Of a stretch of DNA of 64,000 bases, positions 1 to 64,000 are shown in pieces; position 1 is the stretch's first letter; each line of letters begins with the position of its first letter. The notes below the pieces were generated by a model. The model saw only the letters and a program-made list of their open reading frames with translations. It was not told the origin of the DNA and made no database searches. The stretch lies in contig CAMWJC010000002.1 in the NCBI GenBank assembly GCA_947174495.1, positions 17,679 to 81,678 of the forward strand. Reading direction: 5' to 3'. The position numbers were made by a program, and so were the translations under genes. Source of the stretch: an uncultured Lachnospiraceae bacterium (GTDB taxonomy: Bacteria > Bacillota > Clostridia > Lachnospirales > Lachnospiraceae).

Positions 1-247
1 GCTCTCTTATTACATTTTTTCCTATCTTCCCATTTCCATAAACGGCAATCCTACTCCCTCTCTCAATTGGCAATATATCTGTAAACTTTATTCCCTTTTC
101 TATCATATCTAACATATATTCTGACTGCTGAAGTCTACATATTTTCTTGTCTTTATTTTTTCCAATTGCTTTCGCGGAAATATACATTAATACAACTATA
201 ACTGCCGCATTCACTAGCTTTTTTAACAAATAACTTAAATGTTTCAT
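1..247 (-). CDS. Partial CDS running off the left edge; N-terminal TM segment followed by Rossmann-like GxGxxG module (MKHLSYLLKKLVNAAVIVVLMYISAKAIGKNKDKK...RGSRIAVYGNGKIGKNVIRE)
   Basis: Open frame on the reverse complement from ATG at 247 to the window edge; absent from the supplied ORF track because it has no stop in the window. Shares the IAxYGxGxIGK motif with downstream genes. Confidence 0.75.
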   Translation of the reverse strand, partial: MKHLSYLLKKLVNAAVIVVLMYISAKAIGKNKDKKICRLQQSEYMLDMIEKGIKFTDILPIERGSRIAVYGNGKIGKNVIRE

Positions 248-294
248 CTGCATTTCTCCATTATCATGATAATTTTCGATCTGATATCTTCGAG

Positions 295-1485
295 TCAGTC
301 AGAAAACCATTTTATCGACCATACAATTTTATCACGGTCAATTCCCATTCTCTCCAGTCTCTCAAAAACCTGCAGTACAATATCCTGATTCTTAATTGCT
401 ATTACGACTACCTCAAGCAAACTTTCTGTCAGATACTCAGGAGACTTAATATCATATGATGTATTTTCAAATTCCTGATAATTCTCATCTACCCATAAAA
501 CAACCTGATGAGAGCCATCCCTCTTTAACTGTTCATAATACTGTTTTCCGATATTCCCTGCCCCGTATAGCGCTATTTTCGTCTTCTCCCGTACTTTATC
601 AAACGGGAAAGCATATTGTCTTACCTGATACTCCTCCTGAGGATTAAAAACATCCAAGTCCGCATACGGAGATTTCTCATAATAAGACAAAAACAAATCC
701 GTCAGATATGGCATTTTATATTTCCAAGGCTTCTGCACTCCTGTCAGATGGAGAATTGCTGCTGATTGTTCCCGTTCTAGTGTAGTTCTGTTAAAATCCA
801 CATGATATTTTTCCAAAATTTCACTGCCAAGATGAGCCTCCTCTATTGTCACCATATAATTATAACGAATTGGCAGAAAAATTGCTTTTTCTCCCAAAAC
901 TACATTCAGGGCATCCTGATCCATAAAAAAATTGATGCCTTCTTTTTTGTATTTTAAAAGTTGTACCGGAATATTATCATCCCGCATGGCACTCAAATTC
1001 ATGAGCATCATACCAGAATTAAAATAAAGAGGATATTCACAATGCAGCTTCACAAGTGCGGAAGGAATCTGCTCCATTGCCAAAATGTCCACAACTGCAC
1101 CCACATAATTTTCTCCTAACTTTGTTGCATACAGATCGGTTAAGTCTTCCTGAATTAACATATCCCCATCCAGGTAAAGAACCTTGTCCAAATTCTCCAG
1201 CACGGTTGGAAGCTCAAATTTAATGAGGGCTGTGCTCGTGACTGGAAAATCTTCTTTTTGAAACTCTTGATGCGAATTTTCCTTTGGAATAACCTGTATC
1301 TGAAAATTGTCATCATTCAAGTCATAAAGCCTCTCCCACAATTCCTTTTCTACATCCACCACCACTAAATAAACATCATATCTGGACTGTGCATTCTTAT
1401 TCTCCTTTAAAGAAACGATAGAAACTGCGGTATTATAAAAAAATGCCCTATCTGTAATATAGGCTATTGATACTTTTAAATGCAT
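295..1485 (-). CDS. Family 8-type glycosyltransferase with C-terminal Rossmann-like module
   Basis: VSIAYITDRAFFYNTAVSIVSL start, LYLDGDMLI DxD motif, NSGMMLMNL; C-terminus KIALYGAGNIGKQYYEQL. Confidence 0.85.
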   Translation of the reverse strand: MHLKVSIAYITDRAFFYNTAVSIVSLKENKNAQSRYDVYLVVVDVEKELWERLYDLNDDNFQIQVIPKENSHQEFQKEDFPVTSTALIKFELPTVLENLDKVLYLDGDMLIQEDLTDLYATKLGENYVGAVVDILAMEQIPSALVKLHCEYPLYFNSGMMLMNLSAMRDDNIPVQLLKYKKEGINFFMDQDALNVVLGEKAIFLPIRYNYMVTIEEAHLGSEILEKYHVDFNRTTLEREQSAAILHLTGVQKPWKYKMPYLTDLFLSYYEKSPYADLDVFNPQEEYQVRQYAFPFDKVREKTKIALYGAGNIGKQYYEQLKRDGSHQVVLWVDENYQEFENTSYDIKSPEYLTESLLEVVVIAIKNQDIVLQVFERLERMGIDRDKIVWSIKWFSD

Positions 1486-2609
1486 ATGCTTCCCTCTTTA
1501 TTTTCAGCAGCCATGTCCCGCATCTTCTCAAATAATTTCCTGTTATTATCAATTCTCTTCTCTCTAAATCCATCCGGTTTCCACCCAGCATTAAAGTGAT
1601 GGATTGTCATAGTATCTTCACAAAACGCTCCCAGTTCATAAACCAAAAAATCTTTCGGAGTCAAGTACTTTCTCGGCAAAAATACATTCCCGTCAATAAC
1701 CTGTAATTCCCCATTTAAATGCAGTCCTTTCTTTTTTAAGACAGAACGTATCAGGCGGGGCTGGCACAAAAAAACCATGCCGGCATCGCTTCCTTCAAAT
1801 TCAATTCCGTCATAAATCTGCATCAGCTCAAGCAGCAAAGGATTTCCAGCTTCTGATGCACAAATTCCCAAATCAATATCATGATTCGCATCAAATGTAA
1901 AAAATGCCCGGTTCCCCAAAATCCGGTCTAACGGTTTTACGATTTCCACATCCATATCCATATAAATGCCGCCCTGATGATAAAGCACATCCAGCCTTGC
2001 ATAATCACTTGCAAATGCCCATTTTTTAGCCTTGATTGCCGAAGCCACAAAAGGATGTTTTTCCCAATCATAATTATCCATATTCCATTCTTTTATCTGG
2101 TATTCAGGGCATATGTTTTTCCAGCTGTCAATACACTGCTGATATTCTGCCGGCTTTTCATCCCCGCTAAACCAAAAGGAATGAATGATTTTTTCTATTT
2201 TGTTTGGTCTGGAAGTATCAAAAACCACTTCTTTATCACCTTGCTCCTGCTGTTTATATGATGTAGCCAGCACAAGCGGGAAAAAGTAACAGTCAACATC
2301 GTCACTTAATCCCAACGAGTCTAAGTCTGAATACATATCCCACATATAGCTTGAACTGGTGATTATGACAGAACACTCTTTTTCTTCCTTCAGCGCTTCC
2401 ATTCCCCGCACCTCCAGTCTTTTTCCCTGAAATTCAATTTCATTAACAGGAGAATGGTTATCAACAACATATGCAATATTATCAACTAATTCCAAAGGAA
2501 AATGCTCCTGTACATAATATTTGTAATAACTGCCTATTCCGAACAATATAAGTTTTTTACTCTTCAACCTCAAAGTGCATTTACTCAGGCTGCAATTACA
2601 TAGCTTCAT
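1476..2609 (-). CDS. Capsular polysaccharide-type glycosyltransferase (GT32-like) with N-terminal Rossmann-like module
   Basis: KIEKIIHSFWFSGDEKP...ASDYARLDVLYHQGGIYMDMDVEIVKPLD; N-term LILFGIGSYYKYYVQ. Confidence 0.8.
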   Translation of the reverse strand: MKLCNCSLSKCTLRLKSKKLILFGIGSYYKYYVQEHFPLELVDNIAYVVDNHSPVNEIEFQGKRLEVRGMEALKEEKECSVIITSSSYMWDMYSDLDSLGLSDDVDCYFFPLVLATSYKQQEQGDKEVVFDTSRPNKIEKIIHSFWFSGDEKPAEYQQCIDSWKNICPEYQIKEWNMDNYDWEKHPFVASAIKAKKWAFASDYARLDVLYHQGGIYMDMDVEIVKPLDRILGNRAFFTFDANHDIDLGICASEAGNPLLLELMQIYDGIEFEGSDAGMVFLCQPRLIRSVLKKKGLHLNGELQVIDGNVFLPRKYLTPKDFLVYELGAFCEDTMTIHHFNAGWKPDGFREKRIDNNRKLFEKMRDMAAENKEGSICI

Positions 2610-2623
2610 AACTTTTCTCCCAT

Positions 2624-3598
2624 TTATTGCTCCGTTCCATTTTCATGTAACAAACCTTCAATCCATCTCACTCGTTCTAAATGTTTCAAATTAGTCTCTC
2701 TATATACCTGAAGATTTTCTCTTATTTTTTTACGCAATAAGGTGATTTTTTCCTGATCCTTATTTTGCAGGGCAATTTCTAAAATTTTTCCACACCTATA
2801 AACGTGCATTCTTTTTATCAGATTAATAACCCCTTGCTCTATGCCTGCCTCAGAATAGTCCCTGATAATTATTTCATAAGCATTGACCCATGCCAGCTCC
2901 TCCAACTGTCTTTGATTGGTATGTCCGATAGAATCGTCCCTTTGAAAATAACAATATAATGGTTTGTCAATATAAAGAATGGTTTTGGCAAGCATATTAA
3001 CCTTTGCGACAAATACAATATCTTCGCCTGTATGTAAATGCGGGCAACTAACCCTCAGCTTATTTTTCTCGTCAAAAATAAGCTCTCGCCTAAATAGTCT
3101 GGTCCACATATAACCCGCAACCCCTCTATATTTATCCCTTTCATAAATATATGGTAAAAAATCCCTGATGGGAACTACGCTCTTTGGCACATCACCCAGA
3201 TTTTCTGCACGCCATCTTCGCATGCCATCATCAAAATAAAATCCACACGTTACTATATCTGCATTTTCTGTTTCCAACTTTCCTATCATCTCATGATACA
3301 TTCCTTTACAAATGTAATCATCGGAATCCACAAATCCTATATAATCTCCAGTAGCAGCTTGCAATCCTACATTTCTTGCTTTCGCAACTCCCATATTCTC
3401 CTGATGAATCACAACCAATCTATCATCAACTGCTGCTAATTTATCTAAAATCTCTCCGCTCCCATCTGTTGACCCATCATCTATACAAATGATTTCTATA
3501 TTTTTATAGCTTTGATTTTGAATACTTGACAGGCAACGTTGCAAATATTTTTCCGTGTTATACACTGGAACAATAATACTCACTTTTCCCAAAGACAT
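2624..3598 (-). CDS. Family 2 glycosyltransferase
   Basis: VSIIVPVYNTEKYLQRCLSSIQNQSYKNIEIICIDDGSTDGS...GFVDSDDYI; start taken at MSLGK with RBS aagagga (ORF opens at 3652). Confidence 0.9.
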   Translation of the reverse strand: MSLGKVSIIVPVYNTEKYLQRCLSSIQNQSYKNIEIICIDDGSTDGSGEILDKLAAVDDRLVVIHQENMGVAKARNVGLQAATGDYIGFVDSDDYICKGMYHEMIGKLETENADIVTCGFYFDDGMRRWRAENLGDVPKSVVPIRDFLPYIYERDKYRGVAGYMWTRLFRRELIFDEKNKLRVSCPHLHTGEDIVFVAKVNMLAKTILYIDKPLYCYFQRDDSIGHTNQRQLEELAWVNAYEIIIRDYSEAGIEQGVINLIKRMHVYRCGKILEIALQNKDQEKITLLRKKIRENLQVYRETNLKHLERVRWIEGLLHENGTEQ

Positions 3599-3629
3599 AC
3601 TCCTCTTACCACTCCCCTGCATCCGTTTA

Positions 3630-6395
3630 TCAGTTATTCTCCTGCCCCTCATTATATTCCTGTTCTACAATCATATCATATAAATCTGAAACAACATCTT
3701 CGATTGAAACAATATCCTTTCTTGTATATCCATGAAGTTTTCGCTTCACATCAACAAAATAATTGATAGCCGATACAACAACTGCATCTATCGGGTCATC
3801 AGTAATACCCCGATAAACTTCTCTATCTGCAAGCTTCTTTACACTTTGATCCATGATGTAAATAACTTCTATTTCGTCTGACTTGCTCAATTCATCATAT
3901 AATAGCTGTCCAATTCTTGCTGCTCCATAAATTGCAATCTTATGATATCCTCTGCGCCTTAATTCTTCCGCTACAGACCTATTATTCTTGTTAATGTAAA
4001 ACCACTTTGACATAAAATCAAAATTGTTTGTCATGCGCCTTGTATATGGATCTGATATGTCTGCTTCTGTGTACAACGGTTTTTGATATAACTCAAATTT
4101 ATCTTTTATCATTCTTTTTCTCTCTTTCAGTTTATTGTTCAATATCTCAATCTGATTTTTCATTGTTAGCATCTGCTCAAAAAAAATATCATAAGTATCT
4201 AACAACTGATCTTCCCTTGATTTCGCTTTTGCTTGTTCTACCGCCATCCTTAACCATGTTAAACTATCCTTTTTCATTTGCTTCATTATTTTATCTACCG
4301 CTTCATAATCAATAGGCTTTTGTAATACGTCAACAAATTGAGTTCTTTCATTTTTGTAAAGCATACGATCTATAATCTTAAACATATTTAAAAGAGAGAC
4401 TATTCTTCCCTCCCCCCTAGAAATATCATTCCTTACAACAAATGGTTTATGAAAAATGATAGCAAAGCAAGCCGCGTGAAATGAATTTGTCACAATATAC
4501 TTTGCATTCTTTAAATAAGCCAGCCACTCTTCAACTTTTACATCCTCTACACATTTTTCATATGGAGTTTTATTAAAAATAGGATCGGGAATACTAATAA
4601 CCGCATCAATATCTAATTGATTTCTGCATTCCTTCAGTATTTCTTCATACTCCGCATCTTTTTGGGGCTGCCCTAAGATAAACGACAAAAGATAAGGCTC
4701 TTTTGGAACCCTTTCCCTTCCCTTCTCAACTAATTTTAAATATTCTTCTTTATCACATAGAAAGACCGGATCTAATACCAAATTGGCTTCTATATCAAAA
4801 TTCTTGCGCATTAAATCAATGGTACTTTTTTCTCTCACTGATATAGCATCAAAACGCTTTAAAAAATATTTCATTTCCAAACGCTCCTCTTCATTTCCCC
4901 AAAACTCTGAGGCCCCGAATGAAATACTATATCCAATTTTCCCCTTATTACTTTTCACCCAGTTCAATGATGGAAATTTACATATCTTTCTCTTATAAAA
5001 AAAGCGGCTAAAATTTTGATCAGAAGGAACGCAAAAGCAATCACAAACATCATTGAAATGAATACTATCCTGCATATTAAAGGGTATATCCGCCAAATCC
5101 TCTTTATCATATTGTAATGACTTAAATCTTTCATCATTCAAAACACAAGCGGTTTCTCTATACAAAGGGGAATCAATTGGCGGCATTATCATAAGAGCTG
5201 CATATCCCATATCATTAAGCACTTTATATATAGCCCATGACACTAACCGACTTCCATAATTGCTATATGCCCCAAAAGCAGTAACTACTCCAATATCCCA
5301 TTTTTTCTTCTTCGCTTTTGCCCAAGAATCCTCAAATGAATTATGACAGATACATTCTATAAATCTTTCCCTAGCTTTCCAGTCAAACGAACGTCTTTTG
5401 TAGCCACCATTATAATATAACAAATTTTTTTCGACTTTTTCCATCCTTATAAATGAATTTTTTATCTGTTCAAACAGATATCTTCCTTTATCAGAATTTA
5501 CTAAAACGCAGCTTGTCCCTTTATCATCCCTCCACGTAATATCATGCTTTTCAATTCCCCAAAAATCGCCTAAAGAAATATCCCCCTGCCTTGTCTCTAC
5601 ACTGTATTTACATGAAACACATGCGTCTCTCATCACCATTCCACTCAAAAACGCATCCCACCAACTATCATTTGAAGGTAACGTAAGCCTGCTGGTTCCA
5701 TCCTTATATACAAATCTAGTTCTTGGCGTCCAGCCTGTTAAAGCTTCCCTTTGAATAATTTTGTCCAGTTTCTCCTTACCAAACTCCTCATCTAAATATT
5801 TCTGAAATATCCCTTGAGAAGGTGCATTCAAACAAATTAAATCAATCGTATATAAATTTTTATGTTCAACATACTTTTTAAGACCCGCGATTTGACAAGG
5901 GGTGCCGACAAACAAAACTATTCTTTTAGAACCAAGTTCCCTTTTTACATCTTTATATATATCAGATGTATCACTCTGAACATATTTGCTATATCTTAAC
6001 TTTGTCAGTCCTTCTCTGTCCATAACTTTGATGTGCTTTACCGTGAATCCTTCTTCCCATGCAGCACCATATACACAACCGCCCATGCTAATTATCCATT
6101 CAGCCAGTAACGTAAATACACCACCACTTGAACTCATTGTGCGGATTTCATTTTCTGCCCAAGCAGCATAGACTTCATTACTCTCATATCCTTTTTCACT
6201 ATGAACACTTGGGCATATTTGAGAACATTTTCCACAATTAATACACTTTTTTTCATCTATAAAGGGTTTAAATCCATTTATAAGTTCCAAATCCATTTTT
6301 ATTGCATTTACCGGGCAAACATTTTGGCATGCTGCACAGCCTGTACAAGTCGGCAGCTTTTGTAACGTTTCATATGTTCTCATTTTTTTCCTCAT
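3630..6395 (-). CDS. Fusion: ferredoxin/F420H2-dehydrogenase beta-type (FrhB-like) + polysaccharide pyruvyl transferase + C-terminal Rossmann-like module
   Basis: CTGCAACQNVCPVNAI and CINCGKCSQICP 4Fe-4S motifs; GTPCQIAGLKKY; GVVTAFGAYSNYGSRLVSWAIYKVL...VTNSFHAACFAIIF (PS-pyruvyl transferase); KIAIYGAARIGQLLYDEL. Confidence 0.85.
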   Translation of the reverse strand: MRKKMRTYETLQKLPTCTGCAACQNVCPVNAIKMDLELINGFKPFIDEKKCINCGKCSQICPSVHSEKGYESNEVYAAWAENEIRTMSSSGGVFTLLAEWIISMGGCVYGAAWEEGFTVKHIKVMDREGLTKLRYSKYVQSDTSDIYKDVKRELGSKRIVLFVGTPCQIAGLKKYVEHKNLYTIDLICLNAPSQGIFQKYLDEEFGKEKLDKIIQREALTGWTPRTRFVYKDGTSRLTLPSNDSWWDAFLSGMVMRDACVSCKYSVETRQGDISLGDFWGIEKHDITWRDDKGTSCVLVNSDKGRYLFEQIKNSFIRMEKVEKNLLYYNGGYKRRSFDWKARERFIECICHNSFEDSWAKAKKKKWDIGVVTAFGAYSNYGSRLVSWAIYKVLNDMGYAALMIMPPIDSPLYRETACVLNDERFKSLQYDKEDLADIPFNMQDSIHFNDVCDCFCVPSDQNFSRFFYKRKICKFPSLNWVKSNKGKIGYSISFGASEFWGNEEERLEMKYFLKRFDAISVREKSTIDLMRKNFDIEANLVLDPVFLCDKEEYLKLVEKGRERVPKEPYLLSFILGQPQKDAEYEEILKECRNQLDIDAVISIPDPIFNKTPYEKCVEDVKVEEWLAYLKNAKYIVTNSFHAACFAIIFHKPFVVRNDISRGEGRIVSLLNMFKIIDRMLYKNERTQFVDVLQKPIDYEAVDKIMKQMKKDSLTWLRMAVEQAKAKSREDQLLDTYDIFFEQMLTMKNQIEILNNKLKERKRMIKDKFELYQKPLYTEADISDPYTRRMTNNFDFMSKWFYINKNNRSVAEELRRRGYHKIAIYGAARIGQLLYDELSKSDEIEVIYIMDQSVKKLADREVYRGITDDPIDAVVVSAINYFVDVKRKLHGYTRKDIVSIEDVVSDLYDMIVEQEYNEGQENN

Positions 6396-6412
6396 TCCCT
6401 AATTTATTGTGA

Positions 6413-7210
6413 TTACTTGACAAATTTCAGCATTGCGCCTTCAACTCTCCGCATGTTTTTAGAATAAGAAAGTTTCAATCCTCCTTTTTGGAACAAATCC
6501 ACGATCTGCATTACTGTCAAATGACTCATATAACCACGTCTTTTTCGATCCACAATATCCCATACATATTCCATCGCATTATAAGAACATATAACTTCCT
6601 TTTTGGCATGCTTACAGGTCTCATCAACAAACTTCTCTATATCACATATATATTCCAAGATTCCACTCATAAAGATTACATCCGCCTCCACATTTGGAAA
6701 GCCATCCTTATTCAGATCACAAACTATCGTTGCATCATCATGCCTTATATAATCACATGGCATATACTTTTTCTCTCCGGTCAAAAATTTTTTTAAGCTC
6801 TCATTTCCGCATCCCAAATCTAATATTGATTTGGAATTCTCTGAAATCATCTGCGCCATTTGATAAACTCTGAATTCATATGCAGGAGATAGCTCTCGTG
6901 CCTCCCCCCACAACGCCTGCATCCATTCTGTACATCCTCCAAAGTGTTTCCCTTCCATAAAACCCATCTCGCAGAGCTGACTTACTACGGACTTATAATG
7001 TTCAACACTAGAAACAATAATGCGTACTTGTTCCTTATCTTCTTCAAACAATTTTGTCGGATAATAAACAGGATAATCCTTTTCTCCTACTTTGTAATTA
7101 TAATTATATTTTTTATTATCTACCAGATATTTAATATGCCTGCCTTCTCTTTCCAGATTTCGCACCACAATAGCCGCATCCCTGCCTGCGCAAAATAAAA
7201 TATATTCCAT
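6413..7210 (-). CDS. Rossmann-like module plus class I SAM methyltransferase-like protein (copy 1)
   Basis: EYILFCAGRDAAIVVRNLEREG; SILDLGCGNESLKKFL; strongly similar to next ORF. Confidence 0.7.
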   Translation of the reverse strand: MEYILFCAGRDAAIVVRNLEREGRHIKYLVDNKKYNYNYKVGEKDYPVYYPTKLFEEDKEQVRIIVSSVEHYKSVVSQLCEMGFMEGKHFGGCTEWMQALWGEARELSPAYEFRVYQMAQMISENSKSILDLGCGNESLKKFLTGEKKYMPCDYIRHDDATIVCDLNKDGFPNVEADVIFMSGILEYICDIEKFVDETCKHAKKEVICSYNAMEYVWDIVDRKRRGYMSHLTVMQIVDLFQKGGLKLSYSKNMRRVEGAMLKFVK

Positions 7211-7222
7211 ATTTTCCTCCTT

Positions 7223-8035
7223 TCATATATCCAACGGTTCAAACTTCATTACCATTTGTTGTATTGTAACAATATGCATCTTTTCCGCATATGTCAGCTT
7301 CATACCATACTTCCCAAACAATTCTACAATTTCTTTCATCGTTAAATTGTTCACCCAGCTACCACGCTTTCTTAGTATTATGTCCCTGTAACACTCCAAT
7401 GTCACGTAAGAACATACAATTTCCTTTTTTGCACAACTGCATGCCTTTTTAATAAATTCCTCATACTCGAATATATATTCCAATATACCACTCATAAAGA
7501 CTACATCCGCCTCCACCTCTGGGAATCCGTCTTTATTTAGATCACACACTATCGTTGTATCGTTATGCCTTATATAATCACATGGCATATATGTAATATT
7601 CTTGTCTAGATACGCCTTTAACCGCATACTGCCACAGCCCAAATCCAGTACGGATCGGACATTCTTTGAAATCAATTCAGACATTCTTTTTACCCTGAAT
7701 TCAAAATTAGGCGCTAACTTTCCAATTTCTCCCCACCTTTGTTGAATGTAATCAAAGCAGCTAAAGTACTCCTTCCCCTCCATAAATCCCATTTCAGCTA
7801 ATTGTGCTGATACCGGCTCATAAAAGTCTAAACTGGCAATAATAATTGTGATATTATCTTTATCTTCTTCATAAAGCTTTACCGGATGATATACCGTATA
7901 TGTTTTTCCATCAACTGTATAATCACAATCATATTTCCTGTTATCGACCAAATATTTAATATACTTGCCTTCTCTTTCCAAATTCCGCACTACAATAGCC
8001 GCATCCCTGCCTGCACAAAATAAAATATACTCCAT
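7223..8035 (-). CDS. Rossmann-like module plus class I SAM methyltransferase-like protein (copy 2)
   Basis: Same architecture, SVLDLGCGSMRLKAYL; start with RBS GGAGGAAAAT ATG (ORF opens at 8068). Confidence 0.7.
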   Translation of the reverse strand: MEYILFCAGRDAAIVVRNLEREGKYIKYLVDNRKYDCDYTVDGKTYTVYHPVKLYEEDKDNITIIIASLDFYEPVSAQLAEMGFMEGKEYFSCFDYIQQRWGEIGKLAPNFEFRVKRMSELISKNVRSVLDLGCGSMRLKAYLDKNITYMPCDYIRHNDTTIVCDLNKDGFPEVEADVVFMSGILEYIFEYEEFIKKACSCAKKEIVCSYVTLECYRDIILRKRGSWVNNLTMKEIVELFGKYGMKLTYAEKMHIVTIQQMVMKFEPLDI

Positions 8036-8139
8036 ATTTTCCTCCATTCCATTATATACGCTTTTCATAATACAAGCTTATACATCCACATTTTTCTGCT
8101 GCGATAAATTAATGCTTTTTATATAACGGACACTCCAAA

Positions 8140-8946
8140 TCAAACCTTTAAATCACTCACCGGATGCACCTTCCTTTTTTCGACCGGTGGGAGCTCCATA
8201 TAATCTCCGAATTTGAAATGTAGATAACTGTCATACTCTTTAATTCCCTGAAGCAATTCCCCCTCAAATTCAATCGCCTCACTATTTTCATACCAAAATC
8301 TATAATAACCATATTCGGAATTAGGCGTCGGAAACATAAGAATACGTACCCATTTGCCCCGCCGCCTCATACTACCTTGAATCATCCTGCGGTAATATCC
8401 GAACACCACCTTTTCCGGAATTTTATCCAAAAGCATGAACCACTTTCTTTTCAATAAATTTTTGTCTGCGACTTTACCGACCCTTGACCACAAAATTTTG
8501 CGCACCAGATAGCATTCAAAATTCTTTATGCTACGCAGAATATAATTATCTGGCACATTATCCAGCGGAAATATATCTATAAAAATCCCCTGTTCATATG
8601 GCATATGTTCCTGATTTTCCCTTAAAAACAAAGTGTCCCTGCGCCTCAGCTTTCCATATCCCCAACGGTACCCTTCTGTATTTCTGTGATCCTGAAAATA
8701 AAAACGCGATTTATCCAAATCCGTCTCACACGCTTTACGAAACTTTTCATAGTCCGGCCTTAAAAAGGCTACGTCTGCATCGTCATCCCATGGGATATAT
8801 CCACCATGCCTCACTGCCCCCAAAAGTGTCCCTGCGATAATGTTATAGCGAATATGACATTTTTTGCAAATCCGATCTACTTCCCGGAGCATCTCTAATT
8901 GAATTAGCTGTACCTTTCGTAAAGTATCTTTATCAATTTCCACCAT
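8140..8946 (-). CDS. LicD family phosphocholine transferase-like protein
   Basis: YNIIAGTLLGAVRHGGYIPWDDDADVAFLRPDYEKF; start at MVEIDKDTLRKVQ with RBS AAGGAAAA. Confidence 0.9.
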   Translation of the reverse strand: MVEIDKDTLRKVQLIQLEMLREVDRICKKCHIRYNIIAGTLLGAVRHGGYIPWDDDADVAFLRPDYEKFRKACETDLDKSRFYFQDHRNTEGYRWGYGKLRRRDTLFLRENQEHMPYEQGIFIDIFPLDNVPDNYILRSIKNFECYLVRKILWSRVGKVADKNLLKRKWFMLLDKIPEKVVFGYYRRMIQGSMRRRGKWVRILMFPTPNSEYGYYRFWYENSEAIEFEGELLQGIKEYDSYLHFKFGDYMELPPVEKRKVHPVSDLKV

Positions 8947-9095
8947 ACTGATTTTCCTTAACTGAATAACTATATAACCATTTGCTTCCCACTCCATTCT
9001 ACCATGCTTTCATTTTTTTTTAAATATATAAAAAAAGGGGCATCTGACGGACAATAAATTTTCGTACCCTACAGGGTCTATCCGCCCATAACAAA

Positions 9096-9126
9096 ACCGG
9101 TTATTGCATCCACTGCAATAACCGGT
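9096..9126 (-). terminator. Rho-independent terminator-like hairpin after the 9.3-10.7 kb gene
   Basis: accggttattgca-tccac-tgcaataaccggt perfect 13-bp stem; minus strand continues tttgtt. Confidence 0.75.
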
Positions 9127-9284
9127 CATGATTAAGCTTTATCTCTGCCTCCATACAACGACATCGCAATCCTTGCTTCTCTAACAGCCTATATATCCTA
9201 AATACTTATTCCACGAAAAACATCTCGTAAAGCATCCTTTTTATATTTACATCGGCTATCTATTGCGAAATATTAGAGACATTC

Positions 9285-10718
9285 TTATCTCAGTTTCACA
9301 TTAACTGTAGCTGTTTTGGTTTCACCACTTACTGTCTCATATGTGATTACAGCTTCTCTTGTTGCGTCACTCGTATATTTTGTTGTATACAATGTTATAT
9401 ATGCTGAATCAAATGTTATCACACCATTTGTATCGCTAGCCTGAGTCCAGCCATTCTTTCCCGTGAAAGCATTGTAACCATCAGCGAGCGTTCCCGTATA
9501 ATCCATTTCTATTTTAGTTATAGATGCAAGTGCATTATCACCAGAACCAATTGTATAACTAATAGAACCAACTTCGGATCCTGTCGTGAAAGAAGGAGGC
9601 ACCTGTGATTTCAATCTAACATTAACTGTAGCTGTCCTTTCAGAACCACCTACCGTCATATAAGTGATTATAGCTTCTCTGGTTGAATCATTCGGGTAAG
9701 CTTTCACATATGCTGCTATATATGCTGAATCAAGTGTTATCAGGCTGCCTGTATCTTCTGCTGCCTTCCAGCCACCCTTTCCGGTGTAAGCATGGTAACC
9801 ATCAACAAGTGTTCCACTAATATCCATCTCAACTTTGCTAATAGAAGCAATCGCATCCATAGCACTATTACCACGCTTATAGCTAATTGTACCTGCATTA
9901 GCCCCTGCCTTAAATACAGGATTCGGATTATTATACAAAGCTCCTGTACCCGCATCAGGAGTTGCGCCAGTCGGTGCATTATCATTGCTATACACAGCAG
10001 TAATTCTGATACCCTTAGTAAGCTTTGTCCAATCTGCACCTGCATTCATGGTTCCGCCAAAGGTAAATGCAGTAATACCCTTACCAGCTGCCGCAAGACT
10101 CTGTAATGTAAAATCGTCTGCTACATTGTTTCCGTTTGCTGAACTCAGGTTGATCGTCCCATCATATACAGCTTTTTCAAGCAAGAAACTTACCTCATTC
10201 TCTCCCGGCATTAAGTCCATTGCTGCAGTATCTGCTGTCGCCATTGTCACATCTGCAAGATCTGCACCAGTTGTTGTCAAATCTGCCGAATTGCCACCTA
10301 CCTTTACTTCGTCAGTATCCGCCGGAACGACTTGCAGATTAAGTACATAATCATCCGGAGATGAAGGTGTTGCTACAGCAGTTGCGCTTACAAAATTAAT
10401 TTTATCTTCATTCAAATCCTCTACATTAAGAGTAACTGTTATCATCTTATCCTTTGTACTCTTATTGATAATACCATAATTTTTGGATACAATCTGAGCA
10501 GTGGTATCACTTGTACCATCACCATCCACATCTACTTTAAGCCCATCAGGGTTAAAAGCCACTACGAAAGTGGTTGGAACTACTACGTTTGTTACATCAT
10601 AAGAATAAATCGGTGCATCTACAGACACTTCCTGGTCTGCTGCAAAGGTTGTCATGGACATTCCCATTACCATGGATGCACTTAAAGCTACTGCTAACGC
10701 TTTTTTCATCTTTCTCAT
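9285..10718 (-). CDS. Exported surface/fibre-like protein with two C-terminal tandem domains
   Basis: Signal peptide MRKMKKALAVALSASMVMGMSMTTFAADQ; two ~105-aa repeats; RBS AAGGAGG. Confidence 0.7.
   Translation of the reverse strand: MRKMKKALAVALSASMVMGMSMTTFAADQEVSVDAPIYSYDVTNVVVPTTFVVAFNPDGLKVDVDGDGTSDTTAQIVSKNYGIINKSTKDKMITVTLNVEDLNEDKINFVSATAVATPSSPDDYVLNLQVVPADTDEVKVGGNSADLTTTGADLADVTMATADTAAMDLMPGENEVSFLLEKAVYDGTINLSSANGNNVADDFTLQSLAAAGKGITAFTFGGTMNAGADWTKLTKGIRITAVYSNDNAPTGATPDAGTGALYNNPNPVFKAGANAGTISYKRGNSAMDAIASISKVEMDISGTLVDGYHAYTGKGGWKAAEDTGSLITLDSAYIAAYVKAYPNDSTREAIITYMTVGGSERTATVNVRLKSQVPPSFTTGSEVGSISYTIGSGDNALASITKIEMDYTGTLADGYNAFTGKNGWTQASDTNGVITFDSAYITLYTTKYTSDATREAVITYETVSGETKTATVNVKLR
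9288..9923 (-). repeat. Intragenic tandem duplication of an Ig/X2-like domain (9288-9599 and 9600-9923)
   Basis: PPSFTTGSEVGSISYTIG...YNAFTGKNGW...ITFDSAYI...REAVITYETVSGETKTATVNVKL aligned with NPVFKAGANAGTISYKRG...YHAYTGKGGW...ITLDSAYI...REAIITYMTVGGSERTATVNVRL. Confidence 0.9.
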
Positions 10719-10745
10719 TTTCTTTTTCCTCCTTGAATTAGTCAA

Positions 10746-11300
10746 TTATTTTGAAACAGAAATTGTAACTTTAAAGCCGACACTGCTCACCTCCTCCAAG
10801 TTTTCATCCACCATCGTGTACATTACTACCGCATCATACTCTCCAGCAGCAAGCTCCTTGTTCAGCTTAAAGTTCTTGAGTTCTGTTCCTACCGGAAGCA
10901 TAGGTGATGAATACAAAAGTTCGTTCGTACTTTCCTCATACACATCAAAGTACAGCGTATACAGATTATTTTCCACATTGGCCACATAAGCATTCGGTGA
11001 TGCTGACTTTCCATCATCAAAGGTCCATGCAGTTGTCATCTTGCACTCAAACATGCCCTTGCTGACCTTCTCAGTCATCTCATCCATGATATCTCCTGCA
11101 TTGCTCTCATCCACAAATCCCCTGTCTAAGACAGTTGACCTCGGGACGCTTTGAGATTCCTGCACCGGTTCTTCCTTCTGCTTTGCCAAAAGCAGGACTA
11201 TACATGTGACAAGCGCCGTCACCAATACAAGAAAAGCAATCACAATAATAATAATCATATTCCTTTGCTTCTTCCTTGCAGATTTTCTCTGGTTGGACAT
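10746..11300 (-). CDS. Bitopic membrane protein, unknown function
   Basis: MSNQRKSARKKQRNMIIIIVIAFLVLVTALVTCIVLLLAK TM segment followed by an extracellular domain. Confidence 0.65.
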   Translation of the reverse strand: MSNQRKSARKKQRNMIIIIVIAFLVLVTALVTCIVLLLAKQKEEPVQESQSVPRSTVLDRGFVDESNAGDIMDEMTEKVSKGMFECKMTTAWTFDDGKSASPNAYVANVENNLYTLYFDVYEESTNELLYSSPMLPVGTELKNFKLNKELAAGEYDAVVMYTMVDENLEEVSSVGFKVTISVSK

Positions 11301-11386
11301 AATCTTGTAACTCCTCTCTATATGATGAACCGCCTGTAAAGGCAAGTTCTCCATACCACATCTTATCTTTTCAGTTCTTCAGGCTC

Positions 11387-12535
11387 TCAGTCTATATAGA
11401 TCATAGCCCCTGTTCCCTCTATAACTTCTTCGCTTCCATCCGCCGTCCGATAAGTATAGATAACGGATAACTTAATGCCTCCTGACAATTTTTCCCATGC
11501 TGCATTGGGGTTCATGGCTCCGTAAAAAGTATATGCCGTCACACCCATTCCATCCGGTGCAAGTCCTTCAAAAATCATTTCCGGCTCTCTATCCAAATCA
11601 TCATCCCAATTGTCAGATTCAACTTCCTCATCATCCTCTAAACTGTAAACAGCACCTGAAAGTTTAAAAGCAATCTGATTCGTACCGCTGTAAAGTGTCA
11701 CTGCATGTTCCTGTGCCCCGGTCATTTTGACATTCTGTAAAACTTCCCCTGTAGTATTCCCATCTACCGGTGAGCCGTCCACCAAAATTTCTTCCTGATC
11801 TGCCGGAACAGCTGCCAGATAAACAGCATAAACACCTTCCTCTGCATTTCTGGCTTCCTCTGCGGAATCAACGAATACCAACTCACCCTCATTCATATCT
11901 TCCACTGTTAACGAAACCGTTACAATCTGATCGGTAGAGCTTTTATTTACAATTCCATAATTTCCTGATATTACCTGTTCTGTAGTTACCTCTTCCTCCC
12001 CCATTCTAATCGAAAAGCCGTAAGGATTCAAGGCCAAAATGTATGCAGAAGGTACTAATACATTGATTATTTCCGGTATTTCCTGCTTTTCATCGCTTTC
12101 TTTTTCTTCTTTGGATTCTTTCGTCTTTATATCATTATCGGAAGCTTTCTTATCATCATTTTGTGCTTCCTCTTCCGATTCCTTCCCATCTATATCGTCA
12201 CCGGCTTCCGGTTCTTTTTCATCTATGTCTCCATCAGCTTCCGACTTCTTATCGTCTGTGTCATCATCGGAATCCGGTTCTTTATCGTTCTGCGTATTAT
12301 TTTCTGTTTCCGTATTATCTTTTGAATCCTCCGATTGATCCTCTTTATTTTCCGAATCTTTATTCTCTAAATCATCCAGAATCGAATCTCCGCTTTCTAA
12401 AGCAGACAGCTTACTCTTGTCCTCTTCCTCTGCAAAAGCAGGAATATAAGTACTTCCGATTATCATACACAACATCATTAAGAACGCTGTGCTTTTTATC
12501 TTTATATTTTTGTGTGTTCTAACTCGTTTACGCAT
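11387..12535 (-). CDS. Exported protein with acidic low-complexity linker; domain paralogous to the 9.3-10.7 kb protein
   Basis: Signal peptide; D/E/K/S-rich linker; ILALNPYGFSIRM...QVISGNYGIVNKSSTDQIVTVSLTVEDMNEGELVFV parallels VVAFNPDGLKVDV...QIVSKNYGIINKSTKDKMITVTLNVEDLNEDKINFV; RBS GGAGG at MRKRVRTHK. Confidence 0.7.
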   Translation of the reverse strand: MRKRVRTHKNIKIKSTAFLMMLCMIIGSTYIPAFAEEEDKSKLSALESGDSILDDLENKDSENKEDQSEDSKDNTETENNTQNDKEPDSDDDTDDKKSEADGDIDEKEPEAGDDIDGKESEEEAQNDDKKASDNDIKTKESKEEKESDEKQEIPEIINVLVPSAYILALNPYGFSIRMGEEEVTTEQVISGNYGIVNKSSTDQIVTVSLTVEDMNEGELVFVDSAEEARNAEEGVYAVYLAAVPADQEEILVDGSPVDGNTTGEVLQNVKMTGAQEHAVTLYSGTNQIAFKLSGAVYSLEDDEEVESDNWDDDLDREPEMIFEGLAPDGMGVTAYTFYGAMNPNAAWEKLSGGIKLSVIYTYRTADGSEEVIEGTGAMIYID

Positions 12536-12592
12536 GTTGCACCTCCATGTCTTAAACTTCACCATGCTGCATGCCCGATAAACAAAAATAAG

Positions 12593-12621
12593 CCTATTAC
12601 CGCATAGCCTGCAATAATAGG
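12593..12621 (-). promoter_or_regulatory. Leader hairpin with U-rich tail upstream of the 11.4-12.5 kb gene (possible attenuator)
   Basis: minus strand cctattattgca-ggcta-tgcggtaatagg-cttatttttg, ~58 nt before the start codon. Confidence 0.5.
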
Positions 12622-12878
12622 TTCCTTCCAATTCAAATTTGCATCCATGCAATACTCTTTATTTCCCGATACATTATCTATATCGGCACAATTCTAATTA
12701 CCATTAGCCCCAGTGGTAATTTTTTTATTGGACTTTTGTTCTTCCTGAACTACCCAATAAGTATATCGGCATAATGAATTTTTACTTTAGGCATTCATAA
12801 ATATTTTTTATAAATTCTTTACTTGTTGGTTCCTTGGGTGTTAATAAAGAGTATGCCTTAAAGCATTTTAACATTAAA

Positions 12879-12915
12879 TTAACGGACTTACAATTATTTT
12901 TTGTAAATCCGTTAA
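12879..12915 (-). terminator. Terminator at the 3' end of the RiPP operon
   Basis: ttaacggacttacaa...ttgtaaatccgttaa, 15-bp arms with one G-U, directly after the STAS gene. Confidence 0.7.
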
Positions 12916-12947
12916 CTGAAATTAACTCATTGATTCTCCGCTTCCTC

Positions 12948-13247
12948 TTACTGCACAATAGTTAAAATATCCGCAAATCCGGTCATTGCAAACACTTCCA
13001 TATTCGTCTCGTTTACATGCGTAAGCTCCAGCGATCCCTGCTTTGTCATGACCTTCTGCAGCGCCAGCAAAACCCTGAGCCCTGCGCTGGAAATATACTC
13101 TAATTTCTCCATATCCAAAATCAGCCTGTGGTATCCCTCAAGATGCTCTTCAATATGTTTTTCCAGCTGTGGCGCCGTTATAGTATCCAATCTGCCCTCA
13201 AGGCAAATAATTGTTTTTTCTGTTGTTGTCTGTTCTGTAATCTTCAT
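12948..13247 (-). CDS. STAS-domain anti-anti-sigma factor
   Basis: MKITEQTTTEKTIICLEGRLDTITAPQLEKHI...RLILDMEKLEYISSAGLRVLLALQKVM. Confidence 0.92.
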   Translation of the reverse strand: MKITEQTTTEKTIICLEGRLDTITAPQLEKHIEEHLEGYHRLILDMEKLEYISSAGLRVLLALQKVMTKQGSLELTHVNETNMEVFAMTGFADILTIVQ

Positions 13248-13272
13248 ATTTGTTTCCTTCCTTTCCAATTGT

Positions 13273-13692
13273 TTAAATCAGTTTTTTGATCAGAGTTATT
13301 TGATTTTCTCCGTTCTGACAGGAATATTGCAGATCATCTGTCATTTTCTTTACCATGTGGATCCCCAGGCCTCCGATGGGCCGCTGCATCACATCTACAG
13401 AAAGGTCCGGATCTGCCTTACACAGCGGGTTATAGGGAATTCCATGATCTGCCAGTCGAATCCGGGCTTCTCCGTCCAGCCACTCCAAAGTAACTGCGAC
13501 GGCCTTTTGGGCCTCCTTCTCTTTTGGGTATGCATACTTAGTCACATTGACAAACATTTCCTCAAATGCAATTTTTAAGGCAGTTAATTTCTTAGAATCA
13601 ATTTCGTCAAAGCAATAAAATGTATCTATTTTTTCTAGCAGCTCATACAAATGCTCCTGTTTTGCTCTTCCTTCCCACTTTTCCTGCTTCAT
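13273..13692 (-). CDS. HATPase anti-sigma factor kinase (RsbW/SpoIIAB-like)
   Basis: ALKIAFEEMFVNVTKYAYP (N box) and RLADHGIPYNPL...RPIGGLGIHMVKKMTDDLQY. Confidence 0.9.
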   Translation of the reverse strand: MKQEKWEGRAKQEHLYELLEKIDTFYCFDEIDSKKLTALKIAFEEMFVNVTKYAYPKEKEAQKAVAVTLEWLDGEARIRLADHGIPYNPLCKADPDLSVDVMQRPIGGLGIHMVKKMTDDLQYSCQNGENQITLIKKLI

Positions 13693-15482
13693 TCTCTTAT
13701 CCCTTCATAGCAAAGTGCCAGCATGGTAATATCGTCAAACTGACAAACGCCTTCTGCAAAGCTATCCAGCTCATGCTTGACTCCGTCAAGCAGCTCCTTT
13801 AGCGGCTTCTCCCTGTAATTGTTTAAAGTTTCCAGAAGCCGTTCTTCTCCGTACATTCTTCCCTTTTGGTCATTTGCCTCTGTCACGCCATCCGTATACA
13901 AAAACAGGCTCTCGCCCTTTTCCAATACCCGGGTTCCTGATGGGAAACGCATATCCCCAATGCCTCCCAGCACAAAACCATGCGCCGTATCCGGAAACCA
14001 CTCAAAACCGCCTTCTCTCGTACCGAGCAGCGGGCGGGTATGACCGGCATTGCTGTACAAAAGCTGTCCGGTATTAAGCTCCAGAATCCCCAGCCAGGCA
14101 GTCACGAACATGCCGGAGGCATTGTTTTCACATAACTGATTGTTGACGTGATAAAAAATATCCCATGGCTTTTCTCCCAGCTTTGCCTGATTCATAAGCA
14201 GGGTTCTGGCAACCACCATAAAGAGCGCAGCCGGTACGCCTTTCCCGGAAACATCCGCCATCAAGAAGCCGAGATGGTTCTCATCCACCAGAAAAAAATC
14301 ATAAAAGTCACCGCCTACCTCCCTGGCCGTGTACATAGCCGCATATATTTGGAACTCTTTTCTCTGCGGATATGCAGGAAAAACATTGGGGAGCATGTCT
14401 GTCTGAATGTGAGAGGCCACCGATAATTCGGCGCTGATCTTTTCCTTTTCCGCCGTTACTGCTGCCAGATTCTGCACATAGGCGGCAATATCCCGGGTCA
14501 TCTTCAAAAAGGCTTCCGAAAGAATCTGCAGTTCATCTCCGGTACGGATCTGTTCACAGATTTCCTTCATTTCGTTTGAGGCCGTATGCTGAAGATGATC
14601 CGCAGCGGCAAATTTCTTCATGCTTTCCGTCAACAAGTTCAAAGGATTTGTGATAAAGCTTTCCACGTATTTTAATAACAAGAGTGTACATGCAAACAAA
14701 ATATGAATTCCGATTCCCGTCACACGATAGACCAGTTTCCACCTTTGCAGGGAATCATAAGCCGTATGGCTTCGCAGCAGGGCATAGGTCCATATTCCCA
14801 GCGCTGCCACAAAAAGCACGGACAGTATCATAAATCCGGCAACTGCCCTTGTCCCAATCGTCAGCTTTCTGCCCCCGCGCTGTTCCCTCAAACAAGAAAG
14901 AAAAATCAAGATTGGAATCCCCAGCAGTATTGCAAAATCAAAGTTATTAAAGAACAAAAAGAGTACATCAGAAAGATCGACATTCTGCCCCGCCGATGCA
15001 AAGGTTAATGCCAGCATTGGCGTAATGACTGCCGAATCCGTCAATATAATCATACAATACTTCAGGATTTCGGGAACCGAATCCATCTTGGGTAATGTGT
15101 CCTGCCGTTCTGTCAGCCTGCCTTTCTCTGCTTTTCCGATTTTCCCTGCTTTCCTGCTTTTTCCTGCCGCATGCCATAACCAATAAGGAAGATAGGCATA
15201 CAAAAAGTTGATTCCAAATCCCGGAATCCAGACATTCGCAGGAGTATGGCTTACCAGAACATCCACAAGCACATTTGCCAGAGACGTCCCTAGGGCTCCC
15301 GCCCCTCCCCATAGAATTCCGAGAATCGGCGGAATTGCATTGGAAGGGCGCACCTCTGAATAGGGAAGAATCTGCATCAGCAGCCGAAAGGGAATATTAA
15401 ATGCCCAAAATACCAGTACCGACTTCAGCAATAGGCGCCAAAAGCTCTGTCCGCTCTGCTCATCAGAATTTCCTTTTATCAT
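13689..15482 (-). CDS. Membrane-anchored SpoIIE/RsbU-type PP2C phosphatase with HAMP-like linker
   Basis: IQTDMLPNVFP...AREVGGDFYDFFLVDENHLGFLMADVSGKGVPAALFM...LFLYTDGVTEA; RBS GGAGGACAT before ATG 15482 (ORF opens at 15632). Confidence 0.9.
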   Translation of the reverse strand: MIKGNSDEQSGQSFWRLLLKSVLVFWAFNIPFRLLMQILPYSEVRPSNAIPPILGILWGGAGALGTSLANVLVDVLVSHTPANVWIPGFGINFLYAYLPYWLWHAAGKSRKAGKIGKAEKGRLTERQDTLPKMDSVPEILKYCMIILTDSAVITPMLALTFASAGQNVDLSDVLFLFFNNFDFAILLGIPILIFLSCLREQRGGRKLTIGTRAVAGFMILSVLFVAALGIWTYALLRSHTAYDSLQRWKLVYRVTGIGIHILFACTLLLLKYVESFITNPLNLLTESMKKFAAADHLQHTASNEMKEICEQIRTGDELQILSEAFLKMTRDIAAYVQNLAAVTAEKEKISAELSVASHIQTDMLPNVFPAYPQRKEFQIYAAMYTAREVGGDFYDFFLVDENHLGFLMADVSGKGVPAALFMVVARTLLMNQAKLGEKPWDIFYHVNNQLCENNASGMFVTAWLGILELNTGQLLYSNAGHTRPLLGTREGGFEWFPDTAHGFVLGGIGDMRFPSGTRVLEKGESLFLYTDGVTEANDQKGRMYGEERLLETLNNYREKPLKELLDGVKHELDSFAEGVCQFDDITMLALCYEGIRE

Positions 15483-16815
15483 ATGTCCTCCTTCGTAAAT
15501 AGTCCTTCTCCGGATGGGGCTCGGGATACTTATCCCATAATCCGTACAAGGTGCACCACCTCTGAAAAAGCCGCTTTTCATCAAGACCCGGGATTGCTTC
15601 GACGCCGGCCAGATACATTCGTTTTTCTCCATTACTTTCGCAGATCCAGAATCCGCACAAAAGCATTTCTGTAAAAATCAGATCTATCATACTGACAGTA
15701 AGACTTCCTCCTGTTTCCGAGCAGAAATTTAGCGGCATCCCATCTGCCAGCAGATAAATCTGTTTTGTTTCCTTTCTCTCACCAGAAAACATCGGATAAG
15801 AAAACTTCCCCTGTCTGCTCTCGAATTTATTTTGCTCCACATAGCGCAGAAATGCCTGAAATTCTGTCTGTTTAGAAGATCCGCTTGCCAGGTACAGCCG
15901 CCCTGCCGGGGACTTGCCAAATGCTTTCAGCATCTCCAGCGTAAAAGCCTCTTCACCCGTCATCCCAAGTACAATCGTGTCCACAGAAAAACACAGTTTA
16001 TCCACGCATTCTACTACACAGCAGTTTTCCTCTTGTGCCAGCTTCCGGATGCGCGGATCGGTATCATACACCAATAGCCGTACCTTTCTATTTTTCAGTA
16101 ACTTCGCTGCTGCGCGCCCCAACACTCCATACCCCAAAAGCAGTACCTGATGAAATTCCAAAAAGGTATTCTGCTCATACAGCATCCGGTCCAGTTCCCT
16201 TAAGATCCTGTTCACAATAAAAAGAGCTTCCACATCCATCTTTAAGTCTGACCGGGCGACACTGACGCAGGGAAATTCATATCCATAAGTTCCGTAATAA
16301 TATCGGTCAAGCCGGGTTCCCGAGGTCGTCTGTTCCACGCTTCCTGCTATTTTTCCTTTAAGAGCCGGATACCTTTGTATCCACTGATGCAGGTGCTGGC
16401 AGACGTACCCTCCGTCTTCCAGCACCAGAATCCGCTGTCCTCTGCCAATTGCCGGAAGCAGTTCTCTTTGCAGAATAATCTCCAGTATTTGACTGCATAC
16501 TGTCTGAAAGTCCCCTTTGCAAATTCCTATTTTCCTCTGCTCCCGATACAGAAAAAAGTCATCTTGCTTCCATTTCCCATAATAACAGGCATAATCAGGA
16601 GCAAACCCGCCGCAATCAATGGATATCCCTGTATGATAAGGTACGCCCCAAAATACAAGCTCCCCAAACAGCTCTTTCAATGCCTCATTAAAAATCAGAG
16701 TATTATCCATAAAATGATTGATGTGAAATACCGTAACAGACTCTTTTAATCCATGGTGTCCCTCCTTAAGCTTTTGCATCTCCTGCTCCAATAAATACAT
16801 TCTTCCTGTTTCCAT
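15463..16815 (-). CDS. Divergent S-adenosylhomocysteine hydrolase-like, NAD-binding protein in the RiPP operon
   Basis: GSVEQTTSGTRLDR (cf. SAHH EETTTG), QVLLLGYGVLGRAAAKLLKNRKVRLLVYDTDPRI, YLLADGMPLNFCSETGGSLTVSMIDLIF (cf. SAHH LLAEGRLVNLAAAEGHPSxVMDxSF). Confidence 0.65.
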   Translation of the reverse strand: METGRMYLLEQEMQKLKEGHHGLKESVTVFHINHFMDNTLIFNEALKELFGELVFWGVPYHTGISIDCGGFAPDYACYYGKWKQDDFFLYREQRKIGICKGDFQTVCSQILEIILQRELLPAIGRGQRILVLEDGGYVCQHLHQWIQRYPALKGKIAGSVEQTTSGTRLDRYYYGTYGYEFPCVSVARSDLKMDVEALFIVNRILRELDRMLYEQNTFLEFHQVLLLGYGVLGRAAAKLLKNRKVRLLVYDTDPRIRKLAQEENCCVVECVDKLCFSVDTIVLGMTGEEAFTLEMLKAFGKSPAGRLYLASGSSKQTEFQAFLRYVEQNKFESRQGKFSYPMFSGERKETKQIYLLADGMPLNFCSETGGSLTVSMIDLIFTEMLLCGFWICESNGEKRMYLAGVEAIPGLDEKRLFQRWCTLYGLWDKYPEPHPEKDYLRRRTYDKRKF

Positions 16816-16817
16816 CC

Positions 16818-18998
16818 TTATTCCTCACACGGTATCTGCTGCCGCCGGACTAATTCTGCAAAAAATCCGTTCTTAGAAACCAGCTCCTCATAGCTGCCAT
16901 CCTCAATAATCCTGCCTTGATCCAGCACCAGGATCCGGTCACACTCCTGAATCGTAGACAACCGATGTGCAATGACGATCCGTGTACATTTCATCCGTGC
17001 AAGGGAATCTGCAATCTGCTTTTGTGTGATATTGTCCAGAGCCGATGTTGCCTCATCAAGAAGCAGCAGTCTGGGCTTTGGCGCAACCGCTCTTGCGATC
17101 ATAAGCCGCTGCTTCTGCCCGCCGGAAATTCCTCCGGCGCCTTCACTTAATACGGTATGCATTCCCATGGGCATATTCCTGATATCCTCTTCAATTCCCG
17201 CAATGCGGGCAGCTTCCCATGCTTCATCCATAGTAAGCTGCGGGGCCGAGACGGTAATATTAGAATAAATGCTGCCACTAAACAATTTCCCGTTCTGCAT
17301 GACAACACCAATCTGCCTGTGCAGGCTGTTCTGATCCAATTTCAAAATGTCTTTTCCATCATAATAGACCGCACCCGTATCCGCCTGTTCAAACCCCAGC
17401 AGAAGGCGCATCAGGGTTGATTTTCCGCATCCTGTCTTTCCAACAATCGCAACATATTGCCCCTGCCTGATCTTTAGGCTCAGGTCATCCAAAATCAAAG
17501 GCCCATCCTCCGCATAGCGGAACGACACATGATGAAACTCCACGTTTCCTGAGATGTTATGTACCATTTCATTTAAAGCTCCTGTCTGCGGCACTGCGTC
17601 CAATATAGGCTTTGCCAGTTCAAAAACAGGGCCTATTGTTGAAAGCGATGTCAGACTTGTCGTTAACGCCAGTATTGCTCCGCTGACCATGCCAAAAGCT
17701 GTGTGAAATGCCACATATTGAGGAACCTGTACTCCCTTATTAAGGCATATCCAATAAAGATACAGCGTACCAAATATGGAAATTACCGGTATCAATGTAT
17801 TGCGCATTTTATAAAGCAGTGGCGGATTATATGCCGCATCTGCTTCCTTTTGATATTTTCCGGCCCACTTTGCAAAAACCCGCTTTTCGCATCCTGCGAC
17901 TTTGATCTTTTGAATTCCATTGATCAGGGAAACAACCATGCTCTGTACCTTTGTCCCTGCATACAGCCTTTTTTGTAAAAACTCTGTCTGCCCCAGCATT
18001 CCCAACGCCGCAACTGCCAGCTGAACGGTAAAAATAAGCAGAGAAGGAAGAATAAGTTCTTTCCTGATTTGAAATATTTGAAAAATATACACAAAGGAAA
18101 ACAGCGCCGTCATTCCCGTTCCCAGAAGATTTGTGCAAAGTACGCCGCAAATCCCGTTCAGACACAGAATTCTTTCCGTCAATTCTCCGGAACTGTACGT
18201 CCGGAAGAAATCAGCGGGCATATTTAATACTCGTCCAAACACTGCCGCTGACAAAGCCGCTTCCATTTTGTATTGTATCCCCTGTAGCAGCATATTTCTC
18301 ACCGCTTCAAATAAAAAGACCGATATTGCTGTCCCTGCAAGCAGCCCGCCCACGGAATAAACCAGCATGACCTGTCCTGTGGGAATAATCTGTGAAAACA
18401 ACAGCTGCGTCATAAATGGCAGAATCATACCCATCAGTGTTGCTGACAAACCGGCAAGACTCAGCTTCCACTTCTCTTTTTGCGGTACGCTTTTCCACAA
18501 AAAGAAAATCACATCCTTTTTTGTCAGTGCCTTCTGGGGCAGCGGTGAATAGAAGCAGATTGCTTCCCGGCTGATTTCTCCTGCATTCTTTTCATCAACT
18601 CGTACTTTTTGCCCTTCTTTGGTCTCGTAATAATATCTTCCCAGACGGTCCGGCAGAACAGCGATCATCTCCTGGTTCCGGTTCCTGGTCAGCACCGGGG
18701 AATCCAGATCCTTCCACCAGTCCCCCTTTAATGTCACATTCCGATACATCAGACCGATCTGATTCTGCAGGATTTCCAGCTGTCTTTCCACCGGAATATC
18801 ATCTTTTATAAAATCGCTTTCCATGTGATAGAAATTGCATATTTTTATTAATGCATTTTTACCCGGGTCACTATATTCTTCCGTAAATGTTTTGTCTGTT
18901 TTTTTGTCAATTACAGCAGCCAGCGACCAGTATGCATACGCCAATTTATCCTGTTCCTGCTGTCTGCGTTCTTTAATCTGTGTGTCAAACCATCCCAT
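16818..18998 (-). CDS. NHLM-type bacteriocin export ABC transporter, permease/ATPase subunit
   Basis: Walker A GKTGCGKSTL, ISGGQKQRLMIARAV, LLLDEATSALD; six-TM core; long N-terminal non-peptidase extension. Confidence 0.88.
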   Translation of the reverse strand: MGWFDTQIKERRQQEQDKLAYAYWSLAAVIDKKTDKTFTEEYSDPGKNALIKICNFYHMESDFIKDDIPVERQLEILQNQIGLMYRNVTLKGDWWKDLDSPVLTRNRNQEMIAVLPDRLGRYYYETKEGQKVRVDEKNAGEISREAICFYSPLPQKALTKKDVIFFLWKSVPQKEKWKLSLAGLSATLMGMILPFMTQLLFSQIIPTGQVMLVYSVGGLLAGTAISVFLFEAVRNMLLQGIQYKMEAALSAAVFGRVLNMPADFFRTYSSGELTERILCLNGICGVLCTNLLGTGMTALFSFVYIFQIFQIRKELILPSLLIFTVQLAVAALGMLGQTEFLQKRLYAGTKVQSMVVSLINGIQKIKVAGCEKRVFAKWAGKYQKEADAAYNPPLLYKMRNTLIPVISIFGTLYLYWICLNKGVQVPQYVAFHTAFGMVSGAILALTTSLTSLSTIGPVFELAKPILDAVPQTGALNEMVHNISGNVEFHHVSFRYAEDGPLILDDLSLKIRQGQYVAIVGKTGCGKSTLMRLLLGFEQADTGAVYYDGKDILKLDQNSLHRQIGVVMQNGKLFSGSIYSNITVSAPQLTMDEAWEAARIAGIEEDIRNMPMGMHTVLSEGAGGISGGQKQRLMIARAVAPKPRLLLLDEATSALDNITQKQIADSLARMKCTRIVIAHRLSTIQECDRILVLDQGRIIEDGSYEELVSKNGFFAELVRRQQIPCEE

Positions 18999-19009
18999 AC
19001 GATCACCTC

Positions 19010-21172
19010 CTATCCTGTTGTAATCAGTTTTGTGTAAACACCATTATTTCTCATTAATTCCTCATGGGTCCCCCGCTCAATGACCTCTCCGCCATCCAGC
19101 ACAATAATCTGCGTACAGTCTCTGATCGTAGAAAGTCTGTGCGCCACAACAACACTTGTGATTCCTCTCTGACGGACTGCTTCCATAATTGCAAATTCTG
19201 TTTTGGCGTCCAGTGCGGAGGTTGCCTCATCCAGAATTGCAATCGTCGGATCCTGTGCCAGCACTCTTGCGATTTCAAACCGCTGACGCTGACCACCGGA
19301 AAAATCCCGCCCCCCTTCGCTCATCTCATATCCATATCCTTTCTGCCTTTGTAAAATGTCTTCGTGAATCTGTGCATCCCGGGCCGCAAGGATCATTTCA
19401 TAGTCCGCAATTGTGGAATCCCATAATTTAATGTTGTTCTCAATACTGTCCTCAAAAACCGTAATCTCCTGATCTACCATGGAAACCGATCCATGAAATA
19501 CTTCCTTGGGAATTTGTTCCCTTGGCTTTCCGTCAAATAAAATTTCCCCTTCCCATGGCTCATAGAGTCCGGTAATCAGCTTTGCGATCGTTGACTTTCC
19601 ACAGCCGGAAAATCCTACCAGCGCCACCTTGTCACCCGGATTGACTGTCAATGTAAAATTTTTTAAAAGAGGAGGTGCAATGCGTGAATAACCGAAAGTC
19701 ACGTTTTTAAATTCGATTTTTCCGGTAAGTTTTTCGTAATTCTTATTTTCCTCCAAAGGTTCTCTGCCCTCGGATAGATCTTCTTTATAATGCATGACAT
19801 CCTGGATCCGTTCCATGGAAGTCCGCATTTCCTGAATACTTCTTCCGGCATCCAAAAGCCCTTCCACCGGCGACATAAACTGGATCATCAGTGCCTGAAA
19901 AGTCAGAAGCATTCCTGCAGAAAACATACCCTTCATAATCAAATACGCTCCCATGACCAGAATAAGGCCGTCCGACAAGTCCTCTACCAGCTGCGGCAAT
20001 CCGTTCAAAAATCGAAGTTTCTTTACTTCCTGAATTTTGGCGTTATGGGCTGTTGCCTGATACCCTGCCCATTGACCAAAGAACCCTGCCTCTGCACCGG
20101 ATGCCTTGATAGTTTCAATCATATCAATGCCCGCAAGTGTAGCTGCATTCAGCTTTCCCTCATACTGCATCCGGATACGTGTAGTTTGAATCCGCTGTCC
20201 GGCCAAGCTCTTTGCAATTATCAGATTGAGCAGTACTGCCAATACTCCGATTACGGTCAGAACAAGACTGTAACGTATCATGATGACAAAATAGAATACT
20301 AATAAGCAGGCGTTCACACACACCGGTGCCATCTTGGAAATCAGGGTTTCCGCTACACTGTCATTTAACTTCTGCCGTCCTGCCAAATCCCCTGCCATAC
20401 GCTGGTAAAAAAAGTTTATCGGCAGATGTAAAATATGCTGTAGAAACGACACGTTTGATGTTATTGAAAGTTTCCCTTTTATTTTGTAAAGATAAATTTC
20501 ATTGAGAATGCCAATAAGTAAGCGCAGAATTCCTGTCAGAAGCAGGCAGATTAAAAAGCCGGATATCCATGACTGGTTTTCCCCTTTCAAAAGCCGGTCT
20601 GCAAAAATCCGTTCAAATACCGGTGTCACTATGCTGACAAAGGATGTTAATAGGGCCGCTGCCATGGCAAATACCATCAAAAGTGTGCTGCCATGCAATC
20701 GATGCCTTACGAATGTAAGCACGCTTTCCCGTTTTCCCTGCGGCACAAATCCCTGCCCCGGAGAAAGCTCCATGCAAATGCCGGTATAAGAGCGCTCGAA
20801 CTCTTCCATCTCCACCTTCACCATCCCCCTTGCAGGATCGTTCAAGACCGCATATTTCCCTGAGAACCCGCACAACACAACAAAATGATTAAAATTCCAG
20901 TGGATGATTGCCGGAAAGTGCACTTTGGTTTTCAGAGATTCTGTCTTGTATCTCCATGCTTTTGCCGTTAATCCATAGCCCCTTGCGGCATGTAAAATAT
21001 TAGCGGCATTGCTTCCGTCCCTTGATACTCCACAGTCTTCACGGACCTGTTCCAAAGGAATCCACTTTTTGTAATAAGCCAGCACCATTGCCAGGCTTGC
21101 CGCTCCACACTCCAATACCTCCATCTGCATGATAACGGGGACTTTTACAACATGTTTCCTTTTCATATACAA
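19010..21172 (-). CDS. NHLM-type bacteriocin export ABC transporter, C39 peptidase/permease/ATPase
   Basis: VPVIMQMEVLECGAASLAMVLAYY (C39 Cys), HFVVLCGF His, LNDPARG Asp; GFSGCGKSTIAKL; FSGGQRQRFEIARVLAQDP. Confidence 0.95.
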   Translation of the reverse strand: MYMKRKHVVKVPVIMQMEVLECGAASLAMVLAYYKKWIPLEQVREDCGVSRDGSNAANILHAARGYGLTAKAWRYKTESLKTKVHFPAIIHWNFNHFVVLCGFSGKYAVLNDPARGMVKVEMEEFERSYTGICMELSPGQGFVPQGKRESVLTFVRHRLHGSTLLMVFAMAAALLTSFVSIVTPVFERIFADRLLKGENQSWISGFLICLLLTGILRLLIGILNEIYLYKIKGKLSITSNVSFLQHILHLPINFFYQRMAGDLAGRQKLNDSVAETLISKMAPVCVNACLLVFYFVIMIRYSLVLTVIGVLAVLLNLIIAKSLAGQRIQTTRIRMQYEGKLNAATLAGIDMIETIKASGAEAGFFGQWAGYQATAHNAKIQEVKKLRFLNGLPQLVEDLSDGLILVMGAYLIMKGMFSAGMLLTFQALMIQFMSPVEGLLDAGRSIQEMRTSMERIQDVMHYKEDLSEGREPLEENKNYEKLTGKIEFKNVTFGYSRIAPPLLKNFTLTVNPGDKVALVGFSGCGKSTIAKLITGLYEPWEGEILFDGKPREQIPKEVFHGSVSMVDQEITVFEDSIENNIKLWDSTIADYEMILAARDAQIHEDILQRQKGYGYEMSEGGRDFSGGQRQRFEIARVLAQDPTIAILDEATSALDAKTEFAIMEAVRQRGITSVVVAHRLSTIRDCTQIIVLDGGEVIERGTHEELMRNNGVYTKLITTG

Positions 21173-21179
21173 ACTCCCC

Positions 21180-21689
21180 CTAATTCATAAGAAATGTAAT
21201 CGGCTTCACCTCATCTACCGTTATTACTATGGAAGCCATTTTCTCTGTCTCAAACTGCTCCGTAGTCCGGATCACCAATTCATAACTATACATGTCGGAA
21301 AGCAGATTCTCTGCAATCCAATCCGAATGCAGTGATTCCCTTAATTCCGCCCGCGAATAAGGCTGATCACTGACCGATTCCACATATCCTGTCACAATGG
21401 TTCCATCCGGCAGTGTTCCGTTCACTGCGCATCCCTCCAGTCGCAAATAGTCCGCATCTGATGGAATGAAACAACGTATCTGTCCGCCCTCCCCGGTGCA
21501 GCCCTTTACCTCCAGCGTTTCCGGCAAAGTGCCTGTTATGCCAAAGACAATTGCCGTCACCATAAATACCGTCAACGCAAGCAATACCACCCAGACTCCC
21601 GGACGTGATGCTTTTATGTAAGCATCGAGCTGCTCCGGCGACTCGGCATAATCTAAACTTTCCTGTCGAAAAATACTTTTTTGACTCAT
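21180..21689 (-). CDS. Short NHLM system secretion-type (HlyD-like) membrane protein
   Basis: Single TM SRPGVWVVLLALTVFMVTAIVFGITGTLPETLEVKG; operon position with the C39 exporter. Confidence 0.65.
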   Translation of the reverse strand: MSQKSIFRQESLDYAESPEQLDAYIKASRPGVWVVLLALTVFMVTAIVFGITGTLPETLEVKGCTGEGGQIRCFIPSDADYLRLEGCAVNGTLPDGTIVTGYVESVSDQPYSRAELRESLHSDWIAENLLSDMYSYELVIRTTEQFETEKMASIVITVDEVKPITFLMN

Positions 21690-21714
21690 TTCTGCCTCCT
21701 TGTTTAATCTTTAA

Positions 21715-21747
21715 TTGGGAGGAACGAAACAGTTCCGCCCCTCCCAA
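21715..21747 (-). other. Intercistronic hairpin between the second RiPP precursor and the exporter genes
   Basis: minus strand TTGGGAGGGGCGGAACTGTTTCGTTCCTCCCAA; TTGGGA/TCCCAA plus GGAAC/GTTCC stem; no U-tract. Confidence 0.6.
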
Positions 21748-21769
21748 AGCATGGCAAGAAATAACCTGC

Positions 21770-22084
21770 CTAATATAACCCTAAGATAATGCAGCCGCCA
21801 TTACTATCAATTTCACCGATCACTGTGCAGCCTGCGTTTGAAAAAAAGCAGCCTGCCGAAACACCTCCTGCAACCTTGGCTACCTCTTCCTCTGCCAATT
21901 CACCTTCCGACTGTTCAAAATCCTCTTTTGAGATTTCAAAACCAAACTTTTCCCCGAGCTTTATGACCTCTTTTTTAATCTCCTCAGGCTTCATCCCTCT
22001 GGCATTCTCATTCGCTTTCAAAAGGGCTTCTTTAATTTCTTTGTTTCCTTCTGCTGCTTCATAAAATCTTTTTAAATTATTCAT
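21770..22084 (-). CDS. RiPP precursor 2, Nif11/NHLP-like leader, core VSAGCFFSNAGCTVIGEIDSNGGCIILGLY
   Basis: 104 aa; acidic helical leader ending KVAGG; 30-aa Cys/Gly-rich core; next to rSAM and C39 exporter. Confidence 0.88.
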   Translation of the reverse strand: MNNLKRFYEAAEGNKEIKEALLKANENARGMKPEEIKKEVIKLGEKFGFEISKEDFEQSEGELAEEEVAKVAGGVSAGCFFSNAGCTVIGEIDSNGGCIILGLY

Positions 22085-22104
22085 TTTTTTGTCCTCACTT
22101 TCGC

Positions 22105-22416
22105 CTATTTATTGTATCGCTTTGTTCCATTTTGAGTCCCTCTTCCTGTGGAAGTCGGATACAGGCCGTATATGGAAACAATAAGACCTGCAACCGACAC
22201 CGGATCCACTGCACCGCCGGAAACAGCTTTCAGCTGCTCTTCGCCCAATGCTTCCGATGTAAAATCTTCTGCATTTAACTCAATAGAAAACTCCTGCTCA
22301 AAACGCTGCAGTGCTTCCGGCATTTCTTCTTTCGGAAGCTCTGCAATTTTCCGAAAAGTTTTCAGAGCCTTGGGATTATCTTCCAAAAGCTTTTCCAGTT
22401 TTTCTTTACTGTTCAT
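22105..22416 (-). CDS. RiPP precursor 1, core AVDPVSVAGLIVSIYGLYPTSTGRGTQNGTKRYNK
   Basis: 103 aa; leader ends EEQLKAVSGG; core lacks Cys; 2 nt downstream of the rSAM gene. Confidence 0.85.
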   Translation of the reverse strand: MNSKEKLEKLLEDNPKALKTFRKIAELPKEEMPEALQRFEQEFSIELNAEDFTSEALGEEQLKAVSGGAVDPVSVAGLIVSIYGLYPTSTGRGTQNGTKRYNK

Positions 22417-22418
22417 TT

Positions 22419-23813
22419 TTATCCCTCCTTTCCTGCTTGTTCTACGGTATCCTTTATTAACATTTCATAACCGCCATAAAAAAAAGTACATAACACCTGC
22501 GCATGGCCATATAATCCCTTATTCTCCATCAGGCTCATAGCCCTGCATCCTCCTCTGCATTTTTCCAAAAAACTGCAGGTACGGCATTTTGTATCCTGTT
22601 CCAAGACCTCTGCTGTCCTCATATTGGCCAGCTTGAAAAAGGGATGATCCGGCTTTTGGTAAATCCCGCTAATTGTTTCCTCCCGCAGATTCGGCATTTT
22701 CCCCTCTACCTCAGTATCTGTCATGGAGGCGCAGGGAAGCAGCGTTCCATCCGGCAGTAAGTATGGCTGTACCCGGCAGGTAGTGCAGCACAATTCCTTC
22801 TCCGGCGCAAAGCTTCCCTTCCTGACATAAGGAGAAAACCATGTTTTCACCTCTCCCTTAGGACATGCGAAGAAACCGTCAAGCTGTAACGAAAACGGAG
22901 CGCTATCCGCTATATAGCTCTTAATCAGCTCCAAATAGGTGTTGTATAGTTCCTCCGTTTCAATCCTTCGCTGTATCTGTTCCTTCCACTTTCCCGCCGG
23001 AAAGATTAAAGATGTTTTCCAGTAATCAACAGAAAGCTCCTTTAGTAATGCATAGGTTTCCAGTAAATTTCCGATATTTTTCTCATAAAGTGCAGTCTCC
23101 ACCATAACCGTAAATCCATGCTTCTTTAGCAGACGGATTGCCGAAACCGCCTCCTGCTGTGCACCGTTTTTTCCCCGAAGCCAGTCGTGTCCGCCCACAC
23201 CGTCAAAGCTAAGTACAAACTGAGGATTGATACCTATCTTTTTCAATCCCGCCAGAATCTCTTCGGTGAGCAGCAGTCCATTTGTGTAAATCTGGGTGAT
23301 TGCTATTCCCTTTTGCTGTAAGTATCCCAAAAGTATCCGAATATCTTCCCTCACAAAGGGTTCTCCTCCGGTAATAGAAACTGCCGCCACATTGGCCTGT
23401 TCCATCTGATCAATGATATTCATACATTCTTCTGTAGACAGATCCCTGTATTTATAGTCCGGCGCACTCATATAACAGTGCCTGCATTTCAGGTTACATT
23501 TCCCCGTCACAGACCAGTGAACACTGCGGAGATAATGATTGTCGGCCTTTCGATATTCCTGAATTGCCTGAATTGGAGACGGATTTTGAGAAAAGATCAC
23601 TCTGCTGTTCTGCTCAAGCTTCAGCAACATATCCTGCTGTCTGGGTGTCAAAAACACCATCTCCATATCCAGTTTTCCATTGCAAAATTCCAGTAAAAAA
23701 AATATTTCTCTATCCAGTGCTTCCATCCTGCCGTTCTCCCGGTTAAGCAGTCCATAAGGCATATCCCAGAATCCGCGCAGAGCATAATTGTCCCTTAATC
23801 TTGCATAACTCAC
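22419..23813 (-). CDS. Radical SAM/SPASM peptide maturase with N-terminal PqqD/RRE-like region
   Basis: VTGKCNLKCRHCYMSAP (CxxxCxxC), SITGGEPFVREDI, C-terminal SPASM cysteines CCTTCRVQPYLLPDGTLLPCAS...CRTCSFLEKCRGGCRA; GTG start with ggaaaggag RBS. Confidence 0.93.
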   Translation of the reverse strand: MSYARLRDNYALRGFWDMPYGLLNRENGRMEALDREIFFLLEFCNGKLDMEMVFLTPRQQDMLLKLEQNSRVIFSQNPSPIQAIQEYRKADNHYLRSVHWSVTGKCNLKCRHCYMSAPDYKYRDLSTEECMNIIDQMEQANVAAVSITGGEPFVREDIRILLGYLQQKGIAITQIYTNGLLLTEEILAGLKKIGINPQFVLSFDGVGGHDWLRGKNGAQQEAVSAIRLLKKHGFTVMVETALYEKNIGNLLETYALLKELSVDYWKTSLIFPAGKWKEQIQRRIETEELYNTYLELIKSYIADSAPFSLQLDGFFACPKGEVKTWFSPYVRKGSFAPEKELCCTTCRVQPYLLPDGTLLPCASMTDTEVEGKMPNLREETISGIYQKPDHPFFKLANMRTAEVLEQDTKCRTCSFLEKCRGGCRAMSLMENKGLYGHAQVLCTFFYGGYEMLIKDTVEQAGKEG

Positions 23814-23869
23814 TTTTGCTGCTCCTTTCCTTTTCTCTTCCTTTCTTCCATATCATATCGTTTATGCAA

Positions 23870-23911
23870 AAAAACGATAAATAAGTGCAAACGCACTTAT
23901 TTATCGTTTTT
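23870..23911 (-). terminator. Perfect 19-bp hairpin between recD2 and the RiPP operon
   Basis: aaaaacgataaataagtgc-aaac-gcacttatttatcgttttt. Confidence 0.75.
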
Positions 23912-23988
23912 CTCTCTTTGTGTCAAGTCTTTTATACAATTTTTTTCACGCTGTAAATCAGCCTTATCTCATTACATGTAACCCGATC

Positions 23989-26133
23989 CTATCCTTCCCT
24001 GCTGCTCCCTCCGCCAAGTCTCTTCGCCAGCTTCGTATTCCGCTCCGTGGTCTTTTCATTTTTGATAGCATAATACACCGCTTTCTTTTCTCCGATTAAT
24101 ACCAGGACCTTTTTAGCCCGGGTAACTCCCGTGTAGAGAAGGTTTCTCTGAAGCATCACAAAATGACTCATGGAAAAGGGCATCACCACGATAGGATACT
24201 CCGATCCTTGTGCCTTGTGAATCGTAGTTGCATAGGCTAACGTCAGTTCGTCCAGCTCCGTCACATCGTAGACGATTTCCCTGCCGTCAAAATCTACAAC
24301 AAGCTCCCGGTCCTCCAGATCTACCCTTATGATCGTTCCTATATCCCCATTGAACACTTCTTTGTCGTAATCATTCCGTATCTGCATAACCTTGTCCCGG
24401 ATCCGATACTGAGTTCCACCCCGCCGGAGAGCCGGTCCTTCCGGATTCATAGCCTGCTGAAGGATCTGATTTAAGTTTGCCGCTCCTGCCACGCCCCGCT
24501 GCATGGGCGTCAAGACCTGAATATCCCGCAGTGCATCCGCATGATAGTATTTCGGCAGATTCACAGTACAGTATTTTACCAGCCGTTCCACGATTCCCTC
24601 GTTAGTATCTTCTCCGGCAAAAAAGAAATCCGAATCCTTTCCTCCCCGCATGTCAATGGGTTCTCCCTTATTGATCCTATGGGCGTTCATAATGATCCTG
24701 CTGCCCTGTGCCTGTCGGAAAATCCGGGTCAGTCTAACCACCGGAACGCATCCTGACTCAATAATATCTTTCAACACATTTCCCGCACCTACGCTGGGAA
24801 GCTGATCCGTATCCCCCACCATGATCAGCGTCATGTGCTCCGGAACCGCTTTCAGAAGATTGTACATCAGCATGATGTCGATCATGGAGCATTCATCCAG
24901 AATCAGTACATCCCCTTTCAGCGGATTTTCTTCATTACATTGATAGCCTTCCGGAGGCTTATACTCTAACAGGCGGTGAATGGTCTTTGCCTCCATCCCC
25001 GCCGCCTCCGACATTCGCTTTGCCGCTCTGCCGGTGGGTGCCGCCAAAATCACCTGTGCGCCGGACTCCCGATAAGCGGAAATGATTCCCAATGTGGTGG
25101 TGGTCTTTCCGGTTCCCGGTCCTCCTGTAAGAACCATCACCTTGGATACAAATGCTGTTCGTATGGCTTCCAGCTGAATCTCGTCATAAGAAATCTCTGT
25201 CTGCCGGACAACTTTCTCCATCACCATATCCACAGCCCTGTCTGTCGCCTTATTTGCTCCCAACAGATTTATCAAACGTTTTGCGCAGCCTGTCTCTGAG
25301 AAATAAAAGGGCGGCAAATAAATTGCTTCTTCATCCCGGATCACATCCCCCGTGCGGAGCATTTCATCCAAAGTAATCTCCAGTTCCGGTGACTCCACAT
25401 CCAACAGTTTCACCGCCGTATCGATCAGCTGATCCCTCTCCGCAAAGCAGTGACCGCTTTCAGAAAGCTTATTTAAGGTATAAAGAATACCGCTTCGAAG
25501 GCGGATAAAACGATCCTTCTCAATTCCCAGCTTCACCGCAATGGTATCTGCGGTCTTAAATCCGATTCCCCAGATATCGTCCGCCAGCCGATAGGGATTT
25601 TCAGTCACTACCGCAATGCTTTCCCGCCCATAGGTTTTAAAAATCTTAGTAGCATGACTGGTGCTGACCTCGTGCCCCTGTAAAAAGAGCATAATATTTT
25701 TAATTTCTTTCTGTTCCTGCCAGCTGTTTTTAATTCGCTCCACACGGACCTGTCCGATTCCCTCCACTTCGATCAACAGATCCGGCTGCTCTTCGATCAC
25801 GTCAAGAGTGTCCTTTCCGAACTTCTGCACAATCCGCTTCGCAAACTTTGGTCCAACCCCTTTGATCAAACCGCTGCCCAAATACTTTTCGATACCATAG
25901 ACGGTAGCGGGCAGCGTTTCCTCCCATTTCTCCGCTGAAAACTGTCTGCCGTATTTGCTGTCTACTTTCCAAAATCCTTCCAGAGACAAAACAGACCCCA
26001 CATGTACATCCGGCATAGCTCCTACCACTGTCACCAGATCCGAGTAATTCTTTACCTTGCACTTGATAACCGTGTAGCCGTTCTCTTCGTTCCGATATGT
26101 AATTCGCTCCACCACACAGCGCAAGTGCTCCAT
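23989..26133 (-). CDS. recD2: RecD2-type ATP-dependent DNA helicase
   Basis: VLTGGPGTGKTTTTLGIISAY, LILDECSMIDIMLMYNLLKAVP, TLAYATTIHKAQGSEYP; start at MEHLRCVVERITYRNEENGYTVIKC. Confidence 0.93.
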   Translation of the reverse strand: MEHLRCVVERITYRNEENGYTVIKCKVKNYSDLVTVVGAMPDVHVGSVLSLEGFWKVDSKYGRQFSAEKWEETLPATVYGIEKYLGSGLIKGVGPKFAKRIVQKFGKDTLDVIEEQPDLLIEVEGIGQVRVERIKNSWQEQKEIKNIMLFLQGHEVSTSHATKIFKTYGRESIAVVTENPYRLADDIWGIGFKTADTIAVKLGIEKDRFIRLRSGILYTLNKLSESGHCFAERDQLIDTAVKLLDVESPELEITLDEMLRTGDVIRDEEAIYLPPFYFSETGCAKRLINLLGANKATDRAVDMVMEKVVRQTEISYDEIQLEAIRTAFVSKVMVLTGGPGTGKTTTTLGIISAYRESGAQVILAAPTGRAAKRMSEAAGMEAKTIHRLLEYKPPEGYQCNEENPLKGDVLILDECSMIDIMLMYNLLKAVPEHMTLIMVGDTDQLPSVGAGNVLKDIIESGCVPVVRLTRIFRQAQGSRIIMNAHRINKGEPIDMRGGKDSDFFFAGEDTNEGIVERLVKYCTVNLPKYYHADALRDIQVLTPMQRGVAGAANLNQILQQAMNPEGPALRRGGTQYRIRDKVMQIRNDYDKEVFNGDIGTIIRVDLEDRELVVDFDGREIVYDVTELDELTLAYATTIHKAQGSEYPIVVMPFSMSHFVMLQRNLLYTGVTRAKKVLVLIGEKKAVYYAIKNEKTTERNTKLAKRLGGGSSREG

Positions 26134-26212
26134 CGCCAGTTTCCCCTTTCGTACATCCCATGGCATTTCCGTACTGTCCTGCATGCCTCTTTTGATCTCA
26201 CTACTGTAAATC

Positions 26213-26458
26213 TCAATACTCTTTGGTGATCTCCTTGATTCCATACTGTTTCATAAACAGATCAAGATCCTTCTGATCACGAATCAGCATGACCTCCTCA
26301 AATTTACCGGTGTGAATGTCTTTAAAGCCCGCCACCTGTTCTCCGTTGCAAATACTGCACTTTAAAACCGGTCTGCTTGTTTCCTTATCATAAGTCTTCG
26401 TTATACCTTCTGCGTCGCCTTTTCGGTTCTTTTTACGCCATCTCGCCAAAAAATCCAT
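26213..26458 (-). CDS. Small conserved hypothetical with CxxC motif
   Basis: MDFLARWRKKNRKGDAEGITKTYDKETSRPVLKCSICNGEQVAGFKD... Confidence 0.5.
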   Translation of the reverse strand: MDFLARWRKKNRKGDAEGITKTYDKETSRPVLKCSICNGEQVAGFKDIHTGKFEEVMLIRDQKDLDLFMKQYGIKEITKEY

Positions 26459-26954
26459 GCTCGTAACACCACCATTCTTCCCCATACATCTCACATTCAC
26501 CTACAACATTAAAATCCAGCTTATTATAGGATCTGATTGCCTTCTCGTTGGTCTTACAGACCAGAAAATGTACACTCTTCTTTCCCTGCCGTTTCAATTC
26601 CTCCATCCCATACTGCAAAAGCATTCTGGCTATTCCCTGATTCTGATACTCAACCTGCACTCCTAGCCGGGACAGTTCCGCTGCCGGCATCAGTTCCTTC
26701 GTCCAGCAGGACAGACTTTCAACCGCTTCATCCCGGTCAATGGATATCGCGCCGACAATTCTGCCCTCTGCATTCTTCATGCAAAAAAGTCCGTCTCTTG
26801 CAAGGTCCCCTTCGATATCTTCTTCCCCCGGGTAATCCATGGTCCATGCGCAGCATTCCGTTCCCACCAGGGAATGATATAATTCCAATATCTCGGCTTT
26901 ATCTCCGCGATCTGCTCTTTGGAATGTCAGATCTGTATTGTCTTTATTTTTCAT
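26433..26954 (-). CDS. GNAT family N-acetyltransferase
   Basis: LSRLGVQVEYQNQGIARMLLQYGMEELKRQGKKSVHFLVCKTNEKAIRSYNKLDFNVVGE. Confidence 0.9.
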   Translation of the reverse strand: MKNKDNTDLTFQRADRGDKAEILELYHSLVGTECCAWTMDYPGEEDIEGDLARDGLFCMKNAEGRIVGAISIDRDEAVESLSCWTKELMPAAELSRLGVQVEYQNQGIARMLLQYGMEELKRQGKKSVHFLVCKTNEKAIRSYNKLDFNVVGECEMYGEEWWCYEHGFFGEMA

Positions 26955-27438
26955 TCATCTTCTCCCTTTTAATCAGTTCCCTCAGAATCTCCACACCACG
27001 CTGTGTGTAGTCTTCTTCTCTTAATTGATTAGCCTCCATAATACGCTCAATGGCTTTTGCCGGATCCAGGGAATGGTATGGATAATACAGTTTTTTTAAT
27101 TCTCCAGGCTTAATCATCTTATACAGCTTCTTACTGCTGACCTCACGTGTATAACTCCAATATCGATAAAGATAACCCATCCAATATAATTCTTCTTTAT
27201 CATACTTTACTTTACCATAATCACTCTTTCCAAACTGGGCATCAATTTCATTGATCACATCAATCTGACCGGTGGTTTCAAACAAAAATCCTTCTCCATC
27301 CATCCTCTGCGCCACATCAGAAAACATGAAACGTCTTAAAAAAATTGGAGAAGAACATTCCACTTTTTCTTTTGATAGGGAAAATAATTCTCCCTGGTAT
27401 CTGCACAATTTCAGTCCATAATCATCAAAATTTTTCAC
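26944..27438 (-). CDS. Putative partner/antitoxin of the upstream HTH-ART gene
   Basis: GTG start overlaps the upstream stop (TAGTG); VKNFDDYGLKLCRYQGELFSLSKEKV...DKEELYWMGYLYRYWSYTRE. Confidence 0.55.
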   Translation of the reverse strand: MKNFDDYGLKLCRYQGELFSLSKEKVECSSPIFLRRFMFSDVAQRMDGEGFLFETTGQIDVINEIDAQFGKSDYGKVKYDKEELYWMGYLYRYWSYTREVSSKKLYKMIKPGELKKLYYPYHSLDPAKAIERIMEANQLREEDYTQRGVEILRELIKREKMNEK

Positions 27439-28292
27439 TACAAAATCTCCTCTATATACTGCCCCTGGCCACGGTACTCTTTTCTGGCTATTTTTACTTT
27501 GTCCTGACTCACTTCCATAGACTCCTTTTTTGATTGCAGATAGTAGTCCTTTTCCTCCTGCACCAAATAACAATGTTCCAATATCTGCACCTGACTCAAT
27601 GCCTTTTGTGTTACAAAAACATATTGATTACCAAGGTTTGTCGCAGACAAACAATGCTGGCACTGCAAATCTGTAATTTCACCATCAATAAAGCTGTCTA
27701 TAATCTCAAACATTCTATTATCAGCAATAGGTGCTATGATATAATCTATTCCCTTCATACTCTCAATCAATTCCAAAATAACTCTTGAATTGCGAAATTC
27801 TTCCAGTCGTCCTCTGAAAAATGCAATCATAAGCATCCATTCACGATTTACCCCAAACCATCTGGCTTTCAGACCCTCTTTATGGAAATTAACAATGTAA
27901 AGAGAAGAATTCGGAAAATTTGCTACAAACATGGCCGATTGTTCCAGACTTTCTCCACAATAAAAACCCTGTCCAAAATCATTATTTTTCTTTGATTTCT
28001 CTATAGTAAGCGCTCCTTCAATCTGCGTTTTCGCTCCATGAAATAAAATGATGTGTGAATCGTCCGAATAATCCTCCCTGTACAGCTGTTCTTTTATTTT
28101 GCTTAGACGAATCTTTTTTTGGAAAACCATACGATAAAAAGCTGCTAAATTTGCATCGGTTATTTTACTCTCATCCTCTTTCCAGCGATTCATGGACATT
28201 CTGGATACGCCTATTTCCTCTGCGATTTCCTCCACAGTCATTCCAAGCAATTCTCGTACAATTTCTATATCTCTCCAAAATTGAACTTTCAT
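27438..28292 (-). CDS. HTH domain plus DUF3990-like ADP-ribosyltransferase-fold protein
   Basis: Xre-like HTH MTVEEIAEEIGVSRMSMNRWKEDE; HIILFHGAKTQIEG...NDFGQGFYCGESLEQSAMFV. Confidence 0.7.
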   Translation of the reverse strand: MKVQFWRDIEIVRELLGMTVEEIAEEIGVSRMSMNRWKEDESKITDANLAAFYRMVFQKKIRLSKIKEQLYREDYSDDSHIILFHGAKTQIEGALTIEKSKKNNDFGQGFYCGESLEQSAMFVANFPNSSLYIVNFHKEGLKARWFGVNREWMLMIAFFRGRLEEFRNSRVILELIESMKGIDYIIAPIADNRMFEIIDSFIDGEITDLQCQHCLSATNLGNQYVFVTQKALSQVQILEHCYLVQEEKDYYLQSKKESMEVSQDKVKIARKEYRGQGQYIEEIL

Positions 28293-28312
28293 GTTAGCTT
28301 TCCTCTTTACCT

Positions 28313-28393
28313 AAAACTTGTTTGTAACATATTTTACAAACAAGTTTTGACCTTGTCAAATGTAGTGCGTCACATATGTTACAAATAAGTTTT
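28313..28393. promoter_or_regulatory. Candidate operator: 15-bp inverted repeat plus a third half-site
   Basis: aaaacttgtttgtaa-catatt-ttacaaacaagtttt (28313-28348) and ttacaaataagtttt (28379-28393, 14/15 match). Confidence 0.75.
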
Positions 28394-29050
28394 GTGCTCT
28401 TTGTAATATTCCGCACCAACCTGAAAATGATACTTCACAATTCCCAGATCCACCTTACTGAAAACACCGCCCTTATCCCGGATATTCACTGTGCCATCCG
28501 TCTGATATTGAATCTCAAATTTCTGCTGATTGATTGCCGTCGGTGCCAGAAGCGCCATCTCAACACCGTATTGGAACCACTCCGGTCTCTCCTCTCCCCC
28601 GCTGGTCACCTGGTCTGCAGTCTTTGACTTTCTTTGATTCCCCTGTGTTGCGCCATATCCAATGGCAATGGAAATCACCAATCTCTCGCCTGCTCCAACG
28701 TTGGCACCAATATTCTTGCGATTAAACGTGCCCGCCCAGCAAGTATTTAATCCAAGCTTCTGCGCAAAGAGCACCAACTGTTCCCCATAATATCCAATCC
28801 GCTCTTCCAGTGTCTCGTCATCGGCTCCCACACAAGCGATTACGCTGGGTGTGCTGGAAAGCCCCATTGCTTTATTCAAAAGCTTGTTATAGGTATTTCC
28901 CGCATCTTCTATAAACTGTAAATGCAGATTTCCGGCAGCATTCAGTTCTTCTATTTTGGACTTTAACTGCTCCTGCTTTTCCGGTTCAATTTTCTTCTTC
29001 TCATAATTGCGCACGGAATGACGTGCTTTGATTGCTTCGATTTCTGTCAT
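28379..29050 (-). CDS. Nitroreductase family protein
   Basis: MTEIEAIKARHSVRNYEKKKIE...GLNTCWAGTFNRKN...WFQYGVEMALLAPTAINQQKFEI. Confidence 0.88.
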   Translation of the reverse strand: MTEIEAIKARHSVRNYEKKKIEPEKQEQLKSKIEELNAAGNLHLQFIEDAGNTYNKLLNKAMGLSSTPSVIACVGADDETLEERIGYYGEQLVLFAQKLGLNTCWAGTFNRKNIGANVGAGERLVISIAIGYGATQGNQRKSKTADQVTSGGEERPEWFQYGVEMALLAPTAINQQKFEIQYQTDGTVNIRDKGGVFSKVDLGIVKYHFQVGAEYYKEHKTYL

Positions 29051-29065
29051 AATAAGTCTCCTTTT

Positions 29066-30256
29066 TTATTTATTCACAACACTTCTATTCCAAACCTCAT
29101 ATCCCTGCCTTCTGGCCGAATCATATACCGGCTGCATATTTTTCTGCAGGATATTATAAAATTCAATTTCTGTATTTCCTTTTCTATATAGTTCCTGTCC
29201 AGCCCACAAGGAATGCAGATTATCTCTGTAACATGCCTCATATAATCTTCGTATTCTATCCTTCTCATGAATCAAGCCATACATAATATATTGATTTCTG
29301 GCAAAGCGTTCAAAGAACGGATCCCACTTTGGCAATTTATTACTTTTTAATGAATTCAGCGATGAGTCCATAGGCATCAGATTCCACAACTCATCATTCA
29401 TCACAAATGACCAGGGAATAAAATGATCCACATCATATTGTTTGGGAACTACAGACTTGTCCGTAAACACATCTTTCACTTCGCTTACCTGCAAAATTCC
29501 TTCCCATAGTTTCCGAACATTATTCAGCTTGCGCATTTTCTCATCCATTGAAACCAGCTTATATACGAGCCCCGGCACCTCCGGATTATTATTCTGCAGC
29601 CATTTTACCTTTTCATACTGAATCCATCCGAGTATTGACACCGTCTGATCCTGAATCATCTCCACCCAGGCGTCCTGAAAATAAACTTTTTTCTTCAGCT
29701 TACTTTCCTTTCCCAACGTATAAGGTAAAAGCACGACCTCACGGTTAATTCTCTCAATGTAAGTAATCATTCTTCGGGGACTTCCCCAATCAGCAGTTTC
29801 TTCACTTTTATGAAAGAATCCAGCCAACGCTCTATATGGAACCATATTGGTCAGCTGTTCCTTGAAAACCTTCAACTCATCTTTATGCGCTACAATAGCA
29901 TTCTTGATTTCTACTTTAGATGCATTTGCAGGAAGGTCTGAAAGCTCTGTCAATCTTAAAACCGCTCTCTCCAATCCATCTCTAACTTGTCCATCTGACA
30001 GCATACCGCTCAAATGGATATGAAACTCCCTTACCGAGTACCAGGCATTGCAAATCATCTCATTAATGACTGCATCAAAAGTTGTTTCCCTAATTCCTTC
30101 CGAAATCACCTGTACGATTGCTTCCAGCCAATAGAACTTGTAACAATAGGACGGATCCTTCATCATCAGAGAAAATGACTCAATATCAAGTGTATTATAA
30201 TATTTTCCATCTATTGTTAATGTATATCCGGCTTTCGAAGAATCAAATTCAGCCAT
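29066..30256 (-). CDS. HNH endonuclease-domain protein
   Basis: VPKQYDVDHFIPWSFVMNDELWNLMPMDSSLNSLKSNKLP. Confidence 0.75.
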   Translation of the reverse strand: MAEFDSSKAGYTLTIDGKYYNTLDIESFSLMMKDPSYCYKFYWLEAIVQVISEGIRETTFDAVINEMICNAWYSVREFHIHLSGMLSDGQVRDGLERAVLRLTELSDLPANASKVEIKNAIVAHKDELKVFKEQLTNMVPYRALAGFFHKSEETADWGSPRRMITYIERINREVVLLPYTLGKESKLKKKVYFQDAWVEMIQDQTVSILGWIQYEKVKWLQNNNPEVPGLVYKLVSMDEKMRKLNNVRKLWEGILQVSEVKDVFTDKSVVPKQYDVDHFIPWSFVMNDELWNLMPMDSSLNSLKSNKLPKWDPFFERFARNQYIMYGLIHEKDRIRRLYEACYRDNLHSLWAGQELYRKGNTEIEFYNILQKNMQPVYDSARRQGYEVWNRSVVNK

Positions 30257-30819
30257 TTCTCATCACCTCTTCCCGGTCTCACATCATCAGTTATCCAGCA
30301 TTCCTCTACTTGTAGCCTTTCTATACCTCGTATACAATCTGTAAATGTTTCTGCTGTAAAATCTGTAAAGAACCTGCCGTTGCGCTCCCCCTCAAACTCA
30401 CCATATTTGAAGGAAGTATATATTACCCCATCCGATTTTAATGCTGCTGCCATTTTCCGCAGAACAGCTCCTTGTTCTCTCTTTGGAAGATGCAGGATAG
30501 AAGCGCATGCCCATATACCATCATATCGATCTACTGCATCAAGTTCAGAAAACAACATTTGCCTTACTTCTGTCCCCGTATACCTGCTAGCAATTTTGCA
30601 CAGCTCCTCTGAGCCATCCACTGCATCCACATGAAATCCCTTCTCAAGGAAATACTTAGTGTCACGGCCTGAACCACATCCAAAGTCAAGAATCCTGCCA
30701 TCATAAGGTAAAAGACGCAGGAATTTATCTTGTATTTCCATGAAACCAACATCTACTGTATCTTCTACAAAAGCTTCCGCATTCTTGTTATAAAATTCTA
30801 ATGTTTTATTTTGCAGCAT
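30217..30819 (-). CDS. Class I SAM-dependent methyltransferase
   Basis: GRILDFGCGSGRDTKYFLEKGFHVDAVDGSEELCKIA. Confidence 0.85.
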   Translation of the reverse strand: MLQNKTLEFYNKNAEAFVEDTVDVGFMEIQDKFLRLLPYDGRILDFGCGSGRDTKYFLEKGFHVDAVDGSEELCKIASRYTGTEVRQMLFSELDAVDRYDGIWACASILHLPKREQGAVLRKMAAALKSDGVIYTSFKYGEFEGERNGRFFTDFTAETFTDCIRGIERLQVEECWITDDVRPGRGDEKWLNLILRKPDIH

Positions 30820-30939
30820 ATAAATCCCTCACAGATTGATTTTAAAGTAATTGCCAGCTATTTACAATGCATATTTGCAGACTTATTCTTATCGGGCATA
30901 CAATTAAAAAAACTCAAAGAAATCCACTATTTATAATGC

Positions 30940-30977
30940 AAAAAAAGAACCAAACAGCATTACGTACCGTTCAGTCC
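30940..30977 (-). terminator. Terminator after lysS
   Basis: minus strand ggactgaacgg...ctgtttggttctttttttgc, 11-bp stem including G-U pairs then U-tract. Confidence 0.7.
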
Positions 30978-31010
30978 TTTCTTTATCATGATTATCTTTG
31001 ATATTCTTTT

Positions 31011-33167
31011 TTAGTTTTTCTCCATTGCCTCTGCCACATCCGCTTCACAGCTTCTCATCGCCTGGATCGTCTTATCAAAAAGATCATCCAGCTCCCAGCC
31101 GAGCATCTCTGCCCCCTGAGAAATAATGTCTCTGGAACAGCCAGCTGCAAATTTCTTATCCTTAAATTTCTTTTTCAGGCTCTTGACTTCCATGTCCATG
31201 GTGCTCTTAGACGGACGCATCAAAGCGCAGGACCAGATCAAACCGGTAAGCTCATCTGCTGCAAAGAGTACCTTTTCCATCTCAAGCTTCGGTTCTTCCT
31301 CACTGCAGATTCCATATCCATGAGAGCAGATTGCATAGATCATATCTTCGCTCACCCCTGCCTCACGCAGAAGTTCAGGTGCCTTCTTGCAGTGTTCCTC
31401 GGGATAAAGTTCAAAATCAATGTCATGGAGAAGTCCGGTAATGCCCCAGAATTCTTCTTCCTCCCCATAGCCCAGTTCTTTCGCATACCAGCGCATCACA
31501 CCTTCTACCGTCAGCGCGTGCTGAATATGGAAAGGCTCCTTATTATATTTCTTTAACAGTTCCAGCGCCTGTTCCCTGGAAATGCTGCTCTGCTTCGCCT
31601 CGCGGGCTACCTGCTTTTTCTCGGTCTTTACACTGTCAGAGGGCTTTTTGTCCAAACTCTTCATGGTGGGGAACAGCAATACATCCCTGATTGCCGGTGA
31701 GTTCGTAAGAAGCATCACCAGCCGGTCAATTCCGTACCCGATACCACCGGTAGGCGGCATTCCGATCTCCAGTGCATTTAGGAAATCCTCATCGGTGGTG
31801 TTTGCCTCCTCATCACCTGCTGCCAACGCAGCTTCCTGCGCTTTGAAACGCTCTCTCTGATCGATAGGATCGTTAAGCTCAGAATAAGCGTTACACATTT
31901 CCCTTCCGGTGATAAACAATTCAAAACGTTCCACATAATCCGGCTTGTCCGGTTTTCTCTTGGTAAGGGGAGAAATTTCAACCGGATGATCCATAACAAA
32001 GGTAGGCTGAACCAGATGTTCCTCCACAAACTCTTCAAAGAACAAATTCAGGATATCGCCCTTGGTATGGCGGTCCTCATAGTGAACCTCCTTCTCGTCA
32101 GCCAGCTTCTTAGCCGCTTCTGTATCCGGCACCTGATCAAAGTCAATACCGGTATATTTCTTAACTGCATCAATCATGGTCAAACGCTCAAAAGGCTTGC
32201 CAAGATCGATCATATGCTCGCCATAGGGAACTGTGGTTGTCCCACAGACTTCCTGTGCCACATAGCGGAACATATTCTCTGTCAGATCCATCATACCATT
32301 GTAGTCCGTGTACGCCTGATACAACTCCATCAGGGTAAATTCCGGATTATGTCTGGTGTCCAGTCCTTCATTTCTAAACACACGGCCGATCTCATAAACG
32401 CGCTCCAGACCGCCTACGATCAGCCTCTTTAAATACAGTTCCAGAGAAATACGCAGCTTTACATCCTCGTCCAGAGCATTGAAATGGGTCTCAAAAGGCC
32501 TTGCTGCTGCACCACCTGCATTGGATACCAGCATAGGTGTCTCAACCTCCATAAAGCCCTGATCATCCAAATATCTACGAATTGCAGAAATAATCTTTGA
32601 CCTCTTTACAAAGGTTTCCTTCACCTCTTCGTTCATGATCAGATCCGTATATCTCTGCCGATAGCGAATATCCGTATTGGTCAGGCCGTGATACTTCTCC
32701 GGCAGGATCTGCAGGCTCTTGGAAAGAAGAGTAACCTTGGAAGCATGGATAGAAATTTCTTCGGTTTTTGTTTTAAATACTTCCCCGACGATTCCTACGA
32801 TATCACCTACGTCAAATTTCTTGAAATCAGCATAAGGCTCTTCCCCTACACTGTCCCGCGCCACATAAACTTGAATATCTCCCTTAAGATCCTGAATATT
32901 ACAGAAGGACGCCTTTCCCATCACACGTTTCTGCATGATACGTCCGGCAATCGATACAATCTGGCCTTCCATCTGCTCATAATTTTCTTTAATATCCCTG
33001 CTGTGCGCTGTCACGTCATACTTGGTGATTTGAAAGGGATCTTTTCCCGCCTCCTGAAGTGCGGCAAGCTTCTCACGCTTAATCTTAAGAAGCTGATTAA
33101 TATCCTGCTCCTGCTGTCCTTTATTATTTTGTGGTTGATTATTCTGTTGTACTGCCACGTTATACAC
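31011..33167 (-). CDS. lysS: Class II lysyl-tRNA synthetase with C-terminal HD-domain extension
   Basis: [44 protein letters not shown]-type motif 3; C-terminal [19 protein letters not shown]...SHGYG. Confidence 0.95.
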
Positions 33168-33173
33168 TCCTTA

Positions 33174-33656
33174 TCAATTGGATCTTTGAATCTCCAAAAC
33201 CTCGTATCTGATCACTCCTGCCTGTGTCTCAACTTCAACAATCTCTCCGCATTTTGCGCCGATCAGCGCTTTTCCTACCGGAGATTCATTTGAAATCTTA
33301 CCTTTCAGGCTGTTTGCTTCTGTAGAACCTACAATCTTATACTCTAAATCTTCATTATATTCTAAATCACGAATCTTAACACAGCATCCAATATTGATCT
33401 TGTCAAGATCTACCTCGTCTTCAACAACAACCTCAGCGTTCTTTAAAATCTTTTCCAATTCATCAATTCTTGCCTCAATATCACGCTGTTCATCCTTCGC
33501 TGCATCATACTCTGCGTTCTCAGACAGGTCTCCCTGCTCCCTAGCTTCTTTAATTTTCTGTGCAACCTCTTGTCTCTTTACCACCTTAAGTTCATGAAGC
33601 TCATCTTCATATTTGCGAAGACCTTCATAGGTAAGTATGTTTTTCTTCTCTTCCAT
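33174..33656 (-). CDS. greA: Transcription elongation factor GreA
   Basis: LTYEGLRKYEDELHELKVVKRQEVAQKIKEAREQGDLSENAEYDAAKDEQ. Confidence 0.95.
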   Translation of the reverse strand: MEEKKNILTYEGLRKYEDELHELKVVKRQEVAQKIKEAREQGDLSENAEYDAAKDEQRDIEARIDELEKILKNAEVVVEDEVDLDKINIGCCVKIRDLEYNEDLEYKIVGSTEANSLKGKISNESPVGKALIGAKCGEIVEVETQAGVIRYEVLEIQRSN

Positions 33657-33708
33657 TGCCTTTCGCCTTTCCCATACATTTTTGTTCCGTCATCAATCAG
33701 AAATACTC

Positions 33709-34428
33709 CTAATTAACTTCCGTATTATACCCATTTTTTACCGTAGTGTCAAGAAAATTCCAAGCCTGACTTCGGTTAATGTATTTCACACGCTGATCGC
33801 CCTTTCCCGTTTCCGGATTCAATTCTTTCTCCCTTCGAAGATCCAGCCATACCATTCCCGGCTCCGGTCTTCCGCCCTCGGTCAAAACCAGCCCAAATTC
33901 CTGATATAGTTCCTCGCGAATCCAAGAACCGTTTTCGCTTTCCGGGCCACAGATGACCGCCTTTCTGATTCTGGATAGATAAGGCCGAAGAAGCCACATC
34001 ATCTGTTCTGCATAGCGGCCACCTTCTTCCGGAAGTGAAAGGCATATTTTATCAAAAGGGCGATGCCGGTACAGGCATACTGCCATCACTTCCACCGGCA
34101 TATCCTCACTGCTTCCTGTCAGCGCCGGACTCAGGATCTGTTCACGACACCCGAACTCTCCCGCTGCCCTTTCCACCGTCTTATCCAGAATCTTTTTGGC
34201 TGTCTCCGTTTCCCAGTTTCTTTCCGTAAAAAGCTTTTTCTCAAACTGAGGCAAACAAGCCGAATAGATCCAGAGACCGGCTGTCACATTTCTTCCCCTC
34301 CAAAAAAGATATGGAAACTTTCGTCCCGACTTTTTAATGAGAAGGCCGCTGCGAAGCAATTCCTTTTTCTTTCCCTGTTCTCCCTCTGCAATCGTGGCGT
34401 ATAAAATGTTCTTTTCTTCCTTTTCCAT
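33709..34428 (-). CDS. Conserved hypothetical protein
   Basis: Start taken at MEKEEKNILYATIAEGEQ (ORF opens at 34686 inside dusB). Confidence 0.55.
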   Translation of the reverse strand: MEKEEKNILYATIAEGEQGKKKELLRSGLLIKKSGRKFPYLFWRGRNVTAGLWIYSACLPQFEKKLFTERNWETETAKKILDKTVERAAGEFGCREQILSPALTGSSEDMPVEVMAVCLYRHRPFDKICLSLPEEGGRYAEQMMWLLRPYLSRIRKAVICGPESENGSWIREELYQEFGLVLTEGGRPEPGMVWLDLRREKELNPETGKGDQRVKYINRSQAWNFLDTTVKNGYNTEVN

Positions 34429-34456
34429 AGGAAAGGATATGCAGTCGAGATGCTTC

Positions 34457-35419
34457 CTATTCCGAAAAAATATTTCGAACCGCCTCCTCAAGCTGCTCAA
34501 AGGATTCCATCGTGTTGATTTCTCTCCGGAGCGCTGCCGAATTGGGATATCCCGCAGTATACCATGCAATGTGCTTACGCATTTCCCGCACCGCAGTATA
34601 TTCTCCTTTATATTCCAGCTCCATCTTTGCATGCCGTAAAATAACTTCACGTACTTCTTCGTAAGTTTTCGCAGGAGCCTTTTCACCGGTTTTTAGGTAA
34701 TGATCGATCTCAGAAAAAATCCATGGATTCCCCCTTGCCGCTCTTCCGATCATAACCCCGTCACATCCGGTTTCTAAAAGCATGGCTTTGGCCGAAGGCC
34801 CATTTGTCACATCTCCGTTTCCAAACACCGGTATGCTTACCGCCTCTTTTACCTGCCGGATAATGTCCCAATCCGCCACTCCCGTATAATACTGTTCTCT
34901 TGTTCTGCCGTGAACCGCAATCGCTGCCGCCCCGCATCCCTCTGCAATTTTCGCTATTTCCACGGCATTGACGGTCTGCTCGGAAAATCCCTTCCGAATC
35001 TTGATCGTAACCGGCTTATTAATTGCTTTCACTGTCTGCGTGATAATCTTTTCAACCAGGGCAGGATCTTTCATAAGGGCTGATCCCTCTCCGTTATTTA
35101 CTACTTTGGGAACAGGGCAGCCCATATTAAGATCCAGGATGTCAAATGGTCTATCCTCAATTTTTTTTGCCATCTCACTGATGATAACCGGGTCCGAACC
35201 AAAAAGCTGCAAGGATACCGGCTTCTCACTTGGATGAATTTCCATCAGTTCCTGTGTATTTTTATTATTATAATAAATAGCCTTGGCGCTTACCATTTCC
35301 ATGCATACCAGCCCGGCTCCCTTTTCTCTGCACAACAAACGAAATGGCAGGTCGCTCACGCCTGCCATTGGAGCAAGTATTAACTGATTATCAAGAACCA
35401 CATTTCCAATCTGTATCAC
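34457..35419 (-). CDS. dusB: tRNA-dihydrouridine synthase
   Basis: LILAPMAGVSDLPFRLLCREKGAGLVCMEMVSAKA, LNMGCPVPKVVNNGEGSALM, GDVTNGPSAKAMLLETGCDGVMIGRAARGNPWIF; GTG start with aaaggag RBS. Confidence 0.93.
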   Translation of the reverse strand: MIQIGNVVLDNQLILAPMAGVSDLPFRLLCREKGAGLVCMEMVSAKAIYYNNKNTQELMEIHPSEKPVSLQLFGSDPVIISEMAKKIEDRPFDILDLNMGCPVPKVVNNGEGSALMKDPALVEKIITQTVKAINKPVTIKIRKGFSEQTVNAVEIAKIAEGCGAAAIAVHGRTREQYYTGVADWDIIRQVKEAVSIPVFGNGDVTNGPSAKAMLLETGCDGVMIGRAARGNPWIFSEIDHYLKTGEKAPAKTYEEVREVILRHAKMELEYKGEYTAVREMRKHIAWYTAGYPNSAALRREINTMESFEQLEEAVRNIFSE

Positions 35420-35459
35420 TATGAGGACTCTCCTTTCGTGCTTCTTATCTCCTGCTAGG

Positions 35460-35543
35460 ATTCCTATTAAGTCTCCCATTAAGCCCCCTATCAGGGCTCC
35501 TATTAGGGCTCCTATTAGGGCTCCTATCTGATCTCTTATCAGG
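35460..35543. repeat. About seven degenerate 12-bp tandem repeats upstream of dusB (consensus gctcctattagg)
   Basis: attcctattaag tctcccattaag ccccctatcagg gctcctattagg gctcctattagg gctcctatctga tctcttatcagg. Confidence 0.85.
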
Positions 35544-35934
35544 CATCTTCTTGTTCCAGCAGATCTCCCGGGTTCTCATGGAGAATAAAAACCCGGTAGT
35601 ACAGACTTAAAGATTCAAACATTTCCTGCCGTTTCCTGCGCACTTCCCCTACCAAGAGTCCGCTTCCAATCTCATCATAAAGGAAATCGTCATCCGCATA
35701 CTCCGTGCGCATGGATATATTTCCATCCTTTTCAAACTCAATCGTAAAGATTCCGCCTACCTCTTCGGTAAAGAGCACACAGATAATGTGCAGTTCTTCT
35801 TTGATAGAATCAGGTATCCCCGCAAATTTCTCATTAAAATAATATTTCTTTTCGTAGGCATTGGCTCCGCAAAGCACAATCTTTTCTTCCTCTGTTTCCC
35901 TGCCCATATCTATGCCTCCGTTCATATCCGTCAA
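35539..35934 (-). CDS. Conserved hypothetical protein (DUF6145-like, tentative)
   Basis: LCGANAYEKKYYFNEKFAGIPDSIKEELHIICVLFTEEVGGIFTIEF. Confidence 0.5.
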   Translation of the reverse strand: MTDMNGGIDMGRETEEEKIVLCGANAYEKKYYFNEKFAGIPDSIKEELHIICVLFTEEVGGIFTIEFEKDGNISMRTEYADDDFLYDEIGSGLLVGEVRRKRQEMFESLSLYYRVFILHENPGDLLEQEDA

Positions 35935-35940
35935 AGGCGG

Positions 35941-36927
35941 CTACAAAGTAGCCGCCATCACTGCCTTAATCGTATGCATTCTGTTTTCCGCCTCGTCAAA
36001 CACCACAGATTGAGAAGATTCAAACACTTCATCTGTCACTTCCATTTCCGCAATGCCAAACCGCTCTTCCATCTCTTTTCCGATCTTGGTGTTCAGATCA
36101 TGAAAAGCAGGCAGACAATGCATGAAAATTGCGTTTTCTCCTGCGTTTGCCATCACACTTGCATTTACCTGATAAGGTAGAAGTTCTTTGATCCTCTCTT
36201 CCCAAACCTCTGCCGGTTCTCCCATGGATACCCAGACGTCCGTATAGATTACATCTGCGTCCTTGGTTCCTTCCGTCACATCCTCAGTGAGGGTGATTGT
36301 TCCGCCGCTTGCCTGTGCAATTTTCCGGCACTGCTTTACCAGCTCCTCATCCGGAAAATATTTAGACGTCGTACATGCGGTAAAATGCATTCCAAGCTTC
36401 GCGCACACTACCATTAGGGAATTTCCCATATTGTAGCGGGCATCTCCCATGTAGGTCATCTTCACGCCTTTAATTCTTCCAAGCTTTTCCTTAATGGTCA
36501 ATACATCCGCCAGCATCTGAGTAGGATGGAATTCATTGGTCAGTCCATTCCAAACCGGAACTCCTGCGTATTTTGCAAGTTCTTCCACGATTTCCTGTTC
36601 AAAGCCACGGTATTCAATGCCCTCAAACATGCTTCCCAGCACTCTTGCCGTGTCCGCAATACTCTCTTTCTTTCCGATCTGGGAGCTTGCCGGATCAAGG
36701 TAAGTAGTCCCCATCCCCAGGTCGTGGGCTGCCACTTCAAAGGAACATCTGGTTCTGGTACTGGTTTTTTCAAAAATCAGCGCCACGTTCTTGCCCCGAT
36801 GCATATCCTGTGTCAATATACCCTTTTTCTTTTTATCCTTAAGCTCTGCTGCCAGATCCACCAAGTACAAAATCTCCTCCGGTGTGAAATCAAGGAGCTT
36901 CAAAAAATTTCTGCCCTTTAAATCCAT
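35941..36927 (-). CDS. argF: Ornithine carbamoyltransferase
   Basis: [30 protein letters not shown]. Confidence 0.95.
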
Positions 36928-36947
36928 TGGTTTATCCTCTGTCCTGT

Positions 36948-37868
36948 TTATTTATCGCTTACCAGTTCCTTCATCGATGCTGCAAGGCCTGCTAATCCCT
37001 GAATTTCTGACGGAATAATAATCTTTGTTGCCTTGCCGTCAGCCGCTTTCTCAAATGCTTCCAGACTCTTAATGCGGAGTACGGACTCATCGGCTCCGGC
37101 TTCACGGATCATGCGGATACCGTCTGCCGTTGCCTGCTGCACCTTCAAGATTGCTTCCGCCTCACCTTCTGCCTCGCGGATCATCTTTTCCTTCTGTGCT
37201 TCTGCACGAAGGATTGCGGACTGCTTCTCAGCCTCTGCCTCCAGAATTGCTGCAGCTTTCTTACCTTCTGCAACGGTTACGCTTGCTTTCTTTTCACCTT
37301 CTGCACGGGTAACAGCCTCACGTCTCTCACGCTCTGCCTTCATCTGTTTCTCCATAGCATTCTGAATCTCTGCAGGAGGAATAATATTCTTAAGCTCCAC
37401 ACGGTTTACCTTGATTCCCCAAGGATCGGTTGCTTCATCAAGAGATGCTCTCATCTTCGTGTTAATGGTCTCTCTGGATGTAAGGGTCTGATCCAGTTCC
37501 AGATCACCAATGATATTACGAAGGGTGGTTGCTGTCAGATTTTCAATCGCCATAATCGGATTTTCAACACCATAAGCAAACATCTTCGGATCTGTAATCT
37601 GGAAAAATACAACGGTATCAATCCGCATAGTTACGTTATCCTTGGTGATTACCGGCTGGGGCGCAAAGTCCACAACCTGCTCTTTCAAATTAATCTTTTT
37701 GGCAACCTTGTCAATGACCGGCATCTTAATGTGAAGTCCTACAGACCATGTTCCCTGATAAGCTCCCAGTCTCTCAACCACATACGCATTAGCCTGAGGC
37801 ACGATTTTTACGCAGGATGCTGCAATAACAAGTAACAAAATTACCACTAAAACAAGAAAATATCCCAT
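36948..37868 (-). CDS. SPFH/stomatin-like (paraslipin) protein
   Basis: [59 protein letters not shown]. Confidence 0.93.
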
Positions 37869-37908
37869 TTGAAACCTCTTCTTTCCGGGGCTGCCCCCTA
37901 TAAGCATT

Positions 37909-38343
37909 TTATTTCTTTTCTTCTACCATCAGCTTAACGCCGCTGATTGCACGAACAACCACTACACTTCCTACCGGCAGGTTAATCCCCTCCTCTGTAG
38001 TCCGCGCGCTCCATTCCTGACCGCCTACAGTCACCTGTCCGATTCCCTGCAGGTTGTCAATCTCACTGATCACGATTGCCTGCTTTCCTACCAGACTTTC
38101 CGCATTAGTCTTCACACGATCCTTGTTAAAATATTTTACCGCAATGGGACGGGTAAAATACAAAAGAACCAGAGACACCACTGCGAAAACCGCAATCTGC
38201 AGCCAAAGCGGTGCACCTATGGCAGCTACTACTGTCGCAACCAGCGCACCTCCCGCAAACCAGATCGTTGTAAGCCCCATGGATATGATCTCAGCTACAA
38301 TACAGACAACAAAAACTATAAGCCAGATCGTTGTCATATTCAT
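37909..38343 (-). CDS. NfeD family membrane protein
   Basis: TM-rich N-term plus OB-fold LVGKQAIVISEIDNLQGIGQVTVGGQEWSART; partner of SPFH. Confidence 0.9.
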   Translation of the reverse strand: MNMTTIWLIVFVVCIVAEIISMGLTTIWFAGGALVATVVAAIGAPLWLQIAVFAVVSLVLLYFTRPIAVKYFNKDRVKTNAESLVGKQAIVISEIDNLQGIGQVTVGGQEWSARTTEEGINLPVGSVVVVRAISGVKLMVEEKK

Positions 38344-38517
38344 ATGAAACCTCCTTATCTCTTCCCTGGTATATGTGGAATGACATATGCTTCCCACATA
38401 TATAACTATTAAAATTTATTTTACTACACAATGGGGAAGGAAGCAATGAATAAAAAATGGAATGGAGTGAACATTTAAAATTAGCGTTTAGATGGGGGAT
38501 GCGTATGTAAGACGTCC

Positions 38518-38602
38518 GCTCAGATGAAAAGAAATCCTTTCGTCAACACGCTCGATAAAGCGTTCGCGAATTGTTTCCTCAAGGATTTCTTTTCATCTGA
38601 GC
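38518..38602. repeat. 22-bp perfect inverted repeat with structured 41-nt loop
   Basis: gctcagatgaaaagaaatcctt ... aaggatttcttttcatctgagc. Confidence 0.9.
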
Positions 38603-38742
38603 TGGGGTATTGAATGACGCAAAGCCCAACTGGCAACTCAGCTAAGGCGAAATGGCCCACTCTTGGGCGGACAGCCAGACAGTGGATTAGGCGACTATAG
38701 TTGAGTCTTTAGCTGGTTTCTCGTTAGCCAATCATTGAACCT

Positions 38743-38885
38743 GGATAGAAATCAAATTCTAAAGGAACCCTTCAAAAAGCGTCGGTGCTTAGCGAGGTTC
38801 CTAACGAGCTTAGCATCCGTTACGCTTTTTGTAGAACGAGAGTCGGGGCAAGCGCCAGTATGGCGCGTAGAATTTGATTCTATCC
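38743..38885. repeat. Nested inverted-repeat element (~143 bp)
   Basis: outer ggatagaaatcaaattcta / tagaatttgattctatcc (one-nt bulge); inner caaaaagcgt (38773-38782) / acgctttttg (38822-38831). Confidence 0.85.
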
Positions 38886-39010
38886 GGGTTTTCGTATTTC
38901 TCCTTAAAACTCAGCAAAACGATAAATTCAAAAAAGGAACAGTCACTTCACCTTTCAAGCAAAGTTCCTGTTCCTTCTATTATCTCCATCATAAATCTTG
39001 GCAACCAAGT

Positions 39011-40102
39011 TTACCAGAATACATGATCTCCCAGCACATATCCTTCCCTTTTTCCTGCACGTCGGAAGTGAGTTGCGCCGCCTACCGTAGTCTCACCGTT
39101 GATTGCCGCCTGTGCTGCCTGCAGGCATAGATCAGGGACATTTCCTTCATACACTCTTGCCACTTTTCCTGTCATGGCAGGTGTGAACTGCCCGGATGCA
39201 TAGATTACAGAGTGTATGGTATTGGGATAAGCGCCGCTTCTCACACGATTCATGACTACTGCACCTACTCCCACCATTCCATCATAGGACTGATTTCCCG
39301 CTTCGCAATAGATAAGCGCTCCCAAAAGACGAAGTTCATCTGCATCAGCCGCCACTGCACCGCGGTTGGCTTTCCGCTTACGCTCAGCTTCTTCCCGTTC
39401 ACGAATCCGAATTACATCCATGGTTTCACCCTCATCAATATGGAACTTAACATTAATGTAATCCGTATTGACGTAGCCAATCTCATCGTTGTATTCAACG
39501 CTGATCCACTTATCGTTCACCGTCTCAATAAATTCTACGGTATCCTCATAAGCTAAAAGTCCGTACATATCCGCCTTCTCGTTGGGCTCCATCCGAACAC
39601 GAACGGCTCCTACATCCAAGGTAACGATCCAGTTTCCTACATCCTCCGCCATCTCCTTGGCCTCTTCTCCGAAAAGAAGGTATTCATCCTTAGCCCAGCC
39701 GATTACATTTCCGGACTGAATCTTTGTCCAGCCATCCTTCTGATCCAAGATCCTGCCGCCGCAATCCTTATACAAAAGTCCGACTTTTTCGGACTCCTCG
39801 CTTGCTTCGGCACGGATGTTCAGAGCATTCTGCACATTCGCCATGGTCAGCTCCTGCTCCATTCGCTCCCGCTCTGCTTCAAATTTCTCATTAATATCCA
39901 AGTTCAAACTTGACTGCTCTTCTATGGTGTAACTGCTGTCACTGGTGAACACACTGGGATCCAATACCTCTGCAATCCCCGTGCTTGGAAAATCATAACT
40001 CTCCTTTTCACTCGCCTGAACGGTTATTTCCTCTGCTGAAAAAAGAAGCGGACTTAATAAAAATCCCACAGTCATCACCAGCAGTCTATTTCTCCGGTTC
40101 AT
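39011..40102 (-). CDS. SleB-like cell wall hydrolase with SH3 domains
   Basis: ADELRLLGALIYCEAGNQSYDGMVGVGAVVMNRVRSGAYPNTIHSVIYASGQFTP; SH3-like NVQNALNIRAEASEES. Confidence 0.88.
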   Translation of the reverse strand: MNRRNRLLVMTVGFLLSPLLFSAEEITVQASEKESYDFPSTGIAEVLDPSVFTSDSSYTIEEQSSLNLDINEKFEAERERMEQELTMANVQNALNIRAEASEESEKVGLLYKDCGGRILDQKDGWTKIQSGNVIGWAKDEYLLFGEEAKEMAEDVGNWIVTLDVGAVRVRMEPNEKADMYGLLAYEDTVEFIETVNDKWISVEYNDEIGYVNTDYINVKFHIDEGETMDVIRIREREEAERKRKANRGAVAADADELRLLGALIYCEAGNQSYDGMVGVGAVVMNRVRSGAYPNTIHSVIYASGQFTPAMTGKVARVYEGNVPDLCLQAAQAAINGETTVGGATHFRRAGKREGYVLGDHVFW

Positions 40103-40327
40103 TCTGCTACCTCCATTGTATTACTTGTCTGTAATATCTGTCTGCTCATGCAAGCATGGCAGTCATACATTCTTGTATATGACTCTGACCTTAAAATATT
40201 ACAACTTTGTTACATCAAGTATGGTCAATATATTAGCAAAACATACCATATTTGTCAAGTTTCGGCTATTTGAGTGAATTTTTCGATAAAAATTCATCCA
40301 GATTTTTCTAAAATTATTACGGTTATT

Positions 40328-41122
40328 TTACAATTTTTTCGATTTTTCAACACAGGCTTCCACGGCGCTCATGACACTGGCGCGAAGTCCTGATTTCTCC
40401 AAAATCTGAACTCCTTCTATGGTAGTTCCTCCGGGGGAGCATACCATATCTTTCAGTTCGCCGGGGTGTTTTCCACTCTCCAGCATCAGCTTCGCGCTTC
40501 CCATCACGGTCTGCGCCGCAAAACGATATGCCTGCGCTCTCGGCATTCCTGCTTTTACCCCGCCATCCGCCAAAGCCTCCATAAACATAAAAACAAAAGC
40601 TGGAGAGCTTCCGCTGACTCCTCCTACCGCATCCATAAGTCGTTCTGGGACTTCCTCTGCAACACCAAAGCTTCCCAGGTATTTCATGCAAAGCTCCATT
40701 TCCTGATCGCTGACCTTCGAATTTCTGCACACACCGCTGCATCCTGCTCCCACCATTGCAGGAGTATTGGGCATGCAGCGCACCAGCTTGATCGTTCGAC
40801 CAAAGGCTTCCTCAATCCATGTCGTTGTTTTGCCAGCCGCAATACTGATAATGAGTGTATCCTCTTTGACCTTTTCGCGAATCTGTGGTATCACCTCTTC
40901 AAACATCTGTGGTTTTACCGCCAAAATCAGGATATCGGCTTTCTCTGCCACCTGCTGATTATCCTCCGTTACCACTATGCCATAAGTCTCTTTGATCTTC
41001 CCGCGGGTTGCCCCGGTTCTTGCAGAACCGATTATATCGGAAGGCTCCGCCAGCTTCCCTGCGAGCATACCGCCGATCATAGCTTTTGCCATATTTCCAA
41101 GTCCTATAAATCCTACTGTCAT
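40328..41122 (-). CDS. proC: Pyrroline-5-carboxylate reductase
   Basis: MTVGFIGLGNMAKAMIGGML, VRCMPNTPAMVGAG, ELKDMVCSPGGTTIEG. Confidence 0.95.
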   Translation of the reverse strand: MTVGFIGLGNMAKAMIGGMLAGKLAEPSDIIGSARTGATRGKIKETYGIVVTEDNQQVAEKADILILAVKPQMFEEVIPQIREKVKEDTLIISIAAGKTTTWIEEAFGRTIKLVRCMPNTPAMVGAGCSGVCRNSKVSDQEMELCMKYLGSFGVAEEVPERLMDAVGGVSGSSPAFVFMFMEALADGGVKAGMPRAQAYRFAAQTVMGSAKLMLESGKHPGELKDMVCSPGGTTIEGVQILEKSGLRASVMSAVEACVEKSKKL

Positions 41123-41123
41123 T

Positions 41124-41999
41124 TCACTCTCCATCCTTTCTGCTGCTTCCTGCTGCCTGATAAAGCAAAAGCGCTGCTGCCACCGCTGCATTTAAAGATT
41201 CCAGGCTGCCTTCCATGGGGATTTTAATATATGTATCCGCCAGTTTTGCTGTCTCTTCCTTAAGTCCGTTTCCTTCATTCCCTACCAAAAAGGCACTTCC
41301 CCCCGAATAATTTATCCGGTTAAAATATTTTTCCCCTTTCAGATGAGCGGCATAAACCATAATATTATTCTCCTGCAATTCTTGCACTGCCTCTCCCAGA
41401 TTCTCCTGATAGACAAAGGGAACACGGTACAAGGATCCCATAGTGGATCGTATGGTTTTGGGATTATAAATATCCACGCATCCTTTACTCAAGATCACTC
41501 CGCTCACTCCTGCCCCCTCTCCGGTCCGGATCATGGTTCCCAAATTTCCCGGATCCTGAATATCCTCAAGAATCAGAAAAAGGGGATTTTTGCCTTTATG
41601 TCGGAATATATGAAAAGCCTGCTTCAACATGTCCTCGAGTGAATAAGAAAACTGTTCCATCACAAACAAAATTCCCTGAGGCGTTATGGTGTCCGCCGCC
41701 TTTTTTAAAACTTCATCCGAAAGCTGCTCCGTGAAAATGCCTCGTCCCTGACATTCCTCAAGCTTATAAAGCACCTTTTCCATTCGGAGAGTTTCCTCCA
41801 CATTTCCTTCCGATCTCCTGTTCAAAAGAAGTCTGTAAAAGCTTTCTCCGCAGTAGACCTCTCTGATTTGATCCAAGGGAGCTTCCTCGAACATTTTTAT
41901 TCCTTCCACCAGAAAAAGCCCTTCCCGGTTTCGATCCCGGCTTTTTTCCCGAAGGGCCGTAAGATGCTTGATACGGCTGTTTCCTAAACTGGTAATCAT
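41124..41999 (-). CDS. TrmH/SpoU family RNA methyltransferase
   Basis: LILEDIQDPGNLGTMIRTGEGAGVSGVILSKGCVDIYNPKTIRSTMGSLYRVPF; FLVGNEGNGLKEE. Confidence 0.93.
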   Translation of the reverse strand: MITSLGNSRIKHLTALREKSRDRNREGLFLVEGIKMFEEAPLDQIREVYCGESFYRLLLNRRSEGNVEETLRMEKVLYKLEECQGRGIFTEQLSDEVLKKAADTITPQGILFVMEQFSYSLEDMLKQAFHIFRHKGKNPLFLILEDIQDPGNLGTMIRTGEGAGVSGVILSKGCVDIYNPKTIRSTMGSLYRVPFVYQENLGEAVQELQENNIMVYAAHLKGEKYFNRINYSGGSAFLVGNEGNGLKEETAKLADTYIKIPMEGSLESLNAAVAAALLLYQAAGSSRKDGE

Positions 42000-42108
42000 A
42001 GTTCCGTGTCCTTCCGTTCCATTTCATATTAGCACTTAAAAGGCGGCTGCCTTGTCCTTCGGACTCCTGCACCCGCCTTGTGTAATCCATAGTAAACGAC
42101 ATAACAAA

Positions 42109-43083
42109 TTATTGTGACAGTAGTTTGCTGACCTGGAATTGATATTCGGAAATCTCCTTTTTCATCTGAAGAGCCTCCTCAATGTCAAAATCCTGAAACT
42201 CCGCATTTTTGTATCCCACTACCCGGTTACTCTTGCCCTCACATAAAATGTCTGCTGCATAAGCACCCATGATAGAAGCATAAAAACGATCCTTACAAGT
42301 CGGGGAACCGCCTCGCTGCATGTATCCTAAAATGGTTGCCCTGGTCTCAATACCAGTAGCCGCCTCAATTCTCCTTGCCATAGAAGTAGAATGTCCGATC
42401 CCCTCCGCATTGACAATAATGTGATGGGTCTTTCCATACTTACGGTTCTTGATAATATTGTTGATAATGCTCTGCTCGTTATAATCATATTTCTCGGGGA
42501 GCAGAATATCCTCAGCTCCGTTGGCGACACCGCACCATAAAGCAATGTATCCTGCATTTCTTCCCATAACTTCAATGATACTGCATCTTTCATGAGAAGA
42601 TGAGGTATCTCTGACCTTATCGATTGCCTGCATGGCTGTATTGATCGCTGTGTCAAATCCAATAGTATAATCGGTACATGCAATATCAAGGTCAATGGTT
42701 CCCGGTATTCCCACCGTATTAATTCCGTTTCTCGCCAGTGCCTGCGCACCCCGATAGGAACCATCTCCGCCGATTACCACCAGTCCGTCAATTCCATGCT
42801 TATTACAGATTTCAGCAGCTCTCTGCTGAACCTCTTCCTGCTTGAACTCCGGGCAGCGTGCCGTTCCGAGTATGGTACCACCCTTTTGAATGGTATCGGA
42901 GACATCTTTCTTTTCCATGTCTACAATTTCCTCGTTGAGCAGGCCCTGATAGCCCTTTTTAATGCCCTTAACCTTTACGCCGTTTCCAATTGCCTTTCGC
43001 ACAACTGCACGGATTGCAGCATTCATGCCGGGGGCATCTCCGCCGCTGGTAAGCACACCTATGGTTTTAATCTCTTTTGCCAT
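42109..43083 (-). CDS. pfkA: 6-phosphofructokinase
   Basis: IGVLTSGGDAPGMNAAIRAVVR, VIGGDGSYRGAQAL, GIPGTIDLDIACTDYTIGFDTA. Confidence 0.96.
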   Translation of the reverse strand: MAKEIKTIGVLTSGGDAPGMNAAIRAVVRKAIGNGVKVKGIKKGYQGLLNEEIVDMEKKDVSDTIQKGGTILGTARCPEFKQEEVQQRAAEICNKHGIDGLVVIGGDGSYRGAQALARNGINTVGIPGTIDLDIACTDYTIGFDTAINTAMQAIDKVRDTSSSHERCSIIEVMGRNAGYIALWCGVANGAEDILLPEKYDYNEQSIINNIIKNRKYGKTHHIIVNAEGIGHSTSMARRIEAATGIETRATILGYMQRGGSPTCKDRFYASIMGAYAADILCEGKSNRVVGYKNAEFQDFDIEEALQMKKEISEYQFQVSKLLSQ

Positions 43084-43136
43084 AACCGGTCACGTCCTTT
43101 CTTTGCTCTCTATTTTATACTTTTTTGCCCGTGTTT

Positions 43137-46100
43137 TCAATCCTTTTTCACGTCCCAGACTACTTTTATGTTTTCTTTTCCGAATCTTTCTCCTAATTTC
43201 GTCACCAGCACCTCATCTGCATTGACATTCCGGTTGGGCGGAAGCTTTTTCATTACTTTCTGGTCCGCAATAAAAATAATCACACTGTCATTGCCATCCG
43301 AATCGGCAGTCAGGGAAAACAGTTCCTTTTCCTCCTGTTCATAGCTTTGTTTATCGGGGAACTTTATCCAAAGCTTCCGGGGAATTTCATCAAAAGCAGT
43401 TATTTTTTCGCAGATCAGCTTTCCATCCTTCTCTTCTTCCAGAGACACTCTTCCCCTGATAAAAACTTTATTTTCTTCCATAAGCTTTGCGCTGTACTTC
43501 TCATAATCTCTGGGAAAAACAATAACCTCCACACTTCCTGCAAGATCCTCTACCTGAAGGAAAGACATAATCTTATCATTCTTCGTGTATTTGATCTTCT
43601 TTTCCGCGATCATGCCGCCGATCACCGCTGTCTGATTATCCCGTACAACGGTTTCCTGTGTTTCCTCATCCAGCATAAAATCCGCCGTTGTATTGGTAAT
43701 TCCTTTGCGCCAAAGTTCCTCCTGCTCCTCAAGAGGATGACCGCTGATGTAAACGCCCAGCACCTCTTTTTCAAAAGCAAGCAGCATTTCCTTGGAATAT
43801 TCCCCCACGTCGGGAAGCTTTACCTCAAACTCCTCTTTCTGGCTTTCATCCACAATATCAAACAGACTCATCTGCCCTGCCATATTATTTTTCCGGTCAT
43901 GGACAATATGATCCATGATCTGCACATATGCGCTCATAAACTGCTTACGGGTTCCCGGAAGAGAGTCAAAAGCGCCTGCCTTGATGAAATTCTCAATGGC
44001 CTTCCGGTTCACTTCCTTGTCCGCAACTCTGGTGATAAAATCCTTCAGATTCGTGTATGGTCCTCTTTCATTCCGCTCCTTCACCACCGTATCGATCACC
44101 GGTCTGCCTACACTCTTAATTGCGGTAAGCGCATAACGGATCGATTTGCCGTCCACCGAAAATCCGCTCTCTCCCTGATTGATATCCGGAGGAAGAATGG
44201 AAATTCCCATGTTCCGGCAGACCATAATATATTCTGCAACTTTTCCGGGATTATCAATCACGGAAGTCATCAGCGCCGCCATAAACTCCACCGGATAGTA
44301 ATATTTTAAATAAGCTGTCTGATAGGATACTACCGCATAGCATGCCGCATGGGACTTGTTAAACGCATATTTGGCAAAATCCATCATGTCGTCATAAATC
44401 TGGGATGCTACCTGCTCGGAAATGCCATTAGATGCACATCCCGGCACTCCCTCCTGCTCATTGCCGTATACAAAGTTGGCTCTTTCTTTTTCCATTACCG
44501 CTTGCTTTTTCTTACTCATCGCACGGCGCACCAGATCACTTCTGCCAAGCGTATATCCGCCCAGATCACGAACAATCTGCATAACCTGCTCCTGATACAC
44601 AATACAGCCGTAAGTAGGCGCGAGAATCGGTTCCAGTTGGGGGCAGGAATAGGTGATATCCCCCAGACTGTTCTTTCCCTTAATATATTTGGGTATAAAA
44701 TCCATAGGACCCGGACGATAAAGAGAGATACCGGCTATGATATCCTCAAAATTTTCCGGTTTTAATTCCTTCATAAAGCTTTTCATTCCACCGCTTTCCA
44801 GCTGGAACACACCATCTGTCCGTCCGGAACCAATGGAGGTGAAAACCTTTTTATCATCAAATCCAATATTGTCAATATCAATGTGAACTCCCGTGTCTTT
44901 CTCAATAAGAGCCACCGCATCCCGAAGCACCGTAAGGGTCCGGAGTCCCAGAAAGTCCATCTTCAAAAGTCCCAGTTCCTCAATGGTTGTCATGGTAAAC
45001 TGAGTGGTAATTGCACCGTCACTTCCCCTGGATAAAGGCACCAGTTCCTCCGCCGGCCGGGAACAGATCACCACCCCTGCCGCATGCATGGATGTATGTC
45101 TGGGAAGTCCCTCAAGGCGCTTACTCATATCAATCAGGGTACGCACTTGCTCATCGGTATCATACTGCTTTCGAAGCTCTGGGTTGATCTGAAGCGCTCT
45201 GTCTATCGTGATACCAGGCTCATTCGGTATCATTTTGGCAAGGGAATCCACATAGGCATAAGGAAGATCCATAACTCTTCCCACGTCCCTGATTACTCCC
45301 TTGGCTAACATCGTACCAAAGGTAACGATCTGTACCACTTTTTCTGAACCATATTTGCGGCTCACATAATCAATGACCTCCTGCCTTCTCTCGTAACAGA
45401 AATCAATATCAATATCCGGCATGGAAACACGCTCCGGATTCAAAAAACGCTCAAACAGAAGATTGTATTTAATGGGATCAATATTGGTGATCTTAAGGGC
45501 ATAAGCCACGATGCTTCCCGCCGCCGATCCACGTCCCGGTCCTACCATGATTCCGTTAGACTTTGCATAGTTAATAAAATCCCATACGATCAGGAAATAA
45601 TCCACATAGCCCATGGTCTGAATAACCGAAAGCTCATAGTCCAGACGCTCCTTAAAACTCTGACCACTGTTTCCTGCCGGGGCATCAATGTCCTCCCCAT
45701 AACGTTCTCTTAAACCGTCATAACAAAGCTTATTCAGATAACTCCAGGAGTCATACCCCTCCGGCACATCGAATTTCGGCAGTTTGGTCACCCCAAACTC
45801 AATCTCCACATGACACCGGTCCGCAATTCTCTGGGTATTTTCCACTGCCTCCCATGCATAAGGAAACAGTCCTTTCATTTCCTCTTCACTTTTTACATAA
45901 TACTGGCCGCCTTCATAACGCATCCGGTCTTCATCCGCAAGCTTTTTGCCGGTCTGAATACAAAGAAGAATATCATGAGGCTGCACATCATTCGCATAGG
46001 TATAATGCACATCGTTTGTGGTCACTAGCGGAATCCCCAGTTCTTTACTGATCTGCAGAAGTACTGTGTTTACGGTTCTCTGCTCCGGCAGACCATGATC

Positions 46101-46628
46101 CTGTAATTCCAGGAAATAGTTATTTTCCCCAAAACAATCCCTGTACCTTAACGCCGCCTTCTTTGCTTCATCAATGAGACCTTTTTGAATATACTTTGCC
46201 ACTTCCCCCTGCAGACAGGCAGAAAGTGCAATAATCCCCTCATGATATTGCTGTAAAAGCTCCATATCCACACGGGGCTTATAATAATATCCTTCTGTAA
46301 ATCCACGGCTGACAATCTTCATCAGATTATCATAACCGGTATTATTTTCCGCAAGCAAAACAAGGTGGTAATATCGCTCCTCACCACCTGTTAATTCCCT
46401 GTCAAAGCGGGAGTTTGGCGCAACGTAAACCTCACATCCCAAAATAGGATTAATTCCCTCTTCCTGGCATGCCTTATAAAAATCGATCACGCCGTACATA
46501 ACGCCGTGATCGGTGATCGCTGCACTGTCCATGCCCAGTTCCTTAACCCGCTTTACATATTCTTTTATTTTGTTGGAGCCGTCCAGCAGACTATACTCTG
46601 TGTGGACGTGAAGATGTGTAAATGCCAT
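43137..46628 (-). CDS. dnaE: DNA polymerase III alpha subunit
   Basis: PHP motif FTHLHVHTEYSLLDGSNKI; VGPGRGSAAGSIVAYAL; PDIDIDFCYERR. Confidence 0.97.
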   Translation of the reverse strand: MAFTHLHVHTEYSLLDGSNKIKEYVKRVKELGMDSAAITDHGVMYGVIDFYKACQEEGINPILGCEVYVAPNSRFDRELTGGEERYYHLVLLAENNTGYDNLMKIVSRGFTEGYYYKPRVDMELLQQYHEGIIALSACLQGEVAKYIQKGLIDEAKKAALRYRDCFGENNYFLELQDHGLPEQRTVNTVLLQISKELGIPLVTTNDVHYTYANDVQPHDILLCIQTGKKLADEDRMRYEGGQYYVKSEEEMKGLFPYAWEAVENTQRIADRCHVEIEFGVTKLPKFDVPEGYDSWSYLNKLCYDGLRERYGEDIDAPAGNSGQSFKERLDYELSVIQTMGYVDYFLIVWDFINYAKSNGIMVGPGRGSAAGSIVAYALKITNIDPIKYNLLFERFLNPERVSMPDIDIDFCYERRQEVIDYVSRKYGSEKVVQIVTFGTMLAKGVIRDVGRVMDLPYAYVDSLAKMIPNEPGITIDRALQINPELRKQYDTDEQVRTLIDMSKRLEGLPRHTSMHAAGVVICSRPAEELVPLSRGSDGAITTQFTMTTIEELGLLKMDFLGLRTLTVLRDAVALIEKDTGVHIDIDNIGFDDKKVFTSIGSGRTDGVFQLESGGMKSFMKELKPENFEDIIAGISLYRPGPMDFIPKYIKGKNSLGDITYSCPQLEPILAPTYGCIVYQEQVMQIVRDLGGYTLGRSDLVRRAMSKKKQAVMEKERANFVYGNEQEGVPGCASNGISEQVASQIYDDMMDFAKYAFNKSHAACYAVVSYQTAYLKYYYPVEFMAALMTSVIDNPGKVAEYIMVCRNMGISILPPDINQGESGFSVDGKSIRYALTAIKSVGRPVIDTVVKERNERGPYTNLKDFITRVADKEVNRKAIENFIKAGAFDSLPGTRKQFMSAYVQIMDHIVHDRKNNMAGQMSLFDIVDESQKEEFEVKLPDVGEYSKEMLLAFEKEVLGVYISGHPLEEQEELWRKGITNTTADFMLDEETQETVVRDNQTAVIGGMIAEKKIKYTKNDKIMSFLQVEDLAGSVEVIVFPRDYEKYSAKLMEENKVFIRGRVSLEEEKDGKLICEKITAFDEIPRKLWIKFPDKQSYEQEEKELFSLTADSDGNDSVIIFIADQKVMKKLPPNRNVNADEVLVTKLGERFGKENIKVVWDVKKD

Positions 46629-46746
46629 TTGCGCGGTCTCCGTGCTTGTGTATTAGATAAAAGCCGATTGCTACATGCTTCGCATTCCCGCAATCGCCGC
46701 CACCATTCGCACTTCAAGCTATTGCTCTACGTGCTCATGGTGTCTT

Positions 46747-46809
46747 GCCCGTCCAATGTCTGCACGATGCCCCATGCGAGCATGGGCATCATGCGGACGC
46801 TGGACGGGC
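46747..46809. other. Long imperfect hairpin in the dnaE upstream intergenic region
   Basis: gcccgtcca...gatgccccatgcgagcatgggcatc...tggacgggc. Confidence 0.7.
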
Positions 46810-46818
46810 TTTCATTTT

Positions 46819-47247
46819 CTATTGTACCACGCTCTTTTGATATTCTGCAAGACGCCTGTTCATCTGCCGGGCAATTTCTTTTTCACGGTTCCATTCTACT
46901 GCGGAGATAAGAAGAAAAATTCCATTAATCAATATCAGCATACCGATCACATGCGGAAGATATTCTATTGAAAACCAGCTAAAAAGAAAGCCAAATCCAA
47001 GCACCACTCCATGCACTTCCACATAATGCAGAGCGATCAACAACGCCATTTTTTTCTTGCTTACGGTCTTACCCGGATAAAACAGGCTGAAAATACTGCA
47101 CAAAAAAGATACCAGCATCATCTGCCACAAAAGCTCCACCCCAAGCACCACCTCAGGCATAAACACAGTAATAAACACAGCCGTAGCAAGCGTCACGCAG
47201 GACATCACGCATACATAACAATGTAAAAAACTTTTAATCCTGTTCAT
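46819..47247 (-). CDS. DUF3021-like membrane protein
   Basis: Four TM segments; directly follows a LytTR gene. Confidence 0.75.
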   Translation of the reverse strand: MNRIKSFLHCYVCVMSCVTLATAVFITVFMPEVVLGVELLWQMMLVSFLCSIFSLFYPGKTVSKKKMALLIALHYVEVHGVVLGFGFLFSWFSIEYLPHVIGMLILINGIFLLISAVEWNREKEIARQMNRRLAEYQKSVVQ

Positions 47248-47259
47248 TCCTGCACCTCC

Positions 47260-47697
47260 CTACAGACCCAGTTTTTCTTTCAGTATGGGGACATACTGTC
47301 TGGAAATCAAAACTTTTTCTCCGTTTTTCATTGCCGCTTCAAATCTTCCTCCAAGCGCAGGTGTCAGATTTTTTATCTTGGAAAGGTTTAAAATAACAGA
47401 TTTCGACGCTCTGAAAAAATCCGTCCCCCTGAAACGTTCCTCCAGCTCATACAGCTTGTATTTTGTCTCATAAACTTCTTTCTGCAAATACAGAAATACC
47501 CGATTATCCACCGCCTCAAAATAATAGATCTGCCCGGGATCAATCTGCATGATGCTGCCATCCTTTGTGCCGATAATCTTTTCCCGACCCATTTTCATGG
47601 TGTGGATCATTTTCAGCATCTGCTCATCAACCTGCCGGCATTTTATAATGATCTCATCCTCTTCTCCTTCCGGGCAATCCATAATCGTAATTTTCAT
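47260..47697 (-). CDS. LytTR DNA-binding domain protein
   Basis: DGSIMQIDPGQIYYFEAVDNRVFLYLQKEVYETKYKLYELEERFRGTDFFRASKSVILNLSKIKNL. Confidence 0.9.
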   Translation of the reverse strand: MKITIMDCPEGEEDEIIIKCRQVDEQMLKMIHTMKMGREKIIGTKDGSIMQIDPGQIYYFEAVDNRVFLYLQKEVYETKYKLYELEERFRGTDFFRASKSVILNLSKIKNLTPALGGRFEAAMKNGEKVLISRQYVPILKEKLGL

Positions 47698-47781
47698 TCC
47701 AGTCTCCTATTTATGCTTTTCCTTACCGCCTCATCGATTTCTGATTTTACAGGATTTCTTACTTTCTGTCTCCGCCGGATT

Positions 47782-48696
47782 CTACCGGTCTTGGAGCCTG
47801 CGCCTTTTGGTAATTACTGCCGAAACTACTACTGCTATTATACCATAAAGCAAGATAAATAAAATCTGGTGCAGCAGATCAACCTTGTTTTCTTTTATCA
47901 TAATGCTGACACCCATCTGTTCTTTAAACATATCTGCCGCCATTTCAGGCAATCCGGCAAATGTTTTTTCAAGTGCATCCTGAATGCAGAGCTCTCGCAT
48001 CATTGCTGCCCCGTGAAGCACAGGCAGGCATTTCAGCACCTTCATCACCCCATCCGGAAGCATGGAAACCGGCAGATAAATCGCCCCTACAAAGCCCACC
48101 AGCGTTCCCACCACAGTCTGGAGCCCGCCCCATGCGCTCCCGCTATGAACTACCATTGCCAAAAGGTAGGATATTGCAGAATATACAAATGCATTCAGCA
48201 GAATCATCCCTGTCAATTTAAAAAGAGAATCCACCGGTAACAGAGGATGTCCCAAAATCACCATATAAATCTCCCCTGCCGTCAAAGTAAACAGGCACAT
48301 TACCGTACCTATGAGCCACGCAGAACCAATATAGCTAAGGACGATCTTGATCCTCTTTACCGGCGTGACATAAAAGCTGACAAGCTTATTTGACGCCTCG
48401 TCCTCCACCATCTTACCCATCACGGTCAGCGTCACCGTCACTGTGTTCACCACCAGAATTCCTGCCAATGTCCACATTTGAATCAAGTAATCCGCATTTG
48501 CCTGATCCGCCGCCTCATCCCGCATGCCACCAAACTGGGAAAGTGCATATACAACATTTTCGCTGTTCATATTTCCCAGAAAAATCACCATAAGTGCCAA
48601 CACGATCAGCATGGACAGCAGCGAAAAAAATACTGCCGCATAATCCCGGAGATATAATAAAATATTTCTTTTTAATAAATATGCAATTTCTCTCAT
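47782..48696 (-). CDS. ABC-2 type exporter permease
   Basis: NILLYLRDYAAVFFSLLSMLIVLALMVIFLG; multiple TM segments. Confidence 0.88.
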   Translation of the reverse strand: MREIAYLLKRNILLYLRDYAAVFFSLLSMLIVLALMVIFLGNMNSENVVYALSQFGGMRDEAADQANADYLIQMWTLAGILVVNTVTVTLTVMGKMVEDEASNKLVSFYVTPVKRIKIVLSYIGSAWLIGTVMCLFTLTAGEIYMVILGHPLLPVDSLFKLTGMILLNAFVYSAISYLLAMVVHSGSAWGGLQTVVGTLVGFVGAIYLPVSMLPDGVMKVLKCLPVLHGAAMMRELCIQDALEKTFAGLPEMAADMFKEQMGVSIMIKENKVDLLHQILFILLYGIIAVVVSAVITKRRRLQDR

Positions 48697-48718
48697 CTTT
48701 CCTCCATATCAAAACGTT

Positions 48719-49642
48719 TCACGCCTGCGTAAGCTTTTTACCGGTTACATTTAAAAACACATCATCCATAGATCCCTGAACCACTTCAAATCCGGCAATC
48801 ATCTCTTTTACTGCACTTAAAATCGGCAGTGCCGCCATGCTGTCTAAAAGATCGATCACCAAAGACTCCTCTTTTTTCCTACAGGCAATTTCTTTTTCAG
48901 CCAGACATTTGATAAGTTCCTCGGCTTTCTCCTGCTTCGGTATTAATCTCAACCTGTCTTTCGCATAAGCTTCTTTTAAAGAAAATGGAGTTCCGTACTC
49001 CTTCAAAACCCCTCCGTCAATTACCGCTATATGAGATGCCTTCGCCGCTTCCTCCATATAATGAGTAGTGAGAAAAACCGTCATATTTTCCTCTCTCCGA
49101 AGCCGGTCAAGGCACTGCCACACCTTCTTTCGTGTCGCCGGATCCAGTCCCGTGGTAGGTTCATCCAAAAACATGATTTCCGGTGTATTTATCAATGCCC
49201 TAGCAATCTCGCACCGACGTTTCTGTCCTCCGGAAAGTCTGGAGAATCTTCTGCCGTATACATCTTCCAGTTCCAGAATCTCACAAAGCCTTGAAATATT
49301 CTGAGACAGCTTTCTGCTGTTCTTTTCGTACAGAGCTCCACGGATAAAAAGATTTTCCTTTACCGTCAGACGGTCATCCAGACAATTGTTCTGATACACC
49401 ACCCCAATCTTCTTTCTGATCTGCTCATCCTCCCTGCCTGCTTTAAATCCGCAAACCTCAATTTCTCCGGCCGTAGGTCCAAAGACTGTACAGAGCATAT
49501 TGATGGTGGTGGATTTTCCGGCTCCATTGATGCCCAAAAAGCCAAATAACTCTCCCCGCCCCACCTGAAAACTGATATCATCTACTGCCTTTACATCGCC
49601 AAAATACTTTTTCAGATTCTTTACCTTAATAATTGTATCCAC
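48719..49642 (-). CDS. ABC transporter ATP-binding protein
   Basis: FGFLGINGAGKSTTINML, LSGGQKRRCEIARALI, FLDEPTTGLDP; GTG start with RBS (ORF opens at 49804). Confidence 0.92.
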   Translation of the reverse strand: MDTIIKVKNLKKYFGDVKAVDDISFQVGRGELFGFLGINGAGKSTTINMLCTVFGPTAGEIEVCGFKAGREDEQIRKKIGVVYQNNCLDDRLTVKENLFIRGALYEKNSRKLSQNISRLCEILELEDVYGRRFSRLSGGQKRRCEIARALINTPEIMFLDEPTTGLDPATRKKVWQCLDRLRREENMTVFLTTHYMEEAAKASHIAVIDGGVLKEYGTPFSLKEAYAKDRLRLIPKQEKAEELIKCLAEKEIACRKKEESLVIDLLDSMAALPILSAVKEMIAGFEVVQGSMDDVFLNVTGKKLTQA

Positions 49643-49847
49643 ATCCTGTTCTCCCCTTCCATCTGATTTTTTACAATCACAGCACTTCTTTAATATCACA
49701 ATCAAGCACCCTGCCGCAAGATAGATAACGGCAAGATGCTTTGTAAGGGAGGTAAGATACCTCAGGGAAGCGTAAGTTAAAAATGCCATATACTTTGAAA
49801 TCATACCAATTCAAAAAGTATGTCGGATTATAGTCATCTAAATATTA

Positions 49848-49892
49848 AAAAAGAATGCGAACCCGCCAGATCTACTCTGGTTGATTCGCATC
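49848..49892 (-). terminator. Terminator after the FliD-like gene
   Basis: minus strand ggatgcgaatcaaccaga-gtaga-tctggcgggttcgcattctttttt. Confidence 0.8.
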
Positions 49893-49925
49893 CTGCATGT
49901 TCTTACTTTTCTTTACTTTAACGCA

Positions 49926-51158
49926 CTACATAATGTCATCATAACGGGCACTTCCCTGTACATTATATGCTCCCGCATCTGTGTAGCCACTGGCAGCACT
50001 CGCCTGCGTAGTCATATAATAATCTACGAGTGAAGCATTCGTAGCAATGGATGAACCATAATCCTTGAAGAAATTCTGTACCTTGGACATATCTGAGTTC
50101 TTGAATGTGTCCTCATCGATCTTCATTTTGCCCTTATCGTCTACACTGATTCCAAACTGCTTCAGTGTCTCCGCACTGTGAGCCGTTTTTTCCCTGATGT
50201 ATGACAAATTAGCTAATACGCCAGAATTTGTGCTGGATTCGGCTGCCGCAAACATTTTGTTATAATTGTTCACAAAGCTCTTTGCCGTAGCAAGAATTTT
50301 GTTTACATCATATTTATCTGTCTCGTTGCCGTCCTTATCCTTCATCATTGCATATAACTCATCAGACGCAAGCGCTCTACTGTCTTCTTTAAGAGAAGAT
50401 GCACTGGAAGCCGCTGTAGTTGTCTCTGTACCGTCTGTAGCTCCAGTCCCGGCAGTAGAACCAGCAAATTGAAGACGAGATGCAACTGTAGAACCATAGC
50501 TCATAATGTTATCAGTTGAAAACAGTTCCTGTACCTTAGAGATGTCTGCTGCTTTCAGCTTACCTTCATTTAACTCAATGGTTCCATCTGAATTAATACC
50601 AACGCCAATTTCTGCAAGCTTATTAGCGTTCCTTGCCGTGCTGCTCATCATATTTGCCACATATGCAGTTTTGCCCGTCAGAGTAGAACCCTTTGCCGCT
50701 TTCACAACGTCATTATAATTCTTCACGTAATCCTTCATTGCAGAGACTACCTTATCTTTGGCGCTCTGGCCATTTGGCGTATCTGTATACGTTTTGTCAC
50801 TCTGCAGTGCCGAAACAGTAGACGACAGGCTTGAAAGTCCCGATGTCAGCTCAGTATTGGACTTCTGCGTGTCTTTGGAAACCTTCGGATGCTTCTTTGC
50901 TTCCAGAATTTCTTCGAGGACATCGCGAGAACCGCTCTTTCTGCCCGATGCATTTGTACTGGATGTCTGTGTGCCAGGAAGATTTACACTTGAGGCACTA
51001 CCCGTACCATAGTAACTCTTCATAAGCTTGCCATAGCTACCATTCTTAATGCTGGTATAATCTGAAAGGAAATTCAGATTTCCCATTCCACCAGATGATA
51101 GACTCTGGAACAGATAAGAAGAGTCTTGATTTGTGTTTACATTAACCTTAATACCCAT
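49926..51158 (-). CDS. Protein with duplicated FliD C-terminal-like motif (flagellar-cap-like, function unknown)
   Basis: MKDYVKNYNDVVKAAK...EIGVGINSDGTIELNEGKLKAADISKVQELF and AKSFVNNYNKMFAAAE...QFGISVDDKGKMKIDEDTFKNSDMSKVQNFF; start MGIKVNVN with aaaggag RBS. Confidence 0.65.
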   Translation of the reverse strand: MGIKVNVNTNQDSSYLFQSLSSGGMGNLNFLSDYTSIKNGSYGKLMKSYYGTGSASSVNLPGTQTSSTNASGRKSGSRDVLEEILEAKKHPKVSKDTQKSNTELTSGLSSLSSTVSALQSDKTYTDTPNGQSAKDKVVSAMKDYVKNYNDVVKAAKGSTLTGKTAYVANMMSSTARNANKLAEIGVGINSDGTIELNEGKLKAADISKVQELFSTDNIMSYGSTVASRLQFAGSTAGTGATDGTETTTAASSASSLKEDSRALASDELYAMMKDKDGNETDKYDVNKILATAKSFVNNYNKMFAAAESSTNSGVLANLSYIREKTAHSAETLKQFGISVDDKGKMKIDEDTFKNSDMSKVQNFFKDYGSSIATNASLVDYYMTTQASAASGYTDAGAYNVQGSARYDDIM

Positions 51159-51350
51159 TGTCATCACTCCTTTGAATAAAATATGGACTTCCATGTCCTA
51201 GTACTTGATATGCAATATCTCATTGCACAATTTGATAGTTATGATTAGTATAGCATCCAAATTTCAAGATTACAAGATGGCTTGATAAAAAAATTGGTAA
51301 AAATTCCACCGTCGTTTGCAAAGTTAATTCCATCCCACTTCAACCAAGAA

Positions 51351-53132
51351 TTATTCCTCTTCTATAAATTTCGGCTCAATATAATCTCCACCCCTGCTGA
51401 CTCCAAAATGTAAATGCGGTCCTGTTGATTTACCGGTACTGCCTACTGTAGCAATCTGCTCCCCGATCTTCACTTTCTTTCCTTCCTCCGCTAAAATATC
51501 CCGGCAATGAAAATAATAGGTGGCTGCTCCGTTTTCATGGAGAAGAATTAAATAATTTCCGCATTCATAATCATATCCTGTTTTGACCACAGTTCCATCC
51601 GCCGCTGCCGTAATCGGCGTTCCTGCTTCCGCCGCAAAATCCATGCCCAGATGAAACAAAACAGCTCCGCTTACCGGATGAATTCTGCTTCCGAACTCGT
51701 CACTGATCCGGGCGCCATCCACCGGATAAGCAAATAGAATTTCTATATCCAGAAAGGATTCATTTATCTGCGGCAGAATCAGGATATCAATTTCCGTATC
51801 CTGAAAAGGCTCGTCTTTCTGCGGCAGATTCAAGACCTCAAATTGATCTCTTTCCCGGGTAGGAGCGTAATTCATGATCGTCTCCTGATTTCCTGTTTCC
51901 AATGATGGAGATGGAAGATAAGTGCTGACTTCGTCCTCCGAAAAATCTTCGTTGGGAAAAAATATATATTCCTTAATATCCGGCAAGCTGAAAGGTTCCG
52001 CTCCTTCCCCGGATGTTTCCATAATCTCTGTTCCTGCTTCATCGGGCAGCTGCATCTCGTCTTGATCTGCTGAATTGTCTTCTGCTGCCGATGCTGATGC
52101 TTCCTCCCCCGGCGTTCTGCCTGTCGTTCGGTTTACAAGCAGCAAAGCTGCCGCAACAAAAAGCACTACTGCCGCTGCAATACTCACGCTGATTCCCGCT
52201 TTTTTCATTTTTACTACTCTTCTGATTCTGCTCTTTACATGATTTTCACCAAAAGCAATCGGACAACCTGCACTTCCTGCTTTACTCTGAGATAGTCCCA
52301 GCAGCGTGTCTGCATAGTCTTTCCGCCTGTCATAACCAATCTTTTGCATCACCGCCTCATCGCAGGATGTTTCCATATCCCTTTCCATGAGGAAAAAGAA
52401 GACCCATACCAAAGGATTAAACCAATGAACACAACACACAAGGAAAACAATAGGTTTCACCAGATAATCCAGTCGTTTGATATGAACATTTTCATGCTCT
52501 AAAACCATTTGTTTTTGCATTTCATCCAGCCCCCTGGGCAGGTAAATAATTGGATGTAAAAGTCCTGCAACAAAAGGAGTCGCAACTTCTTTCCTTTTAA
52601 TGGTATGCAGAAAAGTGCCATACTTCACACTCGCATAGAGGATAAGTCCTAAAGCGCCCAAAAACCAGATCCATGCAATGACTGTTAATCTTTTGTCTAA
52701 TGTGGTAAGAGGATAAGAAGTCTGACTGATCTGCTCAGAAGGAAGATAGTAAATAACATCTTCCTCATCCCTCTCTGCAATGTAATCATCTCCGGATTCA
52801 TCATTAGAATTAGTGCCGGGTGCAAAATTATCATATATTTTCTCAGCAGGCATACTCTCCTCGGAGTGTTCCATCACATAAGGCTCATAAAAATGTTCTG
52901 TCCTTTGAAGCAGCACATTTTCCTGCTGCCTTACCAGTCTTACATTTGGTATCAACCCGAAGTCCGTCTCCGGCAGAACCGGACATATCAATCGGATTAT
53001 AACCACCGCCCATAAAAGATAAGAAAATATCTTCGGTGCCCGCGCCAGCAACAGCCGCACCAAGATCACTGCTAAAATGCAAAATGAAGCCGAAATGCTC
53101 ATATTTAATATCACAAGAAATAGTCTGTCCAT
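51351..53132 (-). CDS. BlaR1-like M56 peptidase fused to C-terminal M23 endopeptidase domain
   Basis: VLEHENVHIKRLDYLVKP (HExxH-type), FFLMERDMETSCDEAVMQK; C-term GSRIHPVSGAVLFHLGMDFAAEAGTPITAAADGTVV...TGPHLHFGVSRGG. Confidence 0.9.
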   Translation of the reverse strand: MDRLFLVILNMSISASFCILAVILVRLLLARAPKIFSYLLWAVVIIRLICPVLPETDFGLIPNVRLVRQQENVLLQRTEHFYEPYVMEHSEESMPAEKIYDNFAPGTNSNDESGDDYIAERDEEDVIYYLPSEQISQTSYPLTTLDKRLTVIAWIWFLGALGLILYASVKYGTFLHTIKRKEVATPFVAGLLHPIIYLPRGLDEMQKQMVLEHENVHIKRLDYLVKPIVFLVCCVHWFNPLVWVFFFLMERDMETSCDEAVMQKIGYDRRKDYADTLLGLSQSKAGSAGCPIAFGENHVKSRIRRVVKMKKAGISVSIAAAVVLFVAAALLLVNRTTGRTPGEEASASAAEDNSADQDEMQLPDEAGTEIMETSGEGAEPFSLPDIKEYIFFPNEDFSEDEVSTYLPSPSLETGNQETIMNYAPTRERDQFEVLNLPQKDEPFQDTEIDILILPQINESFLDIEILFAYPVDGARISDEFGSRIHPVSGAVLFHLGMDFAAEAGTPITAAADGTVVKTGYDYECGNYLILLHENGAATYYFHCRDILAEEGKKVKIGEQIATVGSTGKSTGPHLHFGVSRGGDYIEPKFIEEE

Positions 53133-53176
53133 ATCAATCCTCCGTCTTGGCCCTTCCCGCAAAATTCCATGCCTTA

Positions 53177-53533
53177 TCAGGTATTTTCATCAATAAATTT
53201 CCGCATCTCTTCCACTTCACTTGCAGACAGCTTTTTTCCGCCACAAAAGGCGGTAAGGAATCGGGGCAGAGACCCCTCAAACACATCCTCCACATATCGT
53301 CTGCTCTGCATTCCGTAAAACTCTTCTCTAGAAAGTCTGGCACTCACCATCGCATTTTCATTACGGAAAATCCCTTTTTCACATAACTTTTTTAACACAG
53401 TGTAAGTCGTTGACTTCTTCCAGTTCATTTCCTTCTCACATATTCTTACCAGTTCCGGTGATGAAATTGGTTCCTTTGACCATATAATATCAGCAAATTT
53501 AGCCTCTGCATCTGCAAGCTTATAATCTCCCAT
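53177..53533 (-). CDS. BlaI/MecI family repressor
   Basis: LADAEAKFADIIWSKEPISSPELVRICEKEMNWKKSTTYTVLKKLCEKGIF. Confidence 0.93.
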   Translation of the reverse strand: MGDYKLADAEAKFADIIWSKEPISSPELVRICEKEMNWKKSTTYTVLKKLCEKGIFRNENAMVSARLSREEFYGMQSRRYVEDVFEGSLPRFLTAFCGGKKLSASEVEEMRKFIDENT

Positions 53534-53548
53534 TTCGGCCTCCTCTCA

Positions 53549-53593
53549 GTCTATTAGATATAGACCGTTTTTATCAGTCTATATCTAATAGAC
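53549..53593. promoter_or_regulatory. Tandem BlaI-type operators
   Basis: gtctattagatatagac (53549-53565) and gtctatatctaatagac (53577-53593), exact reverse complements, each a GTCTAT-n5-ATAGAC dyad. Confidence 0.85.
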
Positions 53594-53624
53594 CAATTTG
53601 TCAAGTTCTAATAAATCTTCACGC

Positions 53625-53654
53625 AAAAAGCCGGCTCATTCGGGCCGGCTTTTT
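53625..53654 (-). terminator. Terminator after metK
   Basis: aaaaagccggc...gccggcttttt. Confidence 0.88.
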
Positions 53655-53677
53655 AACATGACTTTTAGGTTCTGATA

Positions 53678-54865
53678 TTATAAATATTTTCTCAGTGCTT
53701 CAACTTTGTCCAATTTCTCCCAGGGAAGATCCAGATCGTTGCGTCCGAAGTGTCCGTAAGCAGCCGTCTGCTTGTAGATCGGACGGCGAAGATCCAGCAT
53801 CTTAATAATTCCTGCCGGACGAAGATCGAAGTTTTCTCTGATCACTTCATCTAACTTCTCATCGGAAAGCTTTCCGGTACCAAAAGTGTCTACCATAACA
53901 GAAGTAGGCTGCGCAACACCGATTGCGTAGGAAAGCTGAATCTCGCATTTGTCAGCAAGACCTGCTGCTACGATATTTTTTGCCACATAACGTGCCGCGT
54001 AAGCTGCGCTTCTGTCCACCTTTGTACAATCCTTACCGGAAAAAGCTCCGCCGCCGTGACGTGCGTATCCGCCATAGGTATCTACAATGATCTTACGTCC
54101 GGTAAGACCTGCATCGCCGTGAGGTCCGCCAATCACGAAACGTCCGGTAGGATTGATAAAGAATTTTGTATTTTCATCTATAAGTTCCTTCGGAAGAATC
54201 GGATCAAACACATACTGCTTGATATCCTTGTGGATCTGCTCCTGTGTCACGTCATCGTCATGCTGAGTGGATAATACCACTGCCTCCAAACGAATGGGCT
54301 TTCCGTTCTCATCATATTCTACAGATACCTGACTCTTTCCATCTGGTCTTAAATATTTCAGAGTTCCGTCTTTACGAACCTTGGTAAGCTGTCTTGCAAG
54401 CTTATGAGCCAGTGAGATGGAATAAGGCATATATTCTTCCGTTTCATTGGTTGCATAGCCGAACATCATTCCCTGATCGCCAGCTCCAATCGCTTCTATC
54501 TCTGCATCGGACATTTTATTTTCCTTTGCTTCCAGAGCTTTGTCAACACCCATTGCAATGTCAGCAGACTGCTCATCAATTGCAACCAACACCGCACAGG
54601 TATTGCCGTCAAAGCCATATTCGGACTTGGTATAGCCAATTTCCTTTACCGTATCGCGGACCACCTTCTGAATGTCTACATATGCGTTGGTGGTGATTTC
54701 TCCGGTCACCAGGACAAAGCCTGTGCAGGTCGCTGTTTCACACGCCACGCGGCTCATGGGATCGCTTTCCATACATGCGTCAAGGATCGCATCAGAAATA
54801 GCATCGCAGACCTTATCCGGATGTCCTTCTGTTACAGATTCTGAAGTAAATAATCTTTTTTCCAT
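53678..54865 (-). CDS. metK: S-adenosylmethionine synthetase
   Basis: [56 protein letters not shown]. Confidence 0.97.
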
Positions 54866-54959
54866 TTTCTTTCCTCCTGTTTTGCCTTTTGTAACTAATG
54901 AAATTTCCCTATGCACTCTGCGTATATGCATCTTGCTCATATGTGTCTTGCTCATATGC

Positions 54960-55122
54960 GCAGAGCGCATTAAAAAAGCCCACTCACAAAAGCGGACTCG
55001 AAATCGATACTCAAATCCTCTTATTGTTCGATTTACTCGCTCAGGCGGGCACCTTCCACACTTGGGGTTGCCGTGGCTTCTCAGGTCCTATGTACCTCCA
55101 CCACTCTGAATAAGAGAGTTCC
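54960..55122 (-). ncRNA. SAM-I (S-box) riboswitch upstream of metK
   Basis: minus strand CTCTTATTCAGAGTGGTGGAGG...GACCTGAGAAGCCACGGCAACC...AAGTGTGGAAGGTGC...AATAAGAGG, followed by a hairpin and TTTTTT. Confidence 0.92.
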
Positions 55123-55388
55123 CAATATTGAATTTTCATATCTGTAACTAGGCTACACCATATGCACATATTTGTCAACAGCAATTTCATCATTCCTTCG
55201 TCCGTTCCTTCGCTCGTCCTTCCCCCGGTTTACACCAATTCACCGTATCTTTGCACAATTCTCCCATATCGTAACAGTTCTTTGGTTGACAAGAATTCTG
55301 ATTCCACCTATAATTTTTAATAGATACTAAATACTGGCACACTTTTGGGTGCTTTATTGAATTCAAAATATTTTATCGGAGCAGAAAC

Positions 55389-56465
55389 ATGAGACGAGTT
55401 AATACATCGGAACTAGTTCCGGGCATGATCACGGCCGAAGATGTATATTCCTTCAACAATCAATTGATCTTGTCCAAAGGACTTATTCTGAACGACAAAA
55501 CTATTACCAAGTTGGCATTTTATTCTGTTTTACAGGTTCGTGTAGAGGATCAGGCCGCCGCGCCTGTTGCTGACTCACCAAGCTATGAGCTTTCTTATTC
55601 TGAGAAAATACAAAGCAGTCCCGAGTACATCCGTTTTCGTAAACAATTCGAAACAGATGCAGACAGTTTCAAGAACGCAATTAATGATGTTGTGGAAAAG
55701 GGCGCACCTTTAGATGTGGACAAGCTGATGAATTACACCTTAAATATTCTTGATACGAGCGCTGCCACACCTAACTTATTTGATATGCTGCACAACATGA
55801 GGCAATTCGATGACGCTACTTACATACACTGCATGAACGTTGCTTTGATTTGCAGCGTTTTTTCCAGATGGCTCCGTCTCAGCAGAAAGGAAACCCGGAT
55901 TGCTATCATGAGCGGACTTCTTCACGATGTTGGTAAAACCCGCATTCCCGACAGTATTATTAAGAAGCCCGGGAAACTCACAACTAACGAATTTGATATT
56001 ATCAAACGCCATCCAATGGAAGGATACCAAATCTTGAAGCATTCTAATCTAGATCCTGCCATCCTGGATGCGGTATTAATGCATCATGAGCGCTGCGACG
56101 GTTCCGGATATCCCTTTGGCGCTGCTCAAAACGAGATTAGTTTCTTTGCCAAAATGGTGGCTATTGCAGATGTCTATGATGCCATGACCAGCGCGCGAAT
56201 TTACCGCGGTCCCCTATGTCCTTTTAAGGCTATCTCTCTGTTTGAAAGCGAAGGACTAAATAAATATGATACCAGATGTATTATGACTTTCCTCGAAAAT
56301 GTGGTCAACACCTATCTTCTTAATGAAGTACGGCTTACCAACGGTTTAACGGGAACGATTGTTTATGTCAATAAACATAAGCTTTCTGCTCCTACGATCA
56401 AAACGGAGCATGGCTATATCGATCTTTCCATTCATCCCGATATTGCCATTGAATCGTTAATATAA
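55389..56465 (+). CDS. HD-GYP domain protein, putative c-di-GMP phosphodiesterase
   Basis: MSGLLHDVGKTRIPDSIIKKPGKLTTNEFDIIKRHPMEGYQIL...MHHERCDGSGYPFG. Confidence 0.93.
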   Translation: MRRVNTSELVPGMITAEDVYSFNNQLILSKGLILNDKTITKLAFYSVLQVRVEDQAAAPVADSPSYELSYSEKIQSSPEYIRFRKQFETDADSFKNAINDVVEKGAPLDVDKLMNYTLNILDTSAATPNLFDMLHNMRQFDDATYIHCMNVALICSVFSRWLRLSRKETRIAIMSGLLHDVGKTRIPDSIIKKPGKLTTNEFDIIKRHPMEGYQILKHSNLDPAILDAVLMHHERCDGSGYPFGAAQNEISFFAKMVAIADVYDAMTSARIYRGPLCPFKAISLFESEGLNKYDTRCIMTFLENVVNTYLLNEVRLTNGLTGTIVYVNKHKLSAPTIKTEHGYIDLSIHPDIAIESLI

Positions 56466-56486
56466 TTTACAACCTACTGCAAACAA

Positions 56487-56509
56487 AAAACTGCCTTCAG
56501 GCAGTTTTT
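56487..56509 (+). terminator. Terminator after the HD-GYP gene
   Basis: aaaactgcc-ttca-ggcagttttta. Confidence 0.85.
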
Positions 56510-56541
56510 ATTTGCAAAAATATTTTCTGTTTTATCAGGAT

Positions 56542-57834
56542 TCAACCTGTTTTCAGACGGAACTTTTGAAGTTCTCTTTCGCTGTTCACCTTATCGATCT
56601 GGGCTCCCAGTCCCTGAAGCTTAATATGAAAGTCTTCATATCCTCTCTCAATAAACTTAATATCATCAATAACTGTGGTTCCATCTGCTGCAAGCCCTGC
56701 CAAAACCAGTGCCGCTCCTGCTCTTAAATCCGGTGCGCTGATACCGGCTCCAGTATATTGAGATACCCCGTCGATAATCGCAGTGTTTCCTTCCACCTTT
56801 ATGCTTGCCCCCATCCGGGTCAACTCATCAACATATTTAAAACGGTTTTCGAAAATACTTTCTGTAACAATACTGGTTCCCCTCGACAGGCCTAAAGCAA
56901 CTGTAATCTGAGGCTGCATATCCGTAGGAAATCCTGGATAGGGAAGGGTCTTCACATGTGTATGAGTTAATGGCTTGGAGGCGACAACACGCACTGCATC
57001 ATCTGATTCCTTTACCTCGCACCCAATTTCCATAAGCTTGGCACTGATAGATTCCAGATGCTTAGGGATCACATTTTTAACCGTTACATCTCCTTTGGTG
57101 ACAGCCGCCGCAAACATAAATGTTCCCGCTTCAATCTGATCCGGAATTATTGCATATTCCGTACCATGCAATCTGCTCACACCCTTGATTCGAATCACAT
57201 CCGTACCAGCGCCTTTAATGGACGCTCCCATGCTATTCAAGAAGTTGGCTACATCTACCACATGAGGCTCTTTCGCTGCATTTTCAATAATTGTCTGGCC
57301 TTCCGCCATGGAGGCAGCAAGCATGACATCAATAGTAGCGCCTACCGTAACCACATCCATATAAATATGGCCGCCCCGAAGATGCTCCGCCTCTGCAATG
57401 ATCAGTCCGTGTTCAATCCGCACATCTGCTCCTAAAGCACGAAAACCCTTAATGTGCTGATCAATAGGACGAAGCCCGATATTGCATCCGCCCGGAAGCG
57501 CAACCTTAGCCTTATTATGTTTTCCCAAAAGCGCACCCAGCAAATAATAAGATGCACGTATCTTCTTAATGAAGTCATCTTCAATGGCAAGATCCTGAAT
57601 CCCTTTTCCCGAAATCCGTACCGTATGCCTATCAATTCTTTCAACGATGGCACCGACACTCTCCATCGCTTTCATCATTACATTCGTGTCCCGGACATCC
57701 GGAACATTCTCTATGAGCACAGTTTCATCCGTCATAATGGAAGCAGCCAGAATCGCAAGAGCCGCATTCTTGGCTCCTCCAATCTCTACCTCTCCCACCA
57801 GAGGATTACCGCCTTTAATTGCATACTGTTCCAT
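56542..57834 (-). CDS. murA: UDP-N-acetylglucosamine 1-carboxyvinyltransferase
   Basis: MEQYAIKGGNPLVGEVEIGGAKNAALAILAASI; LPGGCNIGLRPIDQHIKGFRALGA. Confidence 0.95.
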   Translation of the reverse strand: MEQYAIKGGNPLVGEVEIGGAKNAALAILAASIMTDETVLIENVPDVRDTNVMMKAMESVGAIVERIDRHTVRISGKGIQDLAIEDDFIKKIRASYYLLGALLGKHNKAKVALPGGCNIGLRPIDQHIKGFRALGADVRIEHGLIIAEAEHLRGGHIYMDVVTVGATIDVMLAASMAEGQTIIENAAKEPHVVDVANFLNSMGASIKGAGTDVIRIKGVSRLHGTEYAIIPDQIEAGTFMFAAAVTKGDVTVKNVIPKHLESISAKLMEIGCEVKESDDAVRVVASKPLTHTHVKTLPYPGFPTDMQPQITVALGLSRGTSIVTESIFENRFKYVDELTRMGASIKVEGNTAIIDGVSQYTGAGISAPDLRAGAALVLAGLAADGTTVIDDIKFIERGYEDFHIKLQGLGAQIDKVNSERELQKFRLKTG

Positions 57835-57934
57835 CGTATACCTCTATATAATCACAATCGCGTTAATTTTCATAAACATTCATAAACACATTAACTAATT
57901 ATACCATATTATGACTATCTGTAAACACCAAACA

Positions 57935-59512
57935 TCAGTTCAGATACTTTAACGGATTCACCTGTGAACCGCCTATCAGTATCTCGAAATGAAGGTGCGG
58001 CCCCGTACTGACACCGGTATTTCCGCTGAGTGCGATCTTTTGTCCCTGCGTTACTGTCTGACCTGCAGATACCAGTACCTTACTCAAATGACCGTATCTG
58101 GTCTGTCGTCCATCCGGATGGTTAATGTAAACTACATAACCATAGCCACTTCCCCATCCTGCCTTTGCAACCGTACCACCACAGGAGGCCACTACTGTTG
58201 TTCCAGTAGGCGTTGCCCAGTCTATGCCTTTATGGTATGTGCTCGCACCCTTGGTCGGTCTGTTTCTTCGTCCAAAGCCGGATGACATACGTCCGCCTGA
58301 AATTGGTTTAATATAAGTAGGCGGAATTTTTGTTCCTCTCTCCACAATTTTCGGCACTGCTTCATAAGTAACTTCTTCTTTGATAATCTCTCTCTCCACT
58401 TCTTTGTCATTCTCAAAAGTGGAAAGTGCAATGACCCTTCTATGCCCCGCTGATGGCTCCTGCCTTGTCACTCTGTCCGTGGTGTACCAGTCATCATTAT
58501 TAATATAGATGACTTCCGCCTCATAATCCTCCTCATAATAAGCTTCCTCTTGACGAATAACTGCCAGCTTTGGTTCCGGCACAGTGATAATCAACTCATC
58601 TCCTACTCGAATCATGGAATTTTCATTTTCCAGAGAATCATTCATCTCAATAAGCTTGTCCATAGGGATATTGGTCTTAATTGCAATTTCAGAAAGCGTG
58701 TCTCCGGCCACTACTTCGTACACATCATTCTTTTCTTCATCCTGCGTCACTTCACGAATCGCATCTTCTACGCTCATAAGCTCCGTTTCATCCAAATAAG
58801 CTTCTACTACTTCAATCTTATCCCCATACTCCATGGAAATCAGACCAAGATCATAGTCTTCAAAATCCTTTTCCTTTGCAGGTTCAACCTCATCAAACAT
58901 CTGCGTAAGATCCGCATGTATTCCGGCTTCCATGCTGATGGTTTCCTGTGCTTCCAATTGAATTTCTTCTCCTGTAACCGTATGCGCTGACAGTACCGTC
59001 AATTCACGGGCAGGATCCAGCTGCAATTCCACCTGGTAATTCCCAGTACTATCATACTTATCAAGCGCTGCCTGCAAAAGAGTTATCACTTCTGTCTTGT
59101 CGCTCAGATTAACCATGTACTCGTTAATTTTGACCACATAAGACCTGTGAAGTGTTTCTTTTACATCCTCAGAAAGCACCTCCGTCATTTTGTCAATAAC
59201 CAGTTCCGGAGCATCCACCTGACCATACAAAACCTCACTGCCCTCTGTGGTAAGCTCCGCTTCTACAAAAACGAGCTCCTCACTTTTGGCAGCCACACGA
59301 CGTCTGGCCTCCAGTACGTAATCTTCGGCCTCCTCAGGATTACTTACTGTTCCTACCTCAACATTGTTCAAAATGACCTTGAACATATTATTACCCGTTT
59401 TTTGAAAAGTTACGAATGTAGGCAGAAAAAAGATACTGACAATTACTGCCAGTATTGCAATTTTCAATTTTATGATGTTTAATCTTTTATAATAACAAGT
59501 AATGAATTTCAT
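57935..59512 (-). CDS. M23 peptidoglycan endopeptidase with LysM and G5-like domains
   Basis: YEVVAGDTLSEIAIKTNIPMDKLIEMN (LysM); GRRNRPTKGASTYHKGIDWATPTGTTVVASCGGTV...TGPHLHFEI. Confidence 0.93.
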   Translation of the reverse strand: MKFITCYYKRLNIIKLKIAILAVIVSIFFLPTFVTFQKTGNNMFKVILNNVEVGTVSNPEEAEDYVLEARRRVAAKSEELVFVEAELTTEGSEVLYGQVDAPELVIDKMTEVLSEDVKETLHRSYVVKINEYMVNLSDKTEVITLLQAALDKYDSTGNYQVELQLDPARELTVLSAHTVTGEEIQLEAQETISMEAGIHADLTQMFDEVEPAKEKDFEDYDLGLISMEYGDKIEVVEAYLDETELMSVEDAIREVTQDEEKNDVYEVVAGDTLSEIAIKTNIPMDKLIEMNDSLENENSMIRVGDELIITVPEPKLAVIRQEEAYYEEDYEAEVIYINNDDWYTTDRVTRQEPSAGHRRVIALSTFENDKEVEREIIKEEVTYEAVPKIVERGTKIPPTYIKPISGGRMSSGFGRRNRPTKGASTYHKGIDWATPTGTTVVASCGGTVAKAGWGSGYGYVVYINHPDGRQTRYGHLSKVLVSAGQTVTQGQKIALSGNTGVSTGPHLHFEILIGGSQVNPLKYLN

Positions 59513-59657
59513 TTATATTAACAGCCCCGTTGTATATTTTCCATATTTCTATTTGTAACATTTTTGTAACAGATTTATTCTAACAGCAAATAATTTACTT
59601 GTAAAGGCAAAAAGAGCCGTCCGGTCGCTTTCTTGCTCAAAATACAGGAGGAAATTT

Positions 59658-60905
59658 TTGGTGGACACCGTTATTTTTCATATTGATGTAAATTCTGCAT
59701 ACTTAAGTTGGAGTGCCTTAAAGCGCCTCGAGGATGGTGATGATGTGGATCTTCGCCTGATTCCCTCCATTGTGGGCGGCGATATGCAAAAACGTCACGG
59801 CGTTGTTCTGGCCAAATCCATTCCCGCCAAAAAGTACGGCATTCTTACCGGAGAACCCATTGTCAACGCCTTTCGCAAGTGTCCCTCTCTGGTATCCGAA
59901 AAACCCGATCATGCTCTTTATCACAAGCGGAGCCGGGAGCTTATGGAGTTTCTTTCTTCCGTTTGTCCGGAGATTGAACAACTCAGCGTGGATGAATGCT
60001 TTATGGATTTTACACCTATACAAAAACAGTTCTCCTCTCCGGAAGCTGCTGCCACAGAGATCAAAAATCGAATCCGGGACTCCTTTGGATTTACGGTAAA
60101 TATCGGAATTTCCAACAAAAAAGTGCTGGCAAAAATGGCATCTGATTTTAAAAAACCAGATCTGGTGCACACCCTTTATTCTCACGAAATAAGAGAAAAA
60201 ATGTGGCCTCTTCCTGTTTCGTCTCTCTATATGTGCGGTAAATCCAGTGTTCAGGCTCTCTTAAATCTGGAGATTCGCACCATTGGCGACCTAGCGAAAA
60301 CAGACAAAAATATTCTTTACTCTCATTTGAAAAGCCACGGGCTCCTTCTCTGGGAATATGCCAATGGTATAGATGATTCTACCGTCTGTTCCACTCCCTC
60401 TGAAGCAAAGGGCATTGGCAATTCTACCACACTTCCCAAGGATGTGACCGACCGTGAAGAAGCTCTCCGCTGTCTGTTACTTCTTTCAGATAGCGTAGCA
60501 AAACGCCTTCGAGAAGCTGGACAACTTGCCGGAATGATCAGCGTAGAGATCAAATACAGCAATTTCCGGAACGTATCTCATCAGATGATGCTGGCTTCAC
60601 CCTCCAATACCTCTGGCGTTATCTACGAAACGTCCTGTCGGTTATTTGACGAATTGTGGAACAAAGAACCGATCCGTCTTCTGGGGATACGCAGCTCCAA
60701 GCTTACAAATCCCTCTCAGCCGGTACAGCTTTCTTTGTTTGATCTTCCTCTGGGTGAATTCCCAAGCACACCCCCTTCCATTTCTCCTTCGCAAGAAAAG
60801 TTGGAAGTTCTGGATAAATCATTAGACCAAATTCGTCATAAATATGGCAGCAATGCGGTGATTCGAGGCAGTCTTCTTTCCCGCCCTCCTTCATCTCAAC
60901 AATAA
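59658..60905 (+). CDS. dinB: Y-family DNA polymerase (DinB/UmuC type)
   Basis: FHIDVNSAYLSWSALKRL, LSVDECFMDFT, NIGISNKKVLAKMASDFKKPD; alternative start codon (TTG 59658 or GTG 59661). Confidence 0.93.
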   Translation: MVDTVIFHIDVNSAYLSWSALKRLEDGDDVDLRLIPSIVGGDMQKRHGVVLAKSIPAKKYGILTGEPIVNAFRKCPSLVSEKPDHALYHKRSRELMEFLSSVCPEIEQLSVDECFMDFTPIQKQFSSPEAAATEIKNRIRDSFGFTVNIGISNKKVLAKMASDFKKPDLVHTLYSHEIREKMWPLPVSSLYMCGKSSVQALLNLEIRTIGDLAKTDKNILYSHLKSHGLLLWEYANGIDDSTVCSTPSEAKGIGNSTTLPKDVTDREEALRCLLLLSDSVAKRLREAGQLAGMISVEIKYSNFRNVSHQMMLASPSNTSGVIYETSCRLFDELWNKEPIRLLGIRSSKLTNPSQPVQLSLFDLPLGEFPSTPPSISPSQEKLEVLDKSLDQIRHKYGSNAVIRGSLLSRPPSSQQ

Positions 60906-60959
60906 ATATTTCTACGCTATAAAAGGATGCCTAAGCATCCTTTTATAGCGTAGAAATAT
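60906..60959. terminator. Bidirectional terminator: 25-bp perfect stem, 4-nt loop
   Basis: atatttctacgctataaaaggatgc-ctaa-gcatccttttatagcgtagaaatat between convergent genes. Confidence 0.85.
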
Positions 60960-60989
60960 CTGTTTATCTTTTTCTTTTTCACATTATAA

Positions 60990-61175
60990 TTAACCCATTG
61001 CATATTGGTCAGCCGCAAAATTGCAACCAGCTATTTCATTACTATAAGATATGTCAACTCTCTTTAAAATCGTACACTTTTCAATTTTTTGCGCCTCTTC
61101 TTCTGCCGATCTGTATTCTCCAAGTTCCATTTGTCCTACTATTTGTATATATTCATCCATATAATTTCTTTCCAT
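60990..61175 (-). CDS. Small hypothetical protein
   Basis: 61-aa ORF immediately downstream of the SDH-type protease gene. Confidence 0.45.
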   Translation of the reverse strand: MERNYMDEYIQIVGQMELGEYRSAEEEAQKIEKCTILKRVDISYSNEIAGCNFAADQYAMG

Positions 61176-61188
61176 ATTTTACCTCCAA

Positions 61189-62103
61189 TTACCTCATTAT
61201 CTGATTTGTCACCATCGCTGCGCCATTATGGTTTTCGACAATTTTTAATGCAGCCGAATTGGCAAAGGCATTCATATAAGAGTGATGTATTGTCAAAACA
61301 CAATCTTGTAAATCTTTGCACCCTCCAATACTATCATTATTCATTCCCTCCAAAGATATTACATTTATACCGATTTTTCTTAAATCATCTATGTGAATAT
61401 GTCTGGAATGAGAATATGTACTATTATGGCTCGACAAATGAGCAACTACTCTGCTGGCATCAACATCTGGAACCGAAGAATTTGCAAACATATTGTTCAT
61501 CAACCAATCCTTCACAATACCTTCCGCCCAATCAATAGCCTTTTTGCAATCACCTAAAAATGTTGGATGATATTTTCTAATAATATTTGCCCATAGACTA
61601 GCGCTTGCCGGATTACTTTTTATATCGCTAAGAGCGGTATCAAACTCTTCAAGTACTGCTGCACAAGACATGCCTCCAAATTGTGGATCAATCGGACCTA
61701 AATTTGATTGTTTACCCATTACTATCTCTTTGGCCGCTAATGATATCATAGTTCCGGCAGACATTGCAATTTGTGGAATAAAAACACGAATGTCATTTCC
61801 AAATAGACTTTTTAAATAATAAACTAACGACTCAGTTGCTGCTACATTACCACCAGGTGTATGAAGTAATAAATCAAGTCCCAAACTCCTGTCTAGTCCA
61901 TGTGCTGCCTGCATAAATGCATTTTTATCATTATCATCTATGCCTGTACCTTCAATTCCCGGCTTTTGTATGAACGCTGAATAGTATGCGATAATATTTC
62001 TATTTGTATATTGATTCATTATACTCAAATACTTGCGTCTCACACTATCAAGCGGATTAGAAATGCTATTTATTTCATTTCTTACTTGTTCCCAATTTGG
62101 CAT
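61189..62103 (-). CDS. SDH-type ClpP/S49-fold serine protease
   Basis: LDLLLHTPGGNVAATESLVYYLKSLFGNDIRVFIPQIAMSAGTMISLAAKEIVMGKQSNLGPIDPQ. Confidence 0.88.
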   Translation of the reverse strand: MPNWEQVRNEINSISNPLDSVRRKYLSIMNQYTNRNIIAYYSAFIQKPGIEGTGIDDNDKNAFMQAAHGLDRSLGLDLLLHTPGGNVAATESLVYYLKSLFGNDIRVFIPQIAMSAGTMISLAAKEIVMGKQSNLGPIDPQFGGMSCAAVLEEFDTALSDIKSNPASASLWANIIRKYHPTFLGDCKKAIDWAEGIVKDWLMNNMFANSSVPDVDASRVVAHLSSHNSTYSHSRHIHIDDLRKIGINVISLEGMNNDSIGGCKDLQDCVLTIHHSYMNAFANSAALKIVENHNGAAMVTNQIMR

Positions 62104-62262
62104 TTAATAATTCTCCTAAAAATGTATTCAGTTTTTGTACTTCAATTATAACATACCACACCATAAAGTCAAACTTTTGTGGATAATTTAGTGGATTTCC
62201 TGTGGATATTTATCACCTGACATCTTTCATAATATTATTGACATATAAAATATTTTTAAAAT

Positions 62263-62835
62263 TCATTTACATTTATTTTTCTTCACGCTGTAACCAAATG
62301 TCCCCAGCTTTTCTCCTAACAAATAGTACCCACCGTGAGAATAAGCTATAGGCTCCGCCCGGTCTAGCATAAAGCGTCCCTTCTCGTCCATGAACTCTTC
62401 GTCTGCATGCACTGCCACCACTTCGGCAAGATACATATCATGGGTACCCAGGCGTAAGGTATCCTTTACCCGGCACTCCAAATTAACCGGACTTTCCAAA
62501 AGAAGGGGTGCTTTCAGCTTTTCTCCCGGAATCAAATGAAGATCCATATCCTTAATCTTATCTGTATCTTTACCACTCTTTACCCCACAATAATCCGTGG
62601 CATATGCCAATTTCCGGGTAGTCAGATTAATCACAAACTCCTGTGTTTCTTCTATAATATGATGTGAGTAACGTTCCGGCCGAACTGATATGGTCACCAT
62701 TGGCGGATCGCTGCACACCGTTCCCGTCCATGCTACTGTAAAAATATTCGGCATACCTGCTTTATCAGCTACCGTGATCAGTACTGCCGGAACAGGATAA
62801 AGCATATTTCCGGGCTTCCAGCTCTGCTTACTCAT
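62263..62835 (-). CDS. Flavin reductase-like domain protein
   Basis: PVPAVLITVADKAGMPNIFTVAWTGTVCSDPPMVTISVRPERYSHHIIEETQEFVINL. Confidence 0.92.
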   Translation of the reverse strand: MSKQSWKPGNMLYPVPAVLITVADKAGMPNIFTVAWTGTVCSDPPMVTISVRPERYSHHIIEETQEFVINLTTRKLAYATDYCGVKSGKDTDKIKDMDLHLIPGEKLKAPLLLESPVNLECRVKDTLRLGTHDMYLAEVVAVHADEEFMDEKGRFMLDRAEPIAYSHGGYYLLGEKLGTFGYSVKKNKCK

Positions 62836-62847
62836 ATTGCCTCCATA

Positions 62848-63537
62848 TTAAAACAGATTCAAAATTCTTGCGATAGTAATTGCCAGATTCGCAATGCTTA
62901 TGATCATTGTAATGATCACAAACGGGAGAAGAACTCCGATTTTGCCTGCCGACTTTTCGTACCCCTCCCTGAGTTCCGCCGTCTGCTTCTCCAATTCCTC
63001 CTGCATGGCTGCCTGCACGTTACGGTATACCTTTACATTATCTGTATGAAGAAAATCTTCAAGGTTTTTAAATAACTCTTCCTGCTTCTCCTGAAGACCT
63101 GACATATTCTCCGTGATCTTGTCAAGGTGATCTGAGCTTTCCTTAATTTCTGCAATTTTGGCAAGACTCTCGTTCAAAGTCTGATTAATACCTGCTATGG
63201 AAAGATCCGAAGTCTCTTTAATTTTGGATACCGATACAGCCTCCACTTCTCCTGCCGTCTGTCCCAGCTTTTCGCTTGCTTTGTCTGCAAGCTCCTGCAC
63301 TTCCTGTGCGCTTTCAATATTTTTCAAGTTCAGCTTTCGCATCTCCTGAAGGCAGTCATCGTATTTTTCCATCTGCTGCCTGAAAACTGTCATCTGCTTT
63401 TCAAGGCTCTCCAATTCCGCTGCTTCTGCTGCTGCATTCGCCTGAATGATCTCCTGAGAATTAAATTTCTGCGTATACTTATCCAAAAAGTTATCCATGT
63501 TTAGTAACCATGCCTTTCTTATAGTCTCGAATTGCAC
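62848..63537 (-). CDS. Coiled-coil protein with C-terminal TM segment
   Basis: Long heptad-like region, C-terminal GVLLPFVIITMIISIANLAITIARIL. Confidence 0.65.
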   Translation of the reverse strand: MQFETIRKAWLLNMDNFLDKYTQKFNSQEIIQANAAAEAAELESLEKQMTVFRQQMEKYDDCLQEMRKLNLKNIESAQEVQELADKASEKLGQTAGEVEAVSVSKIKETSDLSIAGINQTLNESLAKIAEIKESSDHLDKITENMSGLQEKQEELFKNLEDFLHTDNVKVYRNVQAAMQEELEKQTAELREGYEKSAGKIGVLLPFVIITMIISIANLAITIARILNLF

Positions 63538-63866
63538 ATCTGAATGTATTTTAACATTTTTATCGTCAATTTACAACAAACTCTGCGTTAAACTCCTCTT
63601 TTATCAAACTCGCCAGATTTTTTGTGCATTTTGCACATTTTTTACCCCTGCCTTTTTTCATCATTGTGATAATTTACGATAATTTCATTTTATGTTCATA
63701 ATCTGTTCATATTTATGAGGTATATTATACCTATCCAAACAAAGCATTAATGTAATGTTTTCATTACACGCATAGATAAATTTTTTCATAATAGCCCAGG
63801 CGCAGAAATGTGTCTGGGCACTCCTCATTTTTCAGGCCCCAAGCATTAACTGCGAACCCAGACAAC

Positions 63867-63891
63867 GAATGACTCGCTCCGCGAGTCATTC
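63867..63891. other. Perfect 11-bp hairpin
   Basis: gaatgactcgc-tcc-gcgagtcattc. Confidence 0.7.
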
Positions 63892-63903
63892 TTATGTAAA
63901 ACG

Positions 63904-63948
63904 AAAAGCATAATGCAAGTTTACTTGCGATTATGCTTTTTCTTTTTT
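63904..63948 (+). terminator. Terminator-like hairpin followed by U-tract
   Basis: aaaagcataatgcaagt...acttgcgattatgctttttctttttt. Confidence 0.75.
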
Positions 63949-64000
63949 ATGGGTCGGATAGACCCTGTTGAGTGCATTGGAGTTTCTCAGCAGAGAAACG

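Follow-up and report, generated by a model that had tools for sequence, protein, structure and literature searches.

Sactipeptide systems such as those of SkfB, AlbA, ruminococcin C and streptosactin are among the closest described counterparts of the locus analysed here, with which they share a radical SAM maturase carrying auxiliary clusters, Cys donors and acceptors that include glycine. Gly acceptors, as well as rings arranged as nested hairpins or in line, are known in this class (PMC8326336; streptosactin, PMC13361665). Sactipeptide leaders, however, have 8–29 residues (PMC8326336), a descriptive rather than a chemical criterion, whereas those found here are of the Nif11 type and about 70 residues long (68 and 74). 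The present system also differs in its NHLM exporter, in its repeated C-x-C-x3-G-x-G or C-x3-G units, and in its maturase, with which none of the curated NCBIfam sactipeptide-maturase models reaches its cut-off (StsB, 96.6 of 625 bits; AlbA, 71 of 850 bits). The PapB/freyrasin ranthipeptides (CX3D) show the same i to i+4 spacing, similarly repeated in-line or nested units, and an enzyme with ten Cys and identical auxiliary-cluster spacings (PMC10470005, PMC9413430). Yet their acceptor position holds Asp or Glu rather than the Gly (or Asn) seen here, leader and exporter are different, and the PapB model matches our maturase only weakly. Nif11/NHLP clusters with radical SAM genes have been reported from anaerobes, Eggerthella lenta and Desulfitobacterium among others; the section that Letzel et al. 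(2014, PMC4289311) devote to them describes, as here, VAGG/VSGG leaders of 66–85 residues, a peptidase transporter and radical SAM proteins, but specifies neither a motif for the core nor any pairing rule or chemistry. In the two-component sactibiotic thuricin CD, two peptides are likewise encoded together with radical SAM enzymology, but the passage on it in PMC12093266 gives two radical SAM enzymes for the two peptides, whereas here there is one enzyme and a Cys-free partner. Proteusins and spliceotides have in common with the locus a long leader, radical SAM modification and a GG cleavage site; unlike them, it has a SPASM enzyme, no conserved XYG and no epimerase architecture.

The locus lies in a 64,000-nucleotide stretch of DNA from an uncultured Lachnospiraceae bacterium (the whole stretch is called the window below), whose genome is that of a gut-type Clostridia member. 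On the minus strand, one operon contains a radical SAM/SPASM enzyme gene, then two precursor ORFs with leaders of about 70 residues ending in GG, followed by genes for a short HlyD-like protein and for two subunits of an NHLM exporter:

22419..23813, minus strand: radical SAM/SPASM peptide maturase, 464 aa (Pfam Radical_SAM 1.3e-22, SPASM 8.9e-4)
23574..23813, minus strand: first ~80 residues of the maturase, probably an RRE/PqqD-like domain for leader binding (strand/helix order in the model, Foldseek)
22105..22416, minus strand: precursor 1, 103 aa, with a leader of ~68 aa ending in VSGG and a core of 35 aa
22108..22212, minus strand: core 1, AVDPVSVAGLIVSIYGLYPTSTGRGTQNGTKRYNK, residues 69–103, after GG, net charge +3, no Cys
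21770..22084, minus strand: precursor 2, 104 aa, with a Nif11-type leader of 74 aa ending in VAGG and a core of 30 aa
21773..21862, minus strand: core 2, VSAGCFFSNAGCTVIGEIDSNGGCIILGLY, residues 75–104, after GG, three Cys
21836..21850, minus strand: unit 1, CFFSN, predicted link Cys79–Asn83 (+4), C-x-x-[ST]-N kept in three orthologues
21815..21829, minus strand: unit 2, CTVIG, predicted link Cys86–Gly90 (+4), kept in three orthologues and following the family rule
21779..21793, minus strand: unit 3, CIILG, predicted link Cys98–Gly102 (+4), kept in three orthologues and following the family rule
21180..21689, minus strand: short HlyD-like secretion protein, 169 aa (TIGR03794 4.9e-9, residues 17–68)
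19010..21172, minus strand: NHLM peptidase (C39)/permease/ATPase exporter subunit (TIGR03796, 907 bits, cut-off 853)
16818..18998, minus strand: NHLM permease/ATPase exporter subunit (TIGR03797, 712.5 bits, cut-off 709.4)

The two cores stand at the C-terminal ends of two minus-strand ORFs, each after GG. An earlier note on this DNA had placed them correctly and had read them accurately: AGCF, AGCT and GGCI (three GC units) in core 2, no Cys but an IYG in core 1, and a GLY tripeptide in both. The precursor 1 gene is separated by 3 bases from that of the enzyme, the sole modification enzyme found in the operon; as in sactipeptide loci, a radical SAM/SPASM maturase stands beside a Cys-containing core. 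Both exporter models score above their cut-offs, and the same short HlyD-like form (133–201 aa) is present in related loci. The precursor 2 leader matches PF07862 above the gathering score (2.1e-5) and TIGR03798 just under the cut-off (9e-7), which the leaders of its relatives pass; a search of the same genome for Nif11 leaders gave no significant match at any other locus. The precursor 1 leader is still matched by an HMM from which all precursor 1 sequences had been left out (2.4e-6, E-value scaled to 1000 sequences); judged by this match, it is related to the precursor 2 leader but more distant.

These observations are best explained, with a fair degree of probability, by a two-peptide radical SAM RiPP operon with a Nif11 leader and NHLM export, in which core 2 receives sactipeptide-like Cys(i)–residue(i+4) thioethers and core 1 most likely stays unmodified. 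The maturase, probably with its N-terminal domain, would bind the long Nif11-type leader that precursor 2 carries. A substrate Cys would be taken up at the auxiliary cluster for which just three protein ligands are conserved, hydrogen would be abstracted from the residue at i+4, and the thioether would be closed, three times on core 2. The product would carry three in-line five-residue rings (Cys79–Asn83, Cys86–Gly90 and Cys98–Gly102). As a bond to Gly is possible at the alpha carbon only, the links of units 2 and 3 would be of the sactionine type; this placement of the Cys sulfur on the alpha carbon we infer from the conservation of Cys-x3-Gly. The C39 domain of the exporter would cleave after GG and export both peptides, and the pair may serve an antibacterial function, acting like a two-component bacteriocin. 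Against this explanation, the +4 position of unit 1 is taken by Asn instead of Gly, and the runs of Gly could serve to form turns rather than as acceptors.

The enzyme itself fits such chemistry. It contains the SAM-cluster binding motif C106-x3-C110-x2-C113 and a SPASM region with C343-x12-G-x4-C361, C410-x2-C413-x5-C419-x3-C423 and C442; these ten Cys are invariant in 44 relatives, among which no further fully conserved Cys was found near C343. For 343-361 and 410-413-419-423-442, the spacings are identical in PapB (352-370 and 408-411-417-421-440), where C352/C370/C421 are the three AC1 ligands, C408/C411/C417/C440 belong to the other cluster, and the CX3D substrate thiol is engaged by AC1 with its three Cys ligands (PMC10470005). 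By the same spacings, our maturase has a three-Cys AC1 (C343/C361/C423) and a four-Cys AC2 (C410/C413/C419/C442). Its AlphaFold2 model (pLDDT 94.9) was compared with solved structures using Foldseek, and the nearest folds were SuiB (best), SkfB and CteB, with PqqE also similar; by profile comparison, SkfB was the first match. SkfB is a sactisynthase and CteB a thioether synthase, both of them RiPP maturases, but SuiB makes a C–C bond, so the fold alone does not fix the bond type. The alignment to SuiB and CteB extends over the whole length, and the N-terminal ~80 residues probably form the leader-binding RRE/PqqD-like domain.

A first scan with the single enzyme as query found no relatives, whereas a profile scan of 85,488 species genomes with a two-row enzyme alignment yielded 80 loci; viral contigs gave two weak matches only, and phages and plasmids none. 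Both precursors are conserved together with the enzyme in three genomes, so that the closest-relative test of core conservation compares three precursor pairs: those of the window, of L081, a Lachnospiraceae MAG (radical SAM protein 56% identical, gene order the same as far as the contig extends), and of L082, which is the same as L073, a Clostridiales MAG of another family (42% identical). The precursor 1 orthologues lie at 9376–9723 in L081 and within 2668–3186 in L082/L073; a search for precursor 1 in 60 relatives gave nothing convincing. Adjoining the orthologous pair in L082 (3579–5910) are a third, Cys-free Nif11-type precursor and two more small radical SAM proteins.

The three core 2 sequences share the invariant pattern GC-x-x-[ST]-NAGC-x3-GE-x-D-x-x-GGC-x3-G-x-Y, the varying residues being mostly hydrophobic. 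Since it is conserved in two other genomes, this Cys/Gly frame can be regarded as beyond chance. The proposal of thioethers on core 2, made in the earlier note, is supported: all Cys are kept in both orthologues, Cys-x3-Gly recurs throughout the family and the cluster spacings are PapB-like. The comparison asked of homologous cores, GLY against GC, came out in favour of the core 2 Cys, with GLY conserved in neither core. The C-terminal part of core 2 reads CIILGLY in the window but CFVIGAY and CIIVGAY in the orthologues, with the final Tyr conserved, and SIYGLY of core 1 is replaced by DVYGFI and DIIGFI; the Gly is kept in all three, while the Tyr and aromatic positions are not conserved.

GLY is the sole tripeptide common to both cores, and in 26% of composition shuffles the two have one or more tripeptides in common. 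We therefore rejected it as a meaningful site: it is at chance level and lost in both orthologous core pairs, and the shared ending is, on this comparison, best taken as a coincidence. With GLY kept in neither core and the xYG Tyr missing from one of the three core 1 sequences, both the suggested chemistry at a shared xGLY site or Tyr and the suggested splicing lose their basis, which removes two leads that would have misdirected bench work.

Across the wider family, 144 representative cores beside related enzymes were compared. Their main motif is C-x-C-x3-G-x-G, usually present three times. In the CxC units, Gly is found at +4 in 147 of 151 and at +6 in 142 of 151, against 37 expected, while the single-Cys units show clear Gly enrichment only at +4 (54 of 247, 28 expected). 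In the window-like set, 21 of 30 units have Gly at +4, against 21% in shuffles, a count that none of 2000 shuffles attained. Where a unit has both Cys0 and Gly+4, Cys-2 and Gly+6 are present or absent together (140:7 versus 10:43, p=1e-26), the strongest covariation of all offsets tested, the next best (+3) having p=1e-8. The influence of gene relatedness was reduced by the use of representatives and by a within-precursor test, in which nine mixed precursors from seven loci showed agreement in 27 of 28 units, unmatched in 20,000 permutations. The simplest structural reading would be nested pairing, with Cys0–Gly+4 inside Cys-2–Gly+6. Several units that lack Cys-2 are the last of their core, and general decay of a unit, often the C-terminal one, possibly also removes Cys-2 and Gly+6 together, so the covariation is no proof of a bond. 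In the window, units 2 and 3 keep the inner pair only and unit 1 has Asn at +4; core 2 would be a single-rung form with two Cys–Gly+4 and one Cys–Asn+4 links. The window enzyme falls in a clade with those of L081, L082, L083 and others (support 98–99), whose cores are mostly of single-Cys units. Cores of the C-x-C-x3-G-x-G type accompany most of the other enzyme branch, and C-x-x-D-[YF]-x-C is seen in one sub-clade.

We tentatively propose, as a reading with slightly less than even odds, a wide Nif11-leader RiPP family extending from Clostridia to Synergistota, Spirochaetota, Actinomycetota and others. Within it, a single family of SPASM enzymes would install Cys-to-Gly sactionines by the code Cys0–Gly+4, with an outer Cys-2–Gly+6 link in CxC units, to give strings of nested mini-hairpins; core 2 of the window would be the single-rung form, leaving the cell together with a Cys-free partner. 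If so, Nif11 leaders and NHLM export would be joined to sactipeptide-like chemistry on a repeat-based scaffold of small rings, and a valid pairing rule would allow the thioether topology of gut and rumen peptides of this large, uncharacterised family to be deduced from their sequences. The literature searched, which lay mostly outside subscription journals, contained no description of a Cys-x3-Gly or CxC-x3-GxG code.

A second class of cores, with C-x-x-D-[YF]-x-C units and often an aromatic residue at +4 after Cys, occurs near the enzyme in L104, L148, L151, L152, L154 and L158, and in this class the spacing is possibly unchanged and the acceptor a different one. Beside enzymes with CxC cores there are also small proteins with an (N/S)AAG end followed by a short acidic tail (L032, 7526–7816; L049, 590–862; L059, 10528–10713; L122, 11104–11325).

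The thioethers of core 2 might instead be ranthipeptide-type links to other acceptors or non-alpha carbons, for example at Asn83, Glu91 or Asp93, with the glycines acting only as turn formers. In favour of this, the CX3D links made by PapB, an enzyme with identical Cys spacings, join Cys to the Asp beta carbon (PMC9413430), all three orthologues keep Glu91 and Asp93, and Asn occurs in unit 1; but the +4 residues of core 2 are Asn, Gly and Gly rather than the Asp or Glu of a CX3D/E motif, the CxC units of the wider family have Gly and not Asp, Glu or Asn in 97% of cases at +4 and in 94% at +6, and Cys-2 covaries with Gly+6, which makes this alternative improbable. Still less probable are Cys residues left alone by the enzyme and engaged in disulfides or metal binding after export: regular C-x-C pairs could bind a metal, but each of the three orthologous core 2 sequences has three single Cys, an odd number, no modification enzyme other than the maturase was found in the operon, and this enzyme family is linked to Cys-rich cores throughout.

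Core 1 could also be a substrate of the same enzyme at a non-Cys site, by epimerisation, C–C or Tyr chemistry, as its gene is so close to that of the enzyme, the pair is co-conserved in three genomes and its leader still matches the family profile. We regard this as unlikely, but as the least unlikely of the alternatives, given that the Tyr and aromatic positions vary (YGLY, YGFI, IGFI) and that Cys-free cores of varied sequence, with no common motif, recur beside other family enzymes. Epimerisation, raised in the earlier note, has become less likely in particular, since proteusin epimerases lack SPASM (PMC8326336) and have a C-terminal RRE, whereas our enzyme has the complete set of SPASM Cys and its extra domain is N-terminal. 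Excision of tyramine at IYG by a splicease appears hardly credible: the xYG tripeptide of the window is matched by VYG in L081, but L082 has IIG, so that no XYG site is conserved; XYG splicing is the work of a two-protein complex, PlpXY (PMC10533398), and no PlpY-like partner is present among the annotated operon genes; and the precursors of this enzyme family are dominated by Cys/Gly motifs. The cationic core 1 is thus probably an unmodified partner, having no Cys and variable aromatic residues, with dissimilar Cys-free cores near related enzymes, and the strict companionship of the two precursors suggests a two-peptide product.

A 450-aa protein with a weak match to NAD-binding dehydrogenases is encoded directly after the exporter (15463–16815), with no homologue in the 18 related loci first surveyed. 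Further downstream, at 12948–15632, lie a SpoIIE/RsbU-type phosphatase (13689–15632), an RsbW-like ATPase (13273–13692) and a STAS protein (12948–13268), which constitute a partner-switching module linked to the peptide system; such genes are again found close to the enzyme or to NHLM exporters in L036, L041, L078, L079 and L083.
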